Assembly: GCA_964036665.1 (NCBI GenBank)
Contig: OZ038530.1
Coordinates: forward strand, 17,754,001 to 17,818,000
Direction of reading: 5' to 3'
DNA from: Gordius sp. MW1
Lineage: Eukaryota; Nematomorpha; Gordioida; Gordea; Gordiidae
Length of the DNA stretch: 64,000 nt
In this document: piece by piece, positions 1 to 64,000 of the stretch
Numbering within the stretch: position 1 is the stretch's first letter
Layout: the number at the start of each line of letters is the position of its first letter
Notes under the pieces: model-generated
Told to the model about the DNA's origin: nothing
Seen by the model: only the letters and a program-made list of their open reading frames with translations
Databases searched by the model: none
Position numbers and translations under genes: made by a program

Positions 1-59
1 CGACCCACTCAAATTCTATAAATACGATATCCTGTGAATTCTTTCAGTCTTAAGAATGA

Positions 60-251
60 AATTATAACTAACAATAGAGACCTGCGCGGGTGACCTAAAA
101 CGCGACCCGACTCGGACCTTATGTCGGGTCAGGTTCTAGTCGAAATTTTTTAAATGCTTTTAAGTTAGGTCGGTTTTAAAAGTTATGAATCCTACATTGC
201 AAAATACACGGGACATATATTAATGTTATAAAGTCTAATTTTTTTAATATC
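60..251. repeat. Left part of an old dispersed repeat (R1), split by an LTR element
   Basis: GC-rich CCCGACCCG-type motifs at 60-160 lead into AT-rich sequence that resumes after the LTR element at about 1838-2260. The joined unit resembles, in reverse complement, the stretch 10036-10670; for example a segment near 190-230 about a fall in GC and the words around 1845-1950 both recur there. The copies are clearly diverged, so this is an older repeat. No coding capacity is seen. Confidence 0.55.
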
Positions 252-719
252 TGTGGTGTTCAACCTAAACCCCCCCCCCCCCCCCACACATACTTACACT
301 TATACCCTACGATTTTTATAGTTATCCAATTTAATTTGGCAAATTTATTTTATGACTGATGAGTCATCATTGTTACCACGAGATGGTACCACTTCGCTTT
401 TTATTACCTATCTCGAGCGAGCAAATTTAATTACTTCGCGTTAATTAGTGTTATTACACAATCATCATTATTAATTAATTTTAATTCCTCATTCTCATTT
501 TCATATATTTGTGTTTCGCCTAGTTGAATAAAAAATATACTTTTGGAAGACTAATTAATTTAGAAAGATAATTGTCCTCCCTTTTTGGGGGAGGACCGAA
601 ATTCTAATAATTCATCAACTTATGAGATTCCTAAGTGGAGCCATCCTTAGAAAATATTATTCTCCGTTTAAATAAATAAATTAGTTGTCTGAGCCAAGAT
701 AAGGCTCAGACTTATAAAT
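252..719 (+). repeat. 5' LTR of the non-autonomous element
   Basis: Direct repeat of 1369-1837; differs by a few substitutions and a 1-2 base indel. Contains a 16-C run and the word GACTGATGAGTCATC. Confidence 0.85.
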
Positions 720-1368
720 GGTGTCAGAAGTGGACGCCAATTATTCGATACTTAGATGTTATTGTAAGATATTATACTTGATTTATTCAGGTTTATTATT
801 ATATGACGATTATATTATTATCAACCTATATTAGGCCAACCCCCCCCCCACCCCCCGCGCGTTTCTTTGATTATTATTTGGCGGTCGGCGTATTTTGCTT
901 GGAGAGATTATAGTGTAGGTATAAAATAGAAGTAAAACGGTACAGCCTGTGGGATAATTTAGATAAAATTTGTAGTTTTAAAGCTGAGTCCATAGTGGCA
1001 TCGCGATTGCCCAGTGGTGCTTCACAGAGCGGGGACGCTGAGTCTTGTAGCCGTGAAGCACTCCATTTTATAACTAATTCAGAGGGCAGGATTTCATTGA
1101 AATCAGTTGTCCATGAATCAGTTCCGAGGGCAAAGGCAAAACTTGTCACAACATGGCCAGCAGAAATTACATTAATTTTGGGCTAAAGTTTGGAAAATTG
1201 TTTGAAAAATTATGTTGGTTTGAACGTTGTTTTAAAATTGATAAGCTAAATCGCCGGCTCGACCTAATTCCGCCCCAGTCTTTAAATGATTTTTAACAAT
1301 ACTGAAACCCCTAAACCTTTTCGGAACGTTAGGACTTTAAGTCTTTGACTTCTCGATAAAGGGGGAGG

Positions 1369-1837
1369 TGTGGTGTTCAACCTAAACCCCCCCCCCCCCC
1401 CCACACATACTTACACTTATACCCTACGATTTTTATAGTTATCCAATTTAATTATGGCAAATTTATTTTATGACTGATGAGTCATCATTGTTACCACGAG
1501 ATGGTACCACTTCGCTTTTTATTACCTATCTCGAGCGAGCGAATTTAATTACTTCGCGTTAGTTAGTGTTATTGCACAATCATCATTATTAATTAATTTT
1601 AATTGCTCATTCTCATTTTCATATATTTGTGTTTCGCCTAGTTGAATAAAAAATATACTTTTGGAAGACTAATTAATTTAGAAAGATAATTGTCCTCCCT
1701 TTTTGGGGGAGGACCGAAATTCTAATAATTCATCAACTTATGAGATTCCTAAGTGGAGCCATCCTTAGAAAATATTATTCTCCGTTTAAATAAATAAATT
1801 AGTTGTCTGAGCCAAGATAAGGCTCAGACTTATAAAT
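1369..1837 (+). repeat. 3' LTR of the non-autonomous element
   Basis: Second copy of the LTR; preceded by the polypurine tract and followed by the target duplication TATC. Confidence 0.85.
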
Positions 1838-2800
1838 ATCAAAATGTATAATTGAAGATCATTCCTTTAGTTAATTAAATACCTTTTGTTTATTTAGTCT
1901 GATTGTTTAAATTTGGAGGCAAATTTAAATTTGACTCGTGAAAGGGAAAATATATCAAAAAATAACACTTTTAAATTGTATTGTGTGAAGTGGTAGTTCA
2001 TTATTAATATAAACTAAATAAATATATATTCATGAACCAAATAAAAGTAAGTTTAAATTTTTTGAATGGTTCATTTGCCAAATTATATATATCAAATTCG
2101 ATGCGACCCGATATTATAGATACTACCATATTTATACATCACTATAATAGCTCATTTAATTAAATTTAGTAGGTAAAATTTGAGGTAACAATTTCATAAA
2201 GATTTTTGTTTTAGAATCAATGATTTAAATGCTTTATTGATACCACAATGTCATATAAAGTTGATAATTATCAAAAATGGAATTAAGATATACAATTATT
2301 GCATACAAAGAAAATATCATGATTGCAACATGAGCCATGCTAGTATTCTTTTCTTGGCATTTGGCCACCTTTTCTTTGCCATTTTTTCTTTGGGTATTAT
2401 GTGAGTATTGTTGATATTTGCTGTCTAGTGGAAGTCTTTCTAGCCAAAATAGGATGGGATAAAGTAATTCTCTTGATTATTGGAATGGAAGTTTGATATA
2501 CATTGAGATTAAATGATTCACTTGCATTGGAGGAATCTAGGGTTTACACTTTCTTCATTATAAATTTGTAGGCTAAATAGCCAAATACCACATGATGTTA
2601 ATCTTTTAAAGATAAACATATTAACTAGTGGTAATTACCTGTTTCATCCATGTTATATATATCACAGGGTAAGTATTTATTGGTGGTTAATCGAGCTGAA
2701 TAATTCATAAAAAAGGCATCAACACTTAGCAAATTGAAGCTTGTGGCCCTTGAAATGCTAGGTTTGTTTTTGGGTGGTAATTACGCACCATAAAATCAAT
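1838..2800. other. Rest of repeat R1, then AT-rich sequence without recognisable genes
   Basis: 1838-2260 continues repeat R1 (compare 10036-10450, reverse complement). From 2260 to 2800 there is AT-rich sequence with no open frame of interest and no recognised element. Confidence 0.5.
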
Positions 2801-2809
2801 AATGAATGA

Positions 2810-3225
2810 GTGAAAGGGAAACTATAGCCCCGGCCGCGATAGCCCCAGCATGATCATTGCACTTTAAGTTGTTCTTATAGATGATTAAACTCGTCACATT
2901 TATAAATTTACACATAAATATAGTAAAAGAGTCAATACTTATTACTTTAGTATATGTTAAAAGTTGGCGGAACAATTAATTTTTGAATAATTGACAAAAT
3001 TTGAAAATTTAAAAAAGGACGTTTTAGCCCCGAAAAATCTTATTTTCTACATAATTTTTTTGTAACAAAAGTTAACCCAAATATTTTTTGTGCCCAATAT
3101 GTGCCCTAATAGAGTACACTTAAGATTAAAATTTGAGGTCAAAATAAGCATAAATGACAAAATTAATTGAGAGGACGTGTATAGCCCCGGTAAAGGAATA
3201 GCCCCGGTCTCCCCTATAAAGGTAA
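2810..3225. repeat. Repeat bounded by direct 'ATAGCCCCGG' words
   Basis: Paired words ATAGCCCCGG...ATAGCCCC occur at 2833-2860 and again at 3180-3210, with single TAGCCCCG near 3027. The AT-rich interior has no coding capacity. Probably a non-autonomous transposon remnant; I cannot place its class. Confidence 0.4.
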
Positions 3226-3489
3226 TATTTTATAGATATTGGTGTCCTATCCGCTTCTAACTCGATGCTTGCCTTTTCAAAAGGTGAAAGATTGAAATAC
3301 CTTCAAGTTTTTCCAATCTTTGCAAGATAAAAGATGACTATTTCATCATACATCTCATGCAAACTTTTTTACGTTATAATTTTAAGTTCCACCAGATTGT
3401 TGTTTGGAATAATAAAAATTTTTATCTTTAAGCTAATAAGTGCATTTTTTTGTTTCTATATTATAATTAGAGTATAAAATCAAATAAAT

Positions 3490-3622
3490 TTAATTTTTCC
3501 CTTTTCAAAGCCCAAGCCCGCCCCCCACTTTTTTTATTGCTCTATTTTAGGCCCGGCCCTCCCCGCGGGCCGGGCTTTGGCCTGCGAGCCGCGGGTTGGC
3601 CCAGCCCATGCAGACCTCTAGG
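3490..3622. repeat. GC-rich GCCCGGCC-type transposon end
   Basis: Runs such as GGCCCGGCCC and GCGGGCCGGGC end in GCAGACCTCTAG. Related GC-rich words with the mirror-image end (AGAGACCTGCA) occur at 56908-57045 and near 62860-62900. This looks like the terminus of one non-autonomous DNA transposon family. Confidence 0.4.
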
Positions 3623-3761
3623 TAGGATATTAATGAATTTCAGTATTGTTAACCCATACATTTCTAATAAAACTTAAAAAAAGTATTATATTTTATATGT
3701 TAACTATTAACAACGTAATATTTATCTCTTAGAATATTATTAATGTTGTGAATGTTGAATT

Positions 3762-4156
3762 AATTCATTAAAGCTACGATATATTATGTTAACAGATTTA
3801 ATTTTTAATATAGTTACAAACTTATCTTAAAATATTGTATTTGAAAATTGCAATACCAGAATTGATCTTTGATATTGGAATAATTTCTATTCAATAGATA
3901 TGTAAAAAATTGTAGGATTAAAGTGAAGCAAGAACTGTTCACCAAAAAAGCTAACGATCGGTAGCTTTCGTTAGCGATTGTAATTGTGACCGGTTGATAC
4001 CTGACTTTAGAGAACTGCAAAGTCACTTTTTTTCAACCCGAACCCCACCTGAATTTTTTTTAAATTTGCAACCCGAACCCAAAAGCATTTTAAATTTTTT
4101 AGCCCGAACTTGACCCGACCCAAAATCATTTTAAAAATTTCAACCCGAACCCGACC
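3762..4156. repeat. Flanking repeat X, copy 1
   Basis: 395 bp that recurs, apparently identical, in direct orientation at 9356-9750. The right part is an array of AACCCGAACCCGACC-like words. The gypsy LTR begins at its right edge (4157), whereas copy 2 reads straight through the same point, so copy 2 is the unoccupied version of this insertion site. Confidence 0.8.
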
Positions 4157-4354
4157 TGTTGTGTTGATACTTTATATTCTTATTTCAATTGTTATTACAA
4201 CTCTCATTGATTCTATTAACAACCAAATATATATCGATTTGTACCCAATTGTTGGCAACCATATTAATTTAGTTCCTGTGTCAACGTTCATGTTCTAACT
4301 AATAAATATCAATGTTTAGTTTCATTCCTGTGTCAACGTTCATGTTCTAACCTA
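4157..4354 (+). repeat. 5' LTR of the gypsy element (198 bp)
   Basis: Starts TGTTGTGTTGATAC and is present as an exact-length reverse complement at 7850-8047. Contains an internal direct repeat (CTGTGTCAACGTTCATG at about 4279 and 4330). It is followed by TGGCGACGAGGAAC at 4359, a plausible primer binding site. Confidence 0.8.
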
Positions 4355-4358
4355 ATAG

Positions 4359-4372
4359 TGGCGACGAGGAAC
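4359..4372 (+). other. Putative tRNA primer binding site
   Basis: TGGCGACGAGGAAC lies 4 bases after the LTR, the position expected of the minus-strand priming site. The tRNA was not identified. Confidence 0.5.
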
Positions 4373-4409
4373 AAGTAAATTAATTAATTGTTTGTAGGAA
4401 ACATTAGAA

Positions 4410-7400
4410 ATGGATGAATCAAAGTTATCAAAAATTCATTTAGCAGAGTTCAATGCTGAACTACATTCAATTGAGGATTATATATTTAATATGGAATCCA
4501 TATTGGAAATTAAAGGAATGGAGGCTACTGCATCAGTTAAGAAAAAGGTTCTTCTAGCTTTCATAGGGCTCAATACTATTAAAGAACTTAGACAATTACT
4601 TTACCCTACTAAGTTAAAGGATGCACAATATGAAGATATAGAAAAAATGTTATTCCTAAAATACCAACCCCCTCAGACTGTATTTGCTTCAAGATTTGAA
4701 TTGTTAAATATTACAAGACATAATGGTGAATCCATACTAGAATTAGTCAGAAGAATTAAAACATGTATTAGCAAATGTAATTACAAATCTGACATTGATG
4801 AACGTTGCAGGGACCATTTTATTTTTGCAATTAAGTTAAAGAGGCTAGAATTGGAGCTGAGGACCAAATTTCCTGACACCTTAGATGAAGTGGGTAATCC
4901 GTTAACTTTTGATAGGGTAATCAATATGGCTTTAACAATGGAGAGGGCAGATACCGAAACACAAGAAGAGAAAGAAGAAATGCTTTGTAAGATTAAACAT
5001 GAATCATTCTCTCATAATCAACGTGACCAATCAAATAAACATTTTGGAAAAACGGTAAGTTGCTCAAGGTGCCATAAAGAACACCCCAAATTTCGTTGTC
5101 CAGCGTTCAATGCCACATGCTACAAATGTAAAAGAAAAGGACATTTTGCCATTGGCTGTCGAAGTTCATTGAATCAGATTGTTGATTACGAATCTTCGGA
5201 TTCTGTAAACCGGATTGGGCAACATGCTAAACGTCTAACCATTACGGCGAGGCTTAATGGGCATCCGATTTCTATGGATTATGATACTGGAGCGCAGGTC
5301 TCCGTTATTAATGTTAAAGTATGGCAGCTTTTAGGGAGACCGTCGCTTCATGAATGCGCGATTCCCAAAGCCTATGGAAATCAACCCGTCGAAATAATGG
5401 GAAAAACTCATATGGTCGTGGAAGTCGGTCATAATTCGCACTATCTTTCGGCTGTAGTTACGAAATCCAAAGATGTACCCTTATTTGGGTTGCCCTGGAT
5501 TATTAAGTTTGGATTCCAAATTCCTAAAGAAGTTAAAATACATAAAATCAACCAGGAATTTGTGCAAAAGGAATCAATTAATCTCAACAAAGAGTTTCCA
5601 CTGGTATTCAATGAAACTCCTACCCATTTACAGGGATTTGTTGTAAAAATCATGCTTTTGGACGAAGCGAAACCTATTGCGATCCCGGCGAGAAGAGTTC
5701 CTTTCCCGTTACGGAAGCCGGTTGAACTGGAACTCAATAGATTGGTACAGTCAGGTATCATTGAAAAAGTGGATCCTAGTGTTAGTAAAATAACGTGGTG
5801 CACGCCGATAGTAAACGTTAGGAAGAAAAATGGCGAAATTAGAATTTGTGCCGATTTCAAGGTCACTCTTAACCCATTCATTCATAATGATCATCACATC
5901 ATTCCTACGTTTGACGACATAGCAGCTAAAATTCGGGATGGTTATTTATATACCAAAGTTGACTTACGTGATGCATACCTTCAACTACCAATTGCTCTGG
6001 AATGTCAGAATTTATTAACTATTTCCACACACGTCGGTTTTTTTAAATACAAAAGAATGCCATTTGGGTTATCTTGTGCGCCTTTGATTTTTCAGAGATA
6101 CATGGAGAGTATTTTGAGTGGTTGCAACCACACGGGTATTTATTTAGATGATATAATTATCACGGGCAAAGATTACCAGGATCATCTATACAATGTAAGG
6201 GAAGTACTGAGCAAGTTACAATCCGTGGGCATGAAAGCACAATTTTCAAAGGTCGAATTTTTGAAAAAATCTATCACTTTTCTTGGACACACCTTTGACA
6301 GTGAAGGTATCCACCCTTCAAGTGATAAAGTACGAGCCATCAAAGACTGCCCAGCCCCAAAGAATGTTAAGGAATTGCGTTCCTTTCTGGGCTTAATCAA
6401 TTATCATGAAAAGTTTATACCACATTTACATGGTATAATGGCTCCCCTACATAAATTAACTAGTATCAAATCAAAATGGTATTGGTCACAAACCGAGGAG
6501 TCGGTGTTTCAAAAGGTTAAAACTTTGCTATCGGAGCAGTCTACGTTAGTTCCTTATTCAAATGAGTTACCGCTGATCCTGGAATGCGACGCATCGGAAC
6601 ATGGATTTGGAGCGGTACTTTTTCACTTAATTGGCGATAATAAGAGGCCAATTGCTTACGCGTCAAGGACGTTGATTGATGGTGAGAAGCAATACGCATC
6701 AATCGATAGAGAAGCAAGGGCCTTAGTCTTTGGTATGGAAAAGTTTCATACTTACTTATCAGGTCGCAAGTTTGTGCTACGCACGGACCATAAACCGTTG
6801 GAAAGGATTTTTGGGGCTTCAAGGGAATTGCCCAAAATCAGCAATAACCGTTTAATAAGGTGGGCATGGAAAATGTCGGGGTATGATTATAAAATAGAAT
6901 ACATTCCTGGCAAAGATAACGGTTGTGCTGATGCCTTATCTCGTTTACCGGCCCCTGCCACGGAGTCCGATATGATCAATTTTTACAAAAGCAATTCGAT
7001 AAATAGTATTCGTCTTTTAAATCTACAAGATTTACACTTAACAGAGGAATTATTAATAAAGGAATCTCTCGTGGATACAAACTTAAAACTGTTAAAAAGA
7101 TTTATAGATAAAGGTTGGCCTAAAAGCAAAAAGGACCTCCACAAGGATATTCAAGTTTTTTTTGACAGGAAGAATGAGTTAGAGCATGACAAGGGAGTCA
7201 TTTTTGTAGACGGCCTGATAATTGTGCCGTCACGACTAAGGCATCAAGTCCTGTCAATAATTCACCGGGGCCATCCAGGGATCAATGCAATGAAATCGAT
7301 CGCCAGATTATATGTTTATTGGCCGCACATGGATAAGGATATTGAAAGGCACGTGCAGAATTGTGTGGGGTGCCAGAAAAATAGAAGTAATAGACCTGAA

Positions 7401-7849
7401 GTCCCTCTGTATTCTTGGAACGTAACTGAAAACCCTTGGGAAAGGGTACATTTAGATTATGCGGGGCCAGTTGACGGATATTATTGGTTGGTGGCGGTGG
7501 ATTCGTTTTCCAAATGGATTGAAGTAGCGCAGTTACGAAGTTCGACCATTCAGGTTACATTAAAGAAATTACGAGAGTGGTTTGCCAGATGGGGCGTTCC
7601 GAAACAAATAGTTACGGACAACGGACCCCAGTTTAGAAGCCAAGAGATGCACTTCTTTTGTGATCAGTATCATATTAAACACATTAAAACAACGCCGTAC
7701 CATCCAAAAACGAATGGACTCGTCGAAAGAGCCATCAGGACGTTGAAATCACGTTACGCAGCGGCGCGCGAATATAATGCGGACCCGGAAGTCTGCATGT
7801 TAGATGTCCTCCTTAGCTATCGCATAAGCGAGCATTCTTCAACCGGTAG
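4410..7849 (+). CDS. Ty3/gypsy Gag-Pol polyprotein, truncated in the integrase
   Basis: A single open frame encodes a gypsy-type polyprotein of the K02A2.6-like invertebrate group. Domains in order: Gag capsid region (residues 1-200); two zinc knuckles (CSRC... near 218 and CYKCKRKGHFAIGC at 237); aspartic protease with DTG at about 292; reverse transcriptase with YLDD at about 578; RNase H with ECDAS at about 726; integrase with an HH-CC zinc domain from about 952 and the DDE triad at roughly D1016, D1070 and E1106. Gag and Pol share one frame with no frameshift. The element's own reading ends near 7848. The last few codons before the stop at 7869-7871 read into inverted LTR sequence, so the integrase C-terminus is missing. 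No other internal stops are seen, so the copy is young. Confidence 0.92.
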
Positions 7850-8047
7850 TAGGTTAGAACATGAACGTTGACACAGGAATGAAACTAAACATTGATATTT
7901 ATTAGTTAGAACATGAACGTTGACACAGGAACTAAATTAATATGGTTGCCAACAATTGGGTACAAATCGATATATATTTGGTTGTTAATAGAATCAATGA
8001 GAGTTGTAATAACAATTGAAATAAGAATATAAAGTATCAACACAACA
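7850..8047 (-). repeat. Inverted LTR copy (3' LTR of the minus-strand gypsy fragment)
   Basis: Reverse complement of 4157-4354 over its full 198 bp. On the minus strand it is preceded by a purine-rich tract (about 8048-8060, polypurine tract position), so it is the 3' LTR of the fragment at 8069-9356. Its outer end abuts the plus-strand pol frame at 7849/7850. Confidence 0.85.
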
Positions 8048-8068
8048 TTTCCCTTCGCCTACAAAAGC

Positions 8069-9356
8069 CTAAATTTCTTCTATTAAACGGCTGGGGGGTT
8101 TCCTAATCCTTTCCGATTTCCTTAGGATGGTACTACTTTCTTGTTCTTGTTCGTTTGGTGTTGGACCAGAAGACATGTCGTCAGAACTATCATCTTCCCC
8201 CTCTTCCGGGACCTGAGGATCAACAATGCTTGCCCGATCTCTCAACTGATCACCATGTTTTCGCATGTTTTTGTTTCGCGTTTCCACTAGATAGGACCAA
8301 GGTCCGTTGCGTTTAAGAATCTTTCCCGCTCTCCACCCGCTATTCATTTCATTTTTTACCCATACCAATTGACCCGGAATGAATTCTCTCTTCGCCGCAT
8401 GCGCATCATGCCACTCTTCCTGTTTATCGATTTTTTGTTCCATATATTTCTTCTGAGTGGGACGTACCCAGTCCAACGCCGTTTTAACATTTCTTCCAAT
8501 TAATGCTTTAGATGGGGATCTACCGGTTGAAGAATGCTCGCTTATGCGATAGCTAAGGAGGACATCTAACATGCAGACTTCCGGGTCCGCATTATATTCG
8601 CGCGCCGCTGCGTAACGTGATTTCAACGTCCTGATGGCTCTTTCGACGAGTCCATTCGTTTTTGGATGGTACGGCGTTGTTTTAATGTGTTTAATATGAT
8701 ACTGATCACAAAAGAAGTGCATCTCTTGGCTTCTAAACTGGGGTCCGTTGTCCGTAACTATTTGTTTCGGAACGCCCCATCTGGCAAACCACTCTCGTAA
8801 TTTCTTTAATGTAACCTGAATGGTCGAACTTCGTAACTGCGCTACTTCAATCCATTTGGAAAACGAATCCACCGCCACCAACCAATAATATCCGTCAACT
8901 GGCCCCGCATAATCTAAATGTACCCTTTCCCAAGGGTTTTCAGTTACGTTCCAAGAATACAGAGGGACTTCAGGTCTATTACTTCTATTTTTCTGGCACC
9001 CCACACAATTCTGCACGTGCCTTTCAATATCCTTATCCATGTGCGGCCAATAAACATATAATCTGGCGATCGATTTCATTGCATTGATCCCTGGATGGCC
9101 CCGGTGAATTATTGACAGGACTTGATGCCTTAGTCGTGACGGCACAATTATCAGGCCGTCTACAAAAATGACTCCCTTGTCATGCTCTAACTCATTCTTC
9201 CTGTCAAAAAAAACTTGAATATCCTTGTGGAGGTCCTTTTTGCTTTTAGGCCAACCTTTATCTATAAATCTTTTTAACAGTTTTAAGTTTGTATCCACGA
9301 GAGATTCCTTTATTAATAATTCCTCTGTTAAGTGTAAATCTTGTAGATTTAAAAGA
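8069..9356 (-). CDS. Inverted gypsy Pol fragment: integrase with intact C-terminus
   Basis: The encoded protein matches the plus-strand copy residue for residue over the shared part (plus positions about 7012-7848). It then continues beyond that copy's break with a GPY/F-like integrase module (WVKNEMNSGWRAGKI...) and a basic, acidic-Ser-rich tail, ending at 8069. It holds the HH-CC zinc domain and all three DDE residues. It lacks gag, protease, reverse transcriptase and RNase H: at 9356 the element stops and repeat X begins. It supplies exactly the part missing from the plus-strand copy, but in opposite orientation, so the two cannot make one polyprotein. Confidence 0.9.
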
Positions 9357-9750
9357 ATTCATTAAAGCTACGATATATTATGTTAACAGATTTAATTTTT
9401 AATATAGTTACAAACTTATCTTAAAATATTGTATTTGAAAATTGCAATACCAGAATTGATCTTTGATATTGGAATAATTTCTATTCAATAGATATGTAAA
9501 AAATTGTAGGATTAAAGTGAAGCAAGAACTGTTCACCAAAAAAGCTAACGATCGGTAGCTTTCGTTAGCGATTGTAATTGTGACCGGTTGATACCTGACT
9601 TTAGAGAACTGCAAAGTCACTTTTTTTCAACCCGAACCCCACCTGAATTTTTTTTAAATTTGCAACCCGAACCCAAAAGCATTTTAAATTTTTTAGCCCG
9701 AACTTGACCCGACCCAAAATCATTTTAAAAATTTCAACCCGAACCCGACC
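9356..9750. repeat. Flanking repeat X, copy 2 (uninterrupted)
   Basis: Direct copy of 3762-4156. It continues past the gypsy insertion point into more CCCGAACCC-type words (to about 9810). Confidence 0.8.
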
Positions 9751-9877
9751 CAAATGCATTTTAAATTTTCAACCCGAATCCGACCCGAAAGAGTTAAAAA
9801 AAAAGTTAGACCGAATCCCTTTCGAACGCGTTTCAAATTTTGGTATCTAACGCGAGAATAAGAAAAATTGCGGTGTG

Positions 9878-10033
9878 CATGGGCGTAGCTAGGGGCTGCA
9901 GAGACGGGAGAAGGGCCCCCTCTAAATCCAAAAAATCTTAGATATTTTATCAAATTATAGCTAAAATTAAAAAAATGGTCCCTTAATCATTATTGCCCCC
10001 GCCTCTAATTTCAATTTCCTGGCTACTCCCATG
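9878..10033. mobile_element. MITE of the 'GGGCGTAGCCA' family (copy 1)
   Basis: Terminal inverted repeat CATGGGCGTAGCTAG at the left pairs with CTGGCTACTCCCATG at the right. The interior has the family signature: CCCCCTCTAAATCC near the left end and TCATTATTGCCCCC near the right. There is no coding capacity. Confidence 0.75.
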
Positions 10034-10035
10034 AA

Positions 10036-10670
10036 GGTATTTAAAATTTAATCGACAAATTAAAGTGCGATTTTTGAAAATATTGATTCCACAGATTTTG
10101 ATTACTAAATTTATTTTAATGATTTATTATAGAGATAACATATATGATAGCATACAATATCTGGTCACATTCAATTTGATATATAAAGTTTTGCAAATGA
10201 ATCATTTAATAAATTAAAACATAATCTTATATGTTTTATGAATATATATTTATGTAGTTTAAATTAATAATGAACTACAACACTATTTAAATACAATTTA
10301 AAAATATCATTTTGATATATTTTACCTTTCACGAGTCAAATTTAAATTTGCGCCCAAATTAAAATAATCAGATTTAAAAAAACAAAAGGAATTTTAATTA
10401 ACTTAATGAATGATCTTCAATTATAAATTTCGATATTTATCAAAATATTATACATAAAAGAATTAATTTTAAAGATATGTCGCGTGTATCCTGCAATGTA
10501 AGACTCATAACCCTTGACCCGACACTTTAAATCCAACCCGACCCGAAAGCATATTAAAATTTTCACCCCGAACCCGAAAGCATTTCAGAATTTTCAACCC
10601 GAACCCGAAGACATTTCAAAATTTTCAACCCGAACCCGATCTGATCTCTGAACGGAAGTCCGCTTCATAT
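10036..10670. repeat. Diverged inverted copy of repeat R1 with a CCCGAACCC array
   Basis: Reverse complement of the R1 sequence at 60-251 plus 1838-2260. It ends in an array of AACCCGAACCCGA-like words (10510-10650). It lacks the LTR element found in the first copy. Confidence 0.6.
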
Positions 10671-10678
10671 GCCTGAAT

Positions 10679-11101
10679 AAGCAAGATTCAATTGCGTATT
10701 TTCTTAACTACGGTCGTCCAGATCTATTCACCATTTTTACATGCAATCCTGCTTGGCAAGAGGAGCTCTTATTTAATGGCCAATCACCCATCGATAGGCA
10801 TGACATCACAGCACGCGATTTTCGACAAAACTTTAATGATTAATCTCATTGTTTAGCATGAGGTATTGGCTATTTGCGTTGCTGGATGTACTTTGTGGAA
10901 TGGTAAAAGAGAGGTCTACCGCATCTAAGCACACACAAACTATGATGATTGTAACTCGGTTAAATCTATCAAATACATTTGTAGGTACGTTAACAAAGAC
11001 AGTGATATGGCAATTTTTGCCATTCAGCCAGATAGCACTGCGAATATTGCCATTGGTCAGATAAACAATCCACATGATAAAACTATGGAATTAGTCATTT
11101 A
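10679..11101 (+). pseudogene. Helitron Rep/helicase-like fragment
   Basis: One frame (about 10690-10843) reads YGRPDLFTIFTCNPAW followed by a GQSPIDRHD word. This is the signature of the Helitron N-terminal helicase-like domain, usually seen as GRPDLFITFTCNP...LPGQTP.DRPD. A second piece (about 10944-11101) reads YICRYVNKDSDMAIFAIQ, matching the Helitron KYLCKYVNKG segment. The two pieces are in different frames or separated by a deletion, and stops follow, so it is a broken remnant. It ends about 90 bases from the MSH2 stop codon on the opposite strand. Confidence 0.75.
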
Positions 11102-11192
11102 AATTTTGCACTGTAAGTAAAAATATCGTTAATTTATGTAGGACAATATGCAGATTTATAATATAATTTTTATAAAACTGACAATTAAAATA

Positions 11193-14100
11193 TCACGTAA
11201 CAAAGAGCTTAATGTAAGGATTATTTGTTGCACTAATGGAGTGGGCTAAGCTCTGAATCTTTATTTCCTTAACATGTTCATCCATTTCACTACTTTCTAA
11301 AGTATCTTTGACCGCTAGCAAAAAATCTTCCATTATAGCTCTGCTTTCCTGAAAAAACAAGGATTAATTTATAAAAAAAAATTAAATATTTTTAATGTAA
11401 GGCTAACAATGCACAGTTCAATCAAAGCGACGACAGCACTTTTTTAAAGATATCTAACAATTAAATTTTTTTATTTTTATAATACAATTTATATTGAATC
11501 TTTAAAAAAATTAATCTTTCTTGACTCAAGGTTTGCATTTATGAACAGCCTTATGATAACGTAAAATTATAACGACTTATATTAAAAATTAAAAAAAAAC
11601 ATTATAATTAAGGGATTTTTTAGACTAAGTAATTAGAGGGTAAAAAAGGCGAAGAAAGTCAGAAATCAAATACGCTAATTTCGCAATTTTGAACTCAATA
11701 ATTTTAAAAACATGTGCTTACCAAGAAAGGCTCCAAAAATTTGTAAAGCTTTCGAAGTCACAAATTAATTGCTAGCTATTTTTAATTAAAAGTAAGTTAT
11801 TTCCTTTCATTCAAAACTTAACAATCAAGCGGCCTTTATCGCAGATGTTAGATTAAAGGGACACAATAATTTCAAAATAGAAATATAAATTTTGTTCAAC
11901 CTAATATACAGAAAACATGGAATTTTCTATATAAATCCCAAAATTGGCAAAGTTATGGAGATATAAATAAGCAAATTCGTTTTGCATGCTTCACCTGTTT
12001 AAAACTAGCATCTTGGGTACCAGGGTCTTTAGTGTTTCCATCGTTAATAGTTAGGTTGTCAAAACGTAAATCACCCAATTTATTGGCTTTTTCCTTAGCC
12101 ATCTATAAAATACATTATATTATAAAAATTTTACTACCAAAAATTTAGAAATTTAAATTAAGATACACCCCTCCAAACAAATGCTACATTTTAAAGGAAG
12201 TTTAAAACCATTATATTTGCCAAAAACAAGTAAAATAATATTTCTTTCAAACTGATTACCAAATATTTATAATGTTACTACGCAAATAAAAAACTTAACA
12301 ATTCATTTCGATAAAGAAAAATGTGTTTTAAATTAGCAATACCTTAGGCAGAAATTTTACATGTGAAAGGCTATAAACAAAAAACAAGTGCCTGAGTCGG
12401 AGATCTTGCCAAAATCTATTAAATAACGATCATAATATAGGGTAAGTCTTACTAACGGCTCAAAATTCAATTTAAAAATCTTTACCTGTAGTTATCAAAA
12501 ACTATTACAAAAGTTCTAATCTTAATATTGCAAAAATATGCATAAACAAAAATGAGCATCTCACGATTGCTCTGTGCCATTTATGCCCCTATAACATGAC
12601 TCGACTGGTAAAAATGGTAATAATAACTCCAAATTATACCTCGCTCTAACTTAGTATTTTAAATAATCAATGTTACAAACCAAACAACGAACACATTTAA
12701 ACATTGATAAGTAAATGACCATCAAAAATTCGCTCTTTTCCATCAAACTCAGAACCAACACCCACAATCCTCTAATAAACCTTCTGCACGACTGTGGTAT
12801 CTCAGTGACCCCATCTCGAAGTGTGGCTTAAGAATTGAAAAAAAAACAATTTCTAACACACCTCGATGGCTTTGGGAGGGAAATGAGCCATTCGGGCAAT
12901 GTCAATACCAAAGCTACGGTCACAAACTCCCCCCTTCACCTTGTACAACAAAGTGAGGGTACCATCAGTAGTTAAAGCGGTCACGTGAACATTTTTAACG
13001 GTCGGTATCTTGTTAGACAGCTCCGTTAATTCGTGAAAATGCGTGGCGAACAAAGCGAATGCACCAACGCTATCTGCTATGTGCCTTCATATAGAGCGGA
13101 GTTATGAAAAAATATATAATCTAGCTTTTTGAGTGTGTATACATTGATATAAAGGAATGTACCTATAAAGGAGATACGATAAAAAGGCGATCGCATTTAG
13201 TCATTCTAAGGTCGAGATTAGATATTCGTCATGGGCGTAGCCAGGGGGAGGCAGGGAGGGGCGGCTGCCCCCCTTTAAATCCAAAAATTTGTTTAAGTAT
13301 AATTATGGCTGAATGATCATTTTTCCCCTCTCTAAATCATTGTTGCCCCCCTCTAATTCCAATGCTGGCTACGACCACGTGAAGGAATGTACATATAAAG
13401 TATGTATAATATAATAGATACAATGAAAAGGCCATTGGATTTTGCTAAATAACTTTCTTGGAATTAAAATAGTAATTTCAATCGTCGAAATTAGATATTT
13501 TGAATTTGTATTGTCGTTATGGGCATACGAAGGGACCTTGGTTTAATATTTATTGAATCAAAAAAGTAGAAAACGATCAATATTTGAATAGGCACACTTA
13601 AATATAAAAAAGTTTTTAAAAGTTAATCCTGGGCCTTTAAGCCAAAAAAGGAAGAAAACCAAGCAATTATACGTCTTACCAGAATTTAAGACATTTATCA
13701 AAAAATGTTGGACAACACAAGTTGACTTTTTAGTGAGGGAGGGCTTATAAATTGCTTAGTAATCAAAATTAGAATCCTAATTTTCAACTATTTTTAACCA
13801 TTATTAAGCATAAAAAAATATTGAAAATTTAAAAAGATGTTAAAAAATGTGTATTAGAGTACTCAGATATGGCCCAGGCTAATCCGAAACCGTCGTAAGT
13901 TGAGGTACCTCGCCCGAGCTCGTCTATAATAATTAGCGAATATTTCGTGGCCCGCTGCAAAAATAAACATTTTGGGTAAGATTAGACCATTTCTCAAATT
14001 AAAAATCAAAATAATTTTTATTACCAATAAATTATACGAATATATTCTTAAAATATTGATTTAAATATTATTTAAATAAAATCGTTTTTCCATTTCTTAT

Positions 14101-17100
14101 TAATACCAAATGCGGGTACATAAAGCTCATTCAAAAATTTATAATTGTACAAAATTCCAACACGAGAGAAAAATGGATTTGTTGCCATATATATGGTAAA
14201 TATTAAATTTATATAGAGCAAAATGGGGCGAAGCCACTTTGTTTTTGTGATATCTTTATCGCCAATACAAAAACCTGAGGCAAGCTGAACACTTATCGCA
14301 AAATCCAAAACATTGCAGCTTTAAACTCATTGATTGTATGGGCGTAGCCCTGGGCACAAATAAGGGAACGAATTATGGATTATAGCATTGGTTAATTAAA
14401 GTGTTTTTAACACGTAAAAAAATATTTAACCATTAAAAACAGCATTTTAAAATATATATCATTTACAAAATTCATAAAAATATTGTGAGGATGTGATGTT
14501 AAAGCAATTTAGTGCCATCTGCATTTTATTAAATAATAATTATTTATTAACTTTCTTTTTTATTTATTAAGTAATGAGGAAAGTAAATTTACTTTTTTTG
14601 TTTTAACAATGGGGTACACTGCAGAAAGACATGGGACATTGTTAAATTCAAAATGGTGGATTTAATGATACGCCTTTTGCCATACGATACGCAACATATG
14701 ACATGAGCAGTCTATGATGATATTGTACCTTAATGATGGCCGTTGTTTCCAGCATCTCTGCCATGAAGGTGGAAACTCCCTTGTGTTGGCAATCACCAGC
14801 ACCCACTCGTGCTAGAATAGCGTCTCGAACAGAAATTTTTGCCCTTTCACAAGGCACGAAACATCCAATTTGTGCCATCAAAACGATAACTCCAACCTTA
14901 TATTTAATTTAACGCTAAATACGTTTTTTATTCAAATTTTGTAAATAAGTATTCAATATTTATATAATTCAAATTTTTTTTTTAATATAACTATACCGAG
15001 AAAAACAAACACGTTTTTCAGGGGTTTAGGTAGATGGACTGATATTTAAAACGTAATTTATTTCATCTTTAGGAATTGTTTTACCATAAAAACGTATCAG
15101 ATTTAATAAAAATCTAAAAACATCGATAGTTATCTAGCGAAAATATTTTTTAGAATATAATCATGAAAATAGAAGATAAACGAATAAATAAGCAAAATCT
15201 GAGTACAACATTTATGAAGACAATCTCGTAACAAGCATCCTAGTGGTGTAAAAACGGCTGAGTTTTGTTTGGTCGGCATTTGGTATTAGTCGACTAATCA
15301 TGAACAGATCAAAGCACTAGCCTTAGTCGAGATTTGAAGAACAGACCGGAGTCGACCGCTAATCTTAAATAAACCAAAGGTCGACCAAACAAAACCAAGC
15401 CGTTTTTACAACACTAAAACAGACTAAGATGGTATGGCCATGTCGAGAGAAGGGATGATAGCTACGGCGGAAAAGAAAATTGAGAAGATAAATTTGGCAG
15501 GAAAGCAAAAAAGAGCAAGACTCAAGCTTACGTGAAATCACAAAATAAGGCGAAAATGCACAAGATAAATAAATACCTAGGCAAATATAGAGACAAATAA
15601 TGGAAATTAATGTTGAAAGGACCGATCACCAGCCTAGGTAATAAACAGTCATTGAAAGAAGATCAAACAGCATAACTCAAGTGCAACTCTTAAAATATTC
15701 ACTAGGCCCTGTTAAATTTTGCTAAAATTTGGAGCATTCAAAGGATGGTTTTATAGATAATTTCCAAACTTTTCCTTACTTCAGCCGAATCACAATTTTA
15801 AACAAGCAATCGACCCCTCTTTCAAAAAAATTATTCTCACCCTCGCTTTTTTCCAGCAGACCACATTTGGGAATCATGATTTTACAAAAATGTATTTAGC
15901 ATAAATGAAGCTTTTAAAAGAAAAAGAAAAACAAAATTTAATAGGCACAGCTTACCTAAGCCCGACATCTGACAAATTGAGATTAATTTTATATGTATGG
16001 TCAAAGCAAAATTATCTGATGTCCGCTTAATAGAAAATTACAAAAAAATCAAGTTTTAAAGGTCTACCAGTAGACTAAGTAGACTGCTCATCAAATTTAA
16101 ATTAGTGTTTTCCGCCATGTTGAAATGTAAGGGATTTTGGTTATTTAAAGTATTTTTAAAACGTAATGAAGAAAATATTGAACTATGTATATATAATTTA
16201 CACACATAAAAATCCTATGATGATGTGAGTTAAAGCAGTTTAGTACCATCTGCATTTTAGTGAATATTATATTTATTAACATTCGTTTTATTAATTAATT
16301 AATGAGGAAGTTAAATTCACTTTTTCTGTTTTAGCAATGGGGTACATTGCAGAAAGACGTGGGACATAGTTAAATTCAAAATGGTGGATTCAATGGGACA
16401 CATTTTACCATATGGAACATATGACATGAGCAATCTATTAGTCTACCACACAGTTTTTATAATACTAGGCCATAATTTTCCTGATTTAAGTGTATAGCAA
16501 TTTAATAAGTGGACTGTAATGGATATGTACCGTTCTTATGTAGGTTGATTTGCCGCCCATATTGGGTCCGGTGATGATATAGAATGTCGCATTTTCTAAG
16601 TTGTCAAAAAATGTATGCATCGTTAAATGTATAATTTGTCCAAATAAATAAAAAAGTTTCATTTACTTTATAAAGAAACTATAACATATACTTTTGTCTT
16701 AATTTTAAACTAATTAGATAAATAGTTATATCATGTATAATTATCTGAATACATTTTACATATGTATTTTAAAAATAAAGCGAGGACCTGTTTTTGTACA
16801 AATGTAAAAAAGTTTATATTCGACTAAACCCATAAACGATCTTCATGCTATTTTAGGAAACTACTGCCTTCACTAACCTGCAATTAGATGGTAATTTCGT
16901 AAGAAATCATATTTTTGTCCAAAAACTTTTGCGACAATTTCTTTAAAAAAGGGCTTCACGCCTTTGTTATTAATTGCCATGCAGTTTAATGGCTCGTTTT
17001 TTGGTTGTCCGTCCATCCTGTCCAGTCCAACTTTTAATATTTAAATATTGCTGTTTTTAAAGGCTGTGGACCTATGCTTCTGTAAAAGACTTTCGCTTTC

Positions 17101-20100
17101 AAGTAGACTAGCTAATGACTGCCGATTAGCTTAAAGTTTTCGACTTCGCCCGAGCCCAATCTCCATTTTTGTTTTTAAGCCTGCCTGATTACCTTTGTTT
17201 TTAAATTGCTTTGAGCAAATTGTCTAGGTTGTTGCTTTATAACGGAAATAGCGAAACTGGGTAAATAATTCCCTGCAAAATGATGATGACCGTTACTTAC
17301 ATCATCTTTTTCTGACCCCGGCCTGAGGCCAAAATTAATGTTAATAATTAAGCCAGTTTCGCAATTATCCGTTATAAAACCACAACCTAGACAAATTCCA
17401 AAAAGAATTAAATATAGACGTAATCAGTCGGGCCTAAAAACAAAAATGGAATTTGAGCTAGGGCGAGGTGGAAAAAATTAAAGCCAACCAGAGGTCATTA
17501 GCTAGTCTATTCAAAATAAATGTCTATTACAGAAGCATAAGTCCACAGCCATTAAAAACCCGTATAAGTTTCACTGCAATTAATAAAAATTACAAGTTGG
17601 ACAGGACGGACGGACAACAAAAACGAGCCCATAAATTGCATAGCAATTAATATATATTTATATAGAATACCAGCTTGAAAAGTGATGTCGTTAGGTATGA
17701 AACAGACGCCTTCTTGCAATTCAATACAGGGATTTCTGGCTTGAATGATTTCCATCGTTTGAGCTTCTAATTTTGTTAAATAAATCATTTAAAACAATTC
17801 AAAAACTGCTTTTTTTCATGTAAAACTTTCCAGAAATACTTTTAGCAGAGTCCTCATGAACATTAAATTTCACTTCAAAAAAATGCTATATACAGAAACC
17901 AGTATTCTAGTTTTAAAACAAGTATATAAAGCTTTTTGATATGCAACAAATTTTTATTATTCCATCAACTTCTTCATTTGAAGCATTTCTTATAAACCTA
18001 GGCGATTAGCCTCATTAAAACTGGCTCTCAAAAAACAGAGCATTCTTACCCTTCTTTCTAAATATACTTAAAAAAACCAAGCACTTTAATTAAATCATAC
18101 ATCCTGTAAAACTCTACCATCGTATGTAACTTTCAAATCCAAACAAATTAAAAAACTTTTTATATTTACTAACAAAATTACGAACAAAACCTTTGTCTAG
18201 GAGTGTAGGCCTGACGTAAGGTATAGGAGCCATTTGTGAAGCCTCGGCAAAACTAATTAGCACGTCTAGCGTGGCCGTAATATCGGACATCCTCAATAGG
18301 GGATCGACGTAGCCAGCTGTATGAAAAAGCTGAAAATTATAATCATTTTTCGGGGTCGATTGAAATAACAATCACAAATTAAAACTAGACCGGACTCGGT
18401 TACTAAAAATTGCACTATAGGATGTCTTGTCACAGGGTATTATTAAAAGAGATTTTAACGCGTAGTAATCAGTTTATTAGGTATTTATCTAATTTTATGT
18501 AGAGCTTGGGGTATACCAAGCTCGATCATATGACTAATGACTTTCTCATGACAAAAATGGGTATTCAACTTATGGCGGACTTGATTAACGAAAATCGGCT
18601 AAGGTGGTATGGGCATATTCTAAGAAGGGAGGTGAATGACGTAAATCGAAAAGTACTGGACATGGAGGTATCGGGGAAGAGAGGAAGTGGACGACCTCGT
18701 GTCACGTCGAAAGGGCAAGCGGACAAAGTTATGAATGCTAAAAAGATTAATCAAGACAGGACACTTCCCGATTAAGATGGAAGAAACTCACCAAAACAAA
18801 CCCCAAGATTGTGGGACCAATTACTTGATAAAGAAGAAGATTGTAATTAATTTTGGGGCAAGGAGGGTCGGGTTTATAAATCTGGAATTTACAAGATTCC
18901 GAAAAAGACTTTAAATTGTAGTGGATTTGCATTAAAAACTTTTATATAAGAAATCCGCATAATAGCTATTTTAAAGGAAATAAAATTAAACCAAAATAAT
19001 AATAAAAATTAAGATTAATCTTTTTAGAAGTTATAAACATTATAAAAGTATACACAGCATATAAAAGTTTGTAAAAACGGCTGGGTTTTGATTGGACGCT
19101 TTTGGTTTTACCAAGGCTAACGGTCTCTGGCCTGTTTTTCAAATTTTGCCTGATCCCAAAGGTCAACTAAACAAAACCCAGCCGTTCTTACAACACTAGT
19201 ACGGAGTATAGGTATACGGTAAAAATTAGAATAAAAGTCTAAAAATATAAACACGACTGCAGCGTAGATGCTTAACTAAGCCTCGTCAAAAGTTACAATT
19301 GTATTAACAATCCTTATAATTTCTTCCCCAGATTTCACATTTACTTTTTCACCCTAAACCTCCTAAATTTGGGGAAAAATTCAAAATTACTAAAAATAAA
19401 ACTAATACTGCGTCTTTTTAACAGTAACAAAACTCAATCGCATTTATTGCATTATGTTTTCACTCTTTTCTATCCGAATCTCTGCAAAGATCTCATACTC
19501 ATATAATTAAGAAAAATTAGAAATATATCATAATCAAACATGTTTAACAGATTCTTACACGAAATTTCAACTATTTCGGCAACCACTACTTTTTGGTGTT
19601 CTTCATACGAGGCCTTGCTTTCGAGATAAGTCTCGTTAATGCTTTGCAATTTTTTATCCTGGAACCGGACGCCATTCTTACTAGTGTCTATCACATTAAA
19701 ACGACTTTTACCCCTCAAACACTTTTCTTCCTGAAAAATTCATAAAAACTTTGGTGAAAAGTAGATGATTTTATAGTAAATAAGCTGAATAAAATTCAAA
19801 AATTGTACATTATTTAAATAGAGATAAAAAAAAATATAAGACAAGTGAGACAATTTTTAAGGGGGGCCTTAAATTAATATCAAAATTTAAGCTTAAAAAA
19901 TATGAAATTACTAAAAAATGGAGAATTTTTAGTAATATGATAGAAAAACGATTTTTAGACAAGTCACCAGTTTTCTAGCAGGGGTCGTCGCATATTGTTA
20001 AAATATCAAATTTTTGAGTTATAAAATAACTAATTTATGATAAGTTTTTAAAAATACTTTTTTGGTGACGCGATAGCAATAACCCAGCGTATTATTGCAC

Positions 20101-23100
20101 TCCAATTTAATGGACTTCCCAGTTTCTAGTCTCAAATGGTGGGCCGCTGATTTTAGGTAAGATTCTGCTTGATTTTCGATATCGTCCAACGTACTTCTTA
20201 AACCTAAAAAACAACTTTATTAAATAAATTTAAAACATAAAAAATCAATTTTTATCGCTATTTTTAGATAAATTAGAATATAAACCAGTTATTTTCAAAG
20301 TCACAGCTCACCCATGTAAAGACAATTTATAAGCAGAGATATTTTTTTAGTTCATTTGTTAAAAGTCCGTTGACAGTAATATAAAATAAATACATTAAAT
20401 GTGTAAAACAAACTGGGTCAAGTATAATGATAAAAATAAAATATTCTGATATAGCATCATCGCATCGAGAGGATCTCCCAAAATTGGCCAAAAATCCGCG
20501 AACGATTTAAAATTGCATTCGACTATAAGAATACCAAGTTTTTGTTTCAGTAAAAAGGATACCAAATGTTCAGGAGGGGGCACATCTTCCTCTAGTGTTG
20601 TGGAAACGGCTGGGTTTTGTTGGTCAACCTTTGGTTTTAGTCGACTAAGCTTAAATAGACAAAAGATTTGACCAAAAAATCTTTAATCCGTTTAGAGACA
20701 CGAGAAATAAATCGAAAAACCTTCGGTGTATTTCGGTTTAGGCGACCATACAAAACCCAGCCGTTTTTACAACACTATACTACCTCTTTAAAAAAGGCTA
20801 AGGCCTGTTTGCTAAAAGTAGCTAAACACGAAGCGACCCATGGAATAAATTATTGTGTTAGTATTTTATATTGTCTCCCAACCAAATAAGTAATATTTGG
20901 AGGCATTCAATGTCGAATCGCCACGTTTTTGGCCGATCCCCCTCAGATTTTAACAAAGTTTAATGAAAATGTAGCAAAACGTTTTATATTATTGAAATCT
21001 GAAAATTTTATTAATTATTTTACATTTTCTCCTACACCATAAGTAATAGTTAGAAGTATTCCATGTGAATCCACCATGATTTTGGCCGATCTTCTCAGAT
21101 TTATATCAAAGAGAACGTGGAAAAAGTATTAATATTATTAAATTTTCAAAGTTTTAGCTCACTCGGCACACTACTCTTCTAGAAGGCCTAATACGAGAAG
21201 ATAGAATAATATTGCAAGACAAGTAAAACTTAATTTTATAAATGCGCTATGCATTTCTAAAATAACTAATTAAAAATGGGGGGGGGGAGCTTGTAAAAAT
21301 TAAAAAAATATGAGTTGAATAAAAGTGAGTTTCCATAATCATGGGCGTATCCAGGGGGGGGGGGGAAGGCGGGAGGGGGCGGCTGCCCCCTTCAAATCCT
21401 AAAATTTGTTGAAATTTATTGAAATTATTATGGCTAAAATTTTAAAGAATGATCATTTTATCCCTCCTTGAATCATTATTGCCTCCCTCTAATCCCTATG
21501 CTGGCTACGCCCATGTCCATAATATAAGTACTAGTTAATTCTTCATTAAAAGCCGACATTATTACTTATTCTTTTAAAAGCATTATCTATTCCTAAAATA
21601 ACAACGTGAAAAACAAAGAAAATGGGTTTTTAGTGTTTTTAAAAAGGAAAAAACTTTATAAAAAATTGAATAAAAATAAACATAACGTAAGTACTAGTTA
21701 ATTCTTCGTCAAAATCAGGTTTTATTATGTATTCCATGTGTTCTTCGATTTGTTTGAGATCTAACATGGTTTCCACCATTTCTTCGAATTTCCCAAAATC
21801 TCCCATTAATTCACTCAAACGCTCACAAAAAGCGTAGCCTATGGACGCCAAATTATTGCCTCGATACGAATTCAATGTGGTCAACATGCTGGGAATCCAT
21901 TTTACGGCTTGGTAAACTTTATATACATCCTAGTCCAATTTTTGAAAAGTAAAAATAATCGTTAAGAATAAAAAAATTTTTATTTAAAAGGTTAATAAAT
22001 AAATCGTTTTTTATGAGACATAAAATCAGCATTACTATTTGTAAATATAATTTATTTGCAATATTAAAATGTTTTCCATATACTTGTAATTCTTAACTTT
22101 TTTATCTTGTATTTTTTTAAAAATAATAAATGGTTAGTAGAGTGGAAAAGCACATCTTTAAATCTATAGACTGAAATACAAAATTTAAAATTGCAAAATG
22201 TAGAGCTTGTTGTGAAGCATCTTAGGGAAAACTAAGAACACAAGAAATTTTCATAGACGAAACCATATAAGTTCACACTATTTTTACAATTTTTTGGGCT
22301 CCTCAAATTATAAATTTTTAAATAAATGTTAATAAAATAATTAATTTAAGACAAAATGGGTTATCAAAAATATGGGCCATGTTATTTACAACTGCGATCT
22401 TACAGCTAGCTTGGCAATAATTGTGGTCAAGTATCATTACAATCTGCTTTCAAAGAGTTTCGATTTCCAAATAAATTCTAAAATGATCAAAATTGCGCCA
22501 GCCAAACCGTATAAAACCATAACTTCAATTGTTAATTTTGCATTAAAAAACATTTCAAATATTCGATTAATATTTGCATTGGATATAAACTTCAATTTTT
22601 AAATAAACTAATCGCCAAAGAAGCATTGATCATTTATAACTCACGGAAAAATTGAAACTTTTTTGCATCCAAAAGGCTGGTAATTTGTGAAAAAAAATAA
22701 TTTTCTTCACAAATCTATGCCTTTCTTACTCCATATCACAGCCAAGCGTCTGAATAACACTTCAACTAAAATTGATTCACAAACTTCAAAGAATTTTTAA
22801 TGCCCCATGCTCTCACAACCCCTTTGCAATGAATTCCCAACAAAATTTTATCAATTAGTTGTTGTTTTTTAGGGATTTTTTATTGATAAAAAATATTTTC
22901 CTAAGCATATAAAATATTGGTAGTTTCAAAGCACTAATTGTCAAAACTAGCATTGTAACTAGTCCTTCACTTTAATCATACTAGGGTCTAATTAACTATG
23001 ATTTACAAAAATAAGCTTGGTATTATAGCAGGGAACATGCCTGCAAAGTGCCTCGTTTCCTTAAAAATTTCCGTGCTAGCCTTTGGAAATCGGGCATACG

Positions 23101-26100
23101 CCTTAGGTGCGTATCGGAAAACGCACGCCGTATATCGGGATTGTCTACCATTATTTCTACCACGTTCAATCGCTCTTCTATCGGAATATTTAAAATTAAA
23201 TTTTTTTAGATTACATCATAGGTAAACATTTTTATTTATTTTTAATCGTTAAAAATTAAACTTGAAAAAAAAACGTTCTGTTTAAAGATTTAAAATAAAA
23301 GGAAACAAAAAATATTTATTCACCAATTTTATTAATATCGACGAGTGGCTGTTCGATCCATTGATGTAGCAATCTTTGGCCCTGTGGAGTTCGACACTTG
23401 TTAAGCAAGCTATATAAATTTTGGGGTCCGTTCATACCCGAACCTTGTTAAAATTAACCTCGTTTAACGCTGAAAATACTTGATCTTTTTTTAATTGCCA
23501 AAATTTCCTACATTTTTACAGTAAAAAATAGAGACACAAATCGCTAAATTATGTGGAGGCTAAATATTATTTATATATAAACAATAGTGTTGCAAAAACA
23601 GCTGGGTTTGGTTTTGTCGGCCTTTGGTTTAAATATGACTAACGGTCGAATTTGGTCTGTTTTTCAAATTTCGACTAAGCTTAGTGGTCTACTAAGAGAA
23701 ATAGACCAAAAAATCTTTGGTGTTTATGTTTAGTCGACCAAAACTAAAAGCCGACCTAACAGCCATTTTTACAACACTAATATACATTATATGAAAACTC
23801 TTAAAAATAATTTAAACCTAGTTGTATAGTAATGTCATTCAAAGTAAATTGTTAAAAAAATCAAAAAAATCACTAATGCTGTTAAAATCTTTAAATCTGC
23901 AGATTTTCTAGATATATAACAAAAAAACAATATTGTTTCTCGGGTAATATCAAAATTTTATTCTTTTCTCATTAATCCTGAAATCAGTGTTTCAATTCGA
24001 ATTTAGAAATATCAATTCAATATTAATTCTAAATTGAGTGCTGTTTTCAGACAAGTGTTGTCAAAACCGCTGGCTTTTCTTTAATCGACCTTTAGTTTTA
24101 GTCGGATGAATAGAACCAAAAAACGTTTAGTCTATTTATACTGCAAGCAAAGGTCGACCAAACACAACCCAGCCGTTTTTACAACACTAATTCAGACCTT
24201 TCAAGACCAAGACAATTTCAAATAAAAAAAACAGTCCATGAAATTACATAATGCTTTTATATAAAACTCTTGTAATTTAAGATTTAAGAAAAAGTTACTA
24301 GTAGGAGAGAAGAGATTCAGAGCTTTTGAGGCGGCCGTCTCTAAGGCCATGAAAAGGCTGAGATCGAATCTTTCCAAAGTGTAAAGCCCAAAACAATTTT
24401 CATTGGAGAGAAGCTTTTTAATACCAAAACGATTAATTCATAATACATAATTTAAAAATATCTTTCAGAAACAAATTATAATTTTATAAAATTACTTCGA
24501 GATATTTAATGACAGCCGATAAAGCTCCTAGGGCCAATTTTAATTCCAGTTCGGGCAGAGATGTCACATTAGGGGCCTGGTTTTTACGAAATTTTAACAA
24601 TTTATTTAAATCTTGGACCACATTCCCTGTATCGAAATCACCTAGGAAAAATCAAAAATTAACTGACCTCTTTATTTACATTTTAAAGATTTCACTTTAA
24701 GATTTTCATTCAAAATGGAATAAAGATTTAAAATATATATTGACCTTTCAAATTTAAAAATATCATATAAATTAACAAAGTGTAAGTTAAATAATATGAT
24801 AGATATTTTTATTGCAACTTAAACACATTTATAATTATGAAACTTTTTTTCCTTTCGGTAACTAAAACCATGTTACGTTCTAAGATTTCTTGAATCTTTG
24901 ATAGGGTATTGTTGCTATCATTATTGCTGGGTAGCAAGCATTCTTTAGGATTTAGATGAACAATCATAGACTAGAAAAAATTTAAGATAAATTGGTTAAT
25001 ATGTTTTAAATACTCAACAAAAACTTAAAAAAATTGTAACTATAGTGTTATTTACTTCTGCAATTTTAAATATCCTAATAAAAAAATTAAAATTATGTTT
25101 ACTTCAAAATTTAGTAACTGGTCACTATCTACAAATTCTGTGAGTTTAAATGTCATATTAGCCCCATCTTGGTAAAAAGAAACACCAATAACCTATGTAA
25201 ATAACATCATACATATTACCTGGTGATTTGCAAATCAATAAAATTTATTACATAAATTTAAATAGATTAATAGCGATAGGAACTTTTCTTAAATTTTGGC
25301 TTAAAGATTAAAATAATAATTTTATTTATAAAAAATTTAATGAATTTTACATAAGATGGATTAGTATAAGTAACATATTAAAATTACATTTTGCTGTGAT
25401 TCATTAACTTTAATTTTAACAGAAATTAGACTTGTTGCTGCAGTTAAATCCATATTAGCAAATAATGTGTCTTCCATTTGCCATATATTTCCAGGAGATG
25501 CCTTAAAACAAATTGAAGTTACAAAAAAAAATCATTTACTTTATTTATTAAGGTCCAATCATTTTTACTGCTACCTTTGTAAAGTTCCAAGCAATATCTT
25601 TTGACTAGTAGCAAATCCCTGGCAAAGTTTTCAAAGTTCATCTTGCTTAAAACAGCATACTCCAATTTATTAGCATCTAAATGATTAGTGTAAAAAATAA
25701 ATATGAAATATTATTTATAAAATTTAATATAAATATATTTATTGAGCATTAAATTTAAATAAGCAAATTAGAGTATAGATTACAAAGTTTGCATAATTAG
25801 ATGTGTATTAGATTTTAATAATCTTAATATAAACTAAAAAACAACTAATCAACTTTTAACCTTTGCCCATATATTTAATTACTCCCATGCTTTTAAACAC
25901 TTCTTTTGCTGCATAATTTGCATCATTGCCATGTACAGTATAATATTCCTATAGATTAAAAATTATAAAATTACACATAGCAATGATAGGATAACTTACA
26001 CCACGATCAAAGACCCTTATAGTAGTAGAGGGTTTCTAGAAATCAAAGATTGAGTATATCTTGTTTAATTAGTTAAAGATTACCTTAGGCAAATCATTCA

Positions 26101-26207
26101 GAAAATTTATAAAAGTTGTTTCTTGAGATAGATCTAAACGCTATTTGGTTTATGCTCATTTTAAAGAATTTACCTAAACTAAAATTTTGATTTGGCTGCA
26201 AAGTCAT
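11193..26207 (-). CDS. MSH2: DNA mismatch repair ATPase MSH2, complete 23-exon gene
   Basis: MutS-homologue subunit that pairs with MSH6 (or MSH3) to recognise mismatches in the nucleus. Exons in transcript order: 26207-26174, 26133-26084, 26035-26000, 25948-25861, 25676-25540, 25501-25388, 25192-25103, 24970-24844, 24641-24496, 24413-24299, 23443-23324, 23177-23041, 21929-21695, 20203-20058, 19730-19559, 18316-18191, 17766-17671, 16595-16531, 14896-14729, 13954-13863, 13084-12862, 12102-11995, 11348-11193. All junction phases agree and the sum is 2781 bases, 926 residues, close to human MSH2 (934). Walker A GPNMGGKS lies at about 666-673, Walker [10 protein letters not shown] around 742-750, and ATHFHEL follows. 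MSH2-type N-terminal, connector, lever and clamp regions are all present. Exon 12 appears to use a GC donor (CAG|GCATGT). No coding lesion is seen despite many intronic transposons. The start is the first Met, MTLQPNQ, aligning with the usual MSH2 N-terminus. Confidence 0.95.
13230..13380. mobile_element. MITE of the GGGCGTAGCCA family (copy 2), MSH2 intron 20
   Basis: ATGGGCGTAGCCAGG at the left and GCTGGCTACGACCACG at the right; G-rich left and CCCCCTCTAAT right subterminal parts. Confidence 0.8.
14389..14722. mobile_element. 5'-truncated MITE of the 'TAGACTAG' family beside an MSH2 splice donor
   Basis: Shares the interior of the element at 16071-16446: CATCTGCATTTTA, a GAGGAAAGTAAATTTAC word, GGGGTACACTGCAGAAAGAC and CAAAATGGTGGAT. 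It ends ATGACATGAGCAGTCTATG. The donor of MSH2 exon 19 (GT at 14727-14728) lies only a few bases beyond its end. Confidence 0.7.
15241..15416. mobile_element. hAT-type MITE (copy 1), MSH2 intron 18
   Basis: Termini TAGTGGTGTAAAAACGGC and GCCGTTTTTACAACACTA form inverted repeats; the subterminal word TTTGTTTGGTCG mirrors CGACCAAACAAAA. Confidence 0.8.
15425..15690 (+). pseudogene. RTE-type non-LTR retrotransposon, 3' fragment of the reverse transcriptase
   Basis: A frame starting near 15428 reads [11 protein letters not shown], the [11 protein letters not shown] motif near the C-terminus of RTE/BovB-like polyproteins. Stops and a decayed tail follow. It lies in an MSH2 intron, opposite to the gene's direction. 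Confidence 0.6.
16071..16446. mobile_element. MITE of the 'TAGACTAG' family, MSH2 intron 18
   Basis: Left end TAGACTAAGTAGACTGCTCAT pairs with the right end ATGAGCAATCTATTAGTCTA in inverted orientation. The interior is shared with 14389-14722 and in part with 33590-34004. Confidence 0.75.
16967..17652. mobile_element. Foldback element with about 300-bp inverted arms, MSH2 intron 17
   Basis: The left arm (16967 to about 17270) and right arm (about 17345-17652) are imperfect reverse complements. Matching words include TTGTCCGTCC/GGACGGACAA, GGCTGTGGAC/GTCCACAGCC, AGACTAGCTAATGAC/GTCATTAGCTAGTCT and CTAGGTTGT/ACAACCTAG. It sits about 18 bases inside the donor of MSH2 exon 17. A reading frame within the right arm is fortuitous. 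Confidence 0.75.
18500..18870 (+). pseudogene. RTE-type non-LTR retrotransposon 3' end
   Basis: A frame from about 18506 to 18775 reads [14 protein letters not shown], then [13 protein letters not shown] and KRGSGRPRV, the C-terminal signature of RTE/BovB-like reverse transcriptases. It is followed by a tail word ACCAAAACAAACCCCAAG and GTGGGACCAATTACTTGAT that recurs at 45010-45060. Upstream domains are missing. Located in an MSH2 intron, antisense to the gene. Confidence 0.75.
19065..19198. mobile_element. hAT-type MITE (copy 2), MSH2 intron 15
   Basis: AGTTTGTAAAAACGGCTGGG left end pairs with CCCAGCCGTTCTTACAACACT right end. Confidence 0.75.
20593..20777. mobile_element. hAT-type MITE (copy 3), MSH2 intron 13
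   Basis: TAGTGTTGTGGAAACGGC and GCCGTTTTTACAACACTA termini, GGTCAACCTTTGG-like subterminal word. Confidence 0.8.
20880..21115. repeat. Two-unit direct repeat in MSH2 intron 13
   Basis: AAGTAATATTTGGAGGCATTC ... TTTTGGCCGATC at 20888-20960 recurs, diverged, at 21041-21110 (AAGTAATAGTTAGAAGTATTC ... TTTTGGCCGATC); the period is about 150 bases. Confidence 0.5.
21340..21515. mobile_element. MITE of the GGGCGTAGCCA family (copy 3), MSH2 intron 13
   Basis: ATGGGCGTATCCAGG left, CTGGCTACGCCCATG right, with a 12-G run after the left end. Confidence 0.85.
23585..23779. mobile_element. hAT-type MITE (copy 4), MSH2 intron 10
   Basis: TAGTGTTGCAAAAACAGC and GCCATTTTTACAACACTA ends; flanks ATAAACAA and ATATACAT are a weak 8-base match. 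Confidence 0.75.
24053..24189. mobile_element. hAT-type MITE (copy 5), MSH2 intron 10
   Basis: AGTGTTGTCAAAACCGCTGG and CCAGCCGTTTTTACAACACTA ends. Flanking octamers TTTCAGAC and ATTCAGAC match at 7 of 8 bases, fitting a hAT target duplication. The right end lies about 110 bases from exon 10. Confidence 0.8.
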
Positions 26208-27438
26208 TTTAAATTTTGAAAATACAGCGGGTTTGGTGCAATTTAATCAAAAAATCGCGATTTGAAAGAATGTTTGAGTGGGGGTCAAAGGAGCTCATCA
26301 GGAAAAAAAGAAGCACACTTTGTTTATTGCAAATAAATCAAGGCAAAACTATCAAACCTAATTCTAAGAAGAGTTTGCACAAAGAAGGGTGTGTTAATAA
26401 TTTAAAATAACCCGAACTAAAAACAAGAAATCAGTCCCTCATTTTTTTTAAAAAACATATCATCTCATAAAATGTCAATATACATCATGCAATTATATCA
26501 CATGTATTTAAATAAAATGATACAATAAAATCTTTTCATACATGATTGACTTTTATTATAAGTATGAAAAAACATCAGGATAAATAAAATATGTAATTTT
26601 ATAAAATCCATAGTTGGTATTTAAAAAATATTAGTGTTAAATTATACAATAAAATTTTTCCATACATAAATGACTTTTATTATAAGTATAACATCAGGAT
26701 AAGGTATTTGCTAAAACAATATGTTAAGTTCTGATATACATGATGAGAAATGTTCCAATACAATCTTTATTTATTCATATATTTACTTGTTATGATTTTA
26801 CTAGGACATCTTAATATAAAATATTTTGTGCTAAGACAATATGTTAAATTCTGATGAATAATATGAGATAAGTTCCAATAAATTCTATAAAAATTTATGT
26901 ATATATTACTTGTTACAAATTCACCATATCAAAAAACTCCTGAGCAAATCTGAGCAATCATGACGAATGATGCTATTTCTGTGCGCCTTTGACCGGTTCC
27001 CGAATGTTTGTTAATTAAAAGGGTTTTTGGAGTTGACAATAAATTAGTTTTTAATGCCAAAAAATAGTCACATAAATATATGGAGGATGTTGGATTACTA
27101 AAAAAAAGGGAAAACATAAGCCTTTCCTCCGATGAGAACAAAATATTTACCTTTTAAACGCATTTATACGGCTCAACGTTTACTTCCCTCTAATAATTAT
27201 ATTGTTTTAAGAGATGGATGAGGAAGCGCAAACAATAAAGTTTGTAAACTATATCCCTTGCGGCCTAACTTCTTAACTATTTTAAATACAACGGGGACCC
27301 CGAGTGAATAAAACGAAAACAAATTTGACTGTGAAGGGAACCTTAAAAAATTGAGTTTATGTTTGGTTTCTACTGTTCAAGGGGATTGTGGAATGCATAA
27401 ATAAATCGAGAATAAAGAATTAAACGGTGTGTTTTAAA
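26208..27438. other. Intergenic sequence between MSH2 and RPRD1, with direct repeats
   Basis: No gene is supported. Two interleaved direct repeats are visible. ACAATAAAATCTTTTCATACA at 26522 recurs as ACAATAAAATTTTTCCATACA at 26645. AAGACAATATGTTAA at 26714 recurs near 26835. The unit is roughly 122 bases. The MSH2 promoter should lie at the left end of this interval. Confidence 0.5.
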
Positions 27439-28149
27439 TAGAGATGCACCGATACCACTATTTTATGCCGATACCGATACCAGCCGATACTTAAGATTTT
27501 TTTGCCGATACCGATACCATGCCGATACTTATAATAAAAAAAATTTTTATACTAAAAAATATATGCAAATTAAATATTATAAATTAAGTCACATCCAAAT
27601 TTTGGTAGATCAAAATTTTGACGATAAAACAATTGTAATTATAATTTATAATATAATATTAATTTATAATAATAAATTTTGTTATTAATTAATTCAAAAG
27701 TATTGTGATTAATAGATCAAAAAAGAAATTTAAATTTTATTATGGTACACTTTATATTTTATTAATACATAAATTTATTTTTTAACTGCTGACACAACAA
27801 AATAACTCCATAGTGTATCTAAAGAATCCATCTAAGGCTTAATATATAATAATTTTTAAAATAAAACAATATTTACTTAAAAGCGCAGTTATTCGGAACA
27901 GATGGTCAATGAGTTTATTATACTCCACATAGAAATATTTATAGCCAATCAAATGAAACAATTTTCAAAAAATTTAAAAAGTCCTCTATTTTTTAATGGT
28001 AGGAGATACTATAAATATTATTTTTTGAGTTTCATATTGAAAAAGGTATCGGCTTGGTAATTGCCGATACTAGCAAAGTATCGGGCCGATTCTTTTGGCA
28101 AGGTATCGGCGCCGATACCATGCCGATACTTAATATCGGCGCATCTCTA
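27439..28149. mobile_element. Non-autonomous hAT transposon with 8-bp target duplication
   Basis: Starts TAGAGATGCACCGATACC and ends GGCGCATCTCTA. Both ends carry repeated CCGATACC/GGTATCGG subterminal words. It is flanked on both sides by the exact octamer GTTTTAAA. The interior is AT-rich and non-coding. Terminal sequence and 8-base duplication identify the hAT superfamily. Confidence 0.9.
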
Positions 28150-28615
28150 GTTTTAAATGTGGGACAGAAAATTCAGACAAGGCTATAATTTAAACTTCTG
28201 GTAAATTATTAACTGAATAACTCCAAATCATTTGATACAAAGAAACTTTAGGCGATAAAATGCAAAACACAAAAGGCACATATTAGATAGACACTGACTA
28301 TATTCAACAGCGCGAAAAGACACTAAAATCTTAAACTAAGTCAGGTTAAAAAAGTTATAAAATTTATAGCAAATAAAAAAAATCTGTCAAAACTGATATG
28401 GCTTGCATTAATAAAAAACAGGAAGGAGTCGTAAAAAAATATATAATTAGCTAGATACTTTTATTTGTAAATATGCTCTAATTCGTGTTCAAAATAATAA
28501 TAGAGGATATTGGTCAAAAGTTAAGACCATGATGAACGCAATATAAATTGGATAGTAAATTTCGGAACGACATACAACGCGTACGATAGTAGAAAGGTAA
28601 GATATTTAATAAATT

Positions 28616-31424
28616 TTAATTATTTTCCAGGTTGAATAAGGCGTTAGGGGAAGGTAAGGGGGCCAATTTTCTCAAAGGGGAAGTATCCCCTGTTTCGGGA
28701 GACGTATAGAGACCGGATGTTGAAACTTCATCAGATGTTAGAGAAGGTGATAATAATCCCGGAGGAAAATTAAAGTCGGGCAAACTGTCCAAGTGCATTT
28801 GCAATTCCAATCGCGTAGCATTGACCCTCTTCAATTTATCTCGATACAACTAGAACGAATAAATTCATAAACAATTTTAATGCTGATCATAGAAATTGCA
28901 TGACGATTTCATAATCTAGCATTTTTTAGGTAGGGCATAAATAACTGTTAATAGTTACAGAGAGGTGTACTATAATTATTGTTTGGCCATTAGAAGACTC
29001 TAATCAAGATGATTTTCATCATGGGCTTAGCCAGGATTGTGATTAGGTAGGGGCTATAATGATTTAGGGAAAGGCAAAATGATAATTAATTGCTATTCAA
29101 TTAATAAGTTTTTGAAATTTTGTATTTAGAGGGGGGCAGCCATTCCTCCCTGCCTCCCCCTGGCTAAGCCCTTGCTTTTAATAGTTGAGTAAGCAACAAT
29201 AACCTATCTTGGTAAATGATGTAAAATTTGGAGAGGAGCTAAATCTTAGTTAAAACCATAGGTTAAAACAGATTACACAAATTACATTAGAAAATTTAAA
29301 CAGAGCACACGATTGGTCAATTAAAATATTACTTGTTGAAAGCCCAAATGTTAATTTTTGTTTTGGGTTATAAAATCTAAAAAAATGAAGAAACGGGGGG
29401 GGGGGGATAACATAAATCAGGGCGAGATAGGTTTCGGAACTAAGAGTATGGCAATTAAAACACCTTAACAAAACCCACTATTGGTGATGCCCTAATTTGT
29501 TGATATATTTGCTACATACGATAGGATAATAGTATAACAAACAAAACCAAGAATTAACTTGATATAATTAAAGCATTACTGCAATTACGATTCTTCTTGT
29601 CTTATATCAAAAAAATTCAAATACATATGGGCGTAGCCAGCATTGGAATTAGAGCAGGACAATAATGATTAAGGGAGGGGCAAAATAATCATTTTTTGAA
29701 ATTTTAGCCGTAGTCTTTATAAATTTCAACAAATTTTTGGAGTTAAAGGAGGGCAGCCGCCCCTCCGTGCCCCCCCCCTTGGCTACGACCATGCAAATAT
29801 CCGATGTATAAATCACTTTAATTTTATCCTCGGTCTCGTCGACCATTAGCTTTTGCTTAGCCAGGTACGCTTTCAAGACTAAACCCACGCTCTTTCTACG
29901 GTCCATTTCATCACTCAACCGCGAATTGTAATTATCCAATAGGTCAACTGCCTCCCCAATATTTGACTCGAGCTCGTTAAATTCTTCAACCGCTGCAGGA
30001 TAATATGTGTTCAGGACAAAAATATATGTATAAATGCCCAAGTTAAAAAATTATTAAATATAACAAGGTTTATTTTAAATAATTTATACTATGCTATTTA
30101 GGAATATTTTGAAATACTCTGAACTAAACTTTATTGATTATATGTATTGTGACATTCTATTAAACAGATTATTATGCAATTTGACCTATTTAAAATATGG
30201 TAAATTTCTAAAGTTTGCCATCATTTATTGAAGCATTTTGATTTGTTTAGTTAGGTAAAGTTAAGCCAAATAAACATTAAACAAAGACTTAAATAATTCA
30301 AACATCATATTCCTGCTCCTTAATTAAAACTGGTAATTTTAAAATGATTTGTTACTTTTTAATTTCTCTAGAATTGACATATCAGCAACAGTTGGTGGTA
30401 ACTTAGAGATTTTCTCTCGTATTAGTGCATCAGCAGAAGGGCAGTTTTCTAATTCTAATAACATCTTGATAAACTCATCTACCTAAAGGGAAGAGACTAT
30501 GATCTTCAATTGTTTTGTTATAATTATTTATCAATAAAACATATCAGGAAAAACATCTAGTTAGATTAATTGTTTTTTTTTATCTAAGTATAAATTGTTT
30601 ACATTTCCAACAATCCTAATCAAACCTTCACATAAAACTCTAAACATTATAACTGTCCTTCAGCAATAATATAAATGTTCCAATAAATTGTTAAACAAGT
30701 AAGTACAATTTAAATGAACTTTTGCATGTTCAAAGGATTTTGTTAAATTCTTACAGGTGGTATTGATCTGTCTTTAATGCTAATTTCATCATCAATCTCG
30801 TCTAGCTCATTTGTGACATAATCAATGTCACCAGCTATATCATAAACTTCTTTCAAGATTTTATCATCTTTGGCAATAATTGGTTGTTTGTAATTATTTA
30901 CATTTTTATCTAATACTTTAAATAATATTAATTTATTAATTACCAGTCTCTTCAATAACTTTTTTAAGTTCCTGAATAAACTGGGAATTATAAATGTTCC
31001 TGTCTTCCCAAACATTTAATATCTTTTTTGCCTTAATTGAGCTGTTCTCTGTCAAGCCTCTTTAATTAAAATTCACATTAGATGAAACCTATATTGATGT
31101 TGAAGTCATACTTGACAATAGAGGGAAAAATTCTAGAAAATAGAGGCTGAAACTCTTTGGAATACTCAGGGGCTTTTTTTCGGCCATTTTGAATAATATC
31201 ATTAGCAAGATATAGTAATGTAATTATTCTTTTATCATAGGCTACAAATTATAAATTTTGTTAAAAACGTTACCTTTTAAAATTTCCTTTTCCCAAATTT
31301 GAAGAATACGTTTATGATGTTTTTTATGATGAATAATCCATAATGACAAAGTTTGAATGCTTTGCTGAGTTGAATTTAATTCATTTAACTTTTTTTCTAA
31401 TGTTGATTCAGAAAAGTGAGACAT
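28616..31424 (-). CDS. RPRD1: Regulation of nuclear pre-mRNA domain protein 1 (RPRD1/CREPT-like)
   Basis: The family binds the phosphorylated C-terminal domain of RNA polymerase II through a CID domain and acts in transcription and CTD dephosphorylation. Exons in transcript order: 31424-31274, 31241-31112, 31059-30944, 30915-30755 (start uncertain), 30482-30356, 29992-29817, 28849-28616. Phases agree; total 364 residues (human RPRD1A/B 312-326). The N-terminus MSHFSESTLEKKLNELN and LSLWIIHHKKH, then LLYLANDIIQN, are CID hallmarks (about 1-130). LELENCPSADALIREKISKLP and the later VDLLDNYNSRLSDEMDRR form the coiled-coil half; the tail LAPLPSPNALF matches the RPRD1 C-terminus. With the start of exon 4 as given, the preceding intron would be only 28 bases. 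A second acceptor at 30868/30867 keeps the frame and gives 348 residues. Confidence 0.93.
29020..29174. mobile_element. MITE of the GGGCGTAGCCA family (copy 4, reversed), RPRD1 intron 6
   Basis: ATGGGCTTAGCCAGG left and CCTGGCTAAGCCCTTG right; here the GGGGGGCAGCC-side is at the right, so the copy is inverted relative to copies 2 and 3. Confidence 0.8.
29626..29793. mobile_element. MITE of the GGGCGTAGCCA family (copy 5, reversed), RPRD1 intron 6
   Basis: ATGGGCGTAGCCAGC left and TTGGCTACGACCATG right. It ends about 24 bases beyond the donor of exon 6 (GT at 29815-29816), so it nearly abuts coding sequence. Confidence 0.8.
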
Positions 31425-32051
31425 ATGATTTTAAATTAAGGACACCATTAGTACACATGGCAGCGATCTTAAAGTATTTATTTTATCAATAAATCAAATT
31501 GCTTTGCACAGTATTTGATTATATTTTATTTAAACGCTATGTAGAATAATCCAATGCCTAGTGAAACATTCAGGTCAGCGAATAATTCGTTCAGTTTAGG
31601 TCCAGTAATTAACACATTTGCTCAGTTTTATATTGCTAGTAAATTTTTGCTCAGTTATTGAAATCTTATTTAAATATTGAATATTAAAGTGAGATTTAGA
31701 GGCAATGTAAATCTTGAAAGTCTTAAGTGTTACCTGTATAGTAAACGACGTGAGTTTTATTTAGTCTATTTTAGGGGTTCGACTAGAAGATGAGACCTAA
31801 GATCTTTTGGTTTGTTTTAGTAACAATTGTCGTAATTGTCGCGTGAGTAAATAAATTAAACAAAAATAGGTGGGTTAGGGCGCCACAAAGTTGTTACAAA
31901 TATAAAACTTAAATATGTCAACCTGACTTAATAAAGCTAAATAAATTGTTTTTAAAAAAAATGGTGTGTCAAAGGTGTCATAATATTGGTCTAAACATAA
32001 AAATTTAATTTGTCATCCTAACTAGGCGACAATTGTCATGATTTTTGTATA

Positions 32052-33478
32052 GAGCTTGTGGTGTTCCACCCTTTCTCTTATTCATAATTTTATTTAACGT
32101 TTTTTTTATTATTACCCCTTGTACTCCTCCCGGTTGTTATCCACAAATTATATTCATTCACCCCACGATCAAATTTACTTTACGCTTAGTTAGGATGATT
32201 GATGAGTCATGATTGTTAATACCTCTACGATATAAATAGATTGTTAATATCTCTACGATATAAATAGATTGTTAATATCTCTACGATATAAATAGATCGT
32301 TATTTTACCTCGCTAATAATGATTATTCATTTTTCGCGTAGTAGAAAAAATTAAAGGAAGAAAATGTAACGTTAATAAAACAAAAAAAATAATAACTTCG
32401 CGCGCGAATATAGAAATAATTAAATTAGTTTATGGGTACAATTTGATAAAACAGAATTTACTTCATGTAAATTAAGTGAATTAATTTATTATTTAGAAGT
32501 TAACTATTAAAAGTTAGAAAAGATAAAATATTACTTTTAACAATTATCGTGATTAAGGTTTACGTTATTAATGATTTTATTTATTGATATTTTCTTACCT
32601 ATTTATATCTCATGAATTTATCCTTTATTTCAATTAGAATTATGCCCAAGTAACGGCGCGAATTAGCGACGAAAATTATATAAATATCTTAACGAAAAAG
32701 AGAAAGATGTGTATCAAGCGCGGATTGAAATCATATGATTTTTATGAACAAAAGAATGCGAACAAAGAACGCGCATTGATTTATATATCATGTGAAATAC
32801 CTACGCGTAAATAATGAGGGGAATACTCGCTGTGTATCATATGATGTATTCCTACACGTAAATAAATCGCGTAGAGAACGATGGGGGGAGAGGGACTACG
32901 CGTATACATAAAGATGCGTATACAGACACTAATAACTAAGAGAAATAAGATGATAGGAGCGCAGCTGGTCTTGCTGCGTAGATGGATGAGAGTGGAGTCG
33001 TGTAGTAAGACTACAACACTTCAATATATCCTTTAACCCTTTATTATGGAGGATATATAATATAAATTCTTTTGACGAAAATCAATATGTCAAGTGTCAT
33101 AAGATTAGGATATTTCGGCGAGTTGACAAGATGAATGTATCGAATAGTCAACAAACAGCTGAAATATTTATGCAAAAAAATGAAAATAATCGAGAATATT
33201 CTACAACAACCTTTTTTTGGATATAAATCAACATTCAATAAGGAATAATCAATTAATTCACTTACCGCTACTTACCCCATTATTCATTAATTCACAATTC
33301 ACTTATCGCTATCCCATTATTCATTAAATCACAATTCACTTATCGCTACTTATCCCATTATTGCGTTGATTCATTATACACTACAGTCCACTACTCTACT
33401 CCAACATTTTATCTTAACATCAACTTATTCCATTATTATTTTTTTACTTCGCGTTAATAAAGCATAAAATCCACAGCC
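32052..33478. other. Insertion within the tandem repeat; possible old LTR-type sequence
   Basis: Starts TGTGGTGTTCCACCC, close to the LTR start at 252 (TGTGGTGTTCAACCT), and shares style words such as TTGATGAGTCAT and ACTTCGCGTTAAT with that LTR. Holds three and a half 28-base tandem units (32211-32300, TCTACGATATAAATAGATTG) and several CGCGTA words. I find no gag or pol. A full-length LTR or solo LTR of a related family is possible but not shown. Confidence 0.4.
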
Positions 33479-33589
33479 TATTTCTAAAAGTTTACATAAG
33501 TTTGTCACCCTAATCTAATGACAATTGTCATAATTAGCGTTTATAGAACTGAATAATATTACTTAATTGGGTGGATAAGGGTGTCATCA

Positions 33590-34004
33590 TAGACTAGATA
33601 GACTGCTCATGCCATACGTTGCGTATGGTTAATTGCGTGTCAAATTTTTCTCCATTTTGAGTAGAGCAATTGGTGTATTTTAACGATGTAATTTGCCCTA
33701 TAACAGTCAATTTACCTTCCTCACTAGTTTATAAATTAAAATGAACGTAAATAAATTAATATTATACAAAATAGCAATTAATTGATGGCGCTATATTATT
33801 AATTATGTATTTTTTTAATGATATTTATTAAAATGATGTTTTTGAGATCTACCCAATTCAATATTTTTTTATTTACCTTTTTATGATTATTTAATTTGCG
33901 AAAATTACGAATTTCTATATTATCACCACTTTACGATGTTCCTCTCAAGATGGCGGAAAAAAGGGTACACATTTTGTGCGTTGATGAGGAGTCTATCTAG
34001 TCTA
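33590..34004. mobile_element. MITE of the 'TAGACTAG' family, intergenic
   Basis: Left end TAGACTAGATAGACTGCTCA and right end TGAGGAGTCTATCTAGTCTA are near-perfect inverted repeats; the interior is related to 16071-16446. Confidence 0.85.
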
Positions 34005-34444
34005 GGAATGTCATAAATTTGTACAACTATTAAACTTAAATTTTTCAGCCTATCATGATGACAATTTTATTCTCACTTATAAATGAATATAAAAAAATCG
34101 TGGGTTAAGGTGAAATAAAGGTATTATGAAAATATTATTTCTATTTATCCAATCATCTTGGTGACCAATGTTAATTGTCGTTTATGGAGCTAAAATTAAA
34201 CTGCACCATTTCAGCTGTTTATTTTATTAATACCTACCACGGTCTCAAGTCCCACTGCAAAATAGGAAGGGTTGGTCAGGTTGGAAACCGGCTGTTGAAA
34301 CTAACTCCAAAATCATGATAGTTTTAAATAAAAATACAACAGAAAGCTAGGCGTCGTCCACAAATGACGCGCACTGCATACCCCGCCCGTACAATGTGAA
34401 GAATACACTAGGGTTACTGTGTGAATCACAGCGAAGGCGGTTTA

Positions 34445-35035
34445 GAAAATTAGTTGTGAAAAAATTGGAATAACTTGCTGGAATGTTGAAACGTTGACGG
34501 GAAGGTGCATCTAGGTTGCGAAAATACTAAAAAGTAGAAGGTACAAATCGTTTGCCTACAGGAGACCGGTAAAACGGAACCAAAGTTCAGGAGTTAGGAG
34601 AAGAAACAAACTATTCTACAATGGGTCACCAAATTATATTAACTGTTGGTATCGTTCTAAGCGAATCGTACAAGGACAAAGGGTGGAATGGGTGAAGATT
34701 GCAAAACAAGGGGGTTTTCTAACCGTTATGTGCGTGAATGTTCCTTAATTGGGTGTATGGAATCAGAGAAAGACATATTCTTCGATTCATTGAAAAAGGA
34801 AACACAAAGAATCTGACAGGAAGAAAGGCTATTGGGGCAGATTTCAACGCTCACTCAGGGAAAGATCGCCTCGGGTATGAACGCAATCATGGAAACCATG
34901 GGCATGATCTGAAGAACAAAGAAGGGGAAAAACTCGTCCAAGTATCCCAAGCATATGACATGGCGATCGTTAACACCTGTTTACAAAAACGCGAAGATCA
35001 TATTGTGACTATAGAAGTGGGAAGCAGTTTAGTCC
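34445..35035 (+). pseudogene. RTE/BovB-type endonuclease fragment
   Basis: A readable frame from 34738 contains IGADFNAHSGKD and, later, YDMAIVNTCLQKREDHIVT. These match the IGADFNGHVG and MAVVNTxFxKREEH motifs of the apurinic endonuclease domain in RTE-type elements. Upstream (34450-34730) the same domain continues in shifted frames (for example ITCWNVETLTGR), so several indels have hit it. The copy stops where a CCCGAACCC array begins. Confidence 0.75.
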
Positions 35036-35190
35036 AGGGGTTTGTCCTGAACCCGAACCCCTGAACCCGAACCGGGTAAAACCCGATGTTTTACAGAACC
35101 CAAACCCGAACCCATTTTTAAAAATACCCTTAAAACCCGAACCCGATGAATACAAAAAAGGGTTCGGGTTCGGGTTTTTAATTCAAAAAT
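35036..35190. repeat. CCCGAACCC array with inverted end
   Basis: Words such as CCTGAACCCGAACCG and AACCCGAACCCGATG run rightward and then recur in reverse as GGGTTCGGGTTCGGG, giving a short hairpin. It is the same word family as in repeats X and R1. Confidence 0.6.
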
Positions 35191-35473
35191 ATATTGTGAA
35201 TTGAATATCTCAGTTTTCTCTATCATGCATGACAATGTAACGAAAACCATACGATTGTAATTTCAATATTTTTATGTAATTTATAATATGGTATGGCTTT
35301 TATTAATTATATTTTTATTGCTTTTAAATCCAAAAATAAATTAGAGCATTAAAAATTCAATAAATACATATGCACAATGAGATGAAATAATTGGCATGTG
35401 AATTTAATTAGGTGCTATTTAAAAATTAAGTTAACTATATAATTTTTTGAAGGTAAAAATGTATTATTAGTAT

Positions 35474-38015
35474 TGTCATATACTTATGACTACTACTTCT
35501 GGAATTTCCGGTGTTCGAAGGTTCAAACAAGGGTATTATCGATGCCAGGTGGTGGAAATTTACTAATCGGCGTATCAAAGGCACTGTGAAAGTTCTGAAG
35601 AAGGGAAAACAATAAAAGCATGTTTGGCGGCGCAGGATAACTCAAAGATATGTCTAGAAAGGAAAGGGTTATAAAATCGAGTCTCGGCAGTGATGGCTCC
35701 GAAATCGATTCCAGACGAAGGGTTATAAAATCAAGTCTCGGAAGTGATGGCTCCAAAATCAATGCCAGACGATAAAGGCAGATAAAGTCGATCGAGCGGA
35801 ACGGATACGCCTCATGGACTCGATAGAATATATAAGCAAGTTAAAAACGACCAGAAAAACACACTTTTACTTTTTACTCGCTCTCGTACTTTTACTTACG
35901 CTTGTTCTTGTCCATGTTTACGCTCGATGCGCCCATAACTTACTTGTATTTTTCCCCCGCCTGAGATAACCGTTTGTATTGCACATATTATTTCCTGTGG
36001 ATTAAATTGTATGGTAGTTTACGCATAACCAAATATTAGATTGTCGAAAGTGGTCCCCCAAATCCCCTTTCGCACATTTATTATTACGCTGATTGTCGTC
36101 ATTTGGAGGAATTCTTATAATAAAATTCTGTCATAAACTGGTGGCTACTACTATATTACGCTCAGGATCATTTGTTGAGGAATTCTCAGTTTGTTAGTCC
36201 GTTCAAACGTACAGTGATATTGGTCCCCAGTTCTCAAGGCTTAGCCTCCGAAACCAACCGTCCCCACAAATCAACCCCCCGAACTTGACATTGGTGCCCC
36301 GGAGATTGATTGGACTTATAAAAGAAGGAGACTTATTGCCGCGGCAAGAAATTTCGAACAAGTCGTTAACTCGCAGCTTCTAAAAAAAAAGGGAGAAAAA
36401 GGCTGGTAAAATTTTATTTTAAATGTATATTTGAGGTAAATTTGTATGATTTTTATTAAATAAGTTTTTTTGTGATTTTATTGATATCATTGATTGTCAA
36501 TTTTAAGACTTATATCCTTAAATGTTTGATAAAAATAATTTTAAACTTTATTTAAAGCATGTAATGAGCAATTTATTTGAGTATATAGAGTATGATGTCG
36601 GAGGATTTCAACCGAGGTACCAAGAGGACTGTTGCTGAGCTGGAGGGACTTTTTCTAATGCTCTTCGGGGGGATGTTCCTGTAAGTAAAGAACCAATGTT
36701 TGGTTGGGGATGACTCCTATCTTCTTAGCTAATTTCAAGTATTCTGCCGCGGTGGTTATATTAACAGCTGGTTTGAATTCTGGGGTGGTCATGTTAGACA
36801 TATCCGCCAAGAAGCTAGATAAGACCGACTCGAAGTCAGATCTGTAGTCCGGGCATGAGGTGTATTGTTTAAGGTGAGGGGATTTTGCAAGAGTGGAGTT
36901 CTTAAGGATTGTTTTCGCAAAAGACCCAGCTCTCCCTAAGAAGTGGAGGTAGTCGGAGTCATTATAATCAGGCTTCTCAAATTCCTCACCAGTGTGAGAG
37001 CACAAATAGCGACCTCCCATGTGTTACTTGGCTGGGTACGCTAAAACTTCTTCGACCGCAAACCTGAGTTCTGCAAATTCCGCCACTGCTGGGCAGTACA
37101 TTGCATAAACAGATGAGAGCAATCTTTTCCCGATTTCGTAAGCTATGAATAACCTGGCAGTTCCTGCTGGGTTGCTCTTTGTCCTCAAGGAGACGTCCTC
37201 GGTCCCAGCTACGTTAGCAGTTGGAGCGACAACTGGGTCGACTGGTGCCAAGCCACCGATTCCCAATACTCTAAGGACTCGTCTAGTTGATATCCAGTGT
37301 CCTATAGTATGGATGGTTTTGATATATCCGCTGTAACCTCCAATGCTAGTCCCGAATCGGGCAGAGAAGGTCTTCTTTACGTATGAGGTCTCGGAGTCAG
37401 GAGTCACACCGGAGTGATGATTCTCCTTCCAAAAGCAGACCTTAGTGGCTACCATTAGAGAGAGATCGTTAACCAGGTAATTTGGTTCGATGGCTTGGTT
37501 CACGAGTTGTTCAAAGCCACGTAAGTTGGAGGTGTCTATTGACCCTGAATGATATACCCAGTCGCCATTAGGGGTTCCTAGGATACGTGCATCTTCACCT
37601 GCTGGCTTCCGGATGTAGCCATCTCCTGGGATTTCATCGATCTCTTTTGGCATGAAAGTTTCGGTAGTAACCGCTCGTTTCTTGATCCCAAGGAGTCGTG
37701 AAAGGGGGACATCATCTTCGGGAGCTTTCCTTTTCGCAGCAAAAGCGTGAGACACTGTGGGTGCCAGATCCTTGTAAGCTGCTAGATCCTCTTCTGCTTC
37801 CCTTGCTTTCTTCTTCTCTCTTCTTTAATCTAGCAGCGACGGTCTGTTCATCAGGGGCGTAGGGATTGATACAAATGAGACCGGTTTTAAGGGCAACACA
37901 GGATGCAGCTATTTTTATCTGGAAGATATGGTTATTGATCTCAGTTTGGCCGCGGAGCTCGCCACGGAGGATTTCTGATGCAATCCCTGTGATATCTGTG
38001 GGGGAATCAAGGTAG
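35474..38015. repeat. Left arm of a 5.17 kb near-perfect palindrome
   Basis: Reverse complement of 38099-40643. By eye the arms differ at only a handful of places: a stop-making change at 37026, Asn/Asp in the nucleoprotein-like gene, single substitutions near 35900 and 36312, a 4-base CTTT indel near 35580, and one-base indels near 36457 and 35500. That is well above 99% identity. The arm contains a nucleoprotein-like gene on its inner side. Its outer side has two 52-bp direct repeats and LTR-like sequence with a primer-site-like TTGGTGCCCCGGAG at 36290. Confidence 0.92.
36290..36400 (+). other. Primer-site-like motif and short leader after LTR-like sequence (left arm)
   Basis: TTGGTGCCCCGGAGATTG is followed by a short open stretch beginning with IDWTYKRRRLIAAARNFEQ. 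This could be the start of an LTR-element gag after its PBS; the mirror copy is at about 39720-39825. No complete LTR could be delimited, so this is tentative. Confidence 0.3.
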
Positions 38016-38089
38016 ACCAACGGAACCCTCAGCGCCGGTGTTGCTACAGGTGCCGACGGTGAAATTGCCCCCCACCTTAAGCTCCACAT
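36655..38089 (-). pseudogene. Endogenous viral element: nucleoprotein-like gene, left copy (broken)
   Basis: Three open pieces: 37712-38089, 37024-37755 (frame-shifted relative to the first) and 36655-37020 (after an in-frame TAA at 37024-37026). Compared with the right copy it has a unique 5' extension in the palindrome loop, the shared frameshift, and one additional nonsense change. GC content is clearly higher than in the neighbours, and there are no introns, which suggests capture from a virus. I read it as a nucleoprotein of a negative-strand RNA virus, tentatively chuvirus-like. It might instead be a gag-type protein of an unknown retroelement. It makes no full-length product as it stands. 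Confidence 0.55.
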
Positions 38090-38098
38090 CCCCTTGGA
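38016..38098. other. 83-base loop of the palindrome
   Basis: The only unique sequence between the arms. It carries the extra 5' codons of the left viral-type gene. The junctions are at GGTAG|ACC (38015/38016) and A|CTACC (38098/38099). Confidence 0.85.
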
Positions 38099-39459
38099 CT
38101 ACCTTGATTCCCCCACAGATATCACAGGGATTGCATCAGAAATCCTCCGTGGCGAGCTCCGCGGCCAAACTGAGATCAATAACCATATCTTCCAGATAAA
38201 AATAGCTGCATCCTGTGTTGCCCTTAAAACCGGTCTCATTTGTATCAATCCCTACGCCCCTGATGAACAGACCGTCGCTGCTAGATTAAAGAAGAGAGAA
38301 GAAGAAAGCAAGGGAAGCAGAAGAGGATCTAGCAGCTTACAAGGATCTGGCACCCACAGTGTCTCACGCTTTTGCTGCGAAAAGGAAAGCTCCCGAAGAT
38401 GATGTCCCCCTTTCACGACTCCTTGGGATCAAGAAACGAGCGGTTACTACCGAAACTTTCATGCCAAAAGAGATCGATGAAATCCCAGGAGATGGCTACA
38501 TCCGGAAGCCAGCAGGTGAAGATGCACGTATCCTAGGAACCCCTGATGGCGACTGGGTATATCATTCAGGGTCAATAGACACCTCCAACTTACGTGGCTT
38601 TGAACAACTCGTGAACCAAGCCATCGAACCAAATTACCTGGTTAACGATCTCTCTCTAATGGTAGCCACTAAGGTCTGCTTTTGGAAGGAGAATCATCAC
38701 TCCGGTGTGACTCCTGACTCCGAGACCTCATACGTAAAGAAGACCTTCTCTGCCCGATTCGGGACTAGCATTGGAGGTTACAGCGGATATATCAAAACCA
38801 TCCATACTATAGGACACTGGATATCAACTAGACGAGTCCTTAGAGTATTGGGAATCGGTGGCTTGGCACCAGTCGACCCAGTTGTCGCTCCAACTGCTAA
38901 CGTAGCTGGGACCGAGGACGTCTCCTTGAGGACAAAGAGCAACCCAGCAGGAACTGCCAGGTTATTCATAGCTTACGAAATCGGGAAAAGATTGCTCTCA
39001 TCTGTTTATGCAATGTACTGCCCAGCAGTGGCGGAATTTGCAGAACTCAGGTTTGCGGTCGAAGAAGTTTTAGCGTACCCAGCCAAGTATCACATGGGAG
39101 GTCGCTATTTGTGCTCTCACACTGGTGAGGAATTTGAGAAGCCTGATTATAATGACTCCGACTACCTCCACTTCTTAGGGAGAGCTGGGTCTTTTGCGAA
39201 AACAATCCTTAAGAACTCCACTCTTGCAAAATCCCCTCACCTTAAACAATACACCTCATGCCCGGACTACAGATCTGACTTCGAGTCGGTCTTATCTAGC
39301 TTCTTGGCGGATATGTCTAACATGACCACCCCAGAATTCAAACCAGCTGTTAATATAACCACCGCGGCAGAATACTTGAAATTAGCTAAGAAGATAGGAG
39401 TCATCCCCAACCAAACATTGGTTCTTTACTTACAGGAACATCCCCCCGAAGAGCATTAG
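38094..39459 (+). pseudogene. Endogenous viral element: nucleoprotein-like gene, right copy (one frameshift)
   Basis: Two overlapping open frames: 38094-38402, and the longer one to 39459 (366 residues from 38359). The frameshift falls after the stop at 38287-38289 of the second frame, most likely in the purine-rich run that follows. The same shift is present in the left arm, so it predates the inversion duplication. The long frame has a basic N-terminal part (AAKRKAPEDD), an aromatic-rich middle and a helical C-terminal half, ending EEH. The size and lack of introns fit a viral nucleoprotein; there is no signal peptide or membrane span. Where the left copy has a stop, this copy has Tyr (39088-39090). 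Family assignment is by impression only. Confidence 0.55.
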
Positions 39460-40643
39460 AAAAAGTCCCTCCAGCTCAGCAACAGTCCTCTTGGTACCTC
39501 GGTTGAAATCCTCCGACATCATACTCTATATACTCAAATAAATTGCTCATTACATGCTTTAAATAAAGTTTAAAATTATTTTTATCAAACATTTAAGGAT
39601 ATAAGTCTTAAAATTGACAATCAATGATATCAATAAAATCACAAAAAAACTTATTTAATAAAAAATCATACAAATTTACCTCAAATATACATTTAAAATA
39701 AAATTTTACCAGCCTTTTTCTCCCTTTTTTTTAGAAGCTGCGAGTTAACGACTTGTTCGAAATTTCTTGCCGCGGCAATAAGTCTCCTTCTTTTATAAGT
39801 CCAGTCAATCTCCGGGGCACCAATGTCAAGTTCGGGGGGTTGATTTGTGGGGACGGTTGGTTTCGGAGGCTAAGCCTTGAGAACTGGGGACCAATATCAC
39901 TGTACGTTTGAACGGACTAACAAACTGAGAATTCCTCAACAAATGATCCTGAGCGTAATATAGTAGTAGCCACCAGTTTATGACAGAATTTTATTATAAG
40001 AATTCCTCCAAATGACGACAATCAGCGTAATAATAAATGTGCGAAAGGGGATTTGGGGGACCACTTTCGACAATCTAATATTTGGTTATGCGTAAACTAC
40101 CATACAATTTAATCCACAGGAAATAATATGTGCAATACAAACGGTTATCTCAGGCGGGGGAAAAATACAAGTAAGTTATGGGCGCATCGAGCGTAAACAT
40201 GGACAAGAACAGGCGTAAGTAAAAGTACGAGAGCGAGTAAAAAGTAAAAGTGTGTTTTTCTGGTCGTTTTTAACTTGCTTATATATTCTATCGAGTCCAT
40301 GAGGCGTATCCGTTCCGCTCGATCGACTTTATCTGCCTTTATCGTCTGGCATTGATTTTGGAGCCATCACTTCCGAGACTTGATTTTATAACCCTTCGTC
40401 TGGAATCGATTTCGGAGCCATCACTGCCGAGACTCGATTTTATAACCCTTTCCTTTCTAGACATATCTTTGAGTTATCCTGCGCCGCCAAACATGCTTTT
40501 ATTGTTTTCCCTTCTTCAGAACTTTCACAGTGCCTTTCTTTGATACGCCGATTAGTAAATTTCCACCACCTGGCATCGATAATACCCTTGTTTGAACCTT
40601 CGAACACCGGAAATTCCAGAGTAGTAGTCATAAGTATATGACA
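38099..40643. repeat. Right arm of the 5.17 kb palindrome
   Basis: Reverse complement of 35474-38015. The outermost shared word is AGTCATAAGTATATGACA; beyond it the flanks differ (ACCTCATTTTTTT at right, CAATACTAATAATAC at left in the same orientation). The 52-bp tandem pair (GGAGCCATCACT...ATAACCC) is at about 40360-40450. Confidence 0.92.
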
Positions 40644-41057
40644 CCTCATTTTTTTTTTTTTTGATTGGAGCGTGGTCGTAAAAATTGCTAAAAGACGGGT
40701 GTGCTGTCTGAAGATGGCCCTTGTCACTTGTGCACGGCCGTACCCTCCACTCCAACCTCATCCTTACACTCTTTTTATCTTAGTTAGTTTTTGGGTTCCT
40801 GCTCTTAGGGTTCATTTCTCCACGAACGTTGATGTACCATATCTAAATAAAATAAATTAATGCTGCTCGACCCCTTACTCAGGGTCGAGAGTTATGGCGT
40901 CACCACCGCTCTAGATTTTTATACTACGCACATACTCCGAAAAACCATTTCTAAATTACTTTATTGCACGCTTTTAATTCAAATATATATTTTAGAAGAC
41001 AGCAATTACATGCATATAAGAACATTATTTTTACAAAAATAAAACAGCCGCCGTAGT

Positions 41058-41531
41058 TTATGTTTTAAGCTCCCAAAGGCCCCACCTCCCAACTTCTTGC
41101 TCACGCCCACCAATCTTCCATTCCCGCAATAACTTAATCAAATATTCGATTCGACCTTTCGCCGCCTCCGTCTTCATCTCCTCGGGCAGGGTTTCACACC
41201 AAATTTGTAGTCTATTGAAGGCTTCGCACACCTCACCCTCTGACGCGTCGGTTTGTGTTGCTACCTCTTTACATTTCTGTATATTCTTTTCCCTGGCCAC
41301 TTGCGATTTTATCCATAGTTTCCTAACTTTGCGGTTACTGGCCCTCTTTCCCCTTATCCTCCGCGGGCATTCCTTCCACTCATGCATGTCTCGTTTATTG
41401 CACAGATAGCACACGGTCCCCGTTATATTGACGGCCTCCCAATACGGACATTGTTGGGATTCGTGGTCGTACCTCAAACATAGTCTGCACTTCATCTGTA
41501 TCTTTATATTATCGAATACGCGCACTCCCAA
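41058..41531 (-). pseudogene. Retroelement Gag-like fragment with two zinc knuckles
   Basis: The 157-residue frame has CRLCLRYDHESQQC (CX2CX4HX4C) and CYLCNKRDMHEWKEC (CX2CX5HX4C), then a basic stretch and a helical C-terminal part. Tandem CCHC fingers of this kind are usual in Gag or ORF1 proteins of retrotransposons. There is no adjoining polymerase. It may start further upstream; the first Met is not a secure start. Confidence 0.5.
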
Positions 41532-41679
41532 ACGAGATATTGTCTAAAACTCAAAAGGACTTGGAAACCCGCAATCGTTTCTATAAGTTATGATCGATAT
41601 AAAAGTTCAACATTACATATAAAATTGATATTTATTTATTAGATCCCGTTAATGGTGTGCAAAAATCCCTAATTTTGCT

Positions 41680-41899
41680 ATGCCCCACCCTCATTAGGCT
41701 CTGCCCCACCCTAATTAGGCTCTGCCCCCCCCTCTCCGGATAGCCGAGACCTTTTTTTCTTGCTCTCATTAAAATTTTAGAGGAAAATTTTTGGATTTGG
41801 ATAGCCGAGACCTTTTTTTTTTGCTGTCAGGAAAATTTTAATAAAAATTTTTTTTTTTAATCTGCCCCCCCCCTAATTCAAAACTTGGCTACGCCCATG
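41680..41899. mobile_element. Partial MITE of the GGGCGTAGCCA family
   Basis: Right end ACTTGGCTACGCCCATG is clear, preceded by CTGCCCCCCCC and a duplicated GATAGCCGAGACCTTTTTTT word. The left end is decayed. Confidence 0.6.
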
Positions 41900-42194
41900 C
41901 TATAACATGCAATTAACACTATTTTTTAATTTGCTAGAACTATAAGATTTCATTTTCTATAATTCAAATTTATTTATAGGTTTTTAGTCTGCATTTTCCA
42001 TAGAAAATGTTATCTTTATGAATATTCATATCTTTATATTGTCAGTGAAATGTCGTGTCCCGCTAAATCTTTAAAAAGTTTGTGTATTAAAGTTTTTAAA
42101 AAAAAAATTTCATTTGGATTTTTTAAAACTTATTTTATATTTTTCACAAAACGGTAAAAATTTTTATTCCGTATATATTTTTTTTAAATAGTCA

Positions 42195-42330
42195 AGACGA
42201 AACGAGAATTCTCGTCGAGACGAGACCGAGATTTTTCTAGACCGAGACTAGACGAGATTTTCACAATCGCGCCCGAAATGAGACGAGATTTTGTTTTCGA
42301 GACCGAGACGAGACGAGATCGACTAATTTC
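42195..42330. repeat. AGACGAGAC-rich transposon end
   Basis: Dense words AGACGAGACCGAGA and ACGAGATTTT; related stretches are at 55640-55720 and 62958-63055 (inverted). Confidence 0.5.
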
Positions 42331-42484
42331 TATAATAGAATATTTTTTCACAAACATTTATAAAATACTGAGCACATTTTACTGTGTTTTTTAGTTTATT
42401 GCTGGGCATTTATATACCCCACTTTTTCTTTTAATGCATTAATTACGGGAAATTGGCAAAATGTTTAATTTTTATGGTATCGTT

Positions 42485-42881
42485 TCAATTGACAAAAGTT
42501 CATTTGTAAAAATCTCTAAATCTCTAAACTCCCGTTCTTTAAAAAAATCGCTTCTGTGCAAAATCTAACATAGTCAAAATCTAATATAGACAATAATTGC
42601 TTATGCGCATGCTAGTTTAATAACTTTTTTATGTTTTTAACTCCACAAAATCTAATACAGGCAATAATTGCTTATGCGCATGCGCAGTTATAAGTGTGAC
42701 TTAAAACCCTCTGCGTTTGGTAAGTTTTCCAATATTATTATCATTTATTTTGTAAATTTCACTTCTGTGCAAAATGTATATAGGCAAAATGTAATATAGG
42801 CAAGGGTTAGGGTTAGATTTAGATATAGGGTTAGATTTAGATATTTAGAGATTTTTACAAATGAACTTTTGTCAATTGAAC
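42485..42881. mobile_element. TIR element of about 400 bp
   Basis: TCAATTGACAAAAGTTCATT at the left pairs exactly with AATGAACTTTTGTCAATTGA at the right; the match extends through TGTAAAAATCTCTAAATC. The interior has two direct copies of CAATAATTGCTTATGCGCATG and runs of AGGGTTAGATTTAGATAT. Confidence 0.75.
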
Positions 42882-43574
42882 CAGATTCTATCAGCTGATA
42901 CAAATTTAAAATGAATTGGTGTCAACGAACAAATGGTATGTATATGTATTTTTTGCCCCGAAGACGCCCAAGAGTTTAGTAAGTGCAATCTAAGGTTGAG
43001 CCCCTTCTCACGCCAAATGGCGCATAAGGCCACGTTATTGCTAACGTGTGATTTTATTCCTGTAACAAATGTATGGATTATGCAATGTAAATATGTATTT
43101 GCCCGGATGAAATTCTAGAACTTAGCTAAATCGGCAAGCTAAGATTGAGTTCCATCTGACACCTACTTGTATTGGACTAGAAGTCACAATAGTGCAGGCA
43201 TAGGCATAGAGGTGACGCAAGTTCGTAGGCAGCACACTCGGTTTATAAAAACCATAAGTGAAACATAAATTAACATACCATCTACGGCGATTACTGGAGC
43301 TAAGCGATAGTTTGCCTAGTTAGGTTGTACACTGGTCCCTGCTTGAGAGAGAAAGAGAGAAAAAAAACCGTTCTGGAAGGAGTTGAAAAAGTTTCCAATG
43401 CAACTGCTTAAATATTGTCAGACTGCGAGAAGAGGGTTTGGTGGTTTATGGATGGAGAAAAAAAAAAAAATGGGTGCTGGAAGGAGTTGAAAGAGAGCTA
43501 TATTGCATGGCTTGGTCGTAACAGACAGATGATACAAGTTAGGATAATAGTCGTACCCATATTTCTTTTCCTTT

Positions 43575-43775
43575 CTATTGTTTATACGGCATAGTGGCCA
43601 GTTCTACGTGGTAAAGGGTGTAATCGGAGATGTTGTCGTTTCTAGAATGAGGAATCCGCGTCTGTTGTAGGCATAAGATGTCGAGTTTATGGTTTCTTGC
43701 GAATGTTAACATCATCTGTTGTTTGCCTTGGATCATAAGGGAATTGATATTTATTGAGGCTATTTTGATCTTCAT
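43575..43775 (-). pseudogene. Non-LTR retrotransposon endonuclease N-terminal fragment
   Basis: Reads IKIASININSL, then DILCLQQTRIP, which matches the start of the apurinic endonuclease domain of LINE ORF2 (xNxNGL...DILxLQET). Only about 60 residues remain before a stop. Confidence 0.55.
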
Positions 43776-46700
43776 TAGCGGTTAAGATAGTGGACGAGGT
43801 TGGGGAAGAAATTAAGGTCGGATGAGTTAAACCCTTTCTTAAGTGTTATATATTTTGAGATGTCGAGTTGTAGACTACAAGCCCTAGTCTTGTTAAATCA
43901 GAAAATTAAAAAAAGTGGGTAGTATTCAGCAGGTCTGAGGGTAGGGCCCTGACGATACCAGTAAATACAACAGCAACGCTTATCAATAGTATGACGAAGT
44001 ATTAACTAAAAAGTTTCAAATCTCTTCTAATAGCGAGGCTAGCAGCAAACGCATGGCAATTAATGTACTTAGCAGCATGATTGATCTGGGAAGATTTCGG
44101 AGTAGGTGGATCTTAACCATAGCTCATATAAGTAAGGATGTCGAGATGAAGTATGAAGACATATGTGGGCAGTGAGTAATTAAAGAGAAATTTTTATTAT
44201 TTAAATGTTGTTTGACACATCTTTGTCCAATCACATATAATAATTCTGCCGAGGGAAAGAAATTACCAGGGTATTATGGATGTAGGGTCGTGAGAGTAAT
44301 TAGGGGGGGGGGGAAGCTTAAATACCTCGAATATGTTGTTTGCAAAGTAAAATTCTCAGTAAGGTTATTTTAAGTGCTTTGCTTAAGTATTAGTATGATG
44401 ACGATGATTAATTAAAGTATCATGCACATGCAGATAACTTACATGACGCCTAAAGCCCCCGGGAGCGACGTAGCTTGCTGTGTGGGAGGGGTGTGAGCCG
44501 AGATAATAAAACCAATAGGCGTATACCAGCAATGTCTAAAAAAGTTTAATTAAGGGCTGTGGGGAGGGGGGGGAATTGACTAGTCCGAACAATTTAAGTG
44601 TAGTCCGACTCGCCAGATCAAAGTTTAAGCGGGATAGTATGATTACTAGAATTTAAGCCCACAGTGCTTTCGGTCTAAAGGATGTCGAGGGAGCTCTAGA
44701 GTATTTCCTTCTATATTAAAATTTCCCATTACTTAACAGTTTCTTTACTTTATAATTAAGTTATTGAGTATAATGTTATAATTATGGTATAGATATATGC
44801 ATATGGGGCTCAAAATTCAACGCTGCTTTTAATAAATTCGTAAAGAACTCTAGAGGCTAGGATAAATTTAAAAAAGAAAGACCCTAAACCTTATAAGTGT
44901 GTTATGCTTGGTAAACAGTTATTTGTCTTTTATTTTTATGGAATAAATATTTTGCTAGATGATTTGAGAAAGAAATAATATTATATATATATTAAAGCCA
45001 TTTTATTTCTCTAAACTCATCAAAACAAACCCCACCAATGTGGGACCAAATAACTGATAAAGAAGAAGGATATATTGAAGCCATAACCTTGACGCAAGCT
45101 TTTAAGTTCTATAAGACAGTTCGCATTAACTGCACTCTTTAGAAGATAGGGGCAGGGCGAGGGAAACATAGAGTTAAATAACTATATCATTCATAAAATC
45201 CTTACCTCGGTTCAAAAAAAACAAATAATAAAGTGGAGGAGGGGGGAGAGAAATAGAAGGTGGAAACACTTGTCTAGTCTCAAGGCTAAATTTAGCTTGC
45301 GCTAAATCAGTTTATTAGCTTCTTGGCGGGCCCTTGTCAAGAAAGGCGCCGGCCATTCATGGTAGTAGGAGTAGGCGTCTGCTTCCGGAGCAGATTAGAA
45401 ATGTCTAGTTGCACTATTTTTAGATACTTACAACACTCTATTCCTAGCAAATGTAGAGTGAAGGCTATTGGGGAGAACGGAATTTTTTATATATGCTGTA
45501 TGTCTGACAGGGGGAAGAGTTTTCTGTTACAAGATATCTGGGGTTTGGGAGGTCTCGCAATAATAATGAGGATATGGAGGCATGTTAATAAATAAACGTT
45601 TCAAGTTGTTTAATTCTGACTACATTACTTTATAGATTATTCTATCTGAGTAATTGTGGTAAAAAGTATTAATAAACCATTCTTAAAGTAAGATAAACAA
45701 AGTTTGCAATTTGTCAATATAGGCATATAGATTTCTAACTTAGCTTTTACTGTAAAAGGTGGAGGTTGATATAGATATATGATTTGCTTAAAATATTTAG
45801 AGGTTAAAAGAATATAGATAAGAATGCAAATTGTAATTTTCTGCATTTAAAACGGTTATTTTGTTAGAGAAACGGAACTCCAAATATGTTATTTTATATC
45901 CTTCTGTTTTTGCTATCCAATGGATAGTTTCTTCTATCTTATCAAATATTGAGGAAAAAAATAATAATGATCTGATGGTAAGGCAAAAATGTACAAATCA
46001 CACTTTAAATAATTTTAATCTTTAATGATGTTTTTATATAGGACTATGGTGAATTAAATTACAAATTAAATTTAAATATCTACGAATTATACATTTATTT
46101 TAACTAAATGGGGGCATTTTTGACAAATGCAGATTAAATGTTAAAAACTCAAAAATAACACTTATTAATGATTATTTTGAATTACACTTTTTATTTAAGC
46201 ATGTGCAAAAAATGGAAAATGGGTCAATTCATGTTAAAATTTAAGCTGTTTTAACCTCTGCACTAAGATCTAGATTTATCAAATTTAAATCACGATAAGG
46301 TTGAAATTAATCAATCAATAATAAAGAATTAAGTTTGAAACATTAAAGATTATTCAATTAAATTGTGGTCTTGTGTAACAAACACAAAGTATTTTCCTTA
46401 TAAATTCAGGAAAGTTAGATTTTTATATGTATATAATTATAAAGTAATTAAACAATTTGAATCTTAATTAAATAGAAAGCTTAGAGACCCTTAGATAAAT
46501 ATTTATTTATAAGTAATGGTGTTTTTTAGTTTCAAACATAATAACTGAATAAACATAAGAGTTATTTGACTATTATCTCAAATACATTTTAAAGAGTTAA
46601 TCAATACTTATTAGTTGTTAAAATGGAAATTGGAGGTTTATAGTATATTAGAATATTACCAAGAAATCTAGCGTGACACCTTCTATCCTGAAAAATTTAA

Positions 46701-47460
46701 TTACTTTTCCTTTCAACCTGAAACGAGGTCATTGTCTACTCTTCCCAACACCTCTATATTTAATACTTTCAAATTCTGCTCAACGAAGTTTCTTCAGGCT
46801 TACCCCACAAAAAATAGCCATATTTTAGAATGAAACAGACGTCTGTTCTGGCTTTAAATATTATTTCAAGCTTTTTCAATGGTTCAGGTACAATGTTGTT
46901 CCTAAAAATTTAATCTATTAAAATTACTTGAGTCTTGTTGAATACACAATTTTGCAGCAGCCAACATCACATGTCAACAAAAACAACGAACAAATGGTCA
47001 AATAACGAATATGATCATGAAATGCATGAAGATACATATTAAAATCAATAATAAATAAGTATGTATTTTAAAACTAAACCATATAATTTCAAGTTATGGT
47101 ATAATTTATGCACATTTTATAACATTGATGTAATAATATAATTAATAAAGTAGATTATAATGGCAGATCTTTAATGATATAGATGAAGTATGTTAACCAA
47201 TTAAGTTACAGATTTATGTACGATTCCATAATACAATATAATAGATATAATATAATAGAAATTTATATTATATTTATTGTATTATATTATATTTAATTAT
47301 ATTATATTTAATTATATTGTATTATATAATTGCCTACGTACCAGATTCTCAAAAGACGAGTTTTAAGATAAAGTAGGTTGTAATGGCAAATCTTTCACGG
47401 CTTCATTAATATTAATACATCTTGTGTTCGCAAAATCTCCTTTTAACTTATATTAGAACC
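43776..47460. other. Gene-poor AT-rich stretch
   Basis: Apart from an RTE tail at 44998-45065 (AAACCCCACCAATGTGGGACC, compare 18790-18840), I see no gene with recognisable domains. Reading frames here, including 45323-45595, look fortuitous. 47225-47330 is low-complexity ATTATATT sequence. Confidence 0.5.
44998..45065 (+). repeat. RTE 3' tail fragment
   Basis: CTCATCAAAACAAACCCC and GTGGGACCAAATAACTGAT match the tail after the RTE coding end at 18790-18840. Confidence 0.6.
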
Positions 47461-47473
47461 ATTTGTTAATTCC

Positions 47474-47822
47474 TCAGTCACTCCAAACTTTTACTTTATC
47501 CTCTAGAAACCTCACCTCTAGAATCTGTAAGTTTATACTTTTACATTTTTTATAGAAGTAACATTTTTATCTTTATATATTAATATTTTATATAATATTA
47601 ACAGATGGTGCCTCTGCCTCAACTACTGCCCCTCAGTCACTTAAAACTTGTATTTTACCCTCTAACATCCTCACCTCTAGAATTTGTAAGTTTGTATTTG
47701 AACATTTTTAAATTTTATCTTTATATATTAATATTTATAGATGGTGCCTCTGCCTCAACTACTGCTCCTCAGTCACTGCAAACTTGTACGTTGCCCTCTA
47801 CCATCCTCACCTCTAAATTATA
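47474..47822 (+). repeat. Tandem array of Ser/Thr-rich mini-exon units (three copies, 136-base period)
   Basis: Units 2 and 3 start at 47605 and 47741, each right after an AG acceptor (...ACAG|ATGGTGCC and ...TATAG|ATGGTGCC), and encode DGASASTTAPQSL. Units 1 and 2 end in a donor with a consensus site: TCTAGAATC|T and TCTAGAATT|T followed by GTAAGTTT. Unit 1 (from about 47474) has lost the 5' half of the exon. Unit 3 ends in a stop (TAA near 47819) without a donor. Splicing units would add about 29 residues per copy. I cannot identify the parent gene; upstream exons were not found. Confidence 0.5.
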
Positions 47823-48256
47823 ATGAACAAATTCAATTAATTTATATGTATTAAGTTTTTTAAACTATTATAAAAACAGTGGGGAACTTAAATAATTATT
47901 ATATATAAAGGATCTTATAATCCCTGATGATCTTAGGAGTCATTTTTTTGGTTTTAATCTTTTATAAGTGATCCAAATCTATATAAATTTAGCTTATTAA
48001 ATTTTGTTTTACAACTGATAAAGCTGTTATAATATAAATAATGATATTGTTATTCTTTTAATAAATATATATTTTTTTTTAGCCATTAAATAACATCTTT
48101 ACTGGAAAAAGATATTAAAACCATGTTTGTCAAATATCATTATTAGACATTGAAACAAGAATAATGAATTTTATTTGAAGCAAATGTAAAGTAAAATCCC
48201 CACTCAAATGAGGTCACCAATACCTATTTTTAATATATTATTTAGTTTAAATAAAA

Positions 48257-48618
48257 TTATAACCAGTACTTTTCATTAATCTTGGCCCATGTATGGTTTA
48301 TACCAAGATGTGCCCCAAAGCTTTGGCCTACAATAGTTCCTTCCATACCATTGTGATACAAAGTAAGGATCTGTTTCTTTTCCTCAGAATCCATAACTAC
48401 CCTTAAATCTATCTCTAACAAAATAAAAAAGTTTCACTTTAAGTACCTGTTTTCTGGTTGCAAAATTTTGCTGTTCTTTTTACAAACAGAAAATTTCCCT
48501 TAACATAGTAACCTTTAGATTTCCTAACAAAATAAGTTCTCTGTTTGCGTGTAAAGATTTCAGGTATAGTTCCATTTACCAGGTACTCTTTAATGTCACT
48601 AAAACAAATTCTGCCATT
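48257..48618 (-). CDS. Small two-exon gene or fragment with gypsy-integrase-like zinc domain (H2C2, GIN1-like)
   Basis: Exon A 48618-48447 and exon B 48414-48257 are joined by a 32-base intron with good ends (CAG|GTACTT and TTGTTAG|AG). The protein reads FSDIKEYLVNGTIP, RKSKGYYVKGNFLF, then VVMDSEEKKQILTLYHNG and GAHLGINHTWAKINEKYW before a stop. This is the N-terminal segment of integrase-like proteins in which H..GHxGxxKTxxKIxxxYYW forms the His half of the H2C2 zinc finger. The Cys pair and the DDE core are absent. A splice acceptor precedes exon A, so more 5' exons may exist toward 48700-48900. It lies tail-away (divergent) from PNKP. Confidence 0.5.
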
Positions 48619-48944
48619 CTATAAAATTAAAAAAACATATTAACTATATATTAGATCATATAAACATGATAAGTGTAACTTACTCTTAAGAATGAATGAT
48701 TTAAATAACTAATACTTTTGATATGTTTTGAATATCTAAATAAAATAATAAAGCCTTTAAAGATCATATAATAAGACTTAATTGGAGATGTTTGACATTT
48801 CTCACTTCATAAATTTAAAATAAACGGTAAAGCACAGCGCGTCCTGATTGGTCGAGAAAAAAATATCAGAATCCTGTCATCCTGATATTTTGTTAATGGT
48901 TATACTTATATGACCCTTGGTTCGTTGACTTGATACCATTTAAA
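48619..48944. promoter_or_regulatory. Putative bidirectional promoter between the H2C2 gene and PNKP
   Basis: A 326-base interval between divergent reading frames. It contains CTGATTGG (a CCAAT box in reverse, about 48853) and a nearby inverted pair ATATCAG/CTGATAT (about 48868 and 48890). Inference from position and motifs only. Confidence 0.3.
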
Positions 48945-51900
48945 ATGCCTAATAAATCAAAAAAAGCGAAAATTGATGATTATCTTTTGAATACTATTTC
49001 GGATAAGTGGATTGATAAAGGCACCTTTTACGTCTATCAGAATCTAGAATATATATATTCAGATAAAGTAATAAATGACACTATATTAATTTGATTATGT
49101 TGTATTTTTATGATTAAAATTCATTGATTGATTATATATGTCACTTATATTTTTTTAAATATTAGTCCCTTAAGATAATTATTTCTTAAAGTATATTAAT
49201 TTGGCATTAAATTATAAATTTTATTATAATGATTTTTAAGTTATATACAAATAATTTAAAAAATATTAAGCAAGGCTTAGTAAATTTAATAACACTAAAG
49301 TAGATTAATCTATCAGATTGTATATGAAAAACAAGATAATTATAAAAAGGTAAGCTTATTATAAAATAATTTGTTTATATCAAAAGATAGCAGCATTTGA
49401 TTTAGATGGTACTCTTATTACCACAAAATCAGGGAAGGTCTTCCCAAAGGATGAAAATGATTGGTGTCTATGGGGCTCAAAGCATGAATTATTAAAATCA
49501 AAAATAATAGAAAGTCATCAACAAGGATATAGAATTGTTATATTTTCAAATCAGGTAATGCAGCTTATCAGATATATTCATTTATATCTTGTTTTTTAAA
49601 TGTATTATCAATTTTTAAACTGTTTCGGCATCGTAAAATAAATATATTTAATTGATTATATATGTACCTTTTAGAGAGGTATACTCAAACAAGATATGAC
49701 TTTGGGCAAATTCAAGTCAAAAATAGAATCAGTAGTTAAGTGTTTAGTTGGGGACTCAATTTCTTGTACTGTTTTATTTGCAACCGGCAATGATTATTAT
49801 AGAAAGCCATTGCCTGGTATGTGGGAGTATATCGAAGAAAATGCTAATTCACCCATTTCTCGACTCGACTCTTTTTTTGTTGGAGGTATAATATAACCTA
49901 TTTATGTTTATAAATTATTAGTTATTAATTATAAAAAAATATCCGTTTATAGTTAAAAATATTTTGAAAAATGCATTGATAATCTTAACAGTTGTTAAAA
50001 ATACACTAGCTTTAGTTGTCTTACAAGTTATAATATATTTTGTTTTGCTTAATTAGTTTTACAATTTTTAAAATGCAAAAAATTATTTTCCACTACATAA
50101 AATTTGATTTTTTCTTTAATATTCTACTCTTCTATATATGTAATTTACTAAATTAACATTGTTTACTGTTTTTAAACATATTTTTAAGTTTATTGATTAA
50201 TTCCATCAAAATATTTTTTATATTTAATTGCAGGTTAATTTAAAAAAATATTTTAAATGTCTTTTCAAAATTATATTTTATTAGATGCAGCCGGGCGGGA
50301 TAAATCTCATAATCGGAAGAAAAAAGATTTCTCAGCCTCTGATCGTTTATTCGCCATAAATTTGGGTCTAGGAAAATTTTACACGCCCGAAGAATTTTTT
50401 TACGACCTCCCTACCGAACCATTTATCATGCCTGCTTTCGACCCCAAAAACTTTATAATTCAGCCCCCTACATCCTTATTAAACCCAACAAATGCTGAAA
50501 TATGGTCTCAACACAGAGAAGTTTTAATTTCATTCGCTTTTTAAATAATTTTCTTTGTAAATTACAAACTTTTATTGCGTGCTATATCTATACCTTACAC
50601 AAGTATTGTAAAATGGCTGGATTTTGTTTGTCCAACCATTGGTTTTGGTCGACTAAACATAAGTGGATTAAAGGTTTTTTGCTCTATTTCCCTAAGTCGA
50701 TCTCTAAGCTTAGTCGAAATTTGTAAAATAGACCATAGTCGACCGTTCGTTAGTCTTAGTAAAACCAAAGGTCGACCAAACAAACCCAGCCGTTTTTACA
50801 ACACTACCTTACACCCGTAAAGCTAGTCCCGGTTTAAAATAATTTCGATAATTTGATATTTCGACATTATTATTAAAATTTAAAGATAACTTTTGTTTTG
50901 TTTGCGATTAATATGTCTTTTGCATGGGGATAGGGGGAGGCAGGGAGGGGCGGCTGTCCCCTCTAAATTTTAAAAGGCTTTAAATTGAATATAAAAGTTT
51001 CGAAAATAATTATATCATTTTGCCTCTCCTTAAGCCATTATTGCCCCCCCCCTCTAATCCAAATCCTGGTACGCCTGTGGTCTTATGCATATTTCTTAAA
51101 ATTTATGACTAAAATATTTTGGGGCTTCAATTAATTTTAGGCTGGAAAAGTTGGGCAGCTTTAATGATATGGGGAATGGCTCGACCTGCTGAGGGCGATC
51201 AATTTTGTTATAAAAATTGGGCCTGGCCGGGTTTTAGCAGTAAATTTACGAAAATCCGACTTTTGATTTGCACCATAAGTATAAAAATTTTAAAAAGTTT
51301 TGATTAAGCTTTACTGATCGATTGAATAATCTTAAGCTTTTATCAATTTAAGGTTAAAATTTAAACCTTGTATATGAAAATGTATATGTCAATGGTTTGT
51401 CATTACCATTTTAAGACTTGTACTCATTGAACTATCATTCCACTGAAGTCAAGTACTCACCCAGCTTTATTTTAAGCCAAAAAATTTGTATCTTAATATC
51501 AAAGTTCTACAATAAATCTTTCTCCGACACATGCATGGGCTTACACAAGATTGGAATTAGAGGGGGGGGGGCAATAATAATTTAGGGAGAGGCAAAATGA
51601 TAATTTTTGGTATTAGAGGGGGGCAGCCGCCCCTCCTTGCATCCTCTTGGCTACGCCCATGGACACATGGGTTTGGCCCTTGGTGAATATGAACAATTGT
51701 TTTATATTATATTTTAATCGTTTTTGTATACTTGATATCAATAAATATATAATAGTGAAAGTAATAATTAACAAACAGGGGAATAAATAAAGGTTAACAA
51801 CACTGTTTTATTATTACAAAAATGGAAAGTGAAGTTATCGTGAAATATACCGCCGTACATATTTTTGTAATAATAGAATAAACAGCGATATGAATAATGT

Positions 51901-54452
51901 CTCTAAGTTTTTACGTATTCAAATTATGTAACAAAGGGTGTAAATAATGATGTCCGTAATTAAGCTTTACAGGTGCCATGTATTATTTTTAGCTAACATG
52001 ACCTACGATTGATCATAAATTTGCTATACAATATGCCTAATATACTTGATGAACTTATATCGTAGATGATTATAATGGTTGGGTACCCAGCTTCTGGTAA
52101 AAGCCATTTCGTGCAAAACAAACTAGTAAATCCGCAAGCTACCACCACACAAAATGGGGAGTCTTCTGACATGGCCAAGCATCCAAAATATATTAGAATA
52201 AATATGGATACGCTAAAGACTCGGGCGAAATGTGAAAACACATGTAGAGATGTGTTATCCACCAAGGGTATACAGGGTAAAACTAATATATCAGATACTC
52301 TCTCATTAACTTTATGATTAATCGTAATTTAAATTGATTAAAAAACTACTTTTTTTAGCTAATAATGATACAGTAATTATACAAAAATTATTAGAAAATA
52401 ACATTAAAGAAAACGATTATTCAAATTTACCAAGGGCCAAAATATATGTGTCCATGGACTTAGATAAGGGAGGCAGGAAGGTGCGGGTGCTTCCTTTTAA
52501 ATCCAAATTTTTTTAAAATTTAATATAATTATGGTTAAAGATGCAAGAAATTATTATTTTGTAACTTTATTTAGCTATTATTGTTGCATCTACAAGTTTA
52601 TTCGCTAGAAAGTAATGCAACCACTAGTTAGTATTTATTTATTTAAACTAGATTTCTAGTGGATCTATAGGAGGCCAAGAGTCCGAAAATTATTTATCAT
52701 TGTATTTGGCAATGAGGATTCGGTTCTTTGCTTGAATAAAATGTTGGTCAGTATTTTTTTGGACCACAAGGTTTGGGTTTATAACTCATTAATTATTTAA
52801 CTACAATGTTGTATGAAATGAATTAACTTTAGCTATTTCATCGTTATTTTTGTTAGGGATTTGACTTCATTTTATCAATCTAACCGAACTTACTTAAACC
52901 TTTTCCCCCCGCCACTCGCAAAGTCAAATTGAACATTATAGACATTTAATGTCTAACGAGGCGCATTCGTGATGACGCGAGAAGCGAAAAAAAGCGAAGT
53001 GAAGTTTTGAGCTAATTTATCAAACTATTCATTCTTTTTGAATATCTTTATATTATTCGTAAAATTTATCATATATCACGAAAATAACAATTGTAAATAG
53101 GATGCCTTAGTGAAACCGCAGACGATTATTTTCGCCTGCGGCAAAAAGCGAACGAAAATAAGATACAATTATTTTATACTTTTCGCGCGATGGTTAAAAT
53201 TTTTTTGGTATGTAGGTATTTTTTATATAATTTTATATGTTTATAAAATAATTACGATCCTATCAATGAATACCATTGATATATGATAAATTTCACGATG
53301 AATATAAAGATATTCAGAAAAAAGAATGAATAGTTTGATATATTAGCTCAAAACTTCACTTCGCTTTTTTTCGCTTCGCGCGTCTTCACGAACGCCCCCT
53401 AATTCTCTTTATAATCATAGAGATTGGTGTCTTGTTATTAAAAAATACTCGCTTCCTAAGGCCTTCAAATTTAAAGACCATATGCTTTGACTAATTTTGC
53501 TTTTATTTAATTTTTTGAGGGTATTAACAGTTACTAGGCTAATTCAAATATATGACCGGGAATGTTATATATTTTACTATAAAAGGCGACAATAAAATGA
53601 CGTCGATAGTTATAGACAATACCAACCCCGATCGGGCTAGTCGCAAAATCTATTTGGATATGGCCCGACAATTTAAAGTGCCCGTGCGTTGTTTCTTGAT
53701 GCAAACCACATTCGATCAATGCATCCATAACGAAAGATACCGAAGGCTAGTCGGGACTGAAGGCAAGGCTAAATCAAGCGTTCCCGAATCCGTTTTCCAT
53801 ATTTACAAGTTTTACATTTATAAATTTATTATTGATGACAGCTCTGTTTTATATGCAGGAATCGTTCTAAGTGTAGTCAAGGGCGGGGGGCAGGGAGGGG
53901 CGGCTGCCGCCCTCTAAATCCAAAAATTTGTTGAAATTTTTTAAAATTATTATTAAAATTTCAAAAAATGATCATTTTGTTCCTCCCTAAATCATTATTG
54001 CCCCTTTCTAATCCCGATGCTGGTTACGCCATTGAAATCATCCCTTTAACTCAAATATATATTGTCGTTTTTTGATCATTTCCAATATTATTTTCTAATC
54101 CATGTTCATAAGGTTTAATGCTTTAAAATCTAAAAGGGTAATTTTTGCCACTCGTTCTGCTTACGCAAAAGATTTCCTAATTTAGCTTTGTTTGTTTGTA
54201 AAATTCTTTTAGGTAATTTTTAACGATTATTTGCTTTTTAATAATATATGTAATCACGATTCTCATCCAAAGGTTACTAAGTTTTATTATCCACGTTTGA
54301 ATAGAGTAATTTATAATTTATTGTTTCAAAATTTTAGATCGAAGTTTCAAGAACCAAGCTTCGTAGAGGGAATTAAGGAAATAATTAGAGTGGCTTTCAT
54401 CCCAAATTTTAAGGACGAAGAGCAAAAGAAATTATATAGCCTCTATCAATAA
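48945..54452 (+). CDS. PNKP: Bifunctional polynucleotide kinase 3'-phosphatase
   Basis: Repairs DNA strand-break ends by removing 3' phosphate and adding 5' phosphate, in the nucleus and probably mitochondria. Exons: 48945-49067, 49387-49554, 49675-49885, 50285-50520, 52066-52267, 53586 to about 53749 (or 53791), 54213-54452. Phosphatase motifs: FDLDGTL, IFSNQ, YRKP, FVGDAAGR. Kinase motifs: Walker A GYPASGKS at the start of exon 5, then NMDTL and IDNTNPDRASR, QxxxNERYR. The end FQEPSFVEGI...LYSLYQ matches the family C-terminus. About 447 residues; the N-terminal FHA domain of vertebrate PNKP is not seen, only a 41-residue basic leader (KKAKIDDYLL). The exon 4 donor is GTTTTA, which is unusual. 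The exon 6 end is the least certain point. Introns hold several MITEs. Confidence 0.92.
50601..50806. mobile_element. hAT-type MITE (copy 6) with perfect target duplication, PNKP intron 4
   Basis: AGTATTGTAAAATGGCTGG and GCCGTTTTTACAACACTA ends; flanked on both sides by CCTTACAC (50593-50600 and 50807-50814). This copy fixes the family as hAT. Confidence 0.9.
50923..51080. mobile_element. MITE of the GGGCGTAGCCA family, PNKP intron 4
   Basis: GGAGGCAGGGAGGGGCGGCTG left block and TCATTATTG-like/CCCCCTCTAATCC right block, worn ends. Confidence 0.75.
51533..51662. mobile_element. MITE of the GGGCGTAGCCA family (reversed), PNKP intron 4
   Basis: GCATGGGCTTACACAAG left (degraded) and TTGGCTACGCCCATGG right; GGGGGGCAGCCGCCCCTCC near the right end. 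Confidence 0.8.
52455..52545. mobile_element. Truncated MITE of the GGGCGTAGCCA family, PNKP intron 5
   Basis: GGGAGGCAGGAAGGTGCGGG followed by TTTTAAATCCAAATTTTT, the left part of the family only. Confidence 0.55.
52957..53400. mobile_element. TIR element of about 440 bp, PNKP intron 5
   Basis: AAGCGAAAAAAAGCGAAGTG (from 52983) pairs with CACTTCGCTTTTTTTCGCTT (from 53356). The inverted match continues outward (GCGCATTCGTGATGACGCG versus CGCGTCTTCACGAACGCCCC) and inward (TTTATCAAACTATTCATTC and its complement). There is no coding capacity. Confidence 0.8.
53872..54034. mobile_element. MITE of the GGGCGTAGCCA family, PNKP intron 6
   Basis: GGGGCAGGGAGGGGCGGCTGC left block, ATCATTATTGCCCC and GCTGGTTACGCC right end. 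A short reading frame running through it from PNKP exon 6 is read-through into the intron. Confidence 0.8.
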
Positions 54453-56650
54453 CAAATTTTATTTTAATCTTAGGTTTTTCGAATATACTTCTGTTATCTA
54501 ATCTAACCTCCGTATGATAGCAAATTTAGTTATATTTTATATTTGCAATAAAATAAAGGGTATATCGTGTTTTTAAGCTAATAACCTCTCCTGAGCTTAT
54601 TTATAAAAATTAGTTTTTTCTTAGGAGTCTTCATTTTTGTGTATAAAATATAAGGCTATCTAAGAGTATCTAGAAACTGCAAGTTTTAATTAGAAAGATA
54701 AATAAAATAAAAGCTTTTTCAGCTCCATCCCGGGTCTTCTAGCGTTTATATATATATAATTATTAAGTTGATAATTAATGTTTGGTGACATTGTTCTAGT
54801 TTTAAAATATTGATATTTTCCAATTTTGTCTAACAATTTTTATTGTTTTGCACTAGCAGTTTTGGTGAAAAAGCAATTTTTACGCATTACTAAACTAATT
54901 ACGAACCTCACATCATTTGAATAGGCCTATTTTTACAACTTTCACTCTGTAGAAAAATTTGATTGAGAGAGTGAAAATTACATATAAGGTTTATATGTGA
55001 AAACTAAAAGTTGCAATCCAAATACTTGATACCATCAGCCTTTTAGAACACTGTTGCTGCAACCTATAAGCTATATAAGATGGGCTTTGTTCGCTATTTG
55101 TTGTTAGGGTATGGCTTTATATAAATATTTCACTTTTGCTTCTTATTGTTATTTGAGAAAGGCATATATACTAATAAAATTAAGTAAATATTCACTTGAT
55201 GGATTAATTACAATTATCGAAATATTATATATAATTCTAATGATAGGCTTATAAGAAATAGGGGAAGTAAAACTTATGTATAAATCATTAGTACAATATT
55301 AAGTCATAAATTGTCTACAGTCTTTATGTAAGATTTGTTGATACTTTTACATTTTAACGGGTTTAAAAACAGAATCCAAAAATTAAATTTTTTTAAATAA
55401 AAATTTTTAATTTCTCAATTAATCATGATTTATATTTCTATAACAAAACTTTGATATGTGATAAATTTTCACAAAATTTACAAATAAAATTTATGTTTTT
55501 TTCAAATAGTATATAAATGGTAGGTTTGTTTTATTAAGTCAAAAAATATACAAACCTACAAATTAATATAAGAAAACTCTTGTATTATTAAGCAACTAAA
55601 GAATGCTAATATTTAGAAGCAACATTGTATCATGTCAATTTTCGGCCTCGAAATTAAAATATCGTCTCTTCTCTGTTTTTCGAGACGAGATAAGACCGAG
55701 AGATTTTTCGGATTTCCCGCAAAGAATATAAGGTACAATTTTGCGTGATAACTTCGTTAAGGAACAAATTCCTTAATCATTAAAATATTTTAAAGCATTA
55801 GATTATTTTTTTTATCACTTTCTTCCAAATAACAAGTTTATATTTATGGGATCATATTTAATTTTGAACCATTTTAATAAACAAGTTTTTAACCCCATTT
55901 TAAAATAATACTACTAACTTGTTGCTATCATGGTTTTTAAGCTAGAACAACTAATAAACCTTCTTTTATTAAATAAAACTATATTGTGGGTATGGCATTT
56001 TATAGAATATTTATATTTAAAATATACTGAAACGAAATAGAAATAATGAGTGAATTTCAAAGTAAAAGCTCTAATTCAAAAAATATTACATTTATTGAAA
56101 AAAGTGATCTAAAGATAATAGCACTTCATGGGCTTATAAAGAAACTAAACTATTTCTTAAACTTCTGTTAAATAAAATAAAATGTTATAAAAAAGTCAAA
56201 TATCATTTGATGTAGTTCTTCTGTCAACTAATTAGCATTCACCCACAATAGTATTAGGCTGAGTTTAGAAGTTTTGACCAAAAAACCTTTGGCCTGTATA
56301 TGTTTAATCTATTAAAACCAATGGTAGACCAAACAAAACTAAGCCCTTTTCACAACACCAACCCTGATCATCATAAGGTGTTTCTACAGGTTTACGCATG
56401 TGCTAGTTATTAAGCACGAGGTGTTTAATACATTCCAAGCCAATTTTAAATGCAAATTTCCATCAAAATTTCAACGATTCGATCAGTAAATCAATTAACT
56501 TCAATTTTTCGCCGAGTGGTTTAAAGTTTTAAACTTCCCTATATATAATCCATGAAATCATCACAACAAATCAAACGCGACGTTATCCTTGATGGAGTTA
56601 ATAGAAATGACGTTGCAATAATGATTTAGAAAAAGAATTCACTAAAAGAT
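54453..56650. other. Intergenic sequence, AT-rich
   Basis: No supported gene. 55640-55720 holds an AGACGAGA-rich remnant (GAGACGAGATAAGACCGAG). 56215-56359 holds the right half of a hAT-type MITE (GACCAAACAAAACTAAGCCC, CACAACAC). The rest is simple AT-rich sequence. Confidence 0.5.
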
Positions 56651-59600
56651 ATGTTTATCACTAATCCAATAATTCTCTACTTGTTATTACTTCCAGCTTA
56701 TTTGGTAATAAGAGTGAAAGGTATAGAATCTCAGGTCGTTGAAGAAACAGTCGAGGACAATTCCACTGCGAATTATGAGAAATATTACCGCGAATTTGAG
56801 TGCTGTTACACTTTCCTCAACTCTTACCTAGGTAATTAATAATATCGAATTGGCTAAGATATGATTTCTGATCATATTTGATAGTACTCTGGTTAATTTA
56901 GTTTAGAGACCTGCAACGGGCCTATTTAGGTCACTAGGCCGGCGCTTTATAAAAATTTACAAGCCCTGGCATGTCAAAATATTATATTACAGGCCTGGGG
57001 CCGGCCCGCTAATTTTATACAATGGCTGAGCCCGGGCCGGGCTAGTATAAAAAATATTTTGATTTTTGTTACAAATGTTAATAGTATTTTTGTAAAAATT
57101 ATAAATTATCAATAAATTTCGCTCAGACGACTTCCTTTTTCTTTTAAGGAGCAACCTACAGGTAAAAAAATTGCCAAAACTAGGGAGGAATTGTAGTTGT
57201 CTTACATAAAACCATATACAACACGCTAAATGTTATTAAAACCTTATTTAAAAGTACAATGTTTTTAATATAGTTACTTGCCTTTTTTTGTACCATTTTG
57301 AATCTTTTTTAATATGGAATGAAAAGCAGTGATTTTTTATACAGTAAACTAGAAGAAAATATAAATTTTAAACTTTGTTTTCAAATTTTTAAATATGTAC
57401 GTATACCAAATCTTACATAAGCTTGTAATAAAACTTCTCTAAATATTGCATTAATTTACCGTTGCTAGACGGTATATATGAGGATGCAATAACGGGCAGC
57501 TGCTCCCCCACATAAATTCAAAATTTCTTAATCAAAAAAATATCTTTCACCCCTCCATACCTTTAATTTATATCCTGGTTACGCCAATGGGATGGGAGTA
57601 CGTGCATATATAATCTATTATCATGGGCGTAGGCAGGTGGGGGGGGGGGGCCGCCCCCCCTTCTTCATAAATAAGAATTTTTCTTTTTTTTAATGTAAAA
57701 ATTGGGAAAAATTAGTGTTTCGCCCCCCCCCCCCCTAATTGAAATTGGTGACTTTTTTTTTTGCTCTCACTTAGTCTCGGCGAATATTTTTTGCTCGCCG
57801 CCCTTAATCCGAAAGCTGGCTACGCCCATGTCTATTATTAACAGTTATATTGCGCGTTATTGCACGAACCATGAATTACGACAAATGGGCGTAGCCAGGG
57901 GGGGGGGCCGCCCCCCCCCCTAAATGGAAAAAAAAAATTTCAATGCAAAAAACCCTATAAATTAAAAAAATTTATGTTTTGCCCCCCCCCCTCCTAATTA
58001 AACTTTTGAACGTTTCGCCCCCCCCCAATCCAAAACCTTGCTACGCCCATGAACAAATACAATTTAATTTTACTTGTTAATGTATAAACATCAAATATTT
58101 ATAAATTAGAGTATGTAAAAACACACCTTTGTTTTAAACTTTATAAAACTCAAATAAAATCTAATTGAGGGGCAGCCGCCCCCCCCCCTGCCTTCTCCCC
58201 GTAAATGGAACAGGCTAGGGACATGTCTGTGACCATCGTTAAATTTTTATCTCCATCACACATACCAATGTGAATTAGCTCATCGTTTTATTAACCAGCC
58301 AAGTACATATTTTATCTCCTTATGTTGAAATTATCCCCATTGTATTACCCTAACCAATAAAACTAGCCGTAAACTACTTTAAGTTCTGGATAAATCTAAG
58401 GTGGTATCAAAGAGATAGATTGCAAAATATCTCTTTTAAATTATTTTAAGAAAAATCCCCAACAGTATACTCATTATTTCTGAAAAGTTTTAATATTTGT
58501 CCCTCACCCGTTATACAAACACATATACCTAAATTATAACTCATTAAATAAACAGTTTTTGAGAGTGCATTTTAACAATTTGACATCCCTATAGGTAAGG
58601 CCTTAACCAACTGCCAATGCATGTATTGCGTTAGGGAACCTTACATGGAAATTTACAAAGCTTCCATACTTTGCCAATTCATACCGAACTCCCATATCTT
58701 TCCCTTTATGAGAACCATACGGAAGCTCATCAATCTAAGCGAAGAGGCTAAAGTGCGATCGATAGAGGAAACGCGAGAGATAGCCGTTTCCGAGTTGAAG
58801 ATGGAATTAATGAACCTGAAGTCGTCTACCAAGAGCGCCACCTTAAAGTCGGGAGAGCGATTCAGTAGTCAGCCCATTTACACAGTACCGACGAGCATAT
58901 TGTCGCGAGAGGGTTTGGCAATGTACAACTCCTCGGTGCCGGGTGGCAACGTATCAAACACGGTGCTGACAGAAAACTTTTTATCGCCCTACCAATACGT
59001 GGAAACGTTGATTCTCAGCAACTGCTACATCGTAACGGTGGAGGTTAAAGCGTTTAAGGAATGCGGTAGCTTGAGCTATCTCGATTTGAGCCACAACAAC
59101 TTGACTTTTCTAGACAAAACCTCGTTTACTTATTGCGATCTACAGGTTTTGTTGTTGCACAACAACGGATTCAAAACCCTTTCGGCCATCCCCGCCCTAT
59201 ACATTTACTCAGCCAATAACATGGCGGTCACAGTGTTTGATAACCCGATAGCTTGCGACTGCAAATTCATCGAATCCACTTGCGATTATGGGGCATTCGA
59301 TTTCGAAGATGAAACGTATGGTCCGATGCGGAGGCGATACGACAAACGAACAACGTTCCCCTTCACCTTCCCACGCAACGTGTTTTGTTGGGCACAGCTA
59401 AATAATTCGTCGCCCACTTGTTTGTCAATACTGAGCGCCGTTCAGCTCATGTGGAACACGACATGCCTTCAGGTTTGATCATGGCAACATACGTTTTTAT
59501 TTAGTTTGCCCTGAGAACTGAGCTCAAATAATTTTGGAATTTGATCGAATAATCTGATTCAGAAGGCATACATGGTCTGTATACAATATATTACCTACTC

Positions 59601-60512
59601 CTTAATTTGTTAGTCTGGATTGGTCGACCATACAATAAAACTTAGTTTAACTTTGGACGACTAAACTAAATACCGACTCATTAGCATCCAACCAACAGAA
59701 CAACCTAAAATCGTATCATATTGGCTAGAAGCCTAATGTAATAGACATGGGCGTAGGGGGGGGGGGGGGGGGCAGAGAGGGGTCACTGCCCCTCTCTAAA
59801 TCCAAAAAATTGTTGAAATTTATTAAAATTATTGCTAAAATTGTAAAAAATAATTATTTGCCCCAACCCCTAAATCATTATTGTCCCCTTCTAATCCCAA
59901 TGCTGGCTACGCCTATGAATGTAGCAGTCCCTTTAGCCCTTTCCCCATTACTATCCGCAGGTTTACGATCGCGAGCTTAGGGAACGACCCAAGTATGAAA
60001 AATGCCAACACACCTACGTCGGACAGCATTATAGACCCTTCGATTTGGTAGATTTTTTAAAGCGAGCCGACCCCACGACTTCGCAGGAAAGGTACGCAAA
60101 ATACGTGCTCGATTATCAGAAGGTATATGCGGACACTTTCGAACCCATATCCAATAGCTGCAACACAGGGACATCAATCAAGTATAAAAATCCTTCCAAA
60201 CAACAAACTAAAAAGTTAGGGGAGCAAACTAATCCTAACGCTGCCCAGCTTGAAGTGAGCAATCTATTTATGACTTTCTTACAAAGAGATCATGCCGAAT
60301 ATATGGTTTTAGAGGAAAGGGGCTCTCTACGAAAGGTGTTGCTGGACGCAGAAATAAATCGGTTAGTGAGGAGTTTAGCCTTGAAAAAGGCGAGTTACTG
60401 GTTTATTTTTGTGATGGCATTCATAACTGGTTCAGCCTTACCTATAATCGCTTATATTGTGACCAAAAAAATATTTTATAAGAAGCCTGCCGAGGTAAAA
60501 TTCCTTAAATAA
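56651..60512 (+). CDS. Secreted/type I membrane leucine-rich-repeat protein, unrecognised subfamily
   Basis: Exons 56651-56831, 58595-59472 and 59961-60512 join in phase to 536 residues. Residues 1-24 are a signal peptide (hydrophobic IILYLLLLPAYLVI). Then an acidic linker and a Cys-rich stretch, CxC...CxxC around the exon 1/2 junction, precede a helical, charged segment (about 105-140). A short LRR block follows (YLDLSHNNLTFLDKTSF, LQVLLLHNNGF; about 215-265). After it comes an LRR C-terminal cap, NPIACDCKFI...CWAQL...C. Exon 3 gives a 130-residue ectodomain stem, then one membrane span (WFIFVMAFITGSALPIIAYIV) and a short basic tail. Expected at the cell surface as receptor or adhesion protein. 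I do not recognise the family; only two to three repeats is few. Introns 1 and 2 hold four MITEs. Exon 1 assignment rests on phase and signal peptide. Confidence 0.8.
56908..57045. repeat. GCCCGGGCC-rich transposon end, intron 1 of the LRR gene
   Basis: AGAGACCTGCAACGGGCC start and GCCCGGGCCGGGCTAG words; compare 3490-3622 in reverse. Confidence 0.5.
57478..57592. mobile_element. Worn MITE of the GGGCGTAGCCA family, LRR gene intron 1
   Basis: GGGCAGCTGCTCCCCCAC left block and CCTGGTTACGCCAATGG right end. Confidence 0.6.
57622..57830. mobile_element. MITE of the GGGCGTAGCCA family with G/C homopolymers, LRR gene intron 1
   Basis: ATGGGCGTAGGCAGG left, then 12 G and GCCGCCCCCCC; GCTGGCTACGCCCATG right. 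Confidence 0.85.
57884..58051. mobile_element. MITE of the GGGCGTAGCCA family, adjacent copy, LRR gene intron 1
   Basis: AAATGGGCGTAGCCAGG left and TTGCTACGCCCATG right; only about 53 bases separate it from the previous copy. A further partial piece is at 58160-58225 (GGGGCAGCCGCCCCC). Confidence 0.85.
59746..59918. mobile_element. MITE of the GGGCGTAGCCA family, LRR gene intron 2
   Basis: CATGGGCGTAGG then an 18-G run at the left; TGCTGGCTACGCCTATG right, 40 bases before the exon 3 acceptor. Confidence 0.85.
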
Positions 60513-60583
60513 AATAAAGTATGGCATCTTGTCAAATATATTTATATACTAATATTATAAGAAACACCTAAAAACATTTTGTT

Positions 60584-61570
60584 TCATTTTCTTAACAAAT
60601 CTTCTGCTAGAGATTCCTTCATTCTTAAAATTTCTTTCATCTTAATAGGATTTTTACTGAATAAATCTATATATGCTTTGACCATAACCGTTTCAAGATT
60701 ATTAATCTATAGAGTATTTTGTTCATTTATAGATAATAAAGATATGATTACCTCAATGGGAATATAAAATGTTTTTTGAAAAGCATTTTCTTTAGTAATT
60801 GGTTCATTAGCTTCACCAATAGTTGGGGTAGATATTGTTCCTATAGGTGCTACAATGCCCTAATTTATAGGTAAAATTGGTAATTATTTTATTAGTTACA
60901 GCATGCCTCAAAGCAATAGAAATATGATGCTTTTCTAATGTCCAATCATTATCAGCATTCATTAAAATCCTCAAATTTATTTCTTTTAATTTTCTTATAA
61001 CCTAAATCAAATGAAAGATCATAACATTACAGCACATACTCATTATTTTAAATAGTTAGAAATACTTACACCAGCAGCAAAGGCAGAATGTGTTTTGTTT
61101 TTACTAATGTCCTAAATAATTTATAAAGAAAAGACGTGCCTATTTTAACTTTATTTTCCTTAAGGTAAAACTCCATGTTTTCAGGTGAAGCATAGACTGC
61201 AAGTCCTGATGGAAGTAAATCAAGATGGGCTTTCTCTGTCCATACATCAACAATATCTCCTCTCGTCCCTAATTCTATCAATTTATAAACTTTAAGATAT
61301 ATTTATAGTACCATCAACTGTTGTTGTCAAAATAACTTTTATTTTTCCCGTCTTATTAAGAGATTCCTCTCCTACTTCTTCATATACAAGCTTTTTGAGA
61401 CTAAGCGGCTCTTTTTCCATGGGTTTTTGATGAAAATATTGATCTTCATCTATTCTTTTTAATATATAGGTATTCTTAAGCTCATAATAAGATAAATATT
61501 ATAATATTCATACTCTTTTATTGATTAAATTGGGAAACAACGCAATCAAACCACGTCTAGTAATATTCAT
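60584..61570 (-). CDS. mRpL9: Mitochondrial ribosomal protein bL9m
   Basis: Nuclear gene for the large-subunit protein of the mitochondrial ribosome. Exons in transcript order: 61570-61514, 61474-61312, 61274-61150, 61111-61070, 61001-60900, 60859-60752, 60706-60584. Lengths sum to 720 bases with matching phases, 239 residues. ELGTRGDIVDV followed by LLPSGLAVYASPENMEFY is the bL9 N-domain signature. The part HYxYxL-like (NTYILKRIDED) before it and MNADNDWTLEKHHISIALR after it match animal mRpL9. The first 25 residues (MNITRRGLIALFPNL) look like a mitochondrial targeting presequence. Two introns are very short (38 and 40 bases). It converges tail-to-tail with the LRR gene, only 71 bases between stop codons. 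Confidence 0.92.
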
Positions 61571-62040
61571 TTTAAATTAACATATGTTGTTAGCAGTCTG
61601 CATGCTTAACGTTCCCTTGCCACTAGTGATAGGAAATAGGCTTTGTCGACCTTACCGTAAAAGTATTATTAACGCGCTAACCTTCAAAGAGAGGTATTAG
61701 CTCTAAACCAACCTAAAACCTTTAGGCGAATATATTACAAAACCCTTAATACGTAGGCTATAGCGCAAAATAGCTTAAACGCTCTTAAGTTGATAAATAT
61801 GCTAGCCTAAACCGTTATCTAGATTAGGTGACCTATTGTCAATATTTTAGGATTCTGTGGAAAATGTTGTCATATGATCTCTGTCTGACTTTTTAATATT
61901 TAATGTAGTTTTAATTTTTTTTATTAATAATAAGTGTACCGACCTGAATGAACTTAATCAGGATTGCCTAAATCGGGGGGGGGGGGGGGGGTTGAATTTC
62001 TTTTATGAATATACTCTTTTTTCCTTTTTATCAGCTATTT
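61571..62040. other. Upstream region of mRpL9 and a poly-G tract
   Basis: No gene seen. The mRpL9 promoter should lie just right of 61570. A G homopolymer of about 16 (61976-61991) borders the RTE remnant. Confidence 0.5.
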
Positions 62041-62640
62041 GGTCCCGCAGTGGAATTATTTTTGATTAGTTTCTTCCATATCAGATTAGTGCCATGTCTT
62101 GACTAATCTCTTTAATTTTCAGAACTTTATCGACTTCCCCTTTCCACGTGACATAGTGTCATCTTCCACCTCTCTTTCTTGGTACCTCCATGTCCAGTAC
62201 TTTTTGATTTAGGTCATTCGTGTCCATTCTTAGTATATGCCCATTCCACCTGGGCGATTTTCGTAAATCATGTCTCCCATAGGTTTAAAACCCATTTTTG
62301 TCATGAGATAGTCATTCGTCATATGGTCGAGCATAGCTTACCCCAAGCTCAATCGTATCATTCTCATCTCTGTGGCTTATAATAGCTTTTCTTCCGTGGT
62401 GTCTAATGCCCATGTTTCACTCACTTCCATGGAGTAACACCGATCTCACGATGGATTTGTTAGCTTTACTCTTCAACCATATTGGCATTTTCTTGTCGTA
62501 TATTACACCGGATATACTTCGCCATTTAAGCCATCCTTTTTGGATCTGGGCATTGACTTTTCTTGCACAACCTCCCTTTTGATGTAGCATCGAGCTATTA
62601 AACACAAATTTATTGGTACTATATACAATAGTTGCGGAAG
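62040..62640 (-). pseudogene. RTE-type reverse transcriptase C-terminal remnant
   Basis: Minus-strand pieces read KGWLKWRSISGVIYDKK and VRSVLLHGSE (about 62605-62417), then ETWALDTTEEKLL, LDHMTNDYLMTKMGF and, degraded, the ENRxRWxGH region. The order is that of RTE polymerase C-termini (KxGWxKWRxxSGV...GSETW...EMRMLR...LRWxGH). It is the same family as 18500-18870, which shares the LDHMTND word. Several frame changes and stops are present. Confidence 0.75.
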
Positions 62641-62769
62641 CAGGAGTACTTAAATAAAGGGGGCGGACCTGAAATTTGTGTCAAAAAATTTCGATTAAGC
62701 AAATATTAATAATCATATAAATTCAATATCTACGATGGGTTTTTGGTAAAATATTACATTAATTTTTCA

Positions 62770-63060
62770 GGGACGCAAATTGCAAAGAGCCCCTTCTAGT
62801 TTTCCTGTTTGTGCTAATTAAGCCCATTGTTTTAACTATACAAATTATAAGCCCAAGCTCTGCCCCTTAATATATACAAAGCCCGGCCCGGTCCCTTAAA
62901 ATTCTTTTTATTTTTTGTCGCTAAATAATAGTTATGTGTTAAAAATGTTAATAAAAATATTTAGTGATGCGGGAAAACCGAGAAAAATCTCGGTCTCGTC
63001 TCAAAATACTGAGACACGACGAGACGATACGTGATTTTTCGGCGAGATTGGCCTAAATTT
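62770..63060. repeat. GCCCGGCC-type and AGACGAGAC-type transposon remnants
   Basis: 62860-62905 has AAGCCCGGCCCGGTCCC. 62965-63055 has GGGAAAACCGAGAAAAATC, TCTCGGTCTCGTCTC and ACACGACGAGACGATACG, the complement-type end of the AGACGAGA family. Confidence 0.5.
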
Positions 63061-63165
63061 TTTATGGATCATAAAAGTTTTAGTAATTTTATTGTGTATT
63101 TTTATTTTGTATAATTCACATTTAAGATATTAAATGTAATAAATATAATTAGAATATATTTGGTA

Positions 63166-64000
63166 TTAAAAAACATCCAGGTGTATTAGAGTGGCTAATT
63201 CTGTTGTACCAGTGAACCATTGTTGACAATCCGTACAATTTTGAACACAACCTTCTATATCTTTATCAATACCCGGATACCAGAGATGTTGTCGAGCCAA
63301 GATTTTTGAGCGACTCATGCCTGGGTGTCCTAAGTGGATTAGTTTTAAGTTGTTTTGCCTTAAACCTTGAGGAATAATAATTCGGCATCCCCAAAATATG
63401 CAGCCCTTAAAGGTGATGAGTTCCTTTTGCTGTTGTTGGTACATTAATAGCTCTGGAGCAACTTTCTTTGGCCAGCCATGGAGTACATAGTTATAAACTT
63501 GTCCCAGGATGGGATCTTTACGAGTATGACGCTCTATGTCGGCGGATGTAATGGGGAAATGTTGAAATGGTTTTTCATAAATGGTGTATATATCTTCCCC
63601 TTCTTCTAATGTTTCTCCAGATTGTATCGAAAGTCTAGATAACATATCAGCCTGTGTATTTTCTTTGCCACTTTTGTATATGGTATATTGATAAGGTGTT
63701 GTCAATATGGTCCATTTCTGAAGTCTCGCCGATACGGCCTGCGGTACATTTTTGTTAGGATTGAATAGTGATATTAAGAGTTTGTGATCTGTTATTAATG
63801 TAAAATGGAGGCCATATAAATATTCCTTAAATTTATTAAAAGCCTAAATGATGGCTAAAGCTTCTTTTTCAATCTGACTATAATTTCTTTCAGCAGCGTT
63901 AAGGGTGCGGGAAGTAAAAGCAATTGGGTGCTGATAACCTTTAATTTCATGTGCAAGTACCGCGCCGAGTCCCTCAGATGAAGCATCCGTCGAGAGTATT
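63166..64000 (-). pseudogene. Second Ty3/gypsy pol fragment (RNase H to integrase zinc domain), runs off the window
   Basis: From the right edge leftward it reads [14 protein letters not shown] (RNase H), [34 protein letters not shown], then NTQADMLSRL, and the integrase zinc domain HLGHPGMSRSKILARQHLWYPGIDKDIE with CxxC as NCTDCQ. It stops at 63166 before the integrase catalytic core. A TAG lies within the RNase H part (63845-63847). The sequence is a different gypsy lineage from 4410-9356. The 5' part is outside the window. Confidence 0.85.

Follow-up and report, generated by a model that had tools for sequence, protein, structure and literature searches.

Architecture of the palindrome

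The 64,000-nucleotide stretch of DNA analysed here (the window) contains a near-perfect palindrome whose two arms each carry a viral nucleoprotein-like (N) gene, flanked on its outer side by the 5' end of an LTR retrotransposon. The features of the locus, in order along the window, are:

35029..35473 (+): left flank, a dispersed host repeat whose copy here is broken at 35473 by the insertion
35474-38015: left arm, 2,542 bp, inverted relative to the right arm
35474..36290 (+): left LTR, 817 bp, Ty3/gypsy family A; U3 on the outer side, TATATAA at 35829, reads inward (rightward)
36291..36593 (+): left primer-binding site and leader, 303 bp past the LTR, ending at position 1130 of the family A copy E31
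36594..38015 (-): left nucleoprotein copy, running antisense to the left LTR, with frames 36655-37023, 37024-37824 and 37712-38098
38016..38098 (+): loop, 83 nt, coding for the N-terminal part of the right copy
38099-40643: right arm, 2,545 bp
38099..39520 (+): right nucleoprotein copy; frames 38016-38402 and 38290-39459
39521..39823 (-): right leader and primer-binding site, family A
39824..40643 (-): right LTR, 820 bp, family A, reads inward (leftward)
about 40644-40662: polypurine tract next to the right LTR, named by position
40644..41666 (-): 3' internal end (E31 5523-6541), joined to the right LTR in the manner of full-length copies and stopping at 41666
41061-41543: cysteine-rich 161-aa frame inside the family A 3' internal end
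41667..41733 (no strand): right flank, 21-bp tandem repeat

The identity of the inverted arms is far beyond chance. Their alignment contained four substitutions (35902/40212, 36310/39804, 37024/39090, and 37569/38545; a substitution divergence of 0.16%) and four indels (at 35497, 35577, 36382, and 36450), in agreement with the first-pass annotation, which had described a near-perfect palindrome with an 83-base spacer and few arm differences. That annotation was also right about a gene of higher GC content (48–50% vs 24–34% at 30–34 kb) with a shared frameshift and one extra stop in the left copy. The right copy comprises frames of 128 and 389 aa; the left copy has the same frames, the 389-aa frame being interrupted by an additional TAA at 37024, and the break between the two frames is common to both arms. 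That reading overlooked two things: the outermost 1,120 bp in both arms are non-viral and come from the 5' end of an LTR element, and this element also accounts for the 1,023 bp that adjoin the palindrome on its right side (40644-41666). Foldback DNA transposons and MITEs, in which the arms are the element's own terminal inverted repeats and recur in a family, do not match this architecture: the arms consist of LTR, leader, and viral gene, and the only close copies of the viral portion found in the genome are those in the palindrome's two arms.

A viral gene in a Ty3/gypsy carrier

The encoded protein shared 40% identity over 217 aa with a protein of Sanxia Qinvirus-like virus 1 (P0010; direct comparison), which NCBI names "hypothetical protein" and UniRef "Nucleoprotein". 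A profile search matched the qinvirus protein at E 6e-82, and the other direct comparison gave 30% identity to P0001. The proposal of a nucleoprotein-like gene from a negative-strand RNA virus thus stands, with a qinvirus as the relative; this was the only named virus among the matches, with chuvirus, nyamivirus, and rhabdovirus references outside the comparison. Pfam and PDB sequence searches with the nucleoprotein returned nothing usable, the few named hits being unrelated and weak (E values of 0.1 or higher). Among IMG/VR viral contigs, 87 stretches fit a pattern and none was confirmed, and no near-identical virus was found in these contigs or among the scored protein-collection candidates. 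Qinvirus protein homology, sequence decay (the frame break and the extra TAA), and a location within the 24.1-Mb contig C4 with dispersed repeats flanking both sides identify the gene as an endogenous viral element (EVE). The loop frame (TNGTLSAGVA..) resembles that of the independent EVE L046 (TNGTLSASVA..), to whose N strand the loop is 73% identical over 81 bases. Assignment of the loop to the left copy was rejected, as the paralogues L046–L048 place it with the right copy.

The carrier belongs to family A, which is dispersed through the 212-Mb genome. Its LTR gave 40 reported genome-wide matches (86–100% identical, both arms included), 38 of which start at base 1 and the other two at bases 3 and 8. 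The polymerase frame of copy E40 contains Pfam RT, RNase H, and integrase domains, and its best solved-structure match is Ty3 (7q5b, E 5e-71). Full copies combine LTR, primer-binding site, polypurine tract, and Ty3-type RT and integrase, the primer-binding site and polypurine tract being assigned by position only. The two LTRs of the palindrome are inverted rather than directly repeated, and it is therefore a derivative and no normal provirus. An earlier concern that the protein might fall into a retroelement family is half justified: the carrier is a retroelement, but the cargo is viral. A gypsy gag identity for the N frame was rejected because the frame runs antisense to the elements, and because its protein match is viral.

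Counting exact, overlapping matches across the genome gave 24,188 for (TTAGGG)5 and zero for both (TTAGG)6 and (TCAGG)6. Insects mostly carry a TTAGG telomere repeat; the TTAGGG repeat therefore makes an insect host unlikely, and an arthropod host, the setting that the first-pass annotation cites for such elements, is unsupported. The 14.8-kb contig C12 is mitochondrial by COX1 and reads with TGA as Trp.

Junctions and proposed origin

Long matches to the left flank elsewhere in the genome were 85–94% identical, most of them reaching 35473. At the three loci read (L052–L054), the repeat continues beyond this point, with AGTAT or GGTAT followed by AATA.. The left arm terminates at LTR base 1, within this interrupted host repeat. 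The right end at 41666 is internal to the element, and therefore either integration was irregular or a deletion followed. The palindrome has no target-site duplication (AGTAT on the left vs CCCTA at 41667 on the right), and an exact 5-bp duplication was present in 9 of the 12 other family A loci in which both ends were compared.

Near-perfect palindromes are a recognised type of artefact, and a fold-back read, a missed adapter, or a haplotype join could in principle have produced this one. We consider this highly improbable, since the flanks differ and make biological sense on each side, the arm ends at an LTR terminus, the right arm runs on into the element's 3' DNA, and eight differences separate the arms. 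Such flanks and ends are not what one would expect from a missed-adapter read, and the earlier worry about a foldback junction appears largely answered.

We propose, with a probability of roughly 75%, that the palindrome is an EVE built by a Ty3/gypsy retrotransposon through template switching, fold-back, and integration; an origin in retrotransposon reverse transcription with fold-back, taken by itself, is slightly more probable still. Two features suggest that the left arm arose by snap-back copying of a chimeric plus-strand cDNA: its terminus at LTR base 1 and the collinearity of the loop with the right copy. Read on the minus strand, the plus-strand DNA would have run through the 3' internal region, polypurine tract, LTR, primer-binding site, and leader, and ~300 bases beyond the LTR it would have switched onto a qinvirus-like nucleoprotein RNA, copied as antisense. 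Viral copying would have stopped at a point 11 codons past a putative start codon in the related EVE L046. The 3' end would then have folded back, CCGTTGG on CCAAGGG, and the folded strand would have copied itself back to the first U3 base, the start site of polypurine-primed plus strands. The resulting palindrome, its U3 terminus outward on the left, would have inserted into the host repeat, with truncation of the right side at 41666 at birth or afterwards. The parts, their order, the junctions, and the collinearity of the loop can be read directly from the sequence; the order of the steps is what we infer. Microhomology is present at the loop ends (38017-38023 / 38091-38097, 6/7 bases), and the base directly beyond this pairing is mismatched (38016/38098). 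Points against the scheme are the absent target duplication, the internal right end, and the two mismatches, one in the snap-back pairing and the other directly beyond it.

Other loci carry comparable chimeras. Four loci carry the qinvirus-like nucleoprotein gene, and at three of these it is found with Ty3/gypsy elements; besides the palindrome, two further gypsy elements contain it in antisense, such that N is antisense to the adjoining LTR or element in 3/3 LTR-element contexts. In L048 (family B), the order is LTR, spliced host mRNA (an intron removed with GT..AG), antisense N, inverted element piece, pol, and LTR. We regard L048 as the same kind of event as the palindrome, in family B; this one element captured both a spliced host mRNA and a viral RNA. 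In L038 (family A), a second LTR is inverted, U5 end (within one base) to U3 base 1, and the element is bounded by a 5-bp target duplication (GTTAC). This duplication indicates that the inverted LTR arose before integration, which argues against the alternative that a standard retrotransposon–virus chimera inserted once and underwent inverted duplication afterwards, by break repair or replication fold-back. The snap-back microhomology fits replication-based inversion too, and the missing target duplication and irregular right end are compatible with it, but the copy ends at LTR base 1, where a random break would fall about once in 2,500. We therefore judge secondary duplication unlikely and prefer fold-back during reverse transcription. 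All of the observed chimeric elements could be inert relics.

A candidate hairpin RNA

Both LTRs face inward, and therefore transcription of the locus would yield a hairpin: from either LTR it would proceed through antisense N and then sense N. The 810 nt around the loop have a predicted MFE of −779 kcal/mol, whereas 10 mononucleotide shuffles averaged −238, bearing out the earlier suggestion that a transcript across the locus would fold into a long hairpin. With 2.54-kb arms, the long, highly complementary inverted repeat has the shape of an hpRNA locus, and its RNA could be cut by a host small-RNA pathway. Judged from the sequence, the odds that the locus was ever transcribed appear about even; production of siRNA or piRNA is possible though doubtful, and protection against a virus is improbable.

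A selected, working hairpin-RNA or piRNA immunity locus against a qinvirus would concern use and is compatible with the retrotransposon origin. It would suit the inward LTRs, the low substitution divergence of the arms, the antisense orientation of N in all three contexts, and the LTR pair, which differs at 1/816 sites vs 0.25–1.67% in 12 other family A copies; moreover, piRNAs from putative endogenous viruses are known outside arthropods (PMC6085071). However, recent birth predicts high arm identity too, the antisense bias may be mechanistic (n = 3), and selected function seems improbable. Private substitutions suggest, without proving, gene conversion between the arms: the palindrome's two LTRs have seven in common, and the single-copy neighbour (40644-41666) carries 10 in 1,021 sites, the same stretch in 10 other copies having 1–15. 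A diverged source copy accounts for this pattern as well. A bolder conjecture, to which we give only slim odds, is that a copying error wrote an inherited anti-virus hairpin-RNA gene, whose inward LTR promoters would feed long dsRNA of the qinvirus-like gene to RNAi, and that repeated antisense N capture by two Ty3/gypsy families would amount to a retrotransposon-run antiviral memory, here in an animal with a telomere repeat different from the insect one.

Comparison with known systems

Among the papers listed, titles and abstract openings contained no report of an LTR-flanked palindromic EVE (subscription papers and preprints lay outside the scope). Integration of a chimeric cDNA between an LTR retrotransposon and an RNA virus has reportedly been seen for LCMV with the mouse IAP element. 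In mosquitoes, Ty3/gypsy elements are enriched around viral integrations (NIRVS; PMC5497376). Here, as in both systems, viral RNA was joined to LTR-element DNA, with template switching proposed, and integrated; unlike them, the chimera here is self-complementary, apparently through snap-back, has both LTRs inward, and involves a qinvirus-like virus. Ty3 itself primes repeatedly from its polypurine tract and accumulates dead-end (+) strong-stop DNA (PMC5371799), which would account for ends at U3 base 1; our proposal, in which a chimeric plus strand folds back and its copy becomes an inherited palindrome, goes beyond the passages of that paper considered here.

In Drosophila simulans, the hpRNAs Nmy and Tmy are processed to siRNAs by Dcr-2/AGO2 (PMC10292708). 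The palindrome is likewise an inverted repeat matching another sequence, but it was probably assembled from a viral gene by a retrotransposon and is a candidate hpRNA locus. As its shape makes it a candidate hairpin-RNA gene, it offers a single-locus test of whether EVEs can act via dsRNA, besides serving as piRNA sources. Endogenous qinvirus elements also have precedents in animal genomes: PMC6955108 lists qinviruses among the clades with arthropod EVEs, and PMC6540820 describes a qinvirus-like RdRp fragment in the ant Camponotus floridanus. In contrast to that fragment, as described there, the present case involves a nucleoprotein-like gene at four loci, three with Ty3/gypsy, and adds such genes to the qinvirus fossil record. 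The palindrome belongs with the retrotransposon-captured viral fossils, its origin well supported, and would provide a base-level record of an LTR retrotransposon turning an RNA virus gene into host DNA by template switch, fold-back, and integration.

Results

The window lies at positions 17754001–17818000 of contig C4 in the genome assembly (G000; 211.8 Mb, 12 contigs). The near-perfect palindrome proposed by the first-pass annotation was borne out, as were the same gene and a common frame break in each arm, with one additional stop in the left copy. Arm to arm, the sequence differs by four substitutions and four indels. In each arm, DNA searches in the same genome assigned the outermost 1,120 bp to Ty3/gypsy family A, an LTR retrotransposon with dispersed copies. 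Features are as follows.

35474–38015: left arm; its terminus is LTR base 1, abutting a host repeat; the LTR is directed right; family A homology ends at 36593, inward of which lies viral sequence with a nucleoprotein-like gene (N) antisense to the LTR
38016–38098: loop, 83 nt
38099–40643: right arm; directions of LTR and N mirror those of the left
41666 to 40644, minus strand: 3' internal end of family A with polypurine tract
41061–41543, minus strand: cysteine-rich 161-aa frame within the family A 3' internal region, without a Pfam match at E 0.001
4398–7871 and 8069–9358, opposite orientations: two more gypsy pol frames, another inverted pair, whose translations look identical over a long stretch around the integrase

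The joint between polypurine tract and right LTR is the same as in full-length family A copies, and on the left the host repeat extends beyond the insertion point in all three copies read (L052–L054). Searching the same genome with the arm's first 917 bp returned at least 40 matches (86 to 100% identical, both arms among them), and 38 of the 40 listed start at base 1. The LTR measures 817 bp, starting TGTCATATAC, with a primer-binding site and leader downstream. Three copies treated as full-length span 7.29–7.37 kb, and a fourth has an internal deletion. The polymerase frame of one copy contains reverse transcriptase, RNase H and integrase domains, its top solved-structure match being Ty3 Gag-Pol (E 5e-71). 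The palindrome's LTR pair differs at 1 of 816 sites, against 0.25–1.67% for the pairs of 12 further family A copies. Of the pairs examined, it thus looks the youngest, or gene conversion keeps its LTRs alike. The shared frame break arose either at birth or via later conversion.

The unmodified 389-aa N frame, searched against 5.8 billion proteins (5,670 candidates scored), matched a single unnamed protein (30% identity). A profile with two further relatives added reached P0010 of "Sanxia Qinvirus-like virus 1" (E 6e-82; 40% over 217 aa when compared directly), whose status as a nucleoprotein depends on its UniRef name, the NCBI name being hypothetical. Additional relatives were unnamed contigs and host proteins of Formica fusca, Bemisia tabaci and Gordionus. 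The description of an Anurida qinvirus includes a small 1,729-bp segment with a putative structural protein (PMC6955108); we take the palindrome gene to be a nucleoprotein from a small qinvirus segment of this type.

Three other N loci were found in the genome (L046, L047 and L048), two of which were recovered with P0010 as query (L048 was missed). The loop is 73% identical over 81 bases to the N strand of L046, an independent endogenous viral element (EVE), and encodes TNGTLSAGVA.., collinear with the right copy; the L046 equivalent, TNGTLSASVA.., lies eleven codons downstream of a possible start. From this match and the collinear coding, the right arm appears to be the original, from which the left arm was copied. 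The 3' end CCGTTGG could have paired with CCAAGGG at 6 of 7 bases, and the base just after this pairing is a mismatch. An origin of the palindrome as fold-back cDNA from a virus–retrotransposon chimera is well supported.

Related rearrangements occur elsewhere in the genome. In the family A element at L038:455–6034 (C7:2.724–2.730 Mb), the second LTR is inverted, running from the U5 terminus (give or take one base) to U3 base 1; a 5-bp target duplication, GTTAC, flanks the element. Polypurine-primed plus-strand copies ending at U3 base 1 therefore appear to integrate in family A. Among the 12 family A loci with two ends compared (fetched loci lacking one end were left out), nine, including L038, have an exact 5-bp duplication; none was found in L031, L034 and L040. 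Comparison of the palindrome's ends showed no target-site duplication.

L048:3901–9133 (C1:16.186–16.191 Mb) is bounded by direct LTRs (97.8% identity) from a further Ty3/gypsy family, B, and is ordered LTR, host mRNA piece, antisense N, inverted element piece, pol, LTR. The mRNA piece is 97–98% identical to C8:17.69 Mb and has had its GT..AG intron spliced out; this is a case of several template switches within one copy. In L046, antisense N abuts a family B element at its 3' end. N order is scrambled there (L046:4180–5722, C1:26.32 Mb), the N-terminal piece adjoining the element's 3' end and the gene body following. N thus lies antisense to the adjoining LTR or element in all three retrotransposon contexts, although with three events selection and mechanism are not separable. 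L047:4182–5468 (C3:18.26 Mb) holds an open N-like frame of 428 aa, either a recent insertion or a retained gene; neither family was found within the 9.9 kb fetched.

Separately, 23 COX1-like nuclear matches lie outside contig C12 (on C1, C3, C4, C5 and C8). Twenty score above the family cut-off, and a single insertion may account for several of the matches; the match at C8:2829490 is nearly full length.

Discussion

The palindrome would most likely work via RNA. The inward-directed LTRs each contain a TATA (35829 and its mirror), and RNA started from either would run through antisense N, loop and sense N (predicted fold of 810 nt around the loop, −779 kcal/mol). At 36001 and 36119 the LTR has poly(A)-like signals that might terminate transcripts early. 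Mosquito viral integrations are described as surrounded by enriched Ty3/gypsy elements and as yielding mainly antisense piRNAs, not 21-nt siRNAs (PMC5497376). For starfish, sea anemone and dog whelk, one study reports primary piRNAs derived from putative endogenous viruses and describes canonical antiviral siRNAs as not seen in its animals (PMC6085071). TTAGGG telomeres make an insect host improbable, so processing by a Dicer-siRNA route is not to be assumed. The immunity role suggested for the locus is a candidate idea only. Retrotransposon-captured EVEs are already known; new here are the palindromic form, the inward LTRs and the qinvirus-like nucleoprotein.
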